Assembly (NCBI GenBank): GCA_000310025.1
Contig: FN649739.1
Location: forward strand, 3,238,476-3,302,475
Source: Ectocarpus siliculosus
Lineage: Eukaryota; Sar; Phaeophyceae; Ectocarpales; Ectocarpaceae
Length of the DNA stretch: 64,000 bases
Direction: 5' to 3'
Of the stretch, positions 1-64,000 are shown piece by piece. A program made the translations under genes and the position numbers. The notes under the pieces are model-generated. The model searched no databases. It worked only from the letters and a program-made list of their open reading frames with translations, and was not told where the DNA came from. Every line of letters starts with the position of its first letter. The first letter of the stretch is position 1.

Positions 1-177
1 TCGTTCCGGGCATTTTGGGGATGGAAATTAAAGGGTCAAAGGTTTGGGAAGGGGTTTAAAGGGGTCCCCCCCCCCCCCCCCCGCGCCCCTTGCCTCTTGT
101 AACACACCGGTTTGTCGCCGTCACGACGCCCCCTGGCGATGATTTTGTCTGTAAACGCCGCTCTTATATTTTCCCAG

Positions 178-317
178 GCGAGATCGCCGGCGAACAGCCC
201 AAGGGCCTGGCGCAGGTGCTGGTGTCCAAGGTCGTGTCCCAGACCCCGGCAGAGAGCATCACCACGCACCAAGCGCAAGTCTTGTCAACGGGAGCTGTCG
301 TTGTGCGCGTGGACTAA
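178..317 (+). CDS. 3'-terminal exon of an unidentified gene entering from the left edge (partial)
   Basis: A pyrimidine-rich stretch ending in ag at 176-177 is followed by an open frame that ends with TAA at 315-317. Read in phase 1 (one base supplied by an upstream exon) it gives about 46 residues, starting EIAGEQPKGLAQ and ending VVVRVD. The codons are rich in G/C at third positions, like the confirmed exons in this window and unlike the flanking DNA. I do not recognise the family. The upstream exons would lie outside the window, and a poly-C run at 66-82 sits in the presumed intron. The alternative is a chance open stretch, because the segment is short and has no recognisable motif. Confidence 0.4.
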
Positions 318-3300
318 CTACCACAGGACCACGATTGTATCGTGTTAGGGGTGTTTTATTTCACCTTGGCCACCCGAAACACGCCGACCACCAACCACCT
401 TGGCCACCGAAAGGCCGTGCATTGATCCGGGGCGGACAACTATATCACATGTTTTTACTATTAGGGGAAATGGCCTACCCAAGGACAGGACTCAGAACGT
501 TTGGTAATGACCGACAAATTATTAGGGTCTGTCGAGGGAGATACGGCGGAACAACAATGATGTAGACGTAGCTCCCCCCTTCACGGGTGTAAGCTGTCCG
601 CCTGAAAACTTCAGGGGCGGCAAAGTTCAGCTTAGGCACTTTTGTGACGGCGTGTTGATGAGGATTGAATAACAGGAGGAGGGTTCGATAGAAGAGTGTA
701 GAGAGGGGTTCTTGTCAAGAGGTTTCTCTACTCAAGAATGCCACACCAACTTTCTCCCAATAGTTTCGGAGGCGGGTGTTGCCATGAGAAACCATGCACG
801 TACAACGACGAGGCGCTTTTCTATTGTTGTCGTTTGCTCTGGCTCTGTTCCCTTCCTTCGCCAGGGCGGCTTGTTGTGGCCCGTGGTTCTCTCTTCTTTT
901 TCTCTCTGTTGTAGCGGACAGGTCGTGTGGCACTGCTTTTTTGCGCATCTACGCGCCTATCCCTCGGGGATTGAACGCGTAGTAGAGCCCACCATCAAGT
1001 TGAGATAGATTCGTGTAGAGCTCTAACAATGCGTATTCATTTTGAGTGTCGATAGTTGCAAGCTCGCGTTGTACTGTTTGTTGTGCTACTTCTGTTATCG
1101 TCGTCTGGAGTACGCCTAGAAGTACGCCTAGAAGCTTTCGTGTTTCACAACAAAGATTTCAGGTATTTTATTTGACAGCACCATCACGTTTTTTGTTTCC
1201 CTTGTGAGAGCGTTCAGGATTCTCGGGTCTCCGACAGAAAAGGCATGGCATCGCCTAATTCTATGCAGCCCTCGGTGTGTTCAGGGGTGCGCGGCCCGTG
1301 TCCAAGCTGGGAGGGAGTTGGGCCCGTGTTCCCGCTGAGGGAAGTGAGCGGGGCTTGCTTGCCACCATATCATAAGTATTCCGTACCCAGGGCGCGTGCC
1401 AGTGAAGATGGCAAGTAGGTGTGAAGACGTGAAACTGGAATTGATTGCTGTATTATTTCGTTTTCACGCAGCATGCGTCTTCTCTATCCAGAGGAACCCA
1501 ACTCCTCTATCCTCTCTTTCCCCGCGCAAGACCCTTACAACAAAATCCCGTCATCGTTGGTTCATGATGCAGTACGTGGTACGTGTCTGTGAAGTCCCAT
1601 TTTTTTTCCCCCTAACAATTGTAGAAGTAAATTATTTGGGCTGCTGTTGTTGTGTTGTTGTCTTCACAGTAAAAAACCGTTCCGATCTCTCTACCCAGGA
1701 CCTTCTTAGTCCGCATTATTCTAACACTTGACGCGGTCGATGCCGTGTCACAGCTTGGCAAACCTACAGAATGCTTGGGTTCGCTTGGGTGTAACTCAAG
1801 GAACCGCTGACTGACTCTATGAATGAATTCATCGCACTATCGTACCCACGTTCACTCATTTATAGTAAAAAAAAAAGAGATGGATAGGTGGAATAAAGTA
1901 AAAAAAAAATCTGCCCCCCCCCCCAAAAGGGGAGATGTCCCTATATGCTGTCTGGGAAATCGTAGACATACAGGTACTTTTCTGACGCTATGAATCCATT
2001 GCTAATCTGTCTCAGACTCTTTTCTATGATGGGGATGGTTTCGTGGTGTCATATTAAGAAAAAAAAAAAAAAGGCGGCGTAATATGCACACGACCTCTCT
2101 CTGTACCTGCTGCACACCGCATCGCATCAACATCTCCTATCTCACTGCTGCTGCCTCAACGTTGCTGGGATCGGAGCATGGTCAACATCGGACTGACCAT
2201 TGAAGCGCACTGAACTGGGTTTCCTTCTTCGGAGGTTTGAGGAAGGAGGAGGCACGTGTGGCAAAGTAAGCCGGAACCGCAACCATTGTCTCTAAAATTT
2301 GAAGTTGGTTGTTATATTTTAGCAATTGTAGTCTGTGTCCAGCAGACAAGAGTAAGCGTCACTCCTGCTGTAACACAAGGAGAGGGCAGCGCATGTTCGT
2401 AGCAAACAACCAATAGGTTGTGCAAGTTGGGTTGTGTCGAACTTGTCTGTGTACCGAAGTACAGTACGGCACAGACCGCCAGGTCGATTAGATCGGGGGT
2501 AGCAAGGGATCTGCGCTCGGCAGGTATGACACCGAGTCATCCGAGTACTGCTGTACCGGTTGTTGCAGACCAGGCCGTCGTGCTTGCTTCCCCGCGCGGC
2601 TTCGAAGCGACGATGCCTGCCTCGGGACTGCCGTCAATCGTCCCAGAAATGCAGCGCTGCTGTGCGGGGGTGCAGGAGTAATACTGCGGTAAACTAATGC
2701 CCATCACGGCTGTGATACGAACTGACACCTCCGATCGACCTAGGGGCGTGAGGGTTCTTCCTGGCGGCTTGCACTGCTGAACCAAAGAGGGACTCAACTT
2801 GCAGTACAGCAGTATTATAGAATCCCGGATACTCCTCACCACTGCGGTGTGTTTTGCTGAAACTTATTCTTCTGTACTCTACAGCAGTCGTGGGCTCAGC
2901 ATCGCGTTTGTGTTGCTTGTGCTGGGCAACCTTGTTGCCGAGGTGGGCCGACCTCTGTTCTTGCTCTATAATAATCAAAATGACACCCGTATGCTTTTTC
3001 GTAACACGTTTAACAGGATTATGCTTATCTCGAATGTGGCATGGATACAAGTCGCGGTGAAATAGAATCGGGCCAGAAAAGTCGTTTGTCCCGCCGGCTG
3101 TACAGCCTAAGCTCACACCCACCATCACCAATAACCAACTTTTCGTGCTACAGCAGTACAGCGGTAGCCGGTTCTATGCGAACGCCCAAACCTCTTACTC
3201 CGATCTCACGTGACGCAAAGCGTAGGTTGCTTAGATCCGTTCGGGGTTTGACCTTGGGCGGGGAAACAGGTGCGGCAACAAAAGTACCACCAATCTTCGT

Positions 3301-4017
3301 AGATTGTCAACATACCATTGCCCCCGATTGTATGCATGACCACACCACACCAACACTAGGTTCCGTGATGCGTATAAAAAACAGTAGCTGGTGCTGTACG
3401 TAGCCCGAAGTTTTTCCGCCTAGGAACGCTGGGCGTCGCGATCATACTATGCTCAATCAATCGTATGGTACGGCAGACGGGGTCCGTTTGGAGGGCAGGA
3501 ATACTGCCAGGCCGACTCACCGCGCCCTGTAGCGGGCACCCGCCCTATTCAGAGCGTACAATATCTCTCCTTTTGGGTATCCCTCGCGGCTTGTTTCTTC
3601 TGCGATATACTGGCTTCGTTGATTGCGACGTTGATTGCGATGTTAAGATACAACGCAACATTCTCCCGCCTCTGCCATTTCTCTTCGTCGCCCCCCCTGG
3701 CCCGAACCATGCACGACCTTGCGCAGGGAAGCGACACCTGCGTGCGGTCGTGTTGAATACTACCCCCCCCCCCCCCCGCGGGGCACGCACGAGCGGCACG
3801 GGCGGAACCCTCCTAAAAGAGAGGTTGCAGGCGTGCGCCAGACGGGGAACCACACGCTCATCAAGGCCGCGATCCGGGGGGCAACCCAACCTTCCACCCA
3901 ACCTGCCACCCAACACAGCCACCGCCGCGCAAGCCGCCGCGACAGCGATGGCCGTGGGTTCCCGACGAGGAGTCCCAGGCCGTTCGGGCGGCAGCGGCAG
4001 GAGATTCGCAGCCGTCG
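318..4017. other. Non-coding spacer between the left-edge exon and the ABCG gene
   Basis: I find no supported gene here. Open frames are short and do not join through plausible splice sites. Short A, C and T homopolymers (for example near 1866-1925 and 2059-2072) and a poly-C run at 3763-3777 are present. Several copies of a GTACAGCAGTA-like word lie between 2530 and 3170. The promoter and 5' exon(s) of the ABCG gene probably lie in the last kilobase, but I cannot place them. Confidence 0.5.
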
Positions 4018-7000
4018 TCGCTGGTAACCGGGCTCTCGGCGGGCGGGAGCGTCTCGCTGTCGTACCGCGTGAGCCTGTCTGTCGAGGTCAAGGACGTCTC
4101 CGACACGGGGAAAGGCCACGGGGGGCACGCGGAGGAAAGTAATTGTGGACGACGCGTGCGGGACCGTCGCTCCTGGGGAGGTGTGTGTGTGTGTGCTCAT
4201 TCCTCTTCTTGTGCGGGGCACCCTTTCGTCGGGCTGTCTCAGTGGCGATCAGGCATGGAACAATTAGTAACATCGATGCAGCCGTTGTTGTACTCGTGGT
4301 GGTGGGGCGTTTGTTGTTAGAGGTTCTTTCGTTCCATGGCGAGACAAGTCTCTTGCAGGCTGGTGGGTTTTATCGCCGTTTTTCGTGTTTTTGAGTTTTA
4401 GCATTTTGAGCTCGAACATACGATTGCTGCTTGCACTTTGGGAGGACTTTTTCGCCTTCAAGACGCGGCGCAGGCCTTCTTTTCGTGCCCATCCGCCGTG
4501 CTTCAAATATGCTTTGATATGCATGGGATTCTGCGTTTGTTTTCAAGCAGCGTAGGTGCCCTTACACCACTCAGAGTTCTGGTTGACCGCAACGCTTTGA
4601 GTTTGACCGCACGGCTTTCGCTCAACCCTTGATTGTGATACCTACCTCACGTGGGTCTATCGGCCCTGTTCTCGTACACGGTTTGAACGATGAATCTTGT
4701 GCGTGGCTCTATTTTTGCCGTTTCGAGCAGATGTTGGCTATCATGGGGCCCTCCGGAGCCGGAAAAACAAGCCTGCTGAACTGTCTCAGCCTGAGAAATC
4801 AATCGTACAGGCAAGCGGTTCTCTCCTGTTGCTCTTGATTGCTTCTTTCTCCCGTCGGGTAGACCTGATCATTGTCTGCTAGGGTGCGGTAAGGCCACTC
4901 CTAACAATGCTTCGAGTTTCATGACACAAACCCCAACCGCGGCTGACCCGCCGCAACAAGCTTTTCGCCAGCGATTTTCCGGTCATGGCTCATCATTCAC
5001 AGCAGCGTGGTCTCGTGTACAGCGCCCTCGGTTTGTACCAGGCAGACTGTCTCTGCTTTCGGTGTTGCTGTTGCTGGTGTGGCTGGACTGGTCGATTGGT
5101 CTCGGGCGATATCATCTCATTTTCCCTGCATTGGCACCCCTTCAAGTCGCCATCCCCTCACGTGTCTACTCGAAGCCTTTGTTGCGTTCTGCGAGACCTT
5201 TGTGTCCGGTGTTTGTTTTCCTCCCTTTGCCTTCATCGCAGCGGCACCGTTCTACACAACGGCAAGCCCCCCGACATGGACATGGTGGGAATCACGACGG
5301 CCTTCGTGCAGCAGGTTGGTCGATACTCCATCGTTGTGTAGTTTACGTTCGTGGCACCTGTTTGCGGTATATGGTTACGGCATCGCAAAATGCTAAGTTC
5401 CACCAAATGAGTAGGAGCAAGAGCGTGTAAGCAAAGACGGTGTGTGAACTTGGAAACGTTATGCTAGGCTGTCTGGTTGACAAACGAGTCCTGGTTGAAG
5501 AACCATTCGCCTGATGTACGTGTGGACCGTCGTGACCCTCGACAGCTCCCCAATCGCCGCGACCCTTTGTCATGCCCGTTGGGGGTCCCGGTCTCACCCA
5601 CGTCGTTGTTTGGTCGTTGGTAGCGAGGCATTCGTTCTGCAATGAGAGGCAGAGCTTTGTTGCTGTGTTGGCTCTCTGCGCGGGATATGGGGCGACAGGG
5701 TTCCAACGCTCCAGAAAAGCACTTTGTGGGACCAAAACGCGAGTTTATTCTCGCACGCCATCTACCCGTTTCGCTTTGATCGGACTCCCCAATGATGGTG
5801 GGGAAATGGTGCCAAAACCTACATCGGCGGGAAGGTCGTATCTACGGATACAGTACTACGCGCGATATCATCGAAAGACACGCATCGGCGGCACGGAACA
5901 TTCAAACTACTATTTTCTATACTCTGTTTCTTCGCTGCAACTCCTCCGTTGATGAAAGCGACCGCAACAAACAACAACGAAGAGCGGCGGGTTTGTTGTG
6001 CGACCAGTACAAACGTTTCAACCATTCACGCGAGCGGCCTGCGGCGCGCGTCCCCTTCCCCCCCTCTATGCGTTCGACCCATCACAGGAGGACCTGTTTA
6101 TCCCGACTCTGACGCCGCGAGAGCACCTCCGCTTCCACGCGAACATGAGAATGAGCAGGACGTTGTCTCCCGAACAAAAAATGCAGGCGGTCGAGACCGC
6201 TTTGGAAGGGCTAGGACTCGGTATGTTTGGAACACGAGGGTGTTGCAGCGATGCGGTCACGGATTTCATTGGATTATCGGCTCGAAGGGGTTGGATCGGG
6301 TGTGACGACACCATTTACATTGTGTCGGAGTTGGGACGGGCTTTTTCGGTTTTGGAGATGACGTTCGACCGTCCTTTTGGAGGGCTTGTTGACCTTGGCA
6401 GGTTGTAAACAAAGAGTTTATCCACGCCTCCTCTTGTTTCGGTCGAAAACCGGTGCACACAATTGCGTCAACCCCGCATGTAAACGTGTTGACACACGAC
6501 TCCCATTACCTCCCTTCCCCCCATTTTTCTCTCGTCGAACATCGCTGTTTTCTCCTTCATACTGCATTGCAGGCAAGTGCGCCAATACGCCTATTGGCGG
6601 GCAGGGTAGCACCATCCGCGGCATTTCCGGGGGCGAGAAGAAGCGTCTTTCCTTCGCGACGGAGGTTCTCGGCGATGCTCCCGTCATTTTTGTCGACGAG
6701 CCGACATCGGGTGCGTCAACCGTTGTTGCCGCTGCCATGTTTCGGTTTCGGTTGCTGCTGCTGTTGTCATTGATGGCAGTATCAATGCCCTTCAGTGCTA
6801 TAATTTAGCAAGCTCTTATTGTTTTTGATAAATCCCTTGTGTTTTCGTGCGGTACTGCTCCCTTTGCTGAGGTGATGACAACGGTCGTCTGGCATCAATG
6901 ACGCCTCTTTGGTGTAGCCAGCCGGAGACTCTCACCGCGGGCCACTGGCCACATCCCCCCGCTCTGATTGGTCTGCTTCACCCGGCAACTCATCGCGAGG

Positions 7001-10000
7001 GAATGCCAGCCATCAAGCAGAGTGTGCGAACTTACTGATTCGCGTTTTGTGTACCCGGATTTTCCCGCGGAACTTTATGCCCATGTCTTCCATCATCCAA
7101 GGTTTCAATGAGACATCCACCATCGTGTGGTTTCCCCACATAATATATGTCTACGTTGCTCTTTTTCCCGTTCGCTAAGGGCTGGATTCCTTCATGGCCG
7201 AGGCGGTTGTGACCAAGCTTAGGGCCCTTGCAGAGTCCGGGCGGACAATTGTGGCTACTATCCACCAGCCCTCGTCTCACGTGAGCAACCCAATCATGAC
7301 GTCTTTTCATTTTAGTTCTGTACAACCAACGTTGTGCAACCAATGTTTTGGGTTATAGCTTGTGACCGCACGAGTTGTGAGTAAGTTTACCTCGGTACCG
7401 TTTTTTAGACGGGCACATGCGGGGGCGGCAATGCCATGCCATTGCAAAGCCCGCTCAGACGGTTTGGCTGTATTTCAACATCACAATCTCTAAAACCGGT
7501 GGTGTCTCTAGTCTGTTGTCCACGGAAGTGGGTACAAGACCCACGTCTGCGGAGGACGAGAGGTAGGCTGTGTTGACGTGGTCTCGCTTTTGTATGCCAC
7601 CCGTATGTCGGCAAACATGCCTTGGGTGGACCGAATAAATAATGAGCGAAACGACCACAAAATCAGAAATACGTGTGGCACCATTGTACTGCTGACGGTC
7701 GTTGGTTGCAGCGACGGGACGATGCTCTTCTCGTTTTGTGTCAAACTGAACCAGCAACATTGGAAGCGTAAGGGTAGGTTATTGAACTTGGCCGGCGAGG
7801 CACGATGGACGTGCTACATCTTGACGATGAGGTATGAGGCGTAGGAACGCGGCACAAATTAAGAGCCTCTTCTTTTGCCGGAGGCTCGTTTCTCTTTGCC
7901 TCTTGTGGGATAACCCAGCATGTACTCTATAGGTCTTTGTACGAGATCTAAAAACTGAGCACCTGTTATCGCGGCCAAGTCTAATGCTCCGAGCTTGCTT
8001 GGGTGGCGACGTTCCAGCAGAACTGTGCGGTCGACTAGGGCACACATTGCCACGAGCACTCCCTCCGCTCGGCCCAACAACACGCAGGTATTCAGCCTGT
8101 TCAGCCATCTGCACCTGTTGGCCGAGGGCAAGACTATCTATTGCGGGCCGTTGGACCGAGCGAATGCGCACTTCGAGGCCATCGGGCACCCCTGCCCCAA
8201 CTTCTACAACCCGGCGGACCACTACATCAAGGTCATGAGCAGGTGGGTGTGTGCGTGCATACGTGAAAATGATTCTGCGAGATACAGTAGTTCACGGCGA
8301 ACACGCGAGCTTAGCTCACCAGCAGAACTGAAATAACCTTATGTTGCGATGTATTTTGCGGGTAAAAGCGTTCTGATGTTTTTTTTTTGCCTGGACTTGT
8401 TTTCGAAGGACGCGCTCGCAAGACACGAATGCAACTATGACCCAAACAGTTTAGTTACCAGCACGATTCGCGTGACAAATACACACGCGATCGTTGTTGT
8501 GCGTGTGCGTGTGTGGTGTTACCGTGTCGAGGATACGGGCCTGTGGTTAGGTTCTCAAGTGTGCCGCCAGTGATTGGTGTTTCCTCGCGCCTTTCGTCGT
8601 TCCGCGTGCTGTCCTGCCAGGGACCCGTCATCCTTTGACGAGTCTGAGCGGCGCATCACCGCGGCTGCGGACGGCTACCGACAGTCTGCCGCCTACACTC
8701 AGGTCTGTCTTCTTTGTAGTTGGTGTTGGTGCGGTGGTTGTGGTTGTAATTGTTGTTGGTGGTGTAACGCTTCGTAGATCTCGTAGATCTGTGTTTCTGA
8801 GCACCGAGGAGGAATCGAGGTTGACCGCAGCTTGGAAACACGAGTGGTATTTTGGAAAATCCATTTGGTGGCGCATGCCTTGAGAATTCGTGTTTTTGTC
8901 GGAATCCCGTTCCCATCGCATCCCTCCATGCTGAAGCAGGAGCTAGAGAATGTGGCACCAAGCAAACCTTTCTTCTGTACCGCATTGGAAGTTGAAAGTT
9001 GAGATACGAGCTAACAATGGGTCTCACTTTTTCATTCACAGGCCAGGGCGCTTGAGCACCAGTTATAGCACATTGATGCCGTGCACTGGTGGTGGTCACG
9101 GAGCCCAAATTTTCCCAGCTCTTGTCAAAGGGCATACCTGTCGCGTACCACATCGTGCGTGAAGCGGAATGTGTTTCTGTCTCCTTGTGATTGTTGTAAT
9201 TTTCCAAAATTGCTTTTCTTTCTCCTCCGCTTGGGGACTTGTTCGAACCCGCTTTGCTGCCCAAACGTTCAATCATATGACGTTTTTCCATGTGTCGCTT
9301 CCTGACGTGTGCGCGCGTGTCTCTCCCACATCTTTGCAGACAGAAGCGAACCTGCCCACAGCAGTGGTGACCGCTGCGCGGCAAGAGGTCAAGTCTGGCG
9401 ATCGCGAGGACGATGGGGCCACGTCCGCAAGAGCAGCTGTCGTCAAACCGGCCAGCCACAAGGTCTACCAGGCCACCTGGTGGAGGCAGGTGAGGACACC
9501 CGACGACCTTGGCGGAGTGATGTTCATGGTGGTTGATAAGGGGGCTGTGTGCATGTAAGCTACTCATGTTGGTTCTACCATCGCGCGGCTTTATTACGGG
9601 AATCCAGTAAGTGCGGCTCATCAACCTCTCGACTGTTCAAACTCCTCGTTTTTTCCAATCGGTGCCATGTGTTTTGTACATTCTGATTTCTGTGTCGTCA
9701 ATCCCATACGGTTCCGTTTCAGGCCGTGGAGGTGTACAAGCGGACTATCATCATGTACCGGAGAGAGCCGGTGCTGACCAAGGCGCGACTGGGCCAGACC
9801 GTTGTTGTGGCTGTCCTCGTGGGTTTGATCTTCCTTCAGCTTGGTAACTCACAGGTACCACTGTACGCGTGCGCTGTTTGCCGTCGCTTGTGCTGTTTGT
9901 CGTATTGCTTTTGATGAGGGGGGAGACCTTGTGCCCTGAATTGTGCGTGACACAGTGGCGCCGCTCTGATGTGAGTTCCAACAGCTCCAGCTCTAGCAGG

Positions 10001-13000
10001 TTGAAAGTACCAGTGTCTGCGGTGGAAACGGTGCGTGACTGCCGCACCGGCATGCTATTCTTGACACTATTTTTATTCTGCTGCAGCTTTTAGTGGCCTT
10101 CGAAATGGCTGAGAACGGTGCATGGAGTATGACAATCCAGGTGCCCTTTAATTGTTTATCTTTTCCCTCTGGAGCTCACCCGCCTCGTACATATCCTCTT
10201 CGTGGTCGGAATACACTCACCCGGCGTCTTTGACGGGTGTCGGTACCACCCTTACCCAAGTCTCTCGCGGGGCTCTAGACAAGGTTCAGGCATCGCTTGC
10301 AGTGACCGTCCGTGGTGCCTTCACCTCATGCGCTCGCATCAACGTGGAAAATCCGCCCTTTACCCGAATTTGCCGATGTTTTCCGCTGCTTCTATGTCGA
10401 TGCAGGCGGGCGCGTGGGCCTGTGTAGAAGTTGGCTCGAAGTGGCAGGTAGTGCGTACTTTCATTGCAGACGCCCTCCGAACAATATTCTGTTCTTCCCT
10501 CAGCTGCAGCATACGCGGCATGCACGTGCATTCTATAATTGTGCCAGTCTGAGATCGACATTGTCCGCCTCAATCTCTGGACTCTGGTGCATGCCTAGAT
10601 CATAAGCATTCGACTGTGCCCCCCTCCCCGAAACCAACAACGAAGAGTTCTTGATGTCGACCCCCCCCAATATTTCACTCATGGGCACCCATTTTGAGTC
10701 GTGCGACAGGTGCTGCTTCCGCGACTGCTGTCGGTGTTGAGTAGAGCGGGCGCACTCTCGCGAAGCACCCTCAACTGCCTAACTTTCGGCTCTTGTCTTA
10801 TATTGCACATGCAGAGGGACGTCCAAAGCACAATGGGAGTTCTCTTCTTCGTGGCCATCAACCAGGGCATCCTCGGCACCATCGGGGTGCTTCAGGTACG
10901 GCACTGCACAGATTCACAGCTTCGGCGTGTACAATTGGAGTCGGGACACCATCGAACTGTGCGTGTAACACGGCAGGGAAAGCGTGGGTCATGGCTCACG
11001 CTTCAATGAACAAAAAAGAGGGTGCGGAGATCGACCGGCAGCAAGTGAAAAGAAAGGTATTGGCCAGCTGTCTCCAAGGCCACCCTTTCCGGCATAGGCA
11101 GCCTAGCTATCGGGCATGAAAGCCGGTCTAGGGGTCGTGCAACGACGTCCATCTGTTGGGATTGTTACTCTCCGGTCGGTGTGCCGGATCATGGTAACGG
11201 CCAACGGCACGAACGTGGATTTTCACGATTGATTGCGTCGATTTCACACAGCATGCGGGCGGTGCCTCTAGGGTTGGTGGTCCTCTTTCACCGGTGCTTG
11301 GGAATGATTTCACTCCACCCGTTTCGCGTTGCTTCCGGGGGGGGTTTTCCCACGCCATTCCTATCACGGTAGAGCTGTTGATGCGGTGTTACTTTCAACA
11401 TGGGAATGCTTTCAAGGTGTTGCGATTCACACGATGACGGCTATTGTATACTTAATTGACAAACTTTCTTTGTTGCGATAGTATCGGCGCCGGTGGTTTT
11501 CACCCCACCGTGTGTACTACGCGCGCAGCCGTCAAAGACCATGAGAAACTAATGTCCATGCACCGTATACACTTAAGCAAGAGTCTTTCCACATCTATGT
11601 GACGACATCGTGTTATGTTGTGTTGGTTCGGTGTGATGGGCGACAAGAGAAGTCACCAGTACGACACCCGAGGTGAATTGTTCGAGATGTTGTCAGTTCG
11701 TGGCTTGGAAGGAAGTTTGGGTCACTCGGTTTCATGTTCAGCTCTTTCGCGCGATCTCACTCCACGTGAGCAGTGCTTGCAGGCTGTGTTACGGTCTTCA
11801 CGGCAGTAGTGTAGGCCCTGCGAGTCCCTACGGTTTCATAGTCGTGCCGCACTTGGAAAGTTCTTGTGTAGGCTCACTCAGAACGCGTTCAAGTGAAACG
11901 ATGATTGGAGCGCTCGCTGTTCGGAACGAGCTTCTGTGTTGGCGGTAGATTTGAACCTGCTTCTCAATCGCGGCTGGCCGACCAGGACACTTCCCTCAGC
12001 ATTACGCCGCGCTGGTCGTATTTGTTAGAACGTCGAACATATTTGTGTAATCCTCTGCTTCAATGCGTTGCCTTTTCTTGGTTTTCAGGTTTTCCCGAAC
12101 GAAATGCCCGTCTTCCTGCGGGAACATGACAGCGGAGCGTACCGCGTGAGCTCGTACTTTTTCGGCCGAACCCTGGTGAGCACGCATGAAACTTTGGAAG
12201 CGGGGACAGCACTTACATGGTTTTGCAGTCGGTCGATGGCCGTTGATATGACCGAGTGTGGTTTTGGTTGACCCGGGAAGACTAACTTTTGGTGGGGCGT
12301 GGGCTAAGGTAGCGAATGAGGGGGTGAACAATAGCTGAGTTTGAATTATGAAGATCGCGCAGTGTGGATGAGAGCTGCATCCACACTTTCCCAGCGAGGC
12401 TGAAGTAGATATGGGATAAAGCGGGGTGTTGTTCGTCGTTACGATTTTGTCGTCTCAATGTTGGCGACCGTTCTGATCAACTTCCCATCTGAACTCGCAG
12501 GCAGAGATCCCGATCCAGGTGGTTTTCCCCACAGTGTTCTCGGTGATCATCTATCTTCTGTGCGGGTTCCCGCTGGAGGCCAAGCCTTTCCTGCTCTTCA
12601 TCGTGTACATCGTGCTGACGTCCAACTCGGCAATATCCCTTGGGTGAGGCCTTCTGCCGCCGACTCTCGTGCCATATTCGCATTCATTCCCCCGGCTTTT
12701 CACGTGCTAGAACTTCTGCGTTGTAAACCAGGCCAATGCAGTTACGATGTGGATATGTCGGGTGGAGATGAACCGTGTGTCGTGTTGGGGTAGCTGTGGT
12801 TTCATCTCGGGTGGGCTGTGAAGGAATCGAACCGTGGTCTCTGATAAATCCTGGAGGTGGCCACATGAATCGTTGGTGTGACACCTTGGAAGTGATGGAC
12901 ACAGAGAGTCTGTTCGGCGTCCGGTTGTGAGTCTTATCTCAAGCCGAACGATGAAGGTTTGGTGCGAGACTTCATGAAGTCTAGCGGTGTGCTGCCGTTA

Positions 13001-15717
13001 CCCCAGGGGACGGTAGTTATGACGGTGTTGGGTTCGATTCTTCGGACAACCCCATATTTGTTGAGTCCATGGGGATAACGCTCTTTTCACTGTGTCAATT
13101 TATTTTCCTAGTGCTGCGTGTTTCTTTGTGCTCCCATTGCATGTTTGTCACATTCACTGTTTTCTTCTGTTCTTTTGCTGCACATGGGTCATCCCTTTCT
13201 ACCCACTGCCGGTCGAATATGAACAGTTGAGCAGGGGCAGTCCCTTCCATCTTCAGATGCTACATTGTTCCTGTGTTGGGCGCAGCTGTTTCATAGAAAT
13301 CGTGATTGGTTGTGACGGCATTCTTGTCTGCCCATCGCGTCCGGCCTTGGGTACTCTTCCTGTTTTCTCACCTTTCACGCGCGGTATTTGTGGTCATTCG
13401 GTCGCGTTTGGATGCGTCGTCGATTGTCTCGGGATCTGCAAAATCCGTCGCAGCTTCCTCTCATCTCGCCGTTCATTCGTGTTTCAATTCCGCTGCGTAT
13501 GGATGCGTCAAATATCTCGGGGGTCTCCAAAATGTTGCAGGTATGTGGTGTCTGCCTTCGCGAAGAGTGTAGACGTCGCCCTCGCCGTGGGACCGATGGT
13601 GAGCAAACTGCACACGGTGCACCTGCAGCATCCTATTCGCTCTTCGCTTCTGGGGCATGACTTTTGTCTTGGTGCCCAATATTGAGCTATTATGTAGCGC
13701 GATCGCCCTCGAATCCAGTGGCCACAGGTGAGGTTGGCTTTCTTGTCATGAACGCGAAGAGCAAGCTACACGGGAATATCGTGGATTGATCGTCGGTACT
13801 GATGGCGCTTGGTTGAGAGTGCAAGGACGAGCCTCGGTGGGACGATTTCCACATGGCACGATCCATGTCTTGTCACCAGGTCGAGGCTGAAAACGTCATC
13901 GGGTGGCACCTGAAAATCGGAAGAGCCAACCGCAGACAATATGTCATTTTTTCCTCTTCATTTTTTGTTGAAATTTGGTTTTCAGGGAAGACGCAAAAAG
14001 TCGCCGACCCTTCTCCGTTGTTGGCAGTTTTGCGTTGCGTCGGACGCTCTTATTGAGGAATTTGCCAACAGATGATTTTTCGTTGTCAAACACAGCCGCA
14101 CGAAATTGTAATTATCTTGGGGCTCTTGAGGTTCCGCGTCGATGCTCGTGACTCGATGGACTACCTGACCATGGCGCCATCAACCATCGATGAAGATCAG
14201 CACGTGTGATGAAATCCACTATTGTACATCACCCCATTTGGATATGCGTGGAAACGGTGTCGAGTCGTCCATCGACCGGCGTTGACTTCTTTTAGACCGC
14301 GATTTTCCTGGATGACATGTCGATCAGATGGTTGTTGAAGACGCCGTTGTCAGTTCTAAAACATTGTGCAAAGAGTTGTATCCACAGTCGATACGTTCAC
14401 CGCCGGTGGGGGAAGTCGGCTCACTTTTTAACGTCACGGGCTCTACACGCCGATCATAACAACTCGGAGTTTACGGCTGCTGCTCTCTCTTTGTTTGGCC
14501 ATCTATCTCTGTTGAGGGAGCTGACGGCCGCGAACACAAATCAAAATGGTCCCACGCGCAACCCATCGTGGTTCTACCAATCGTCTTGTATCGCCGGATG
14601 CAACGCATCCGCAATCCACGGCGAACTTATTTCAGCACCACCCACGCTGCTTCTTGCAGATCCTGATGCCCTTCATCATCTTCGGTGGGCTGCTGATCAA
14701 TCTCAGCGAGATTCCCGTCTACTTCATGTGGTATTCCATCTTCTCTTTCATCCAATACGGTACGTGAGATTCCCGTCTTGGTGTGGTGTTCCATCTTCTC
14801 GTTCATCCAATATGGTACGTAAGAAAGCGACGGCTTGTTCCTCTTTGCTTCGTCCCCTCCCGCTCAACTTTGGTGGCCGAAGATGCAAACCAAGCCCTGA
14901 CGGTTCTTCGACAACAGTTGGTCACTAACCCTGGACACCTCTTTCCAAGAGCTTGCCGGCAATTTGCTCTTTTGGAGTCGCTTTGCGAATTTGCTACCCT
15001 CCCTCCTTTCCAAAGGCAGTTCGATCAAAATATACCTTGTGTGGCGTACCACTCCGTTCCAGCCACAGGCTAGAACAACCGTCACACCATGTGTTTTGCA
15101 CGTTTTTTTCACGAGCGCTCTCCCTGCCGCTGCGTGCGTCGCGTGCAATACAGGCTACAAGGCCATCTCGATCGTCATCTGGGAGTCGAAGGAGTCGCTC
15201 GATTGTCCACCGGAGCCCGAGCCATGCGTCTTCCCCACGGGGCAGGATGTGCTGGACTATCTCGAGTTCGAGGGCGGGAACAGAGAGCTGTGGCTGAACT
15301 TCGTGTATTTGGTGAGGCGCCCTCTTTTTTGTGTAGCGAGATGTAGGGATGCTGAAGAGTGCACTGTGTAGGGAGCACAACAGAGACTGTGGTGGGCGTT
15401 CTTGTGTTGGGCGAGGTGTTTCTGACTTTGGTGGTCTGTTTTTTGCGTCTACGGGAGTGTGTGGCGGTCGCCAAAGCGGAGTAGCACACTGGCCAGGTTT
15501 TTGAGGTTCGTACGCCCTGCACACGTCAAGGAAAAGTAGATTTAACGACTTTTGCTTTGGTTTGCGTACTGAACGCCACCTCTTGCCTGTCCTCTCCCCT
15601 ATCCCAATGTTGCACCACCACCAACTTCCGCAGGTGGCCCTCATGGTGGGATTCAGGATCCTGGCATTCTTCGCCCTGCTGTACCGCAGCCGTCCCACGG
15701 GAGAGCGTGCTTACTGA
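4018..15717 (+). CDS. ABCG (White-type) half ABC transporter, 17 exons
   Basis: ATP-driven membrane exporter with the nucleotide-binding domain first and an ABC-2 membrane domain second, the ABCG order. Such proteins work as dimers; the substrate cannot be told. Exons: about 4018-4180, 4731-4810, 5242-5314, 6088-6220, 6573-6710, 7180-7280, 8088-8242, 8621-8702, 9340-9489, 9723-9854, 10815-10895, 12089-12175, 12501-12643, 13541-13598, 14660-14759, 15154-15311, 15634-15717. All phases join, and exons 2-17 encode 584 residues. Motifs: Walker [10 protein letters not shown] (exon 2), Q-loop AFVQQEDLF (exon 3/4 junction), signature ISGGEKKR (exon 5), Walker [14 protein letters not shown] (exon 5/6), H-loop TIHQPSS (exon 6). 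Hydrophobic spans follow in exons 10, 11, 13-15 and 17, with an extracellular Cys-containing loop in exon 16. The protein ends GERAY. Exon 1 needs a one-base shift at 4120-4125, and no in-frame ATG is visible, so the 5' end is open. Confidence 0.93.
4120..4125 (+). other. G6 run with apparent one-base frameshift in ABCG exon 1
   Basis: Upstream of this run the ABCG-like reading is in one frame ([17 protein letters not shown]). Downstream it is in the next frame ([14 protein letters not shown], which leads directly into exon 2 MLAIMGPSG). Reading five Gs instead of six joins the two without a stop. Either the assembly has one G too many, or this allele is broken, or a tiny splice event is missed. 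Confidence 0.6.
4811..5241 (+). other. GC-AG intron (intron 2 of the ABCG gene)
   Basis: Exon 2 ends ...TCGTACAG and the next bases are GCAAGC. There is no GT at the point required by the protein, and exon 3 begins after tcatcgcag. The joined codons read [13 protein letters not shown] in frame. CAG|GCAAG is the usual context of the minor GC donor class. All other introns of this gene start with GT. Confidence 0.8.
14708..14820 (+). repeat. Tandem duplication of the exon 15 end and its splice donor
   Basis: Copy 1 (14708-14765) contains the last 52 bases of exon 15 and its donor GTACGT. Copy 2 (14766-14820) repeats it with a few substitutions and a 3-bp deletion, and also ends in GTACGT (14815-14820). 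Use of the second donor would put TGA in frame two codons after the first donor, so only the first gives a full-length protein. Confidence 0.85.
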
Positions 15718-17311
15718 CACGCTAGGAACGCTCTGGTCTCTGTACAGTGATATATGTGACACGGTGGTTGTTGCTTTGATTCCAAGAGTACCGAACCCCG
15801 CCTACGTGGGCGGGGACGTTCGTTGCTATTGCTATGTATGGCATATGTCCAATTTCAAAACACGGAGAGAAACTCCGCAGCCGTTTTTTTGTTTTTGTCG
15901 GTGTGCTAGACATAGTTCGTTGTAGGTGACACATTTTAAAACCCCGATACATCAACACCCGCGAGTTTTGAGGCGCAGCACAACGTCGATGTACACGGTT
16001 GTGTAGATGGTTATCCCCGGGTGCGTCGATATGCGCTCAACTATGGACAGTTTGCGTCATGCACAACCACGCCGTTTCATCAGTCAAAATCGATGGTGTA
16101 GGTTAATTTATTTCGGGAGAGACGGGGGACCAGGGGGTCCTTCTGCGATGACGGGTGGCTTTTGTCGCAGTCCTTGTGTTTGTGCTGTTGGAAGTTCAGT
16201 CAACCCTTTTAAGTCGAAGTGGGGAATTGAAGAAGCTTGATGTTGTGTATGAAACGTCGTTCGTCACTATAAACAGTCGTGACAATACTTGGTAGTCCTC
16301 GTGTCCAGGTTGTCTGGATTTCCAGGCATTTTTACGTACCAGTTGTAGTTGTATTTTGGTCCTTGGCGTTGCGAACGGGGTGGGTGTGAAGTGCAAGGCC
16401 GGTCCTCGCGGCGGGCGAGATATCATTTGTTACGAATGTTAATCCATATTTTGGAGGCGCACTGCTGTGGTAGCTTCGGCAACATGCGTGGCCAGTCTTC
16501 CATCGTTTAGTAGGCGATCGAGCGGGGAGTGAGCCTTGGTCGTTTTTCCACCGTTTCCGGCAGCTAACTCTGCACATGATTGAGTAGTGTTCCTGTCCTG
16601 CGTTGTTGTTACCGAGACTTGCGGCGGCAGAATTTACATGTTTGCCTGGCGAAAGCAGATTCTCTCAATCTCACCCTCGCTCCCTTGTCCCAGTTCGATC
16701 CTTAATTAATCGGATACGAAGCCGGAAATGAGCGACGAAAGAAGAACCCCCATGTCAAAGCCAACACTCTCTAGCTGGTGAGCACCCCCCCCCCACACAC
16801 GCCCAACTTGGGGGCCTTGGTACTTGCTCCATAATTGCGCCCGCATCAACACAGCTCTTTCTGCAATCAGCTACCCTCCGTAAGGCACTACAGGATATAC
16901 CTCCGTGCGCACATGCTATGCGTAAATGCCACTCCTTCCCCCTTTCGACTTTCCCTTCACCACCATCTCCACCTACCTCACTTTGAGGCGGCCCCTGACC
17001 TGTAGCTGCACACCAATCTATACTGGGGCCGGCAACACTACAATATTCACAACTCTCGCGTGCCGGTACCAGTCCCAGCGGGCATTATGATACTCTGAAG
17101 ATCCCTGCACGCACGCAACGAAACTAAACTCGAGGTGCCCCCACACCCACCATAGGCCAAATCCCGTTCAAGTGCCCCACACCCGTCCAATCTGTAGCAT
17201 GTTTGGAGTAGGAACGATTGCTCAACTAATAGGGATTCGCGGTTATGTGTATTAATTTTTGTACATCGAGCTTGTTGCTGCACGAGATTCCACTCGACCC
17301 AATTTTTTGCC
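15718..17311. other. Non-coding DNA downstream of the ABCG gene
   Basis: This stretch holds the presumed 3' UTR and terminator of the ABCG gene and then unremarkable non-coding DNA. I see no exon with family signal and no RNA gene. A poly-C run lies at 16787-16794. Confidence 0.5.
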
Positions 17312-17509
17312 ACGGAAACCATGGAAATTTTACACGGAATGGCATGGCAATTCCCGTAGAACATTCCATGGAAACTCCCATGGATTCCGTGGATGCCATG
17401 GAGGAGTTCATGGATGCCATGGAGCTCCATGGAATATTCCACGGAGCCCCATGGAGTTCCATCGCACGTTCCATGGCACTACGTGGGGTTCCATGGAATA
17501 TTCCATGAA
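17312..17509. repeat. CCATGG-rich palindromic repeat array
   Basis: About nine copies of CCATGG or near variants occur in under 200 bases, separated by short words such as TTCC, GGAATATTCC and GAGCTCC. The block is made of overlapping small palindromes. Because the motif is self-complementary, both strands read as Met/His/Gly-rich open frames, which should not be taken as genes. Confidence 0.8.
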
Positions 17510-17610
17510 ATTGACAAATTTTGTGAATGACTGTGAAGAACAATCCCAACTATTGTAAACAAACCAACACGAAAACAATTCATCAAAGTAGACCACGACA
17601 TCTACTGGTA

Positions 17611-18095
17611 GACAAAAAGCATACCGCGCGAGGTAGGGCAGCCCGTAGGAAAACACAGCCCGCTCGCATGCTGTAACTGAGATAACAGAGGTGATCTGAG
17701 GTCTGACGGAAAGCGACGACAACACACTCTAGACCATGACAACTCGACAAAAAAGCATCCCATGCGCACGAGGTAAGGCAGCCTATAAGAAAACACAGCC
17801 CGTTCGCATCCTGTGACAAAGGATGTAACAGAGTTAGTCCAAGTTCTGACAGAAAACGAGGAATATTACATCCGAACTGAATGAAATAGGCCGTCACCTC
17901 AGTAACGAATACAGACCCGGATTTGAGTGGTTCACCGGGGGTCGTTTTTCCCATCCGCATCCTCCTACGGCTCTTCATTTCCGTCCGCAACCTACAACAG
18001 CAAACCACAACTTGAAATAACGAAAACTAGCAAAATAATAACTTGAAATAACGAAAACCAGCAAACCGAAACTTGAAATAACAAAAACCAAAGCA
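17611..18095. repeat. Two local direct-repeat blocks
   Basis: A segment of about 115 bp at 17611-17727 (gcat..., aggtagggcagcc, aaacacagcccg, ...ctgac) is repeated imperfectly at 17746-17861. Further right, three copies of an approximately 30-bp unit containing ACTTGAAATAAC and AAAACCAGCAAA run from about 18009 to 18095. Minus-strand open frames over these repeats show no family signal. Confidence 0.65.
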
Positions 18096-18516
18096 ACGCA
18101 GGGTGTAAGCTGCCAGAAATATGGGACGTGTATGGGCTGTTTGAGACTGAAGCAAGGAGACAGAATCAGGCGAACGACGCAACCATAGCAAACTAAAAAC
18201 TTAAGTCTAACCAAAACCCAAGCAAACGCTAGGAATGTGGAGCTGCCGACAACAGGCAGGTGTACGAACTCAATGTCTCCCCCCCAAACTGATGCACGGA
18301 GACATCAACAGACGAAACGACGCAACCCTCCACGTACTAAAGGTGGTGGGCGACTACACTTGAAAGTTCAATACTTTCGCACAATGTAAGCCACACGTTG
18401 AAGTTAACGTCTCTATCGAACAGTACGGCACAACGAGGGCCGAACAGGCGGTCGATCCCGAGAGAGCTGAAAATATCAACCAAATGAACAACAATAAATC
18501 GAAAGAGGGACGCGTT

Positions 18517-21500
18517 TCAAAACAAGACGGAAGGGGTTTCCGTCGCATCGACGCTTCCAGGAGACAGACTTCCTTCAGTAGCAATTTTGACTTTCTTCTT
18601 CCTGAATGCTGATGACGAGGATGAACTCCTACGGAATCGCCGTCGGTCTTCGGATTGCTGTCGCTCCACCTCGTAAATACTGCCGGAAAAAGGGTCGTCA
18701 TCTGCCTCTGTGAACATAGATACGCTTCCTCTGAGGCGAAAAATGCCTCGACCGCGGCGGAAGCTCGAGGACGCCGGCTGCTGTCCTCGCTTTTCAACCC
18801 ACAGCGAAATCGCCTCCATGATCACCTCGAGCAGTACCACCCCCACCATGCAAACGTGGGCCGCGACAAGGAGGGACTCAAACACCCTCTGGCTGCTGGC
18901 CCGCTCGTCCGACACATCCACCTTCAGCAGAAGGGCAACGTACATGCTCACAGCTACAACCGCATGACCCATGCGACAAAGCCAGGTGTCCCATCTCGAC
19001 GCATACGGAGCTAAGGCTTCCGAAATCATCGCGAAGACTACCGCGATCAGGAGCGCCACTGCAATCTGCGCGGCTGTGTTGGGATAAATAAACACCACGA
19101 CGCCGGCAAGCAGAACTCGCCGTGCGCACTCGATCACCTCGTAGTAAAACACCGATGGCCTGTACGGCTTCCATAGATCCGCGGTTGGCGCTATCCGCGC
19201 AAGTTGTTCTCGGTCGGCCTCATCACGCCTCAACACATCGCTATCCCTAAACAAGAAACCGCCGTAGAGAGCTGGGATGCCCACAGTGTACAGCACGATC
19301 ATGAAGCCGGCGTACACCTGGAACGCGCTGTGCTTTGGGGAGTCGCACTCTATTCGGTAGTCTGCCCGCAAGTAGTTCTTGCGGTCGTCCAGCTCCTCGC
19401 ACGCGAAGGTTTGAAACAGAACAGCGCTCACGCTTGCATACACCAAGAAGGTCAGCAGGAGCACCAGCGACACGTGTTTGTGCCAGACGCGTTGCAGGTC
19501 CTCGGACGACCGGTGACTATTCCGGGCCGCCGCGGCATAAACCGCGGCCAAAAAAAGCAAGCCCACGATAGGCGCGATCGTCGAAACCAACAGCCTGTCG
19601 TGGAAATCGACGTCGAAGACGCAACCGGCGGAGAGTACCCAGCCTAGGTCGAAGTTGAACAGCTCAAGGGCATCGAGAAAGCGCTGGTACACGTGCGGGA
19701 ATCTGATGTTCGCCACGGAAGTGAACTGGGCGAGCGGGCGATAGGGTCGAGACAAACAGTGGAAAAGTGTTGGATCCGTCATGCGTGCTTGCGCCACAAA
19801 CGGATGGAGGGCATGTTCACCGACGAAATCAAGGCTATACGTCTAGTAGCGTCACGTTCACAAACAACCACGGCAAATAAAGGCAGCACTGCTGAACAAC
19901 CCGGTGATTCAACTTCTCCACTTGCACCTGTGCCGCCTGCGCGAATCCCCAGCCGCAGAAATACTTGCTGTCCATGCAGAAAAACGTCATAATTCTTATG
20001 GCATAAGCACCTCCGCGTGAATCTTGATGAGACGACCCGCACCGTTCCCAGATACAACGTGCCTGAGGTCCGCCGCACTATCGCGGCATAGCCGCAGCAT
20101 GCAACCACCCGCTCACGTCCAGGAGAGAAGAAGACCGATACAATTAGCTGCGCATGGTCTACCACGCAACGAATCAAGGGCACTCGAGGCGCGTCCCAGG
20201 CCTCTCACCTGTGTCAAGATCTGCCACGCCACGATGACGATTTTGACGGACTGAAGCGGAACGAAACGCCCGGTGCGCTCGACCACCCCTCGCGCCCTGC
20301 CTTCGCTTTCCCCCGAGACGGCGTACGAGACCAACGCGACGGTGAACAACAGGCCGGCGACAGAGACGGAGACGCCGAGAGCAATGCTGCCCGCGCGGTC
20401 GGAACATTTGCTGCATGCCATGCCCAGCCGGGCCGTATACCCGCCGCTGCAAACGGCACAATCTGATACAAGCGGCCGGTAGGAGGTGGGGAAGCATGGG
20501 CTTTGTTCGGGCTTCGACAGCGGTGGGTGCTGCGGTGTGTCCTTGGTAGCAATCACCCCCAACGAAAAACGAAAGTAGGCTCGCAGACCGTTCACTCTTT
20601 ACCAACACGTTTTCGACTACTGCGCTGAATCGACAAACAAGTGGTGGGGTTTCGCAACATCGGCCGTTGGTCAACATCTTGAACAGAACAGAGACGAACC
20701 AGACGTGCCGTCGATGATGGGGTAGACACCCCCCACATGGAAGTGCTGCGGGTCGCTGATTGTAGGCTATGTCCATCGATGGTGGAGGGGAAATCGGCTC
20801 AACCAACAACAAGTAAGAGAGACAACGACGCCCGGATATACCGTTACCGTGCCCACCCTCCTCTATGTTTCCTCCGGCGCGTTGGAGTAAACTCCTTGGG
20901 GGTAGGCTGACCGGGCACTAAGAGGTGAGGAAAGGCGCATTTTTCAAGCACACAAATACGTGGGCGCTACGGAATGAAACCGTGGGGAAGGGAAGGGCAC
21001 GCTCGTGTTCCATTCAAGGTGAATTGTAGAGATGACGCCCGTTCGCACGAACTAACTGCAAGGTTCCATATTAATGAAAGAATGTTTGGCTATTGGAACT
21101 CTATGGTGTGCTAATAGATCACAGTTCGAGGTACGGAAAATTCGGAAATTCTCCAGAGCACGCCTCGAGTGTGGAGTCCCGTAGGTTGCATAAGATACCA
21201 CAACCCCTGGACCGAGGTTCAAAGCTCGATTCTCCACGATGAAACGCGGACGCAAAAAAAATAATGCGTTGTCCTGATGCTCTCGACGAGACATTTCATA
21301 CACCGCCATGCACGAGCTGTTCTGCAAGAGTTGTGAAAATCGCCCCCGGAGGTGTGGTATTTTATGCACCTACAGTAGACGCCGCGTGGCCTGTACACGC
21401 CCGGGCACATTTCAGCAACCAGTGGTTGGCATGACCGGGTACACTACTGCACCGTTCCAGCAACGCCAAGTCCCTCGCGAGAACCCATTGAGACAAGCCT

Positions 21501-24500
21501 CCAGGGAGCCTTGGACATACGCGCACAGTTCAAATGGTAGAAAAAACTCACATGGCCCTTCGTAACCTTCAAGGCAGTAGCTTTCAGATCCCGTCACACC
21601 TCCGAGGCACGCATCTGCGTTGTAGCACTCCAGGACGTTTTCGCTGGATGGGGTGGCTCGCCAGTACCCCGGCTCGATCACGAGTGCATCGAGAGTGACG
21701 GTGCCGCCGGAGCTGTTGGAGTGCTCCAAAGCGTCGGAGCATTTCGGTACCAGCTGCGGTTCCTCGAAGGAGCACCCTTCGCATTCAACCGGGCACCCAT
21801 CGCAGATGGCCTCATAGAGTGTCCCCGACTGCAATACGGCAATTATGACAGGTACAGCAAAGTGGCAGAGCGAAACCGACGGAAAGATATTTCGCGGCCG
21901 ATACAAACACTGGGAGACGCTCCGTGCACAAGAACGAATGGCAAAGGTGCAGGCCCAAGCTCCTGATGGAGCTTGTAGCTGGCCGGACGATATCTCGAGC
22001 ACGTTGGCACAACCTCAAGCTGTGCGCAGATGCCTCTCTTTTCCGTTGACACTCGTAGAGCCTCTCAATGTGCATGTGAGCGCGGCAGAAACCCTTAATC
22101 TAAGTTCAGGTGACCCACGATAAAAAAATATGGAGTAAAATGGAACAATATCACTACCGCCGGATTGGCATGTCTCCTAGATGAACTGCTCGGGTGGGGA
22201 ACACCGGTCTAGGTAGTCCAACGCATAGGACCACGTCTCTGCTCACCTCCTCGCACTCCAGGAACATGCCCTCTTGGCAGCCGTAGACGTTGCGGCTGAA
22301 AGACAGGTTCGAGACGCTTGAAACGAAGCCGATGTTGGACACGGCGGCGCCCCCGCCGTCGTCTGAAACGTTCTCCACAAAAGAGCAGTTGTTCACCTCG
22401 GCCGTGCCCGCCAGTCTCAGGGCCCCGCCCGTCCCCGCCGTGTTGCCCTCGAAAACGCTGTTGACAAACTTATCCTGTCCAGCCGCGGTGTCCACAGCTC
22501 CACCCGTCGCTATCGCCCTATTGCTTGTGAACCGGCACTGCTCAAATGTCGTAGGGGCCGGCGTGTAGTCTTCGGGGTTGAACGAAGTTCCAGAACCGAT
22601 AAGCGATATTGCGCCGCCAACCTGAGCCGAGTTGGAGACTAAGCTGATGTTGACGAACGTCGGACCAACAGCGGTGCCAGACACGAAGATGGCTCCACCA
22701 GCGACAGCGGCAGTGTTCCCAACAAAGACCGTGTTCTCTGTGCCGATAGTTACGGACAGGCCTCCAAGCAGGGCTAACGCGCCCCCGTTGGCTCCAGACG
22801 TGTTGTTCGAGAAGATTGTTGTCCCGCCAACGATGAGGTACGAGCCTTGAGGGTTGTATAGGGAGTCCAACACAAAAGACCCCACCACACCGCCGTCGGC
22901 GCTTGCTTCGTTCGACGAGAACTCGGTGTCTCCACTCCACTCCACATGAGACCCGTTCCACAAGAACATCGCTCCCCCGGAGAGTGCAGCGTTGTCTTCA
23001 AACTCGGTGGTCGCACTCCACGCCACTTGCGAGTCGGACACATGCAGGGCACCTCCCGCAGAGGATGCTCTTTGGCCGATGAAACGCGTTGTATCACCTC
23101 CGCTCCAGCTCACGCTGGAGCCAGAAAACGCACCAATTGCACCGGACGCATCGGCAGTGTTTGATTCGAAGAGCGTAGCGGCGTCCCAGGAAATGTTCGA
23201 TTTCGCCGCGATGATGGCTCCTCCGCTGTAAACCGCAGAGTTTCCGCGAAATGTTGTTGTTCCACTCCAGGACACGCTCGACTGGTTGTAGAGACTCACG
23301 GCACCGCCGTTCTTCGAGGCCATGTTGTAGGCGAAAACCGCTTTGTCCGTCCATGACATGGCCGAGACCTGGTGAATTCTCACGGCGCCGCCGCTGCCCC
23401 CAGCGGAATTGTTTAGCCATGAGCCCCCACACGAGACCACCGAAGTGCCGGTCGCGAACAAGGCCCCGCCGTCCATAGATGCCCTGTTGTCGGCAAAGAC
23501 TCCGCCCCCCACACAGGACACGTGTGAGCTCTCTGAGACGTAAATGGCGCCCCCGTTGCCAGAAGCGCTGTTTCCCACAAAATTGGTGCCATTGAATGCC
23601 AGGCTCGACCCCGCTGCAGCGACAGCCGCTCCAACCCCGCTCGCGCCCGAGCTGATGTTCACATGATTCAAGTGCAGGGAAGCGTTGACGACGGTGAACA
23701 GCCGGGTCGACCCGTTTCCGTCAATAACGGCAGTCGAGTCTTCCCCCGATATGGTAAGCTCGGTCCCGTCGACGATGTAAAACGGTTCACCAACTGCTAC
23801 GGTTCCTCTCCAATCCACCTCGAAAGACCCTCCGGAACAGTTGACCGCTGCTGCGAGGTCCTGTGCTTGCGTCGAGTCTCCCACCACCCACGCTCGCTGA
23901 ACGTCCGCTGAGCAAGGCAAGGCAGCAGATGGCGGTGCTTCGCGAATCGCGCGTAAACGACGGCAGGACTATGACTTTCCCAAGCGCTTGTTCGTCTATG
24001 CTGCCGACGTACGGGAATGAAACAACGAGGATCCAAACATCCAGCGAACCCACAGAAGCTTTGTAATTCTTACGGAAGGGGTGTTGTTTTCCGTGTCGCA
24101 AAACCCGTCTCCGATAGTCAACCAATTCCCCGTGCAGGCGGGGAAATCAGCAACAACGTTGGGTTCAAAGCAGGCTGGGTCCTCGCAGGCAAAGCCGCCG
24201 AGCCCGCATTCGTATTCAGGAGCTGGTAAACACGAACACGGGCAGCACTAGAGCACATGCACGAGCGGTTTTCGCAGAGGAGGGGAGGCGAGAAAGAGGC
24301 CGGGCAACAGGGGATGATTCGTGGGTTGAAATAGCCTTGCGTTGTGCCAAGGAGGGGAGGTAGCAGGTGATTCGCCCTACACTGGAATGGGAAAATCGTT
24401 TGTTTCCATCAGAGCTGCTTCAAGCACTGTTGGCAACTGGTGATTGAGACCATGCTTGATGCTTGACTCCATAGGTTTGGGGGAACATCAGGACATCCCA

Positions 24501-24954
24501 GACAGTGCAATGAATGTTCCAAGTATCGGCACGCGCCCGCGGGATGCACCGACCCCATATGTACTAAGTCGAGAATAACAACTGGAAAACCACGCACGTC
24601 TCCGCCATCGTAGCCGCACGAACGGTGGTTGTTTATGGGGTCACAGTAGGCGTCGCCCCAGTAATCATCCAAGCAGCGTTCCTCCCCCGAAGTCGCGGCA
24701 ACATCACCGCAGTCCGGAAAAATGCAGTCGAATTCGTTGTAGGTGCACGAGTAGAGAGATGTATCGGTGCAGGTACAAGAACAACAGTCTCCGCCGTCGA
24801 AGCCGCAGGATGGGTTGTTGTTCTCGGTGTCGCAGCGGCCATTTCCGATGTCGTCGATCGTGCCGTTGACGCAGCTGTCGTACTGAGCAGCAACGTGAAG
24901 AGTGAAACAGAGAAAGGCTGCAAAGGAACTGGCGCCGCTGATTCGTCGAATCAT
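18517..24954 (-). CDS. LNR/Pmp-repeat secreted multipass membrane protein (complete, 6 exons)
   Basis: Predicted 1330-residue surface protein. Exons on the minus strand: 24954-24598, 24247-24074, 23968-22247, 21828-21552, 20462-20209, 19725-18517. All phases match (0,0,0,1,0). Residues 1-24 form a signal peptide. LNR (Notch-type) modules follow, with CDTENNNPSCGFDGGDCC and CGYDGGD. Exon 3 encodes about 15 Pmp-type repeats of the form FxxNxAxxxGGAI, typical of a beta-helix. Exon 4 is Cys-rich with GGTVTLDALVIEPGYWRA. Exon 5 continues CAVCSGGYTARLGMACSKC and a membrane span. Exon 6 adds about six or seven more spans and a basic, Ser-rich cytoplasmic tail (SSSSSSAFRKKK). The C-terminal part resembles the multipass ends of large stramenopile surface proteins; an adhesion, sensing or channel role is possible but not shown. 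The start ATG has A at -3. The third LNR is truncated at the exon 2/3 junction. Confidence 0.88.
21177..21377. mobile_element. MITE (TACCGTAGG-type ends) in intron 4 of the LNR/Pmp gene
   Basis: The left end CCGTAGGTTGCATAAGATAC and the right end ...GCACCTACAGTA are inverted repeats, imperfect over about 40 bp. The ends match those of the elements at 28796-29020 and 29521-29751. There is no coding capacity. A TA at the borders would fit a Tc1/mariner-like target, which is inference. Confidence 0.7.
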
Positions 24955-25536
24955 GATCTCCCTTGCATGGGAACTCAGTCCCCGCGCTGTCCTTGCTCAA
25001 GCGCCTTTCAACTGGTGGGCGGTGAAATGCGAGCGGGCAGGTGTCGAGGAAACAAGCACGCACACGTGATTGTGCAGAACGGCCAGCAGGGTATGCAACG
25101 AAACCAAAACCACCGGCGACTGGTGCTAAACGTTGACCTGGCTACCGCTCTTTTGAAACCATATCGTGGACAATAAATGGAAATCCGAGGATTCTGTTGA
25201 CGGGGTTCAGAGTAACACATGCTAAACGCACTGCGCGTCCCCCTCCCGGCGGGAATCGATCTGTGGTGCGGACTCTTGGGGGTGGGTCGTGCATGTGGCT
25301 ATCTATCAATGCCTCTGACCAGGGTCTATCCTGTGAATGTCCCCGGCGGCGGCCACACGAAATTTTGCAAAGAGTGTATGCGTAGGAAGAAAGAATGCCC
25401 TGCGTGGGGATTGTAAAAGGAAGATGAATGCAAAACGCAGAGAAAAAGGATAAGATCCTATGCTTTCTCAAAGTTCTGATGCTTCACCGGTGGTTTACAA
25501 GCTGGTTCACGGAAATGGATACGAAAACATTTAACA

Positions 25537-25808
25537 TGAAAACCTCACGCCGTTTTTAGGAGTTAGACTTTTGAAACTTTGCACGGGCAGATACGAAACG
25601 CTTTGTGCAGCCATCTTTTTTTTTTTCCTGTCGCCGGATACCCCGGGTACTAGGGGTTTCGGGGTCATATGTGTCTCCTGGGGTTCCGAATAACCGGCGA
25701 CCATGGAAGTAAATAGAAAAGACGGCTCCACACAGCATTTCGCATGTACCCACTGTACATGTGTGCAAAGTTTCGAAGCCTAACTCCTGAAACGGCGTGA
25801 GGTTTTCA
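25537..25808. mobile_element. MITE with approximately 48-bp terminal inverted repeats
   Basis: The left end reads TGAAAACCTCACGCCGTTT and continues to ACTTTGCAC. The right end carries the same sequence inverted (GTGCAAAGTTTCG ... GGCGTGAGGTTTTCA) with a few mismatches. The 170-bp centre is non-coding. Length and structure fit a non-autonomous inverted-repeat element. It is unrelated by sequence to the TACCGTA-type elements. Confidence 0.8.
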
Positions 25809-26910
25809 GCTTTTGTGCCATGAAGTATTCCCGTCCCGATTTTCCCCGAACTACTTGATCTTAGTAAAGAATCGTATCCGCGGGGTCCCTTTTACACTAT
25901 CAAGCCCCGTGTGGCGCCAGCTATTCAAGCTATCCAACAAAACGTTCTGGAAAGCTCCATTAAACTATCCCGGAGCGGAAAAAAAAATATGTTGACGTTC
26001 AGATACGTGGAACCAACCTTTCGGGGGCCAACTCCGAGGACCTTCAAAACCGGTCAGGAGTCCACACATTCCCTCAGTTTGTTTTCCGGGTTGGGGCACA
26101 TTGTTGAACCCCACCGTCAAATTTGAGGACAAACAAATATTTCGTTGGATATATACAAGGCAAAACCAATACGAAGGTCTCTCTGTACTTTATCCCGTAC
26201 AATCTAGTGGAAGTTTGACGACGCCAAATCTCGGCCGTCGAAACACTAATATTTTGGGCAAACTTGTGTCCACACTAGTCGTTTTCTCTTCTTTTTTTTA
26301 GTTAGGTGCCCTAGAACATATGTACTCAAAGGAGTAATAGATTAGCTCGTGTCAAAACTTCGGTAGAGGGGTTCGTAGTAGGGTGCCGCATGCCTTCTTT
26401 TTTATTTTTCTGAATACAAGTATGACACAACGAATCCATCTCTATCAAAGAAAAGAGTCTTCTTTATTTTGAATCATGTTGAAGGCTCCTGATTGGCCTA
26501 AGCACTCAAGCTTGTAGCTTTATGGTCATGGCTCTGATCGAGATTTCGGCCGCGATGATTTGTTCCCTTGCTCATGGGGGTCATTAAGATACCATATATA
26601 TATATATGTATGTTGTACACAAATTTGTCTGTTAATAGCAGTTAGTTGTGGTTGAACCAATTTGGGTTGATTTCCATGAACCAGCTTGTATGGAAGGCAA
26701 CTTCACAAAGGGTGCGGCATTTCTGCACACACTCGACCGAAGCATGTGAACGTTTAGGAACCTTTCTTTGGGTATTCCCACAAAACAACTGCAACTATGA
26801 ACCACCCTTTTTCCGTGTTGTGTTCCCACCAAAGACAAAACATGTGTTCCCCCCATCCATACTATCCATCCACCTTGCGTATTCCCACAACGGAACCTGT
26901 AAATAATGTT

Positions 26911-26996
26911 TGGACCTATAGATCCGAAATCAAAGCATTAGAGAGAGTAGTCAGCGCTGACTAGTCTAATGGTTTGATTTCGGCTTCTATAGACCA
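26911..26996. repeat. 86-bp near-perfect palindrome (hairpin)
   Basis: TGGACCTATAGATCCGAAAT on the left pairs with ATTTCGGCTTCTATAGACCA on the right, with further pairing into a centre around GTCAGCGCTGAC. The whole 86 bp can fold into one stem with few mismatches and almost no loop. It could be a tiny MITE, a cruciform-forming site or an RNA hairpin. No transcript evidence is available. Confidence 0.75.
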
Positions 26997-28391
26997 CGTC
27001 AATGTGAGCAATGTCCGAAAATCATCATGAACGAACAGTGGTACTGTAGACTATACTACTGAAGAATGTCATGTTCTCCGTTTCTTTCATTTACCGACAC
27101 CTGTCTTACCCGTGAGCCAGTAAAACATTCGTCTGCCGCACCAGACGTGCTTGCATACGAGGGGGTCGGTGATTAAGACCCACGTGGGTGGTGCAGGGAT
27201 GCTTCATCATTGTTGCAGAGATACCTCTGCAATCTACTGCAGTGTAAATACGTAGTACATGAGTCGTGGGTTGCAAGCGGGCGATGGCATTCCTTGCACC
27301 ACAAACAATCTTGAACGGGACTTGATGGAAACCGACATACCACAGACGTCGTCTTTGGGTATGAGATCGCAAGGAAGGCAAGAAGAGCAAGTAGTGGATA
27401 CGAAACGGTGTGAAGCGCCACTGATGTTGTCCGCTCGACTACAACGCAGGTGGCATCCAGCATCATACAGTCTACATGTACGTGCGCGACGTACCTGCTG
27501 TGGGACCAAATGGTAACAAGGGGGTTGTCTTTGTCCTTGCTCTGTTTCTCTCTCACGGTGGCGACGGAAAGACCAAACGCTCTAGTCACGCGCCCGAACT
27601 CGGCCCGTCAAATATGTGAGTGCTGCACCACCAGCCGAAGTCGGGCCACAGCCGTTTCTCCTGGGCGGTACACCAGTAGCTACAACAGTGCAATCCGTTC
27701 GGGGGGCAACACTGCTGAACATGCGAACATGCCTGCAGGGTCCACATCTTGTCGTTTCCGGATTTTTTCTTGTGGCCTGTCTTCTCTCCGTGAGACGAGT
27801 GAGCTCTCCGGTCTGTGGCTTGCTCCAGTCTGTTCAGGCTGCCCGACTTTTACTCTGGCCACGATTCTGACAGAGCAGAGTGGAGACCCTCTCTCTACTC
27901 TCCATGTATGTCCTTGCACCCCGTCCGTGCAGTGTTTCCACGATCCCCAGACCCATGACATACTTATATCCACAGGTTGGACGCGATCTTGCGAAAGAGT
28001 CTGGGAAGAAAAACCGCCCACGAATCTATTCCGAAATCGCAATATTATAATTGTATTGGAAATTACTGCTGTGATTACCCCGTGATTCAGGCGCGGCTAC
28101 CCCGCTCCTTGCGTTGTTGTTGTTGTTCTCTTCACATCCATACTATTCCGCTCGCACAGCAGTTCAGTGATGGAAGCGGCGGAATTTTGATAAGTTTGCC
28201 CGCGTCGAGCTCTTGAGTGGTGTGATGCGGTAGAGGTGTCACATCGAAGTGTCCCTGTGGGCGTGTCTCTCTTCTCTTCTCTCTCTCTCTCCGGTGAGGT
28301 GGGTAATCAATCGATCGAGCAGCCTTGCTGGACAGAGGGGGTGGCCCTCAGCAGTAAAGCGGTACGTACATACATAGCCTCAAGATTCAAG

Positions 28392-31300
28392 ATGGCTCAG
28401 ATCGGCGGCGATGGGGGGCAATTCCCGGCCGCCCCAGCAGGCGTTCAAGGTTCAGGTCCTCCTCCTGTGGTCACCGACAGCAATGGGACTGGAAGTAAAG
28501 GTATGGTCTATGCTGTGAGAGGGTTGTGGTTGTTCATACGCAAGGTAGGCAGTCTGCGCCCCACACAGACAGGTGCCCCCTCCGCGTATCGTATCAACTC
28601 TCACGGTTGTTGGTTCCAACCCACCAAGCCGGAAGCGCCCTTGTTCGAGACAATTGGGGTCCATTGAAGATGCCTCATCAATACCCCGCCGATGTTGTTT
28701 TAGGGGACGAGAAAAATACACCGGCAACGCACATTTGCACCGAGAGCAAAAACTGCTGGTTGTGTAATCATAATCTCTCGCAGCAATGACAGACATACCG
28801 TAGGTTGCAGAAGATATCACACCCGCTTGGACCGAGACTACACTTGGCAGGAAAAGTAGGAAAGCAGCAACGGCGCCGAAAGTGACGGCGTTGGAACCGC
28901 CAATTTTTCCAGAGCTTTCCGAAAACGCACCATTTGATTGTTCGGCATCCTCTTCGTCGTCGAGTAATCAGGCTTTGGGAGTCTGTCCAGGAAGCGCGGT
29001 ATCCTACGCAACCTACAGTACACTATTCGGCGTCGGAGATTGCCTACAACATGTTATCGCGGTTGTCGTTACCTCCTGCGTGGGTGATAAAACATGGTGG
29101 ACTAGGTATCTCTCTCGTTCCGTTCGTCATGATGTTCTCCCACTCTACGGTCCGTCCAGATGGGGGCATGCTTGCTCAGGCGCTGGGGACTCTCGGTCTC
29201 TTGGAAGTGTGGGTCTTCATCGTGTACGTTTTCGGAAACAGCGGATTCGAACACTTCGAAGGGGTAAGTTGATGTGATAACCATGGACAACACAGGTAGG
29301 GCGGGGTAATGAGCCGCGGGGTAGCGACTCAATACCTTGCTAAAGTCTTATCTGCGACGCTTATGGTGCACGAATGCCGACACACAGCAGCGTGAATTGT
29401 TTGTGGTGCAGCTACGTGCACCAGAGGGACATGGGTGGGACGGGCGCGACGAGGTTGTATGTGCGGTCCGTTCAAAAGGATGCACTTTAGTCTACTGTGT
29501 GGTAGTTTTATTTTCCGTTGATGCATACCGTATATGACACAAGATAACACACCCCCTTGGCCGATTTTCAAAGCGCGATTTCTCAACAGCAGGAAGAGTC
29601 ACAGCGCCGAAAACGGCGGCGTTGGAACCGTCTCGTCGAGAGCTGTTCGAAAACGTATTGTTTCATTTATGCATCCTCTTCGTCGTGGAGTAATCGAGCT
29701 TTGAAAATCGGTCCAGGGGGTGTGTTATCTTGTGTCATATACGGTATGCATACACCCACAAACAAACAAGAATGACGTCTTCCCGCTGTGCGGACGCAAT
29801 GACGCACATCTGGAAGAGGCACGCATGCGGCGTATACCTGGCGGCGAGCGTATCAAACATATTGACATTACCGAGGAGCACGAGCAGCAGCGTAGACATA
29901 GAATTGTGACAGACAGACGGAAAAATATTATTGCGTCACAACCCGCCATCACATTTGTCTTAAGCCTTCCGAATTTCCCGCCAAGTGAAAGCAAGCAGTC
30001 CACAACACACACATGCACCAAAGCCGTTGATGGCCATGACTTTCATGAGAGAGACCTAGCTGCAGCAACAGCAGGCAGCGCACGGCTTTCGAAGACAGTC
30101 AGTAGCGCGGCGCAAGTACGCAACCTAAACAGATCCCGGGAAACCATCCTGATATCGCACAGCAGTAGACCCTCACGCCCTCGGCGGTTTCTCTCGATGG
30201 TAGACGTGATCTGGACTTGGGGGAATGTGTGTTTTATGTTGTGTGTTTATAATCATCGGTCTGCTGTTGTTGAGCAGTCGGTTGGACCCACTCAACATCA
30301 ATAAACACCCCCGCCAGGTTACACATGGCGCATGACTATACCCACGGCGCGCAGGTCGTATAGGCTCCGCCCCTCCTGGTTTTCAGATAGTCGCGGATCA
30401 GTATCCCAGCGGAGATGATTGGTGGTGTTGTTGCGTCTCTGTCTCTTTTCCTTCTTCTGGTTTCATTCGCGCGCGCGCGCGATCTCCGTTTTTGTATTCC
30501 CCTTTTCGCGGAGAAACCCCGGGGTTGGGGACAGCGGTTTCCTACGAATTTAGGGCACAAACGCTTGTGTAGCACGGTCATCTCCTTCCTCAGAAGCGAA
30601 CTAGATCGTCAATCGGTGCCCTGTAGATGTCGTTCTGGTCCCAAAGGTGGGTCGTTTCGGCTTCCCGGAAGCCAAGTTTGGGGCCGCTGCTACACGCGGA
30701 AGAATAGGCGGATATATCGAGCCTCTTTTTCCCTCCTGGGGATGAAGAGAAAAGGTCGCGCTCCGCAGCTCATTACATACAGCCATGAACGTTAAATAGA
30801 TTACCATACATGGTCAATTAGTGTTGGGAGGTTTGGAGGACACGGTGTGCAACAACCAGAACAGTGTTGGGGTGTTGGGGTGTAGTGGTTCCCGAAGGTT
30901 CCCTCATGGTGATCAGTCACGTCTCAGCTCGTCGTGTGGCTGCACAGCAGTACGGAGCTTAGCCATGAAATATTGTTCCTGATGTTGTCTCGTGTGTTGC
31001 TGCTTGACTCTGCGTACTAGCTAGAACTTCCAGCGACAGAGATCATCCGCGCAAGTAGTCTCGCATAACTTGATCATTTGTTTAGAGCTAGTCAAGGCGC
31101 CGATCTTGGTCTTTGTGTGGAATTTGTGTCCGGCCCGAGCCTTGTTCGCATGCGGCGCCTAGTGCGTTACGGTCAGCGTGCAGTGACAAGCGCTCACCCA
31201 CCCTCCCCAAGCTTTGTGACTTATCTACACAGGTCGGTAGAGTTCGCCCTAACCCCAGTGCTCAAGTCGCCATTCGTTAAGGCTGTTGTGATATTTTCAC

Positions 31301-33677
31301 ACAGATCATTTGCTAGCTCACCTATGCTGGCAGATCAGGATGGAGCAAACTACTCCGATCACTTCTGTGCGTCCTTCACACAACCATGGAGCAAACATAC
31401 TCAGATCGCCTACGTCCTTCAGATAACCACGGAGTAAACGTACTCAGATCAGGTACGTCCTTCACATCGCCTCGGAGCACACACAGAGATCACGTGTGTC
31501 TTCCAGATCACCTGAGCAAACATACCTCTGATCACCGATCTCTCAGATCAACTCAGGCAACCAAACCCCAATCACCTATCCCCCGCAGCTAACCTCGTGC
31601 AAACATACACCAGCGACCCACATGTTGTCCTTCAGATCACCTCGCGCGTATTGTATGTTGTCCCACCCACACCGCGCAGTTCACGCGTGATGTATATAGG
31701 GTACCTGGGAATCGTCAGCGAATGATAAGGATTCAATCACGATGTACAGGTTGTGTGGCGTGGAAGGACATTCCCACTTGGATTTGTTTGTGTTTGTCGT
31801 GTCCTTTCACCTTCGTAAGTCATGGTATCACATGGTGCGTATTCGTTTACAATTTTTCTCGCAGCACGAACGATGACTTTTTGTCTGGTCTTGTATGTAG
31901 GCTTTGTGGACAGCAAGTGGTATAGGAATATGGATTGATCGGATTCACAGCATGTTGATGAAGAGTAGTGCATGTCATTTGCTTTCAGGTTAAACAGTAA
32001 GACTAGTCTAGAGCCAGAACCAGAGTTAGGCATGTCCAATACAATCTCTCCAGGTGTTATTCCGAAATACAGTAGACCTCGCATCTTGCAGTATCAGTGC
32101 ACATACTTGTACAGGAAATCCGATGTAAAAGGTGCAAATCTCAACTTCATGCCAACACATCCATCGAATATCCCTTGAAAACGACAACTCCGGAGCAAAT
32201 ATTCATCGATCTCCTGTGTCCTTCAGAGAACGTCGGGCAATCACATCCCGGTCACCTACCCATGTCCCACAGCCCACCACGCCCATAGACCCAGATCACC
32301 TATGCCGTTCCGATTGCGTCGGGCAGACATTCCCCGACCACGTATACCATGGCCCTTCTGGCGAAAATTTTCCATCGGCTGCTCATCATATGTTTCGGTC
32401 GGGTTTTCCTTAGTGTTGACCTACACTTCTGCGGTCTAAGCCACATTCTACACGTCCTGCACACTTGACCGGTCGCAGGTGATTTTCGACGCGTTGGCGG
32501 CGTTCGAGTTCTTGGGCCGAATGCCGGGGATGTTGGCTCTCTGCCTCGTCTGCAACAACAGCACCTCCATTGATCATCCCGAAAACATCAAGACGATCAC
32601 AAGGGACCAGCTCCACAACATGGTTTACCCCCGCGACCCCCCACGGTCCCGAAAAAGGTGCGTTGTATAGACTACGTACATTGTGCGAGACGATTTCCAA
32701 GTCGCATTTAGGGCTGACGATGTGTTCACTCCCAATTTCCTGCGTAGCAGCGGAAAAGCTTGTATTGTGAGGAACCCTGAGGGGAGGATGGCTGATCCGT
32801 TGTTGCTTTGACAAATATAGCCAAGCGCCGCAGAGAATTTCTCCTGTGTTACCCCAGATCTTGGCTCTTCGGCGGAAGAGGCAAGGTCGTATGGTAGTGA
32901 AAATAGAAGCTACACTAATATATGGGAGGAAAAACTGAAACAAGCATGCACACGCACATTTCAAACGTTCTTCAATTTGGTGCGACTTAAGGATGAGCAG
33001 ATACACCCCAGCACCAAGAACGATGTACGCAAGGCCGCCAGCAAGAAATCAAACCCGACCGAAAATACGCCAGAGGTGAGTGATGCTTTTACGATCAACT
33101 TTTACGATCACTATCTCGCACCGCCCTCATCTACCGGCGGTGTACCTCTTCCTGGCGGCGGCCATTGCCTGTCGTGGTGTCCTTCTTCTCTCGCTCTCTG
33201 ACCAGGCGGGATTTCGCTGCGATGGCGTTGTACGGGATGCTCATCGCGGTGGTGCCGGTGGTGATCCTCCTCTCGTTCTTCCCAACGTGGACATCTCTCT
33301 TCGACGAACCGGTTTGGATTAGGGTAGTGCCCTCTGTCTTGGCCGTGGTCGCGGTGATAGAGTCGATGGCGGGCTCGGCGTACATGGATGCGAACCAGTC
33401 GTGCTTCGTCCTCACGGTCATGTACGCCCACACCAAGATCATGTCGCTCTTCTTGCTCGTGTGCGGCGCAAATCGGCTGTTGCTTGGAGAGGAGGGAGAG
33501 GACGGTGGCGGAGGTGGGGGTGTCATGGTGCTTGGAATCCCTTTGGCTATCCTGCAGCTGATAAAGGTAGCCTCGGCAGGCGTAGCCGCGGTGAACTATC
33601 TCCGGGGGAGACCGGACGAGCGACTGCCCACACTTCGAGGCACGCTGAGGCTGTGTGCCTTCTGTCCGATACATTAA
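28392..33677 (+). CDS. Unrecognised multipass membrane protein, 5 exons, 362 residues
   Basis: Exons 28392-28500, 29019-29263, 32479-32657, 32992-33075 and 33206-33677 sum to 1089 bases, an exact multiple of three, with phases 1,0,2,2 matching at each junction. The start ATG has A at -3 and G at +4. The N-terminus is Gly/Pro-rich (residues 1-36). About seven hydrophobic segments follow, roughly at 48-70, 80-105, 127-145 (exons 2-3), 211-232, 243-262, 271-298 and 310-335 (exon 5). Between them lies a polar, basic loop of about 50 residues spanning exons 3-4 (SRKRMSRYTPAPRTMYARPP). A Gly/Glu-rich loop (GEEGEDGGGGGG) precedes the last segment. I recognise no family; transport or signalling would be guesswork. 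The intron after exon 2 is 3.2 kb and holds repeats. The exon 2 acceptor lies in a MITE end. Exon 4 is the least certain. Confidence 0.7.
28796..29020. mobile_element. MITE (TACCGTAGG-type) whose right end supplies a splice acceptor
   Basis: The left end TACCGTAGGTTGCAGAAGAT and the right end ...CGCAACCTACAGTA are inverted repeats, degenerate beyond about 14 bp. The interior (GGCGCCGAAA..., GGCGTTGGAACCG, CCTCTTCGTCGTCGAGTAATC) is homologous to the element at 29521-29751. The AG of CCTACAG at 29017-29018 is the acceptor used for exon 2 of the 28392-33677 gene, and the first two exon bases (TA) are the element's edge. Confidence 0.75.
29521..29751. mobile_element. Near-intact MITE with approximately 50-bp terminal inverted repeats
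   Basis: The left end ATGCATACCGTATATGACAC continues AAGATAACACACCCCC and on to a Gly-codon-like GGCCGATTTTCAAAGC. The right end is its inverse almost base for base (GCTTTGAAAATCGG ... GTGTCATATACGGTATGCAT). The interior matches the 28796-29020 element. It lies in the 3.2-kb intron of the multipass gene. The high arm identity suggests it is younger than its neighbour. Confidence 0.88.
31330..32360. repeat. Degenerate tandem satellite in the 3.2-kb intron
   Basis: Units of roughly 41-50 bp containing GGAGCAAACATACTCAGATC, ACCTACGTC and CTTCAGATCACC repeat from about 31330 to 31640. A second, more decayed block with GGAGCAAATATTC, CTTCAGAGAAC and GATCACCTATG lies at about 32170-32360. Divergence between units is high, so this is an old array. 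Confidence 0.6.
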
Positions 33678-34624
33678 GTTTTGTTAGCCCACGGGTCGCA
33701 GTGGGAGAGGGTGTTGGACCCTGTGCCGTTTGCGTGGCCAGACGTTGTGGGTGCCAGGACGGTGGTTTGAATAGCCGAAGCCGTTATACTGGTGGTGTGG
33801 TCATTGCTTGAGGCCACATGCGGAAGGCGTCTGTCGAAGCAGGGACGTAAGAACTACCGTATCTTAGCACTTTAGCGGACTACAGCCAGCCGTTCGCGGG
33901 CCCGCTTTGTAGAGGGAAATCGTTCCCCAAACGAATCATTGTGGCTTTGAATTTTGTGTAACCGAGATTTTCCTGGGAAATTCGTTCGACATGGCACCCT
34001 TGCTACCATGGGAAAAACGGCCAGCAAAACGATCCGGAGACCGCTTGTCACGTCGAGCTTGTTTTTCAACGTTTTTAAGCGCAATAAGAAGATCTCAACT
34101 GCTGGAAGGGTTGCTTTCTGTTTGAATATTGGAGTAGCGGCCACGGTTTAAGAGAAAACGTTTTAGAGAACGTGCCGATTTAAGAGAGTCAAACTGACTT
34201 GTCACGACGAATATCGATATAAGAGAGAATTCGTCATATTTCTGATATTTCTCTTTAATCGAACCTCTCAAAAAAAGCCGCTTTAGCCGTCACATACACA
34301 GCTTTTAGACACCAAGCCCAGCAGGCAGCCACTGCACAGCAGTCCCCGATCACACGCCAGGCCCATCAAATTCAACAATCACCCGTGAATTTGGTACAGC
34401 GAAAATTTGTACCACACGACACCATGATTAATTTACACTCGGGGGTGTACCCGGTACTTGCGGTGGGTAGCATGTGTGGACCTCGCACAAGGTGACGACG
34501 TGATGTAACATGAGAGATATGCCGTCCACAGAATCTTGTAGCTGGTTGAAATGAAAGCGTCCATCTTCCATGGCCTTCAAAATGCTACGATTTAAAGCAT
34601 GTTCGCGGTTCAAGAGAATCTGTA
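33678..34624. other. Non-coding spacer
   Basis: I see no gene. Around 34140-34280 there are several GTTTAAGAGA/AAGAGAGA and CTCTTTAATCGA words on opposite strands, hinting at a decayed inverted-repeat element whose ends I cannot place. Confidence 0.4.
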
Positions 34625-35775
34625 GGCAACACCGCGGATCTTGGAGGCGCCTTGTACATGGTTTCATCCCCAAACGTCTTGGAGTGCGGCCATCGAGTTT
34701 GACGGAAATTTTGCGCTACTGTCCGGAGGCTCAATTTTCATATGGAGCTCGTCCCATGTGGAGTGGACTGGAGATACCGAAATTATACGAAGCAAGCCTC
34801 GACGGGGGGGTGATTGGACCATTTGCGACGGACTCCGTCAGTAACCAGGGCTCAACCCTCGTGATGAATGGGACCACTGCCTTTGTCAACAATACGTTCG
34901 GAGCCAACGGGGGCGCGTTGACTCTAATTGGAAGACTGGCTGTAAACATCGGCACAGAAAACGTCAGCTTCATTGGAAACGCGGCCGAAGTTGCGGGAGG
35001 GGCCGTATTTGTGTCGGGCACAGGGTTCGGCCCGGTGTTCACTGGCGCTAGGTTCATCTTCAACTTCGCTCAGGTCGGGGGTGCTGTCTCCGCCGTAGGG
35101 TCTGGGCACTTGAAGGAAAATGCAGACATTTTCACCCCCCAAACCCGGCAACATCGACCATTGCCACTTCATCGACAACCGAGCAACAGCAACGGGTGGA
35201 GCTATTGACAGCGCGGCTGGACAAGACGCCTTCGTCAACAGCACATTTCAGGGCAACCGCGCGGGGACGGGGGGGGGCTTGAGACTGGCAGGCACGGCCT
35301 CTCTGGCTAACTGCTCGTTTGTTGGCAACATTTCGGACAATCAAGGGGGCGCGGCGGTGTCCAACATCGGTTCTTTGTTGAGTGTGGCGAACATCACTTT
35401 CAGCCGTAACGTCTTCGACTGCGACCCCGGCATATATCTGGACTACAACGCGGTACGTTGTGTTTGGTCTTTGTTGTGTGTTTTTCGGCGAGTCCGGTTT
35501 GCTGCTCTTGATGGGCTATTTGAACCGAACCGGAGTGTTGACGTCCGTTACGTCGCATGACATGTACGGTTATGGACAGCGGTGGATGTGACTTTTTCTT
35601 CAAACCCATTTGCCCTGTAGTATCATCATTTTTTTCGACCAGCCATTGAGTAGTCAACTTCTGGGGTATGCAGCTTCGCCGGCCCCGTTGTTCAACCTCA
35701 GAATGATCTGTGTGCTTCTTCCACTGTGATTAGGCGGTATTCATTCTAACCCGACAGGTCCACCTCATGGTTCCT
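34625..35775 (+). pseudogene. Truncated pseudogene copy of the LNR/Pmp gene at the right edge
   Basis: This segment matches 61196-62345 of the right-hand LNR/Pmp gene almost continuously. It covers the last eight or so Pmp repeats (for example SSHVEWTGDTE, NIGTENVSFIGNAAEVAGGAV, QGNRAGTGGGLRLAGTASL), the exon end at GCG|GTACG and nearly all of the following intron. The copy stops just before the next exon. A 5-bp deletion near 34787 shifts the frame at GDTE, and further indels occur around 35145-35160. No signal peptide, LNR or membrane part is present. It is a DNA-level (not RNA-derived) duplicate, because intron sequence is retained. The identity, including the intron, indicates a recent event. 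Confidence 0.9.
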
Positions 35776-38604
35776 CGGTGCAAGTTTCTGTCTACCACGG
35801 AGTCTCTTTCAAGCCCATCACGCGAGAGGCATTGAGTCGTTGATTGTGTAAGAGATATGCTGTCAAGGGGGTTTCTTTGTGTGTTGTAATGGTTCATCCA
35901 GCAGGTTGCGGTGGTTGTTCGCTGTCTGTTGCAATGATTCTATCTGCCTGCCTGGGACGTTCGTGGGGGTTCGCGGGTCTGAGGCCACGTCACGTTTTTG
36001 CACTTTTCCGGACCGGGGCCGCGTGGGGTGGTTGGCGTCCGACTTCAAAACAAACGCAAGAGCACCAGAAAAATGCACAACAGACACAAGACCAATCAGA
36101 AGGCATGGCGAAAACAGAAATATTTGATTCTCGCACACGGCGACAGTAGAGGCTGCTCAATACTTACGTTTCACGCGTCTACCTCCACACGCCTCTTTTG
36201 AAATAAAAAAATACGCCATTTTAAATTCAAGTCAAGATCGGCAACGGCGGCCTGACCTGCAGTAGTGGCGGGGGCGGCGGTATCGATGACGGGGGGAACG
36301 GCAGCGGCGGCAACAGCAGCGTCGTCCCCGGTCGCCGCGTTGGCGCTGGGCACTCAGACGGACGCAGCGGCGATGGCGGCGGCGGCGGCGGCGGGGGGGG
36401 GAACGGCAGCAGCGGGAGCGGCAGCGGCGTCCCCGGTCGCCGCGCTGGCATCGGAAGGAGCGGCGGCGGCGCGGATGGTTTCGGCCAGAGCGCCGTCCCC
36501 GACAGCAGCATCGGCGGTGGCGGCATCGGTGACGGGGGGAACGGCAGCGGCAGCAGCAGCTGCGGCGCCCCCGGTCGCCGCGTTGGCGATGGGCACTCAG
36601 ACGGACGCAGCGGTCTGTGGTGTTGAGACTGGGGACTATGTTATCCCAGGAACAGCAGATGAAAAAGGACCATGTATTGTATATATCCGTCACGCAAGCC
36701 CCTCAGGCAAGCTGGTATTCAACACGCAAGCCCCTCAGGCAGGAGCACACCGCCGTGTGCTCCCGGGGGCCTCCCACTTGGACCACAACAGCATACATAC
36801 CCTCACACCCATACTTCCCATACGCGTATCCCCCACACAGGATGCACAGATCGGACTCATATCCAAGTACCACAAACACGGTCCGTGGCGGTGAGCGGTG
36901 AGCACGGCTGTGACAAATGTTGGATTCCGCTTGGTTCTGGCGCAGATTTCGAGCTGTTTTCAAAGGCTGCTGCGACCATCGATATTTCAGTAGCGAACTT
37001 TGACGTGCCAGCACGCACAACGCCTCATTATGGTATCCTCTACTGATGACAGTAGAATGTGACAGATATTTCCGTCGGGAAGGCTGCTTTGTTTTTTTTA
37101 TTGGATTGACTTATGAAAACAGAGCCAGCGTCAAAATCACGTGTTCTTCAGCGTTCTTTAATTATTGTGGGTAATGCCGACTCCCTCCGAAGTTTGTTGG
37201 AGCGAGACTTGGCGAGACACCAAAAAGATTGCAAGAGAGCGGACGACTGACTGTCGTGTGCTACTTTCATCGAGGGGACTTAGAGACGGAGTTGTGCGTG
37301 AGGATGTGATTGGTAGACCTGCGTTGTGTGCAGTATCGATCGTTGGTGTGGATAAGATGTACCAGGTAATGTAGAACGTGCCCATTGTATATATGCATGA
37401 GCAACGGGTATCGTATGTTTATGTACAGAATTTTTCGTACAGGACGAAAAATATTGTTTGCCACTCTTGCGTCGCCATTATACATCCCAGTCCACAGGAG
37501 AGGAGGCACAAGGACGATTGGATCCCGAACGCACGGAAGCATCGAAACAAATCAACACGGTATTTATTTATCCCTCTCTGTACTTACCAGACCTCTTGCT
37601 GTGAAGAGAGCCTACAGGGTTATATGTCATGTAGGCTTGGAGAACGGGGGCGATTTTTTACTGGTGGTGCATGAAAAAAAAAAGAAAAAGGAAAAGGAGG
37701 AAACCCCGGGTTTTTAGGAAGAGTTCTGCGATCCGTCACGTGTTTGACTCAACCTTACTCGACCATCTCGCCCTCGATTAACTCGCGAGTTTTTGCACTA
37801 GATGCGCAAAGAAAGCCAGTACCCTGGATGGACTGCTGTGAGCCGTTTAGGCACCCTGACACATAGTTTGTTTGATTTTGACGAGCCACTTCTATGACAT
37901 ACCACATGGCATATATCATACACACACACATACATGCATGTACGGTGTGACTTTCTCTCTATCCAACAGCGTGACCACCAGTATTCGGGTAGCATGCAGA
38001 GAGCCCGCAGCCCGCACTGCATGGGAGTAAGTAGTAGCCGTCGCGAGCAGAGCACAGGACAATGGCGGGCGCTGTGCCTCGACAGATCATCATGCACAGA
38101 GGATGAGAAAAGATCCAAGTTAACCCTTACGTGACTACACCCCCGAATCGGGCATGTTAGCAGGCACGATAACTCTTATATGCGACAACTTTCGAACCGA
38201 ATTGAGCTGTGGATACCTGCGTCGACGACGGCTCGACGGTACGACTAGACCGCTCGAAAAGAAACAAAGTAACGACCGGGGACAGAAACAGCACGTCCCC
38301 TATACAGAAAATTGAAAGCCTGGGAGTTGCAATGCTCCGCAGCACCCTGCATCCCGCGCTGCTGCTGTGCTGCTGTGGACCTCAGTCCAGCACGCAGAAA
38401 CGCGATAATGATGCTGTTTTTCCTCCTGCTTGTTGCGATTTTTCGCACGAGCGCTATGGACGGGGTTCCCTGTGTATCACGTTCGCAAGGAACAGGAGCT
38501 AGCTCCCCAGCCGGCTGCGTTGGGCCAACGGGTACAGCAGCACATCGATGGATCTGCGTCGCGCATCATTTGCAGCACATAATTGACAAGAGGTGGGAGG
38601 GGTT
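35776..38604. other. Intergenic region between the pseudogene and the OTU-piggyBac gene
   Basis: I see no supported gene. It contains a GC-rich alanine-codon repeat (36245-36615), a 27-bp direct repeat at 36690-36741 (two copies of ACGCAAGCCCCTCAGGCA plus flank) and A-rich tracts near 37674-37700. One copy of a 21-bp word is shared with 48688-48708. The promoter of the transposon gene should lie at the right end. A TTAACCCTTACGTGA word at 38119 resembles piggyBac termini, but I could not find its partner. Confidence 0.45.
36245..36615. repeat. GC-rich imperfect repeat (alanine-rich when translated)
   Basis: Three related units begin with GGGGGAACGGCAGC and contain CCCCGGTCGCCGCG (about 36291, 36398 and 36537). 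The first and third also share GGGCACTCAGACGGACGCAG. Read on the plus strand the repeat is Ala/Gly-rich with GTQTDAA at two places. The frame is open on several strands because of composition, so coding status is undecided. Confidence 0.6.
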
Positions 38605-41600
38605 ATGGTCTTGCCCGACCGCGCTGGTGTGTATACCGTAAAGCCGGATGGCCACTGCGGGTTTAGTGCGATGTCCGCGGGTCTGCAGGTTTGCCTCGGT
38701 AGAACAAGGGCCGCCCCCACCCCAGAGAACATGAGGAGCGTGGTCGCCCGTCGAGCCACGGAACATGTTCTTGGCGCATCCGGTGTTGAGGACTTGACAG
38801 CTGTACTCTCACCAGACCAGCTTGGGCGGGCCCGGAGTGTGCGTATACCGGATGTTTTAGGAGCTGCCGTGGAAGAAATGACGGCGCCGGAGGATAAGAC
38901 GGTCGGTTGGTTTCGCGAGAAAGCCCAGCTAAGTGCAACAACAAAATGGATTGACGTGACCTGGTTCTCTTTTCTGGCGTCGGAGTACGGGGTGAACATC
39001 ATGTTGTGGGAGCCAAGCCCCACGTACGGCACAGTTCAGCCGTACTCAGCAGCCCTCACGGCAGGCATGTTCTTGTTCGAGAAAAAAGACAAAATGGACG
39101 AGGAGGGGGATCGCTGGGTGCATCTGCTCTATCGGAAACACGACGATCCGTGGGCAGCGCGCGAGGGTGTAGGTGAGGCAGGCCATAAACAGCACAACCA
39201 CTTCGACCGTCTGCAGCTTGGACTCAACGTACATACTTCCTTCATCGATGTCGTCAGAGTTGCAAAGGAGAAAGCGCTAGGAATGGCGGCGCCGGTGCCG
39301 TCGGCGAGCGCCACGGCCGGGAAGAAAGCGCCAGGGTCCGCAAAGGTGGACGGAGAAGAGGTGGACGATCCCGAGTTCAGCATGAGACCAAGCGGCAGCA
39401 ACAGCAACAAGAGCAGCAGCAGCAGCCGGCAAGCGCAGGGAAAGGCTGCAGCGGGAAAGAAAAGCAAGGCGAAGATCGGGAGTAAGGTCGGGGTGAAGCG
39501 ACCAACCGGAGAGGCAGCCAGGGGACAGCAAGAGGCACAAGGCGGGGGGTGCACCGGGGAAGCAGCGCAAGGCGGTTGGTGTGCCGGGGAAGCGCAAGGC
39601 GGGGGGTGCACCAGGGGAGGGGAGGGGTGCCGCAAAGAAATGCAAGAGTACGCCGACGGGTAGGAGGAAATCGGTGAAGAGCAACGGCCAAGTAGACGAA
39701 GCCAACTATGATTCCGACGGCAGCATCGGGGGGGGGGACCACGAGCGAACCCAGGGCTCCTTCGCTAGCATGTCGCAGAACGACAAGAAGGTGGTGGCCG
39801 CCATGAAGAAGATCCAGGAGCTCAAGTACAGGCGGGCGTACTTGCTGAGCAACAAGAGGAGGGCGCGGGGTCTAAAGGTGGGTTTGTGTTCGTGTAGACT
39901 TTTCTCTTGGCATTTTCCAGGCGAATAGGCGGACCTAAGAGAAGACGACGATTTATGGTGGTGCAAAAGTTGAGTCCGATAAATAGTGCGAATCAATACT
40001 GCTGTAGCAGTTTCTTACGTTTTTTTTTTCGCTTGGAATACCGAGTAGAGAGTGCCCTATCAACGCTGAACAAACGCGTGTCTAGGTAGGCACTTTGTTT
40101 CGCCTCGTGTGGTCGCTAGTCTCTACCAAAAATAATCTTAGAAGTGTTGGTAAAAAGCACCTGGTTGCTTGCATGATCATGTTGACGCCTCCGTGCCTGG
40201 CTCCTGTTGCTCAACACGGGTGTGGTTTCCAATGTTGGCAGGGGGGCAACGAATGTCGAGTTCACGATTCGGAGTATGTAAATGCATGTGCGTGACCTGA
40301 ACACCCTACTGGCCCTGTATGGTGTTACTTTTGATCGCCGTGTCAGTTTCATGTGAATCTCTCGCTCGCTCGATTCGTAGGTGTTAGTGACACCGTCGCC
40401 TCGTACGACTTTATTTTTTTTCGGATGATTGAACACAACACGGCAGGGTATGAATTGACACACCTGCCGCTCTGTTTCCGCTGTTTGCCGACGACGTGCT
40501 CAACCCAGCTCAAGGCCATACGCGACAGGGAGAACGAGAGGCTCAAGAAAGCGGCAGAAAAGGAAAAAAAAAAACAGCTTCGGCCGCGGCAGGAGGTGGA
40601 GGAGGAGGAGCGACAAGAGAGAGAGGAGCTAGAGAAGCAGCAGCAGCAGGAGCAGGAGGAGTTGAAAGCTGAGGCGGAGGAGTACCCGGAGGTGGCGTGG
40701 ACTGACCGCGGCATTCCTGACTTTGCGGGAACGACGGACCACAAGAAGAGAACCCGGCGGCAAGCGGTCAGCGCTGCTTCGCTGTCGGCGTCCGCGCGAT
40801 AGAAGTTGCCCTCTCTCGATACCTTCATGGGCGGCCGCGACGAGAACGGAGAGTTCCCGCTGAGTGGTTTGATGAAGACGTGCTTCAACATGATGTTCCC
40901 CGACAAGGCAGTAGATCTTTTCGTGCAAAAGGTGAGCATTGGTGTTTTCGTGTGGTCGCATTCCTTATTAAGTTGCACTCGAACAACTCACTAGGGGGGT
41001 TGCACGCAAGTAAGAGACCGAGCCGTTATGCGTCGGACTTGAAAGTAGTTCCGCGGGAAGGGGGGGAGGGGGGGGGGCGGGATGAATTGTATGCCCTTTG
41101 TTGGTGTTTACACTGCATGATGTCGTCTGCATGCCTTGGTCGCCTAATCATACTGGCCGAATGTAGATCACAGCTCATCAAGATTGTCAAACACACGGGG
41201 GTTTATGCGGTGTTCATGCATACTTCCCTCCTGACGTGCTACGTACCAGCGTATCGTGCATGGGGGTGGTTTGCAAGGGCGGGATGCAATACCGCGGAAT
41301 GTACTCCCTGTAGAGAAGCACCCTCCCCCCCCCCTATCCAGCGCGCGGGATCCCTGTTATGTATGTTGTAATTTGATTACCGATATCCACCCGACCAACC
41401 CAACAATTGAAAGCGGGTACTAGGTAGATGCCTGAGAACACAGTCTGTTGTGGCCCCTTGCGGTATTGCTTACGTTCCAAGACACCCGCGGAAGGCGTAT
41501 GCGGATTAATTTAATCAAACATGTCTGTGCTGCCACGGCTTGCATCAACAATCATTGTGTATATATACGACACCTCGGCGCGACCTCTGGGGCGAATATG

Positions 41601-44600
41601 CTAATCTTCGCTCCGTCTTGTTGTCCCTGACCTCTTCCGCGCGAAACGTGATACTTTTCCAGACCAACAAGTACGTGAACCTTTGCACCACACCACCACC
41701 CCCCGGAGCTACGGAGAAGCGCAAGGAGCATCAGATGAAGAAGACGAGAACTCTAGGCAGGGTCACCCTGCCGGAACCCGCATTCGAGCGCAAGCACATC
41801 TACGGCATGCTGGGCATCACGATCACGATGGGGCTCACCAAGAAAACGCGCATGAGGAAGCACTGGAGTAGATCGTTGCACGACGACTATCCTCTAGTGA
41901 GGGCGTGCATGCCGCGTGACTTGTTCGAGCTGTTGTACTGCCGTTTCATCCACTGCTCGGACGGCAACGCTCCTCCTCGATTGTTGGACGAGGACAACAC
42001 CCCTAACCCGGACTTCGATTCGAAGTGGCACATCAGGTGAGTTTTACCCGTCGGAGACTTCGAGCGTTCTGACTGTTGGACCACGCTCCTCCATTTTTTC
42101 ATGTGGTGAAATAAAACGGCCTCCAAGCCGGCAAGTACCCTAGAATCCAAATCCAAAGGGTTCATGTCGTTGTACCTGTCGTTGCCCTACACCACCCGCC
42201 CTCCCCGTGGAATACTACACGTGACCACTACAGTAGCGTACAGTTGTACACCACCCGCCCTCCCCGTGGAATACTACACGTGACCACTACAGTAGCGTAC
42301 GGTTGGGATGATCATAGCTACGGACTAGCGTGGTTGGTGTGTGTAATCAATAGGCGAGCATTCGTATGTCCGTTCGTGTCCCACGAATGTTCTACAACAG
42401 ATTAACCAACGCCACACCTCCGTGCTAATCTTGACGTCGCTTCACCGGCAGAGAGCTCGAAGACATCTTGAACACCGCGTGGACGGAAAACATGGACTTC
42501 AACCAGTGGCTGTGCTACGACGAGCAGATGGTGAAGACTGTGTCGAGGTACGCGCACTTCCTCATGAGACACCAGCCCAAGAAGCCCATCACCCACGGTA
42601 CGCGGTTTGTGTTTCGTGTTGTATGGACGATTCCTGCCGACTGTGTGTTTTCCTTGTGACGGCCTTGCGGTGTGAGGGCTCGGCGGCTGGGGACATGGGC
42701 GAAGACCTTGTATAGTATTCGGTTTTTAAGGGCCACCATGTGGTGGAGTTGTCATTTTTGCTTTGTGGAGTTGACCCCCCCCCCCTCTCCCTCTACTGGA
42801 AAAATAGGAGCAGGAACATTTGGCGTTTAGGTCACATGAAGAAATCATGCCCGTGGGCATAATCCAAAGCTCGATTGCTACACAGAGCTCGGCGGTGCCG
42901 AAAATGGCGGAGCTGGAACCGTCAATGACTGTCCACGAGTTTCAAGCGGCAAACTCGAATAGAGTGCAAACGGGCACGATTGACTGCTGCGCCGCCTTGT
43001 TAATTCGCTCCACCATTTTTCCCTATTCACGTTGTTCCAATGCAGGCGTGAAGATGCTCGCGATCTGCGACGTCGCGGGGTACTGTTTCGTCAGCAGCGT
43101 CGAGGGTGGATTTTCGGGGGATCCCAAGCTGAGGAAGTGGTCTGACTGCCCTCTGGGACGGACCACTCGGCACGTTCTACATGTCCTGCTCGACGCCTGC
43201 AAGGAGTTCGGTGACAAAATCGACGGCTCTGGCGTGCACATCGCAATGGACAACTACTTCACAAGCCCGACACTGTTCGAGTGTCTTGCGGGCCACGACA
43301 TCTTCGCGGTGGGTACGTGCCGGGTTAACCGAACCGCTGGCGCGATCCCTTTCTTGCAGAGCCTCGATCGCATCCCCGTCAAGCGGGGAGACATGCACTT
43401 TGCCCGCGCCGGCAATGTCGCATTCGTGCAGTGGCTCGACTCGAAGGATATCATCCTGTGCAGCACCATCCACCTCGCGCAACCTCGCGCCGCCATCGGC
43501 CAGCCCAAGAAGGAAGACGACGACGGCGGCGACGACCATTTCGCACCTCTACCTTACAGGTGACCTTTTTTGTTGTTGTTGACCAGATTCATGTTTTTAT
43601 TTCTGCGTCTTCATGTCGGATGCCTCGCTCGAGTAGCATGTCGGTCAAACTGGTTCGTGCAAAGGTTGATGGAGTTCAAAGTTTGGTGTTGCCAAAATGC
43701 AGCGGCTCGGGTTCATGCCTTTAGTATTCGGTTCGTCACACAGGCTGTTCTCACCGACCGGGAACGTGCTTGGGGCTTGAGCATTGTAGTGTTGACAGGG
43801 GCTGATGCTACGCCGGGGTAAAAATAGGTTGCTACGTCCGACGACCTCCATCCAGTTCGTCGTCGCCGCAGCCGCAAGTGTGGTGCCTGACCCATGTGTT
43901 CCGCCTGCCCCCCGCCTGCCTGCCCCTTTTCGTGCGTGTCCAGCCTGCGCAAAGCTGGGCAGAAGGGGAAACCCATGGAGCTACAGCAGCCGTGGATGCG
44001 TAAGGATTACGTGGCCAACATGGGGGGAGTAGATACGGCCGACCAACAGAATGGTTCCCACGCCCATGACCACAAGGCGTGCACGAACCACTGGCGGCGA
44101 GTGATGGAGGCCAAGATTGAGCAGACGTTCACCAACATTTTCGTGATGTTCAAGGCTTTGGTAGCCTTCTGGGACGGTGAAGCGAAGGAGAGGCTCGAGA
44201 GAGGAGACCTAGACCTTGAGTCGTCGATGGAGTTGGAGGGAGTGGTGAAGGAGCTCCGCAGGTTGGCCAATCTTGAGAGGTCGGACTGGGACGAACAGAT
44301 GTCGACGGAGCTCATGGGGAGGTGCGGTGTTGGTAGCCTCAACAAGGGGGGGAGACAGGTCAAAGATACGGAACCCCCGAAGGACGTTTGGGGGAGCGTT
44401 CACATTAAGACAAAACGCAAGTGCATGTACCCCGGATGCAAGAAAACGACAAGAAAAGGGTGTGCCTGCGAGGCGTTCTGCGGTGCAGGGCGGGAGGGGG
44501 GCGGGGGGGTTTTGATGTGCAAGGGATGCTTCGAGAACCCGGCGAGGCACGCTAGGGCCGCACGGGCTGAACGGGAGGCCTCGAAGTTCGGAAAAAGGAC

Positions 44601-44628
44601 ACGGAAGGATATGAACTGGTGCTCGTGA
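38605..44628 (+). CDS. OTU-protease/piggyBac-transposase fusion gene, 6 exons, disrupted
   Basis: Exons 38605-39877, 40509-40931, 41663-42036, 42452-42597, 43046-43559 and 43944-44628 join in phase. Residues 1-205 look like an OTU cysteine protease: Asp15-Gly-His-Cys18 in an OTU-type motif and His199-Phe-Asp near the end. A basic Lys/Gly/Pro repeat linker and a Glu/Gln-rich coiled coil (exon 2) follow. The rest is a piggyBac (DDE_Tnp_1_7-type) transposase. Candidate catalytic Asp codons are 42519 (YDEQMV), 43249 (MDNYFTS) and 44032 (GGVDTADQ). A C-terminal Cys-rich zinc-binding domain (CMYPGCKK, CACEAFC, MCKGCF) ends the protein. The expected length is about 1137 residues. Two defects are visible: a one-base shift at the G6 run 39544-39549 and an in-frame TAG at 40800-40802. 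piggyBac enzymes cut at TTAA; the role of the OTU part is unknown. Confidence 0.87.
39535..39627 (+). repeat. 30-bp tandem repeat in the linker of the transposon gene
   Basis: Three units of about 30 bp, each built on GCGCAAGGCGG...GGTG and CCGGGGAAG, encode a Lys-Ala-Gly-Gly-Ala-Pro-Gly type basic linker in the frame used downstream. The first unit contains the G6 run (39544-39549) where the OTU frame and the transposase frame part. Confidence 0.75.
40800..40802 (+). other. In-frame TAG stop inside exon 2 of the OTU-piggyBac gene
   Basis: The frame reads SASAR, stop, KLPSLDTFMGG and then continues in the same frame into clear transposase sequence (FPLSGLMKTCFNMMF). There is no intron of credible length that would remove it; the only gt/ag pair would give about 35 bp. 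It is therefore a nonsense mutation, a sequencing error or a recoded stop. Confidence 0.75.
42188..42305. repeat. 59-bp tandem duplication in an intron of the transposon gene
   Basis: 42188-42246 (TACACCACCCGCCCTCCCCG ... GCGTACAGTTG) is repeated at 42247-42305 with a single A/G difference. Near identity means a very recent duplication. Confidence 0.9.
42864..42960. mobile_element. Remnant of a TACCGTA-type MITE interior
   Basis: The stretch with TCCAAAGCTCGATTGCT, GGTGCCGAAAATGGCGG and GGAACCGTC matches the interior of the 29521-29751 element (TCAAAGCGCGATTTCT, GCGCCGAAAACGGCGG, GGAACCGTC). No intact ends are seen. It lies in the intron before exon 5 of the transposon gene. Confidence 0.5.
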
Positions 44629-47122
44629 CCGTTTTTTGTTGTTGTTGCGAGTGTTTCGGGCGGAGGAAACAGGGATCGACTCGTGTAAGGGTCCCTTGAC
44701 ATATTTTTTGGCAGGCAGACTGATCGTAGCGCATCATCTTCCCGTCCGTCATGAAAATGTTTTACTCCGTCGTTTACCTGTTGTGTCTTCCCGATAGCAG
44801 TGGTATTATAGTGTGGGGCGTTTGTGTTGTGTACTTGTTTACCACCCATCTGTATCATGTAGCGGTCGAAGTACGATCGTTTTCATCCTTGCGAGATAAA
44901 GTGCAAGTTACTGAATCACAATATTGTAGGTCTTTTATTCCGCGCTATTTCTGAAAGCGTGTGTCTTTAGAGTCTGAAGCGTCCTCCGGGATATGCGGTG
45001 AAGAGTGCTTGTCGGGCAACTGTTGGTGGGCGCCGGCGGTGTCACCTGCGGTAGTGAGTTTTTAGCCCCCCCCCCTTTAGCCCCCATTCGCTTGTGACTA
45101 CTGTCAGTGTTGTTGCGATTAGCCACGGCTCGTGTATCGCTCGTTGTGTGTCGTTTTTAACCCGAAACCTATGTGGCAAGAGCCTTAGGTTTGGCGTCGG
45201 TATCCCGTGCTTTGGTCGACAGACATGTTCGCACGTAGACAAGGAATGGAGTACGAAGTGTACAAGGTTTGCAGATACCAAGGTTTGCAGATAAAATCGA
45301 AAGAAGTCTTCGGCATCTAGATAAACAACGTTTTCCTGGCACTTTAGTTTTTTCACTGCGTGCGGTGTAGTCTAGTCCTTTCGTGCGACAACGTCATACA
45401 CACCACGTGCCGGTGGTGCTCACCAGTAGTTCAGAGACCGCAAACGGCATCGGAATCCAACCGTGTGCCAATGACAGACATTCCGGAGACCTTCATGCGA
45501 TCAAGTCGTGAATACTTGCAAGATCATTTGTTCCATGTTTATTCCATTTCTTCATCTCGAAACCAAGGCGCTGATCTCTGCGAAAATGCAATACACATCT
45601 CCCGGCGAGTGCGCCTGCAACATGCGACGAAACATACGGAATTTTCAGATCACACCATTGCACCATCGGTTGTTCCACCGAGTTGTGCCTTGCAGCACTC
45701 TTTCTCCAAATAACCCCAGCGAATTGAATGACAAACCCAGCGAACTCAAAGTCATGCGGGGGCACGACGCCCTGCAAACTAGCCAAGCGCAAACCTTGAG
45801 GTTCTGCTCGAAACTCTTGTAAGTACGAAACCCTCTCCACCCCCCCACCCCACCCCTCAGGCTCCATGATCAGCCTAAAACACGCGCTCGAGAATCACGA
45901 CAATGCCTCCGCAATGGCCGCTGGTATGGCTTCGTCTCCCGGCCACACCGCGCGGCACGCCTGCGTGAAGCAGTCCCTCCTCGTGATTTGAACGCCACGA
46001 CCCCTCGCGTTGAGGCGGGTGCTCACGTCGAACGAAGCCTGCACGTTGCGGGGGAAAAAACGACGACGTAGGCTTGTTTTTTTAGAGCGTGCACTCCAGT
46101 CTTTCGTGGGAAAATGGAGAGCCAACAAACGTTACGTGGCATGCAGTATCTGTGAGAGACAGACGTTCACGCAATGGGGCGGCGCGTGCGTCTTTTTCTC
46201 CGTTCGGACTACTAACCGCCCGTTCGGATTACAAAACCTAACTTCGGACAAGACAGAAAATTATGCTCGGGCCTCCCCAGTACATCGTTACCCCTACTGC
46301 TGTCTAATGCGGGGAGTACAAAGCTGCGGGCTGCCAGCCTATTCGTACGAAATGGGAGAGTCTCCAACCTAACTGATACGGAAGATAACACCATATCTGT
46401 CTCAAAAGGGGAGTCGACGCGCTGGGCGCCGCTTGTCTTTCCAGAGCATTTGCTGAGCATTGCGGAGGTTCATAGGGATAGGGTTGCTGTAAACGCGTCT
46501 TTCAGGTCTCTCATCCCTCTTTCCTGTCTACTTCGTGTGGTGATATGATCTGTCTGGCAGCTGCATTGATCCGCAGGCTCGAAAAACACACGCACGTTAG
46601 TCCAGGTTGAAGTTTGTGGGCCTAGTGTACTGTTGTAGCACTCTTACAAGCCACCATGTCAAACAAAGCTGAACGTGAAGCACACCTATAATACACGAGG
46701 TGCAACGCGCACAGCAGGTGCACAACCGATCTGGGTCAGCAGCCCATCATTTGTGGGGTTGCCAAATATCAATTGTACTATACTTACTTGATTCCTCAGA
46801 CGCTTCGCTGTGACCTGCCCCCCCGAGCTCCTCTCGGCTGCCTTTGAGAAATCTACATCCCCGATCCAGCGGGAGTGGTGGTACCCGCAGAGTCCGGGGT
46901 GCTGCTGAGCTGCGGTCCTCCTTGCTGCCAGGTCCCTTATGTCTGGGAGGGGCTGGGGCTCGTTGTCCCCGTGGCAGCAGAACCGCTTCCCAACCGCCCT
47001 GGCTGCAGCAGATGTCGCCTCGGGCAGGAGCTGGGGTGTTGTGTCCGCGATGAGAACCAGCTCGTACCACACAACTAGGGGAGCATTCACTGGGTCCCAC
47101 TCAGCCGCTTTGGCCTCCCAGA
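44629..47122. other. Gene-poor region left of the assembly gap
   Basis: This holds the 3' side of the transposon gene and then no supported gene. A GC-rich stretch at about 46800-47122 stays open for over 100 codons on the minus strand up to the gap (containing CGYHHSRW). I recognise no family in it and cannot separate it from composition. No convincing right terminal repeat of the transposon was found. Confidence 0.45.
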
Positions 47123-47654
47123 NNNNNNNNNNNNNNNNNNNNNNNNNNNNNNNNNNNNNNNNNNNNNNNNNNNNNNNNNNNNNNNNNNNNNNNNNNNNNN
47201 NNNNNNNNNNNNNNNNNNNNNNNNNNNNNNNNNNNNNNNNNNNNNNNNNNNNNNNNNNNNNNNNNNNNNNNNNNNNNNNNNNNNNNNNNNNNNNNNNNNN
47301 NNNNNNNNNNNNNNNNNNNNNNNNNNNNNNNNNNNNNNNNNNNNNNNNNNNNNNNNNNNNNNNNNNNNNNNNNNNNNNNNNNNNNNNNNNNNNNNNNNNN
47401 NNNNNNNNNNNNNNNNNNNNNNNNNNNNNNNNNNNNNNNNNNNNNNNNNNNNNNNNNNNNNNNNNNNNNNNNNNNNNNNNNNNNNNNNNNNNNNNNNNNN
47501 NNNNNNNNNNNNNNNNNNNNNNNNNNNNNNNNNNNNNNNNNNNNNNNNNNNNNNNNNNNNNNNNNNNNNNNNNNNNNNNNNNNNNNNNNNNNNNNNNNNN
47601 NNNNNNNNNNNNNNNNNNNNNNNNNNNNNNNNNNNNNNNNNNNNNNNNNNNNNN
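47123..47654. other. Assembly gap (532 undetermined bases)
   Basis: Run of N. Translations that cross it are meaningless. The flanks are a GC-rich stretch on the left and a TGC/CTG microsatellite-like stretch (GCTGCTGCTGCTGGTGCTGG) on the right, so a repeat probably caused the gap. Confidence 0.99.
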
Positions 47655-49734
47655 TGCGGCGGGCTGCTGCTGCTGGTGCTGGTGCTTTTTCATTTCGTTT
47701 CGCATGCATGCATCCAACAAACAAACCGCGTGCGTGTGTGCTTCTTGTCTCCGCTGGATATATCACCCAACCAAGTGGCATTGGAGGCGGTGCCATGCCT
47801 TGCGCCAGTGTGCTGCATCGGCGGCGGGGTAGAACTGCTGTGCATGCGATGTATCTCTACTGCTGCTGCTGTATCCATGTAGACTATCACCATGTAATCG
47901 TGTTTGGGGTAAAGAAATACGGCGCCCTCTCCTCTCTCTCTCCTCCGGTTTCCGACAGCACCTACATACAGCAGTACAGCAGTCAGTGTAGTTATCGGTC
48001 ACTCATCACATTCTTCACGTGAGGGTTACGCTGCTGTTGGGCACTAAACCTTTGTGGCACCATGGGGTGCGTGCGGTTGACCCATGTGGGAACCTGTTGG
48101 TGCGCAAACAAACGTGCAAAAGTTCAAGTGCGGGTGTCGTGTGTGTGTGTCTCATGACTCATCGGTCTATTCGGTCCCGGCAGAACAAAAAAAAACGCGG
48201 AAGATCCAGAAAGAACCCAGTCACTCTCCAACGGCCACAACTAGTCTTGCTTTTAAAACTCAGCAGACCAACCGCTGCGTCGTGACTAAATAAGTAGCAG
48301 GGCAAGGAACCAAGACCTGCTTGGGAAAGCGTGTGTATTGGTCTGAAAGGGTTCATTCGGCTGCCAGACTCTCTCTGTTTAGCCGGGGGGCGCACCCTCT
48401 ACTTTCTCTCTGTCATCAGCTGTCGTCGCATCAGCTTCGAGGCTCTCTGGTGGGCGGCGTACGCTCTCTCTCTCTCTCTCTCTCTGCTCTGGGTCGCTGT
48501 TGTTGCGGCAGCAGCAACCAGCTGCTAACACTCTTCATTGCTGGCGTGGTGACTGTTCTGTAGCGACTGTGTCCGTGGCAGCTGTGAGGTCTCTAACACG
48601 TCAAAGAGTGTTACAGTTGCTGTCGGTATTGGACATTTCCCCCCTCCCCCTCTATTTTCTATATATATGTCCAATACCGACGGAACGTGCACCACCAGTA
48701 AAAAATCGGCCTCCCCGGGACTGTCCATTTACAGGCACAACGAAAAATGCGATGTGGCGTTTGTCTGCAGATGACGGGCGTTGCTTCTTTTTTTTATGGG
48801 ATGCAAAGTCCGAACATCTCCATGTCAAAGTGTCCAACCCCGGAGGATTTCCATTTCCAAAGCTGTGAGAGGACTGGAGCATTGTACACCGGCCTTCCGC
48901 TGTGGATCCACCGTACAACAAGGTAGATAGGGAACACCCACTGGACGGCTTGCACTGGCGCCTGCGAATCGCTTTTTGTAGATGAACGCTGTATCACGCG
49001 AGCATCGTTCGTTCTTTTGTGCACATAGAACGCGCGCAGCTGGCAGGTGTTGTTGTTGCTCGAACTTGGAAGGAGCAGCGCACGTGGTGCAGAGAGGAAG
49101 AAGCGTGTAGTCGTGATCGAAGAAATAGGAAATACAACCCTCCGTACACATCCAAATTCAATCGAGTGTAACCCCAGGAGAGCAGAAAGCAACCGTCTGC
49201 GGCGAGTGAACATCGTTGGGAGCCAGTGCACAACCCTACGTACCTTACGTACAAGAGGCAACACAGGGAGGTGCTTTTGCAAACAAGAATCGGCGTTGCG
49301 AAGAAGGCGAGGACGGGTTTCATTGTAGATAACATCATCATGGAGCAGCGACACGCGCGTTGGCGCGCCCAGATCTGCTGCTGAGACCGTGCTGTCGAAG
49401 GCTGCAGCTGCGGCCCCAAATACCCACAAATCTGGGTAAAAAAACTGGGTCCAAAAACTTGGTCCACACATACCTACGCTGCATGTAGTACTTCGAATTT
49501 CACAACCCACCCCACCATGATGTACGTACAACCCGTAATTCAGGACAGTCGATCGTGAACGGTTTATTTCCCAATTTTCGGACATTTCGGGCCAAAGGTG
49601 CTACACCTTCTACAAGGCCCCAGCAACAGTAGATTTGTATGTGCTGTAGGTATCGATTCACCGCAAAAACAGAAAAAGATGAAAAAACGTGCTTCCACGA
49701 CCAAGAAGTAAATGTAGTCAGAATTACAGTGGGG
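47655..49734. other. Gene-poor region with microsatellites and a short inverted repeat
   Basis: It includes a (CT)n tract at 48462-48484 and a perfect 15-bp inverted repeat at 48622-48636 and 48667-48681 (GTCGGTATTGGACAT). A 21-bp word at 48688-48708 is shared, inverted, with 37652-37672. A 263-codon minus-strand open frame (48794-49585) has no recognisable domain and I do not call it. Confidence 0.45.
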
Positions 49735-49918
49735 GGCCCGGTTTACCGACCCAAAGTGTCACGACAAAATATGGCTGCTAGTCAGGGCAGGTCGCTAAAC
49801 CGAACTGACAACTATATAGCAGTTATGCTACCGGCGTGCGGCGGTGCCACGTGATTTTGTGGTGGCTCAACAGGGCATGTCGCTGAAACAGGGGGTCGCT
49901 AAACCGAGACCCCACTAT
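49735..49918. mobile_element. Tc1/mariner-like MITE
   Basis: The left end TACAGTGGGG...CGGTTTACCGACCC is the inverse of the right end GGGTCGCTAAACCGAGACCCCACTAT, allowing a few mismatches over about 24 bp. The CAGTGGGG start next to TA is typical of Tc1/mariner-derived elements. An internal copy of GGTCGCTAAACCGA also occurs near 49791. It is non-coding. Confidence 0.7.
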
Positions 49919-50037
49919 GCAGCTGTAAGAGCGTAGCTGCAACAGCGAATCCTGCAAGTTAAATGAAATACAACGCCGCAGGTATCAACACGACAATAAG
50001 ACGTTGCGCAACCCGAATACCCACCCGACAGACCATT

Positions 50038-50921
50038 ACCGTATATGACACAAGAGAACACACCCCGGTGATAACATTTTGGAGTTTGAAAATATTATCA
50101 CCGGGTGTGGTATCCTGTGGGGGGGGGGTGTTATCTTGTGTACCCCGGGTGATAAAGGGCCCCTAAGGGTGTGTGATAAAACAGGGGGTGTGATAGCGCG
50201 TCCGAACACCCACAGCGTGTGTTTGGGGGTGTGATAAAAGGGGGTGTGATAGCACGTCCGAACAGCCACAGCGTGTGCTTTGGGGTGTGATAAATGAGGG
50301 GGTGCGATAAAAGGGGGTGTGATAGCCATGCCTGCACGTACACGTGCAGTGTAGGGACCTACCTAAAGGGGCGTGGAAAAACAAAGGGGCTCATCCGAGG
50401 TGACGAAACTCCTGAGCATATGACCTCGGCGATAACTCAACCCTCTCATCGCCAAAAAAAGTTTGAAACAAAATACGGGCTTGAATCGAGCAAGAAAAAT
50501 TAAAAATCGAAGAGGTACCTCGACCGATACGCTGATTGGCGGTGGCCACAGACTGCGTGCGCCATCCTTCCTGCCCCCCTCACAAAAACGTTTACTTGGT
50601 ACTTGCGGCTGCATTCTGCTCTGCCTGCACGTTCATGTTGTTGGGGGTCTCCATGCGGGGTGTTACCCCGCACACAGCTGACTTGGTTGTGTGTGTGATT
50701 GCCCAGGGCAGATGCTGTCACCCCGGTGATAAAGAAGGAGGGGCCCCGTGACTATATGCGGCGTAACTAATAAATATCACCGGGTGTGATATCTTATGTA
50801 CCCCCGGTGATAAATCGATGGTTTGTCAGAAGCGCCCAAAACTATCACCGGGGTGTCGTATTCTGCGGGGGGTGTGCTTTCTTATGTCGGTGTGTTGTCT
50901 TGTGTCATATACGGTATATAA
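50038..50921. mobile_element. 884-bp element with TACCGTATATGACACAAG ends
   Basis: The left end ACCGTATATGACACAAGAGA is inverted at the right end (TGTCTTGTGTCATATACGGT). The ends are those of the 29521-29751 MITE. The interior is longer and contains 2.5 copies of an approximately 57-bp tandem unit (50170-50329) with GGTGTGATAAAAGGGGGTGT and CGTCCGAACA. It also has several ATCACCGGG/CCCGGTGAT words in both orientations. I see no transposase, so it is probably non-autonomous. Confidence 0.75.
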
Positions 50922-50935
50922 GACCCTTCTTTATG

Positions 50936-51968
50936 GAAACATAATCTTGCAATTATATCTTGGCATTTTGACCCAAGATTTGCTCACAATATATCTCCGC
51001 GAAGATTTGCAGTATCGCGATTTATGGGGGAAATATCTTGAATGTTGAAAATGCGGCGTGTTGTTCCTCTCTTCTGCTTGAAGTTGAAAAAGGCACAACG
51101 GCCACTTGGTCCACAGAAAATGCCAAGGTGTGGCGAAAAAGTGAGCATGACGCAGTTGTAGAAGGGACATCCCTCCCCCAGCTGTATTGCCTCAACACTG
51201 TGGGTGGATTCTAGCGATGGGCGCCTACCTGGGGTGCAAAATTGAATCCGTTGCCCACGAGCTCATGTCAAGCGGAGAAACAAAACTGTTCCATTGCTGT
51301 CCAACTGACAAGAAAGTGCATCAACCCGAGGCCGATGACACCCATGCACGTATCTCATGATGTAGCAGGCGTACCGAGGTCAAACCTCCGGCGCTGTCAT
51401 CTGCACCCACGGATTTGGCTCGGGTGCAAACGGATTGGGTGTGGGGTGATTCGATGAAGAGATAGAAGCGTCGCACACAGAGCAGTGTTGGGAAAACGTT
51501 CCTCCTGCTCTATTTTTCTACTTCAAAATAAAGTACTCTTTGAACGGTCCCTCCACAGACTGGTGATGACGCACGTGGAACGAGTCAGGGCAAATACGCA
51601 TTTTTTTCGCGCGCCTTGGTTGTTTTCGTTCGCTGTCGGCGCCCGTGGCGCCGACACAGTGACGCCAGGGTGCGTTCGAGACCCTTGCGAGTGTGCGACG
51701 TGCAGATTTCATGGCGTTATGGACGATTAGGTTGACTGACCTTCGGTGATCGCGCCGCACTGAGGCAAGATTTGTTACGCCGCCTCAAGATTTGTCGGAA
51801 GGCTCGACTTGACAAATCTTGGGTCAAGATTTGTTCGAACGGGAAGATTTCGGGCCTCGAGAAATCTTGGCCAAGACATATCGGAAGATTTTGTTCCCAT
51901 AAATCGTGAAACTGACAGATCTTGGCCAAGATCAAGATTTATCGACAAGATTTTGTTCCCATAAATCG
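50936..51968. repeat. Cluster of inverted AAGATTTGT / GATTTATGGG words
   Basis: The left part (50936-51045) carries TTGACCCAAGATTTG and CGATTTATGGGGGAAATATC. The right part (51745-51968) carries the inverse (CAAATCTTGGGTCAA, AAGATTTTGTTCCCATAAAT) with several extra copies. The arrangement suggests a decayed inverted-repeat element of about 1 kb with multiplied subterminal repeats. Confidence 0.5.
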
Positions 51969-52679
51969 GGGTCTAAGTGCAGGAGAAAAATAGGCGCCCG
52001 CTTTCCCTCTCTAATATATATCCGCTCAGCGAGATGATCGCCTGCCTCAATGCAACGTTGCTGCAAGTGTGCCAGTTTCTCTCCCTCCACCACGTACGTA
52101 ATTCATCAGCAACCTCCAAGTTGAACCTGCAGCGGACATATGTACAGCAGGTCGATTTGCCGATTGCCCGCCGTTTTTTTCGGGTTGTCCAAGCTTGGGT
52201 TGCCGGGATTTTTCCGACAGTTTGACGTGCCTTGCTTGATGAGCGGTCCCAGCTGGCGGCGGTGTAATTATCATTACCGGCATATTGATTTCCCCAACAA
52301 CGAAAAAACGCTTACTGCCCAAAAGGTACTGCCATGTATACATGTTTTGCAAACTGCCGAAAAAGTACCGCCGTATTGCTTTGTCGCCGAAACGCTTGTT
52401 GGCACCAGCACGAGTTGAGTGGGCATGCCACCACGAGTGGGCATGCATGCGAAGGGCTGGTCTGTGGTTTGTTGCCATTCTAAATATGCTCTTGGATATT
52501 TTACTTAACCTTATAGCTAATGGCATCCAGACTTGTTATTTAGTGTCGCAGCGTGCTCTATTTCCTGTCTCCCGTGTTGCATCAGGCCGTTTCTTTAGCA
52601 CCGTTTTTTTCTCTCTCACTAAGGCTGATTCTTATTCAACAGGATTCTTCACTCAAAAAACCATCAAGATCCAGGATGG

Positions 52680-53670
52680 ACAATATTCCGGCTGGAAAAA
52701 GTCCGACCGTTCTTATAGTGAACCGGATTTATCAGGCGGATTCTTGGGGGGTGGGTGTAGATCGAACCCAGACGACGTTTTCATCGATTGAGACCTGAGG
52801 TCTCGACGTATCGCTCCCATCAAGGGCTCCGAGCAACCCTACGCTGAAGGGTTTGCTATTCTGCATCCTAGTTGTTAATGGTCGCTCGGCACGCGTGCGT
52901 AAAAATGTCATTTCGCGTCACACCAAACATGGGACGCCGCAACGGGCCAAACCGTCACGAGACAGCAAAAATAGCCGCTTTTTGTCAGAGACGGGAGAAC
53001 ACCGCAACTGATTTCTCGCTTCCTAGACGACCACCGATCGAAGCCAGACCGGCCAGGATGTGCTTTCTGTCCCTTGCTCTCTGTCGGAGTACATTTACTC
53101 AGCAGCTCGTTGATCCAATCATTCGAAATTGTCGTGTGCGTGTGCACAAGCTGACTGTTGAACATTACTCTCAGGCCTTCAACACGTCAGCCAATTCTCA
53201 CGTGAAGCTGAACAGAAAAAAGCACATTTCGAAAACGGACACCACGCGCTGTTTCTCTCCGTCGATTGAGAGTACGAGCTGCTGGCCGAATGTACTCCGA
53301 CAGAGAGCAAGGAACAGAGAGTACATACTGGCCGGTCTGGCTTCGACCGGTAGGCTAGGGAGCGAGAAATCAGTTGCGATGTCCTCCCTTCTCTGACAAA
53401 AAGTGGCTTTTTCTGGTGCCTCGTGGCGTTTTGGCCCATTGCGGCGTCTCCATCTTTGGTGTGATGCGAAATAACATTATTACGCACGCGTACCGAGCGA
53501 CCATCAACAACCCCCATGCAGAATAGCAAACCCTTCAGCGTAGGGTTGCTCGCAGCCCTTGATGGGAACGATACGTCAAGAACTCAGGTCGCACTCGCCG
53601 ATCGTGTCGGCTGGGTTTACCAGCGGTGAATTTTTTGGGACAGAAAATCGGGCTGGGCACCATCCTGGAT
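52680..53670. mobile_element. Foldback element: approximately 1-kb long inverted repeat
   Basis: The left arm, clear from 52792 to about 53112, contains GTATCGCTCCCATCAAGGGC and AACCCTACGCTGAAGGGTTT. It is repeated inverted in the right arm (about 53275-53590) at high identity over roughly 320 bp. Weaker similarity extends outwards to about 52680 and 53670 (CCAGGATGG ... CCATCCTGG). The centre of about 160 bp is unique. Open frames inside it mirror each other and show no family, so I treat it as non-coding. Confidence 0.85.
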
Positions 53671-54189
53671 TCTGCGCAACTTTCTGGGCGGCGTGTTTGT
53701 GTATACTCGGTTCGCATCCTGACGAGTACACGCACAAACAGCCCCCCTACTCGGTACGAGATATGATCTACGAGATCTCCGAGGGTTACGCAGATAGATA
53801 CATGATGGTTGTGATGGACTTGACGCGCTAGGCTCCGCTTGCCTGCCCATGTCTAACTCGTTAATCGTTAATCAAGGAACTTGAGTCACTCCTTTGTGCA
53901 AAACGCTCTTGTAGTCCGCGAGCGTGGAAACATAGTACACGCGCCGACACCCTAAACACGGCGGCAACCCAAAAAGCTGAACCCGGATTTGGCCGACAAG
54001 AAAAAGTGTCAATTCCGACTGTATAAGAAGCCGGAATTTGGCGATCCTGGATTGTGATGTTTTTTTCGGTTAAGCCTGAGGGGGGGATGCCTGCAAGGGA
54101 AAAATGATGTAGATTTGAAGGACCTTCTTACGGCTCTCCGAGACATGTTCTTTTCCCGGTGGAAAAATATGACCGATTCAAGTTGTGTT

Positions 54190-54850
54190 GGTCACAAAAT
54201 GCTTCAGTTCACGTTTTGGCTCGTGTGCTGCCAACAAAAGACACAGAGCACCCTGTTTTGGGTCGCCTGCAGGGGGCATGTGTACAACGGCACACCGTTG
54301 GCTGCAGGCCGTGGATGTCGTCGGCCGAATGCCTCCCTCTGGCATGGGGTGTGGACTGATCACACGGAGCAACCAGAAGAAAAAAAAATGGCAACAAATC
54401 CAACAAGGCAACACCGAAACACACTTCGATTCACGTTTGCAGGCCGGGTGTAACCAAAACTAGACAAACACAATACGCTCTGTTTCTGGGACGCAAACAG
54501 AGGCACATGTATGACAACATGCCATTGGCTACAGTTTGTGGATGTCGTCGGCCTAAAGCCTACCTCTGGCATGCATGTTTGACTGGTAGCGGGTGACACG
54601 CGGAGCACACACGCGGCGGACAAGAAAAAATCCACCGAAACACACTTCAACACCGAAACACACTGCGGTTCACGTTTGCAGGCCGTGTGCAATCAAAACT
54701 GGACAATACGCCCAGTGTCTGGGACGCGAGCAGAGCGTATGTGAATGACCACACGCCATTGGCTGCAATTTGTGGATGTCGTCGGCCTAAAGCTTTTCTC
54801 TAGCATGCGTGTTTGACTGGTCACACATACATGCAGCAGGCACAAGAACG
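54190..54850. repeat. Three-copy tandem repeat of about 230 bp
   Basis: The landmark GTGGATGTCGTCGGCC occurs at 54311, 54538 and 54772, giving periods of 227 and 234 bp. Other shared words are TTCACGTTTGCAGGCC, CTGGGACGC and the CCATTGGCTGCA type, with CTCTGGCATG or CTCTAGCATG after each landmark. Copies differ by substitutions and small indels. No gene is seen. Confidence 0.8.
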
Positions 54851-55789
54851 GCTCTATTTCGCCGAAAGGCAAGAACTTCAGCAGAGTGTTGACGTTTTCG
54901 GCTGGTGTGCTGCCAACAAGACGCAAAATGTCCTGAATTTTAGATACCTGCAGAATGTTTGTGCATAACCTCACGATACTGGCCTTTGTTTGGGCTGCAG
55001 ACGGTGCAGTTCCTCATTTGGCACGATCGGCGTGTGACCCCCGGCAATATTCTCACAGCGAAAAAATCAGCCGGTCGCTTTTCGTTAGAAAATGGGCCTA
55101 TTTCCTAACTCACCAGCTAGAATCCTTGAAAAATGTTTCGGGCTGTGCGCATTAAGCTCTAGGAATTTACCATTTTCCTCCACATAAGAAGCCCAGATCA
55201 TTGTTGGGCGAAGAAAATAGCCCCCCCCATTCCAAATACCGCCCCCCCCCGGTGTTTCCCTCAGGGGTTGGGTTTTCGTCGCTTGGCAGCGATGTTTTAA
55301 AACACACCGATCACTTCGTGAGCTCGGCAACCAAGTTGCCGCTTTTGTTTTTGCCTTTTTTTTTTTTCGTTTTTTTGCGGTAACCATGAATGGTGGTCGA
55401 GTAGATTATGTTGTGCGGGGTCGAGAACCCTCACTCCGCGCAAAGGGGATGATCGCACGTTGTGTTGACTTGGTCAAACACCCTCGAGGCAGTAATACAG
55501 AGCTTACAATTGTCTCTGGAAGTGAAAGCACCAGAAAATAAATTAAGTCATACGAAGCTGTCATCCATACGCAAGGAAGTAAGCACAAGATGCCGGACAC
55601 CCATAGCAGGATGCAGCGCACCCTTCATGCGACTCGCCGAATACCTCACGGCGCTTCGCGCTTGGTGATGTCAGAGCCTGGTCCGGTGAGAACCCGGCGT
55701 GCTCCGTCCCGGCTTTGTAGGGATGCGAGGTCAATGGTCTGAAGACTACGGCATGCACGACTATGAGTACACGCCCCCCTACCCAACAC

Positions 55790-56760
55790 CGCCGGCTGTT
55801 TACAGCCATATTGTGGTGTTATGGGTACCGCCGAAAATCGAAAAACTGCTTAAAGTACCGCCGAAGGAGTACCACCGTATTGCATTGCCGCGCCCCGCTT
55901 GAGCCCACTCCAAACGACGGTACCGAGACAACCCTGTTATTTTCGCTTTACCGCCGAATACGCTAATACCACCTACCTCCAATAGATTCCTTCTAGATGG
56001 CGCCACCACCGAAAACATACTGCCATATTTACGCTTTATCGCCTCCGCGAAACAAACTCGTTACCGCCGAAAACTGCAATTCGGCTTACCAGCAGAACAA
56101 TTGCCGCCACAGACTATGACAATACCGCCTACAAATTGCCGCCAAAAAGGCTAAAGTAGCACAGTATTACCGCCGACGTGAAATGACCGATGGGCTGAGT
56201 GGGTCGAGGCCTCGTCTCGTTGACTGCACGAGCAAAGTGGTTCGAACCCATGGACACTTCTACGTTTATCCCTCGAATTTCGACTGTAATTCGTGAGAAT
56301 CATCGGTGATCAAAAACACAAAAACACCCCTTCGAAGTGTACAAGGTTAAGCGTCGCAGAAGATGCTCGCCTTTCGTTCGGGCGCCGTAGCTTGGCACCG
56401 AAAAAAAGCGCCGCTTTGTCTGGTGTCGCTTGAAATACCTCCCTGTTGGACGGTACCGGTAAATGTTTTGCCGCCTTTTTTTTCCGCTGTCGCAAAAGTC
56501 TTTGCCGCCGAACAACGCGAATACCGCCTACCACAAACAATTACCGTCGTTTGCCGCCGTTACGGGGGTTTTACCAGCTTTTTCTGGTTATACCGCCTGC
56601 ACAATACTGCCTACCGTCTCAGCAAATACCGCCTTATGGCATTACCGCGAAAATGTGTCCGCCAAAAAACACGTCACCAAAACCCCGAGGAAACCGTTTG
56701 CAGGTTTCTGCCTGGACATTTACCCCTACCTGGGGCTTGTTTTCCGCCGTCGGATGGGTT
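55790..56760. repeat. Irregular cluster of TACCGCC motifs
   Basis: TACCGCC, TTGCCGCC or TACCGCCGAA recur about every 10-60 bp over nearly 1 kb (for example near 55829, 55850, 56062, 56132, 56168, 56529, 56597). The spacing is not constant, so it is not a simple tandem array. A smaller group lies at 52160-52400. The origin is unknown. Confidence 0.55.
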
Positions 56761-57554
56761 AGACCTGGTCGCTGATCTGGAGGCAAACTCATTTTGTTTT
56801 CGTTCTACATCTCGTAAGTACGCAAGTACTTGAAGAGCTCGCTCTCTCGTATGGGGCTACTCGCGTTTTGTCGCCCTCACACCCTAATATTTGGGTGTTG
56901 GAGGAATGTTTGCCTAAATAGTGGCAAGCCCGGCAGATAGTTCCCCGATAGAGGCGTGTGCAGATAACACATGCAACATGAGACGAGCGTAATCACCGTC
57001 CTGCATGAAGTGCGTGGACGCCTTGGTGCCCCGCTTTCTTACCACCTCCAGGGCATAGAGCGATGTTGACCTTGCCGGCGAGAGCAAAACCCGGCCATGA
57101 AACCTCCCCGGCTGCGCACGGGTGCGAGGACACGCGTTTTATGAAATATTGATGTGGTGGTACTTTTAGTTTGCCCTGCTTCTGCTTCTATCTTAGCTTC
57201 CGAGAGGAAACATCCGTTGTTGTTATCTCGTTGCTTTACCCTGATTTTGCTCTTCTAGACTTTTGTTCTCCAGTAACCGCTACGCCTTCGTGAAATACCT
57301 GATTTTGGTTTCGCTTCTTTCATCCATAAGCTTCCTCTATTTTTGACTCAACTCGTTTTGGAGACCCTGGAGAATGGGGGAGGGCACAGACGGGATAAAC
57401 ATGAAACCTCCTTCGAAGTGACAACAAAGACAACAACAGCAGCAATATGTCCCTGCTTTGCACTAAACAGGTGCCGACACGCATTCCGCTGCCCACCCTC
57501 TGCAGGGTACGTGTGCAAGGACCCACGGCGGGTGGGCTATTAGCAAGGAAGACC
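56761..57554. other. Upstream region of the right-hand LNR/Pmp gene
   Basis: I find no gene and no clear TATA or initiator motif that I would stand behind. The promoter and 5' UTR of the gene starting at 57555 should lie here. A CAACAACAGCAGCAA stretch occurs at 57429-57443. Confidence 0.4.
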
Positions 57555-59192
57555 ATGGTTCGAAGACGCAGCAGCATCAGCTCCGTCGCAGTTCTCCTGA
57601 GCTTGTTGCTCGGCGCTGCTGCTCAGTACGACAGCTGCGTCAACGGCACGATCGACGACATCGGTAACGGTCGCTGCGACGCGGAGAACAACAGCCCATC
57701 CTGCGGCTTCGACGGCGGAGACTGCTGTTCATGCACGTGCACCGATACTGTGCTCTACTCGTGCGCCGACAACGAATTCGACTGCCTGTACCCCCTGTGT
57801 GGTGACGACTCAGCAGCCTCGGAGGAGGAAGCTTGTGTTGAGGACTGGCAGAGCGACGGTTTCTGCGACGATGTGAACAACAACTATTCATGCGGCTACG
57901 ACGGAGGAGATGTGTGTGCACGTTGTGTCAATCCGCGAAACGCTGCGGGGTGTCTGTACATAGTGACTCCTTAGCACCAACGCAGGAAGTACGGAGCACC
58001 GTTGGATATCAAAGTTTGCGGTAGGCCGGGTGCGAAGTGGGAGGTGAGTGCAGAAGAAGCGGATATTGCCCGACGCACTTCGTCCATACTCTCTGGTGCG
58101 GCCTGCCTCGTGTATCGCGGGATGCTTCTGCGACCATTTAACTCTCAGCCCTGTCGCCCCCTTCTTTCCTCGTGCCACCTTTGGAAACGTGTGATACTAC
58201 ACACATTCAAGTGCTGTGGGTGTTCTTGTGCTGATGGCCTAGCGTATGCTTGCGGCTACAACGACTTCACTTGTCGAGACCCGAGCTGTTTCGATCCTGT
58301 CCTTGTCGCTGAGTTGCCGGATTGCACCGGGGACTGGTTGACGATCGGTGATGGCTATTGTTCCACGGCCAACAACAACCCTCAAGTGAGTTGGCTACTC
58401 CGACTGCGCTAGATTGCGTGTTCGGGCTGTGGCAGTCTCGTCTACCCGGTCATTAATTCAATGGCGGGGCGTTGACTACCTAATGTGAGCCATAACCGCT
58501 CCCGCCGTTTACGTCCGATTCCTTCACGTTGATGGTGAGAGCTCTCTTGCGTCCCCTGTGCATATGTACGGTATTTTCAAGGAAATAGGGACACATGTCC
58601 CGAACCGATTCTCACAATGCCGTGTAGCTATGAACGAGGATCATTCCATGGATAGTTATCGGCATGCTCGAAGTGAAAACGACAACACGTCAAACTCAAA
58701 ACACAAATCATATGAGCAGTTAGGCCCAAATCGCTCATTGTATTCACCTTTGTGGACGTGTCTTCGCTCACCTTTCAGTATAGACCGATGACCGTCGTTG
58801 AACATGGGATGCAGTGTACCTCATGTCTCAAGCGGACAAGCCGTAGCTACATCGAGGCAGACAGCGTGAGAAGAGAGACGTACTTTCGCTTTTGACGATG
58901 TTTCATCAACATGTCCCCATTAGTGGCCGTGTATTTGAGCAACTGAAATAATTCCGACCGTTCCGACACCTAATGGAAACCGTGAGCATCAACAAAACAA
59001 ACACGGTTTCAACATGAGGAACGCTGAAGAAAACGATGAGAAACGAGGTTCGGACACGGTCCAGGAGTCGTGTTACGTCGGGTTGTGTACGAGTGGGACA
59101 GCAGGCTTTTGGCATCAACACCGTTTCCGGCCGTCGCGATGCTTTGAGCTTTTGCTCTTTCGCCTAGCCTGCAGCGCCCCAGCCCTCCCTCC

Positions 59193-59246
<54 letters not shown>

Positions 59247-62200
59247 CCCCTCAGTGTGGCTACGATGGGGGCGACTGCTGTTTTTGCAGCTGCAGCGGCG
59301 TAGCGTGTACATCCAACGTTTTCGATTGCTTAGACCCCGGGGCGGAACAAGAGTTGTACGAGTGCAACGCCCCACCACCCGCCGTCCTGCCTTGCTCAGA
59401 GGAAGTTCAGCAGACGTGGGTGGTAGAAACCTCGGAACACGCACAGGCTCTGACAGCAGCTGTGAATTGTTCTGGCGGGCTGTTCGAGGTAGAGTGGAAG
59501 GGGAGCGTGGTCGTCAACGATTCAATCTTCGTCGTCGACGGCACTGTTCTTACGGTAGCGGGAGCTGACTCGAATGCCGTCATCGATGGAAACGCGGGGA
59601 CACGACTCTTCACCGTCGTGAACGCTGCTCTGCACGTGAGCGGGGTAAACATCAGCTCGGGTGCCAGCGTTGCGGGTGGGGCCATAGCTGCCGCGGGATC
59701 CACCTTGACGTTTGATCGGACGAATTTTGTTGGAAATGGTGCCACAGCCCTCGGGGGAGCAGTGTTTATGTCCGATGGCTCAAACACGTCATGTGTCGGG
59801 GCTGGTACCTTTGCCGATAATTCGGCCGGCATTGAAGGTGGTGCAGTGCACGCGAGTGGGGGGTCGACGATTTCGTGCGGCGCTTCATGGCTAAACAACG
59901 TGGCTGGTGATATCGGAGGCGCCATAAGGGTTCTTGGAGGGTCCACCTTTTCATGGGACGAAGAGTCGTTCTTCGCCTACAATACTGCCGGAAGAGCAGG
60001 AGGCGCGTTGAGTGTTAACGGGTCGAGCTTGTCGTGGAATGCTGCAACGGGATTCGATTCCAACACCGCCGGGCTGGTGGGTGGCGCTCTCCACGTGGGT
60101 GGTGGCTCGAGCGTCTCCTGGAGCGAGGCCACGACGTTTGTTCGCAATTTCGCTGAGGTAAACGGCGGTGCTCTAGCGATGGGTAGCAGTTCGAAGACTT
60201 CCTGGAGCGGTGTCACCACGTACCTGGGGAATGAAGCTGGGAATGCTGGGGGCGCCATTTATGTCGAAGACCGCTCGAACGTTTCGTGGAGCGGGGAGAC
60301 CGAGAGCGTGTTCGACGAGAACCTTGCAGGGGTTTTCGGGGGAGCGGCTTATGTGACCACGAGCTCTGAACTTTCTTGTGGCGAGCAAACGTCTAGCAGC
60401 TTTTTCCGCAACTCGGCCACCAAATACGGGGGGGCGCTTCAAGTGGATCACGGCTCCAGCTTAGCACTTAGCGGGAACACTTCTTTCCACGGAAACAGCG
60501 CTCTTGGTTACCCCGTAAATGAGGATGGGACGGGTCATGGTGGTGCCATAGGCGCCACGTACTCTGCCACCGTCACGTGGAGTGAGACCACGTCTTTCAC
60601 AAACAATACGGCAGTTTTGGGGGCTGGCCTGTACGCGGGCAACTCTAGTGTACTTTTCCTGGGTCATACTATCGCGGCCCACAACACAGCAACCTTTGGA
60701 GGCGGTGCGTTCTTTTTCTCAAACAGCAGTGCTGTATGGGACGGGCAAACGGATATGTACAACAACTCGGCCGAAAGTGCTGGCGGTGCTGTGACTATCG
60801 CGTCCTCGGACCTGGTCATTAACGGCCCAACAGCCCTGGCCAACAATCGCGTCGGGGACAGCGAGAGCGGTTTCGGTGGTGCCATGTATATGCTTATGGG
60901 CTCGAGTCTATTTGCGAGCGGTGCCACAACGTGGATCAATAATTCAGCAGGGGGTCAAGGCGGAGCGATCATGATGGATGGCTCGACAGCGTGGTGGACC
61001 GGCCCAACACTTTTCAGCGGAAATAGTGCACATTCTGCCAGTTCCAACGGGGGCGCTGTACATGTCGGCGGATTGTCGAGCGTGTCCTGGAGTGGAGCGA
61101 CGACCTTCACGGATAACCGCTCCGGTCGCAACGGAGGTGCACTGTTTTTGCTTTACGGAGAAGCTTCGTGGACCGTTGTCACGAAGTTCGTTCGCAATAC
61201 CGCAGATAGCCTAGGAGGTGCCTTGTACGTGAGTTTATCCCGAATGTCTTGGAGTGCGGCCACCGAGTTCGATGGAAATTCTGCTCTGTCCGGAGGCTCA
61301 ATTTTCATGTGGAACTCCTCCCATGTGGAGTGGACTGGGGACACCGAGTTCATATCGAACGAAGCAAGCCTCGACGGGGGGGTGATTGGATCCTTTTCAA
61401 CGGACTCCGTCAGTAACCAGGGCTCAACCCTCGTGATGAATGGGACCACTGCCTTTGTCAACAACACGTGCGGAGCTAACGGGGGCGCCTTGGCTCTGCT
61501 TGGAGGATTGGCTGTAAACATCGGCACAGAAAACGTCAGCTTCATTGGAAACGCTGCCGAGGTTGCGGGAGGGGCCGTATTTGTGTCGGGCACAGGGTTC
61601 GGCCCGATTTTCACTGGCGCTAGGTTCATCTCCAACTCCGCTCAGGTCGGGGGTGCTGTCTCCACCGTAGGGTCTGGGAACTTGAAGGAAAATGCAGACA
61701 TTTCACCCCCAAACCCGACAACATTCGACCATTGCCACTTCATCGACAACCGAGCAACAGCAACGGGTGGAGCTATTGACAGCGCGGCTGGACAAGACGC
61801 CTTCGTCAACAGCACGTTTCAGGGCAACCGCGCGGGGACGGGGGGGGGCTTGAGGCTGGCAGGCACGGCCTCTCTGGACACCTGCTCGTTTGTTGACAAC
61901 ATTTCGGACGATCAAGGGGGCGCGGCGGTGTCCAACATCGGTTCTTTGTTGAGTGTGGAGAACATCACTTTCAGCGGTAATGTCTTCGACTGCGATCCCG
62001 GCATGTATCTGGACTACAACGCGGTACGAACTTGTGTTTCGTCTTTGTTGTGTGTTTTTCAGCGAGTCCGGTTTGCTGCTCTTGATGGGCTTTGAACCGA
62101 ACCGGAGTGTTGACGTCCGTTATATCGCATGGCATGTACGGTTGTGGACAGCACTGGATGGACCTGATGTTTTCTTCAAACCCAGTTGCCCAGTAGTATC

Positions 62201-63759
62201 ATCATTGTTTTCGACCAGCCATTGAGTAGTCAACTTCTGGGGTATGCAGCTTCGCAAGCCCCGTTGTTCAACCTCAGAATGATCTGTGTGCTTCTTCCAC
62301 TGTGATTAGGCGGTATCAATTCTAACTCGACAGGTCCACCTCCTGGTGTTTCTGGTGTTCCTTCTCCGTGATGCAGTCGGGTAACCCCTACGAGGCCGCT
62401 TGCGGTGGCTGCGAGACTGCGTGCGACGGATGCTTCTTCGAACCGCCTGTGCCTCCGACATGCACGGACGTAATGGAGCATATCACAAGCGCTGGTGGCA
62501 CCGTCACCCTTGAAGACCTTCCAGTCGAGCGTGGGTACTGGCGAGCCAGCCCGTCGAGCGAGGAAGTCTTTGCGTGCTACAATTCCGACGCCTGTCTAGG
62601 CGGAGTAACGGGAAGAGCTGGCTATTGCCTCAAGGGCTACGAGGGACCATGTGGGTGGCATCCGTATTGTGCAGTATAATGACGCTGTTTGCTGCTCAAG
62701 CTGGCAATTGGAACCATTCATTCCAACAGGCTCATGTCGAGGACTTGCGCACGTTCCTAGCATGCGAGGTTCTGTACTCCTCGTCACGTTGTAGTAATCA
62801 TGTTCGGCAGGTTCGGGGGTGTTGTCAACGTCCGATTGCGGGACTATTGCTGATGGCGTAAAGATGTCACTGTTGCTTGTACATATCGGCATCGGCAAGG
62901 CCGACGGCCATGTAACTGTGTTTTTCATCACTCTGGTGTGCCCATGTTTAACGCGATCACAGCAAATTCCCCGGTACGCTGCAGCTCCCGGAGGGTTACT
63001 CAGGTGTAAGCACCCACCAACACAAGTTTCTTCTTGTTTCACTGACATGAGGCCCCGGTTCCATCATTGTTTGTTTAAAACTGAACGAAATGAAAGCCCT
63101 TCGTTCTACATAGCAAAAGCGGCTTGCCGTTTTATCAGTCGGCAAATTTGCGGGATGTATTCCTATCCCAGGCAATCCGCCCCAAATACGAGAACACGGT
63201 ACAGCCAAAAATGAATCCTGTCCGCGACATTTCCAGCAGTCTCAACCGTGAAGAGAAGGTTGTATGTAGGTGGAAACAATGCATCCAAACAGATTAAGTC
63301 TGTCTCAATCCCCGAATAATTATGGCCTTGCAGTGGTCCCGGCTGATATGATAGCGCAGATCCTTGAAGAAATCAGAATGTTCGGTGGGTACAGTGGCCG
63401 CCCCATGTCCGAATCGCTAACATCCGTTGATGCCCGAACACAACTCTATAGTATACGTCGATCTCAACACTCCTTGCTTGTCGCCCGCTTGACCGTTTCG
63501 GTCAGATTGTGCTGTGTGCAGCGACGGCTACACGACAGAACTGGCCTTCGCCTGCACCAGGTGCTCCGGTGGCGCTGGCCGTATCGCCCTGGCGGCCGTG
63601 CTCGCGGTGGTGGTCTTATGCGTTGCCTTTGCCGTTGCTTCGTACGCGATGTCGGGCAGGGTTGGCGACGTGAGATCAGGGGTGGTTGCCCGCCTTGGGC
63701 AGTATATTCCGCTTCAATCTGTGAAGATTGTCATCGTGGCGTGGCAGATCTTGACTCAG
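57555..63759 (+). CDS. LNR/Pmp-repeat multipass surface protein, paralogue running off the right edge (partial)
   Basis: Exons 57555-57911, 58212-58385, 59255-62023, 62377-62650 and 63506-63759 join in phase (0,0,0,1). The last coding exon is beyond the window. The 1276 residues seen comprise a signal peptide (1-24, ending GAAAQ), two LNRs in exon 1 (SCGFDGGDCC, SCGYDGGD) and a third completed across exons 2/3 (CGYDGGDCCFCSCS). Exon 3 then encodes about 26 Pmp-type repeats (FxxNxAxxxGGA), a likely beta-helix. Exon 4 is Cys-rich (GGTVTLEDLPVERGYWRA). Exon 5 encodes CAVCSDGYTTELAFACTRC, one membrane span and LQSVKIVIVAWQILTQ. The start has the strong context ACCATGG. Exon lengths of 357, 174 and 254 bp are identical to those of the minus-strand paralogue at 18517-24954. 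A role at the cell surface, in adhesion or sensing, is inferred only. Confidence 0.88.
59199..59244 (+). repeat. (CT)23 microsatellite beside a splice acceptor
   Basis: The CT run ends 10 bp before the exon start at 59255 (acceptor CCCCCTCAG). It forms the polypyrimidine tract of the intron that splits the third LNR. Length changes here could alter splicing of that exon. Confidence 0.9.
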
Positions 63760-64000
63760 GTGAGGACGAGCATACAGGTAGTGCACAGATAGGTCCACAA
63801 GAACATACTTACGGGATTGCGGAGGTTGACGCTAAATTGAGGCTGTGTCGCCTGCTGGTCCGGCTCTTGTCTATTCCTCTATGTAGTACACCAAGAACCA
63901 ACATGTCGCCAAGCGCAACGTGGAAAGGCCAACAACCCGCCTTGTGCTCAACGCACATCAAGACGTCGATTGGTGTCATGCTTTTGTGAGCTGGTGTCGA
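63760..64000 (+). other. Intron at the right edge
   Basis: The sequence after the donor CAG|GTGAGG at 63760 shows no similarity to the large C-terminal exon of the paralogue, which starts FTSVANIRFP. The window therefore ends within the fifth intron. Confidence 0.7.

Follow-up and report, generated by a model that had tools for sequence, protein, structure and literature searches.

An OTU-like protease domain linked to a piggyBac transposase within a transposon of Ectocarpus siliculosus

Why would a domain resembling an ubiquitin-removing protease stand in front of a DNA transposase? This question is raised by a locus of Ectocarpus siliculosus within the window, that is, the whole stretch of 64,000 nucleotides analyzed here. 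OTU proteases remove ubiquitin, and piggyBac is a much-used laboratory transposon. The original prediction placed an OTU-like domain and a piggyBac transposase in one gene at 38605-44628. That interval does contain the fusion, but the element is larger, extending to about 48224. As for the interpretation, an OTU-like domain is indeed fused to a piggyBac transposase: the linkage recurs, dN is below dS, and the motifs are kept in four lineages.

The pairing and the element that carries it

The linkage of OTU and piggyBac is genuine, and both are parts of a single transposon about 10 kb long. A piggyBac match follows the OTU-like sequence, on the same strand and within 11 kb, at 23 of 34 OTU loci (63 OTU matches, merged by hand), and the pairing likewise takes in 23 of 35 piggyBac loci (merged matches, leaving out 11 short ones to query positions 56-119 and one at C19). 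Since uniform placement would give about 0.001 per OTU locus, a chance neighbor is ruled out. One further pair, C183, was found with its own query. The pairing extends over transposase subfamilies that are 60–76% identical and a lineage that is 40% identical; the other copies with both domains, on which the original prediction had staked itself, thus exist.

The order left end, OTU, transposase is that of the window in L016, L018, L019 and L020, where 547–568 bp separate the left end from the Asp of DGxC, compared with 527 bp in the window. L022 has a left end and an OTU-like sequence (487 bp), the transposase core not being read there. Because the OTU-like sequence lies inside the left end of the element in several copies, insertion of a transposon into a host gene is also ruled out.

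The ends are those of a piggyBac element, with TTAA and short inverted ends of 13 bp with one mismatch, except at the right end of the window copy. That end is damaged: the terminal GAAAGGG followed by TTAA, as seen in L013 and L015, is absent after 48224, and GAAAGGGTT is found at 48345-48353, beyond the last matched right-end bases. Apart from the window, GGG followed by TTAA closes both copies with a readable right end. A second gene, ORF2, with the pattern C-x-H ... C-x-x-H-H, is conserved, lying convergent and downstream within 12 kb at 28 of the 35 piggyBac loci (53 ORF2 matches merged to 46 loci).

Table 1. Features of the window copy and its surroundings (positions in the window).
Feature	Position	Strand	Remark
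TTAA target site	38120-38123	+	precedes left end in 6 of 9 copies, window included
Left terminal repeat CCCTTACGTGACTACACC, with TTAA	38120..38141	+	18-bp end without mismatch in all 8 other copies
5′ part of exon 1 in related copies	38408..38604	+	hydrophobic N-terminus MMLFFLLLVAIFRTSA and lead-in
Putative OTU-like cysteine protease domain	38605..39270	+	motifs and profile-profile match to OTU
Cys18 codon	38656-38658	+	OTU-like domain
His199 codon	39199-39201	+	OTU-like domain
Exon 1 from the predicted ATG	38605..39877	+	OTU, basic Gly/Lys-rich linker, conserved YDSDGSIGGG
Exon 2	40509..40931	+	Glu/Gln/Lys-rich segment, coiled coil by eye
Exon 3	41663..42036	+	piggyBac transposase core begins
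Exon 4	42452..42597	+	first catalytic Asp, 42519
Exon 5	43046..43559	+	second catalytic Asp, 43249 (MDNYFTS)
Exon 6	43944..44628	+	third catalytic Asp, 44032 (GVDTADQ); C-terminal Cys-rich segment
ORF2	46791..47122	-	convergent to transposase, cut by gap
Assembly gap	47123-47654		cuts ORF2
Last matched right-end bases CCCAGTCAC	48216..48224	+

Identity of the two domains

From its sequence, the transposase is certain to be piggyBac. Exons 3-6 give one 572-aa reading that matches PF13843 (DDE_Tnp_1_7) over residues 41-409 (105.3 bits, E 5.5e-30, cut-off 22.4) and piggyBat 9c0f (E 4e-7). The Pfam scan of these exons returned PF13843 only, and not the Gypsy-integrase-like transposase with C-terminal OTU or Ulp1 that marks Ginger1. 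The three catalytic Asp codons are exactly where they had been predicted, all within the PF13843 match and, the first lying in YDEQ, in the sequence contexts of the piggyBac catalytic residues. The piggyBat alignment is good around the second Asp, has a negative score around the third and does not reach the first. The Cys-rich tail is likewise present, as judged by eye.

The OTU assignment rests on motif order and profile comparison. The hallmarks of OTU proteases are a catalytic Cys in D-G-x-C and a His in H-[FYW]-[DN], and Asp15-Gly-His-Cys18 and His199-Phe-Asp share one open frame from ATG 38605, as had been proposed. Of 18 copies read, nine of them near-identical, all have DGxC and 17 have NHF, and the two motifs are conserved across four lineages. 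In divergent copies, DGxC, A-x-x-Y-x-V-N-I, HLLYR and NHFD follow one another as these four landmarks do in OTUs. When the profile was first compared with one host OTU and three Helitron-like ones alone, the match was weak (probability 20%, P 0.0012), and forced global alignment to the same four aligned nothing useful; therefore, a larger OTU reference was used. Against known OTUs, the profile then scored 37.8 (E 2.4e-5, probability 75%), with the alignment confident only around the Cys; none of 300 shuffles reached this score, and the reversed profile scored 11.5. Before the L043 lineage was added, the score was 32.1 (0 of 200 shuffles).

Could the DGHC and HFD motifs be coincidental, the domain not being an OTU at all? 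No database match rises above cut-off: Pfam OTU matches neither the window family nor any of four sequences from the L016 group; PF02338 shows up, below its cut-off, only in the C183 copy (12.5 bits against 23.3, E 0.21), and not in L043, a relative of that copy. PDB sequence searches with the OTU segment gave nothing relevant, and scans of viral contigs, using the window sequence and an alignment of the OTU as queries, turned up no relatives. The fold check that had been suggested, AlphaFold2 on the window domain with a single sequence as input, gave an uninformative model (mean pLDDT 29.9), and at default settings the profile match spans only 46 columns around the Cys. Such a coincidence is nevertheless highly improbable, since the four landmarks keep OTU order in divergent copies and the profile score exceeds all 300 shuffles and rose when L043 was added.

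A related possibility is that the fold is OTU-like but non-catalytic, serving for ubiquitin binding or structure. The sequence is distant from Pfam OTU. The catalytic His is replaced by Tyr in L023, and the C183 copy diverges beyond NHF; after HF comes G in L020, I in L042 and S in L043. We consider a non-catalytic domain very unlikely, given that four lineages retain both the Cys and the His motif even though the window and the L016 group share only 34–37% identity in the domain. Other copies count against an intact enzyme: the Cys and His motifs are out of frame with each other in L010, L018 and L022, and L019 and L020 have stops between them.

Between subfamilies, dN of the OTU-like domain is below dS, with dN/dS of 0.35–0.67, a weaker constraint than that on transposase exon 5 (0.13–0.42). 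Of the comparisons within subfamilies, one stands at 1.12. For the window and the L016 group, dS of the OTU-like domain is saturated, so that no ratio is given for that pair.

One protein or two, and the state of the window copy

The six exons predicted from the sequence hold in that all five introns are GT-AG. The claim of a phase-consistent model, on the other hand, fails in the window copy, where two changes are absent from eight near-identical copies: an extra G at 39508, which shifts the frame before exon 1 ends, and, in exon 2, a TAG at 40800-40802. The window copy is defective and unable to make the fused protein. ATG 38605 is probably internal, as relatives appear to start exon 1 near 38408. 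The stretch from 38408 to 38604 is open in five of the eight other near-identical copies, and similar N-termini occur in divergent ones; in L005 and L009-L012, the frame that starts at ATG 38408 stays open past the OTU Cys, with L010 then broken inside the OTU. In the window, three changes interrupt this stretch: an extra base at 38468 (also in L008), an extra G at 38599 and a TAA at 38580 that L006 and L007 have as well.

That no near-identical copy (0 of 8) has all six exons open counts against a working fusion, and introns separate exon 1 from the transposase core, as would suit two genes side by side with separate transcripts. However, the frame from the OTU to YDSDGSIGGG is uninterrupted in seven of the eight other near-identical copies and in L016, and this motif belongs to the transposase: L038, an OTU-less member of the same superfamily in the same genome, has the counterpart NYDSESELGGG. 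With the linkage kept across lineages as well, two separate genes are extremely improbable. L038 also rules out an OTU in every piggyBac of this genome. As L038 keeps the transposase start motif without the OTU, the latter looks like an N-terminal addition within exon 1, and the element may have captured it.

Possible roles and known systems

We propose, with about an even chance of being right, a two-gene piggyBac transposon whose OTU-transposase, spliced as one protein of about 1200 aa with the OTU at its N-terminus, would carry a deubiquitinase acting in cis. The OTU would strip ubiquitin off the transposase, or off proteins bound in the transposase–DNA complex, and the transposase may thereby last until the element has been excised and reinserted. 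Against this proposal, a nuclear enzyme would hardly be expected to have a hydrophobic, signal-like N-terminus.

Since the other half of the protein has to act on DNA, that N-terminus could instead suggest self-processing, in which the OTU cuts the long protein and frees the transposase from itself and from the hydrophobic segment. OTU-like proteases of some RNA viruses offer a precedent, and the OTU is followed by a long linker rich in Gly and Lys, in which GG recurs. The linker, however, is of low complexity and aligns poorly between subfamilies, and we find self-processing quite unlikely. It is also conceivable that the targets of the OTU are not the transposase itself but host proteins (histones, or factors of DNA repair or silencing) that the DNA-bound transposase brings within its reach, so that repair is eased or silencing countered. 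A DNA-binding partner would bring the protease to chromatin, and the accounts of Ginger1 and of Helentrons, as far as they go, propose a DNA-repair role for the OTU/Ulp1 of the former (PMC2836005) and a chromatin role for the OTUs of the latter (PMC4067079). Set against this is L038, a piggyBac that has no OTU in the same genome, and action on host proteins seems unlikely.

Going further with the cis-acting deubiquitinase, one may tentatively suppose, though we would sooner expect it to be wrong, a deep piggyBac lineage with an OTU of its own that predates the subfamily split (about 40% identity), was lost secondarily once, and is needed for transposition because it controls the ubiquitin carried by the transposase or by its complex. 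If true, this piggyBac would be the first known to carry its own deubiquitinase, and OTUs would have joined DNA transposons independently once more, beside the cases of Ginger1 and Helentrons. Ubiquitin control of transposition is an old guess for which the OTU-less relative offers a natural comparison; with OTU-bearing and OTU-less piggyBac in one genome, it would be open to a swap-and-mutate experiment.

Among the matches listed, in a search outside of which supplementary files and subscription papers lay, no description of an OTU on piggyBac was found. OTUs on Ginger1 (PMC2836005) and Helentrons (PMC4067079) have been published and serve as precedents for the present pairing, and ubiquitin/SUMO-system proteases are joined to several unrelated transposons, namely Ginger1, Mutator with Ulp1, and Helentrons; the reasons given for such joining in these accounts, in the parts that bear on it, are suggestions only (PMC2836005, PMC4067079). 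Ginger1 resembles the present element in pairing a DDE-type DNA transposase with an OTU cysteine protease whose function, as far as that account goes, is not established either. Its transposase, however, is Gypsy-integrase-like and its OTU or Ulp1 C-terminal (PMC2836005), while here the transposase is piggyBac and the OTU N-terminal, and, unlike Ginger1, the present element has a TTAA target and a convergent second gene. Helentrons and Helitrons also encode OTU-like proteases, but they are rolling-circle elements in which the OTU is borne by the Helitron ORF or by an additional one rather than by a cut-and-paste transposase (PMC4067079, PMC9741609); Helitron-type OTU ORFs occur in E. siliculosus as well (L029, L030, L033 and L036, the helicase part seen by eye). 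Mutator, as cited in PMC2836005, is a cut-and-paste transposon that carries a protease of an ubiquitin-like modifier, but Ulp1 is a SUMO protease, not an OTU, and the transposase is of another superfamily. With the piggyBac superfamily, the element shares the ordered catalytic Asp motifs, the TTAA target, short inverted ends starting with CCC and the C-terminal Cys-rich segment; to these, over about 10 kb, it adds the OTU-like domain, the hydrophobic N-terminus and the convergent second gene.

The transposon and its genes

The OTU-like domain stands N-terminal to a piggyBac transposase in an element of about 10 kb that begins at the TTAA at 38120 and includes an assembly gap of 532 N (47123–47654). 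In the 189-Mb genome (492 contigs), eight further copies are 99.2–99.9% identical to the window in the main aligned blocks, and the 18-bp left end is identical in all eight. TTAA lies 5′ of this end in six of the nine copies; L005, L008, and L011 differ. Of three copies used for the right end, L013 and L015 read CCCAGTCACGAAAGGG followed by TTAA, and L014 has N there. The ends are 13-bp inverted repeats with one mismatch (CCCTTACGTGACT and CCCTTTCGTGACT). The window copy can be aligned up to 48224 and then diverges from the others. Since GAAAGGGTT is present again at 48345–48353, 120 bp further out, a short insertion within the right terminal repeat of this copy (48225–48353) is possible.

Exons 3–6 translate to 572 stop-free residues, with a DDE_Tnp_1_7 match in Pfam (residues 41–409, 105 bits); the sole solved structure matched is piggyBat (9c0f, E = 4e-7). 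The three candidate catalytic Asp codons of the original prediction are found exactly where it placed them, at 42519, 43249, and 44032. Its six-exon model holds for the introns, all five being GT-AG in the window and in seven of the eight other copies (L010 has GA at one donor), while extra bases and a TAG disrupt the window frame. Its start, ATG 38605, is probably internal, as the frame is open already from ATG 38408 in five of the eight near-identical copies (L005, L009–L012). The protein from this ATG begins MMLFFLLLVAIFRTSA. In the lead-in, the L008 frame is shifted, and a stop at 38580 is common to the window, L006, and L007. In none of the eight can the frame be followed through all six exons. 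All exon lengths are intact in L005, which is interrupted by a premature stop; in L008, the reading is intact until its last exon, where the frame changes; L011 combines a single premature stop with a 9-bp deletion; and the remaining copies carry frame changes. Thus, the set read demonstrates conservation of the parts rather than the existence of a working copy.

Divergent copies from the same genome have hydrophobic N-termini resembling the MMLFFLLLVAIFRTSA start. Signal-peptide-like N-termini of this kind occur at 38408–38460, in L016, L018, L019, L020, and L022, and also in L038, which has no OTU; they are odd on a protein expected in the nucleus. Inspection by eye shows some 59 bp duplicated in tandem (ACACCACCCGCCCTCCCCGTGG..., 42189–42300) in the intron that separates exon 3 from exon 4. 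Part of the intron 5′ of exon 5 (42863–42926) is matched over short lengths at 11 further places in the genome and may be a small dispersed repeat.

The second gene, ORF2, begins MDPEDIAQFWEAK, carries a C-x-H ... C-x-x-H-H pattern, and has no Pfam match. Its 53 genome matches were merged by hand into 46 loci, and at least 28 of 35 piggyBac loci have it in convergent orientation no more than 12 kb downstream, including C91, C50, C137, and C16:1849347, where no OTU was found. It was also seen in L013, L014, L015, L044, L045, and L046, with a first exon of about 120 residues, judged by eye; its matches in divergent elements, whether these carry an OTU or not, are 38–69% identical.

Coordinates of genes and lesions in the window copy
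Feature	Position	Strand	Remark
Transposase exons 3–6	41663–42036, 42452–42597, 43046–43559, 43944–44628	+	
ORF2	46791–47122	-	right third of element, cut by assembly gap
Lesion, extra base	38468		also in L008, same place
Lesion, +G	38599		private
Lesion, +G	39508		private
Lesion, TAG	40800–40802		private

Identity of the N-terminal domain

The window family has no Pfam OTU match, and its OTU segment has no relevant PDB match. A single-sequence AlphaFold2 model of the window domain reached a mean pLDDT of 29.9, too low to speak for or against an OTU fold. The divergent C183 copy gives a sub-threshold PF02338 match (E = 0.21); its OTU-bearing relative L043 gives none. All 18 copies read have DGxC, and 17 have NHF, the exception being L023 with NYF; nine of these copies are near-identical, and the independent unit is therefore four lineages. 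In L010, L018, and L022, the two motifs do not share a frame; in L019 and L020, stops separate them.

Against a reference profile of ten sequences (pieces of OTUD1/3/5, four host OTUs, and three Helitron-type OTUs), the profile–profile score is 32.1, reached by none of 200 column shuffles (maximum 21.4). With L043 added, it is 37.8 (E = 2.4e-5; 0 of 300 shuffles, maximum 22.7; reversed 11.5). At default settings, the confidently aligned part is limited to 46 columns surrounding the Cys; a permissive setting extends the alignment across all four OTU landmarks.

Linkage, constraint, and age of the fusion

At the DNA level, the two domains are fused, conserved, and linked. The OTU exon has at least 63 genome matches, merged by hand into at least 34 loci, and piggyBac matches merge likewise into at least 35. 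A same-strand piggyBac match lies within 11 kb downstream of at least 23 of the 34 OTU loci, the expectation under uniform placement being about 0.001 per locus, and an OTU lies upstream of at least 23 of the 35 piggyBac loci; these linkage counts are lower bounds because only the best candidates were scored in the genome search. The C183 piggyBac was counted as OTU-less, yet it carries a divergent OTU. Among the 11 of 34 partnerless OTU loci, C219 is at a contig end. C234 keeps the left end and then passes directly to the region beyond the OTU, an internal deletion.

Between subfamilies, OTU dN/dS is 0.35–0.67, with dN ≥ dS in 35, 2, and 4 of 1000 codon bootstraps for the window against L020, L022, and L019, and in none for L020 against L016 or L017. 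Within subfamilies, it is 0.41–0.65 (11–260 of 1000 in four pairs), and L022–L020 gives 1.12 (637 of 1000); several of the copies in these comparisons have decayed, so that the ratios are drawn towards 1. Transposase exon 5 gives 0.13–0.42 in five pairs. These ratios indicate past constraint on the OTU, weaker than on the transposase.

Transposase identity to the window is 73–76% in L019–L021, 60–63% in L016–L018 and L024, 41–46% in L037–L040, and 40% in L041, the transposase of the C183 copy. OTU identity is 57–64% in the L019–L021 group (first matched segments) and 34–37% in the L016 group. The OTU profile picks up the C183 OTU (E = 8e-6) and finds none in L037–L040, of which L038 is the only clean OTU-less case: L037 has 3167 N among 7001 bases, L040 only later transposase exons, and L039 only exon 1 fragments. 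The unrooted tree splits L041 and L037–L040 from all others with bootstrap 100, and midpoint rooting places L041 outermost. The simplest history would be one early gain and one loss; two gains are also conceivable. Because L038 encodes NYDSESELGGG, which corresponds to YDSDGSIGGG at the exon 1 end of OTU-bearing copies, we take this segment as the conserved transposase start and the OTU as a probable N-terminal addition inside a single exon. By eye, exon 1 of L038 and L043 shares a small Cys/His-rich segment (C...C-G...C-x-x-H) before this start; none was noticed in the window family.

A proposed role for the domain among transposon-borne OTUs

We infer that the OTU is a protease and that its substrate would be ubiquitin carried by the transposase or its complex. 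By acting there, it would protect the transposase in cis, the explanation we favour because the two are read as one polypeptide. The second choice is that the OTU acts on chromatin or repair proteins; for Ginger1 transposases, which bear C-terminal OTU or Ulp1 domains, a DNA-repair role has been suggested (PMC2836005). Self-processing of the long protein comes third.

Helentrons bear OTU proteases (PMC4067079), and Helitron-borne deubiquitinases of another class (VTD) have been characterised (PMC9741609), the authors noting that transposon OTUs had as yet no activity tests. In Ectocarpus, the Helitron-type ORFs L029, L030, L033, and L036, and the similar L026, end in OTU domains passing Pfam's cut-off, their helicase part being recognised by eye; thus, two unrelated transposon kinds here bear OTU-like domains. 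The main text of a survey of Ectocarpus transposons describes four PiggyBac families without mention of OTU (PMC12477816), and no publication joining OTU to piggyBac was found among the matches listed in literature searches. OTU with piggyBac is, then, a new combination on a known theme.
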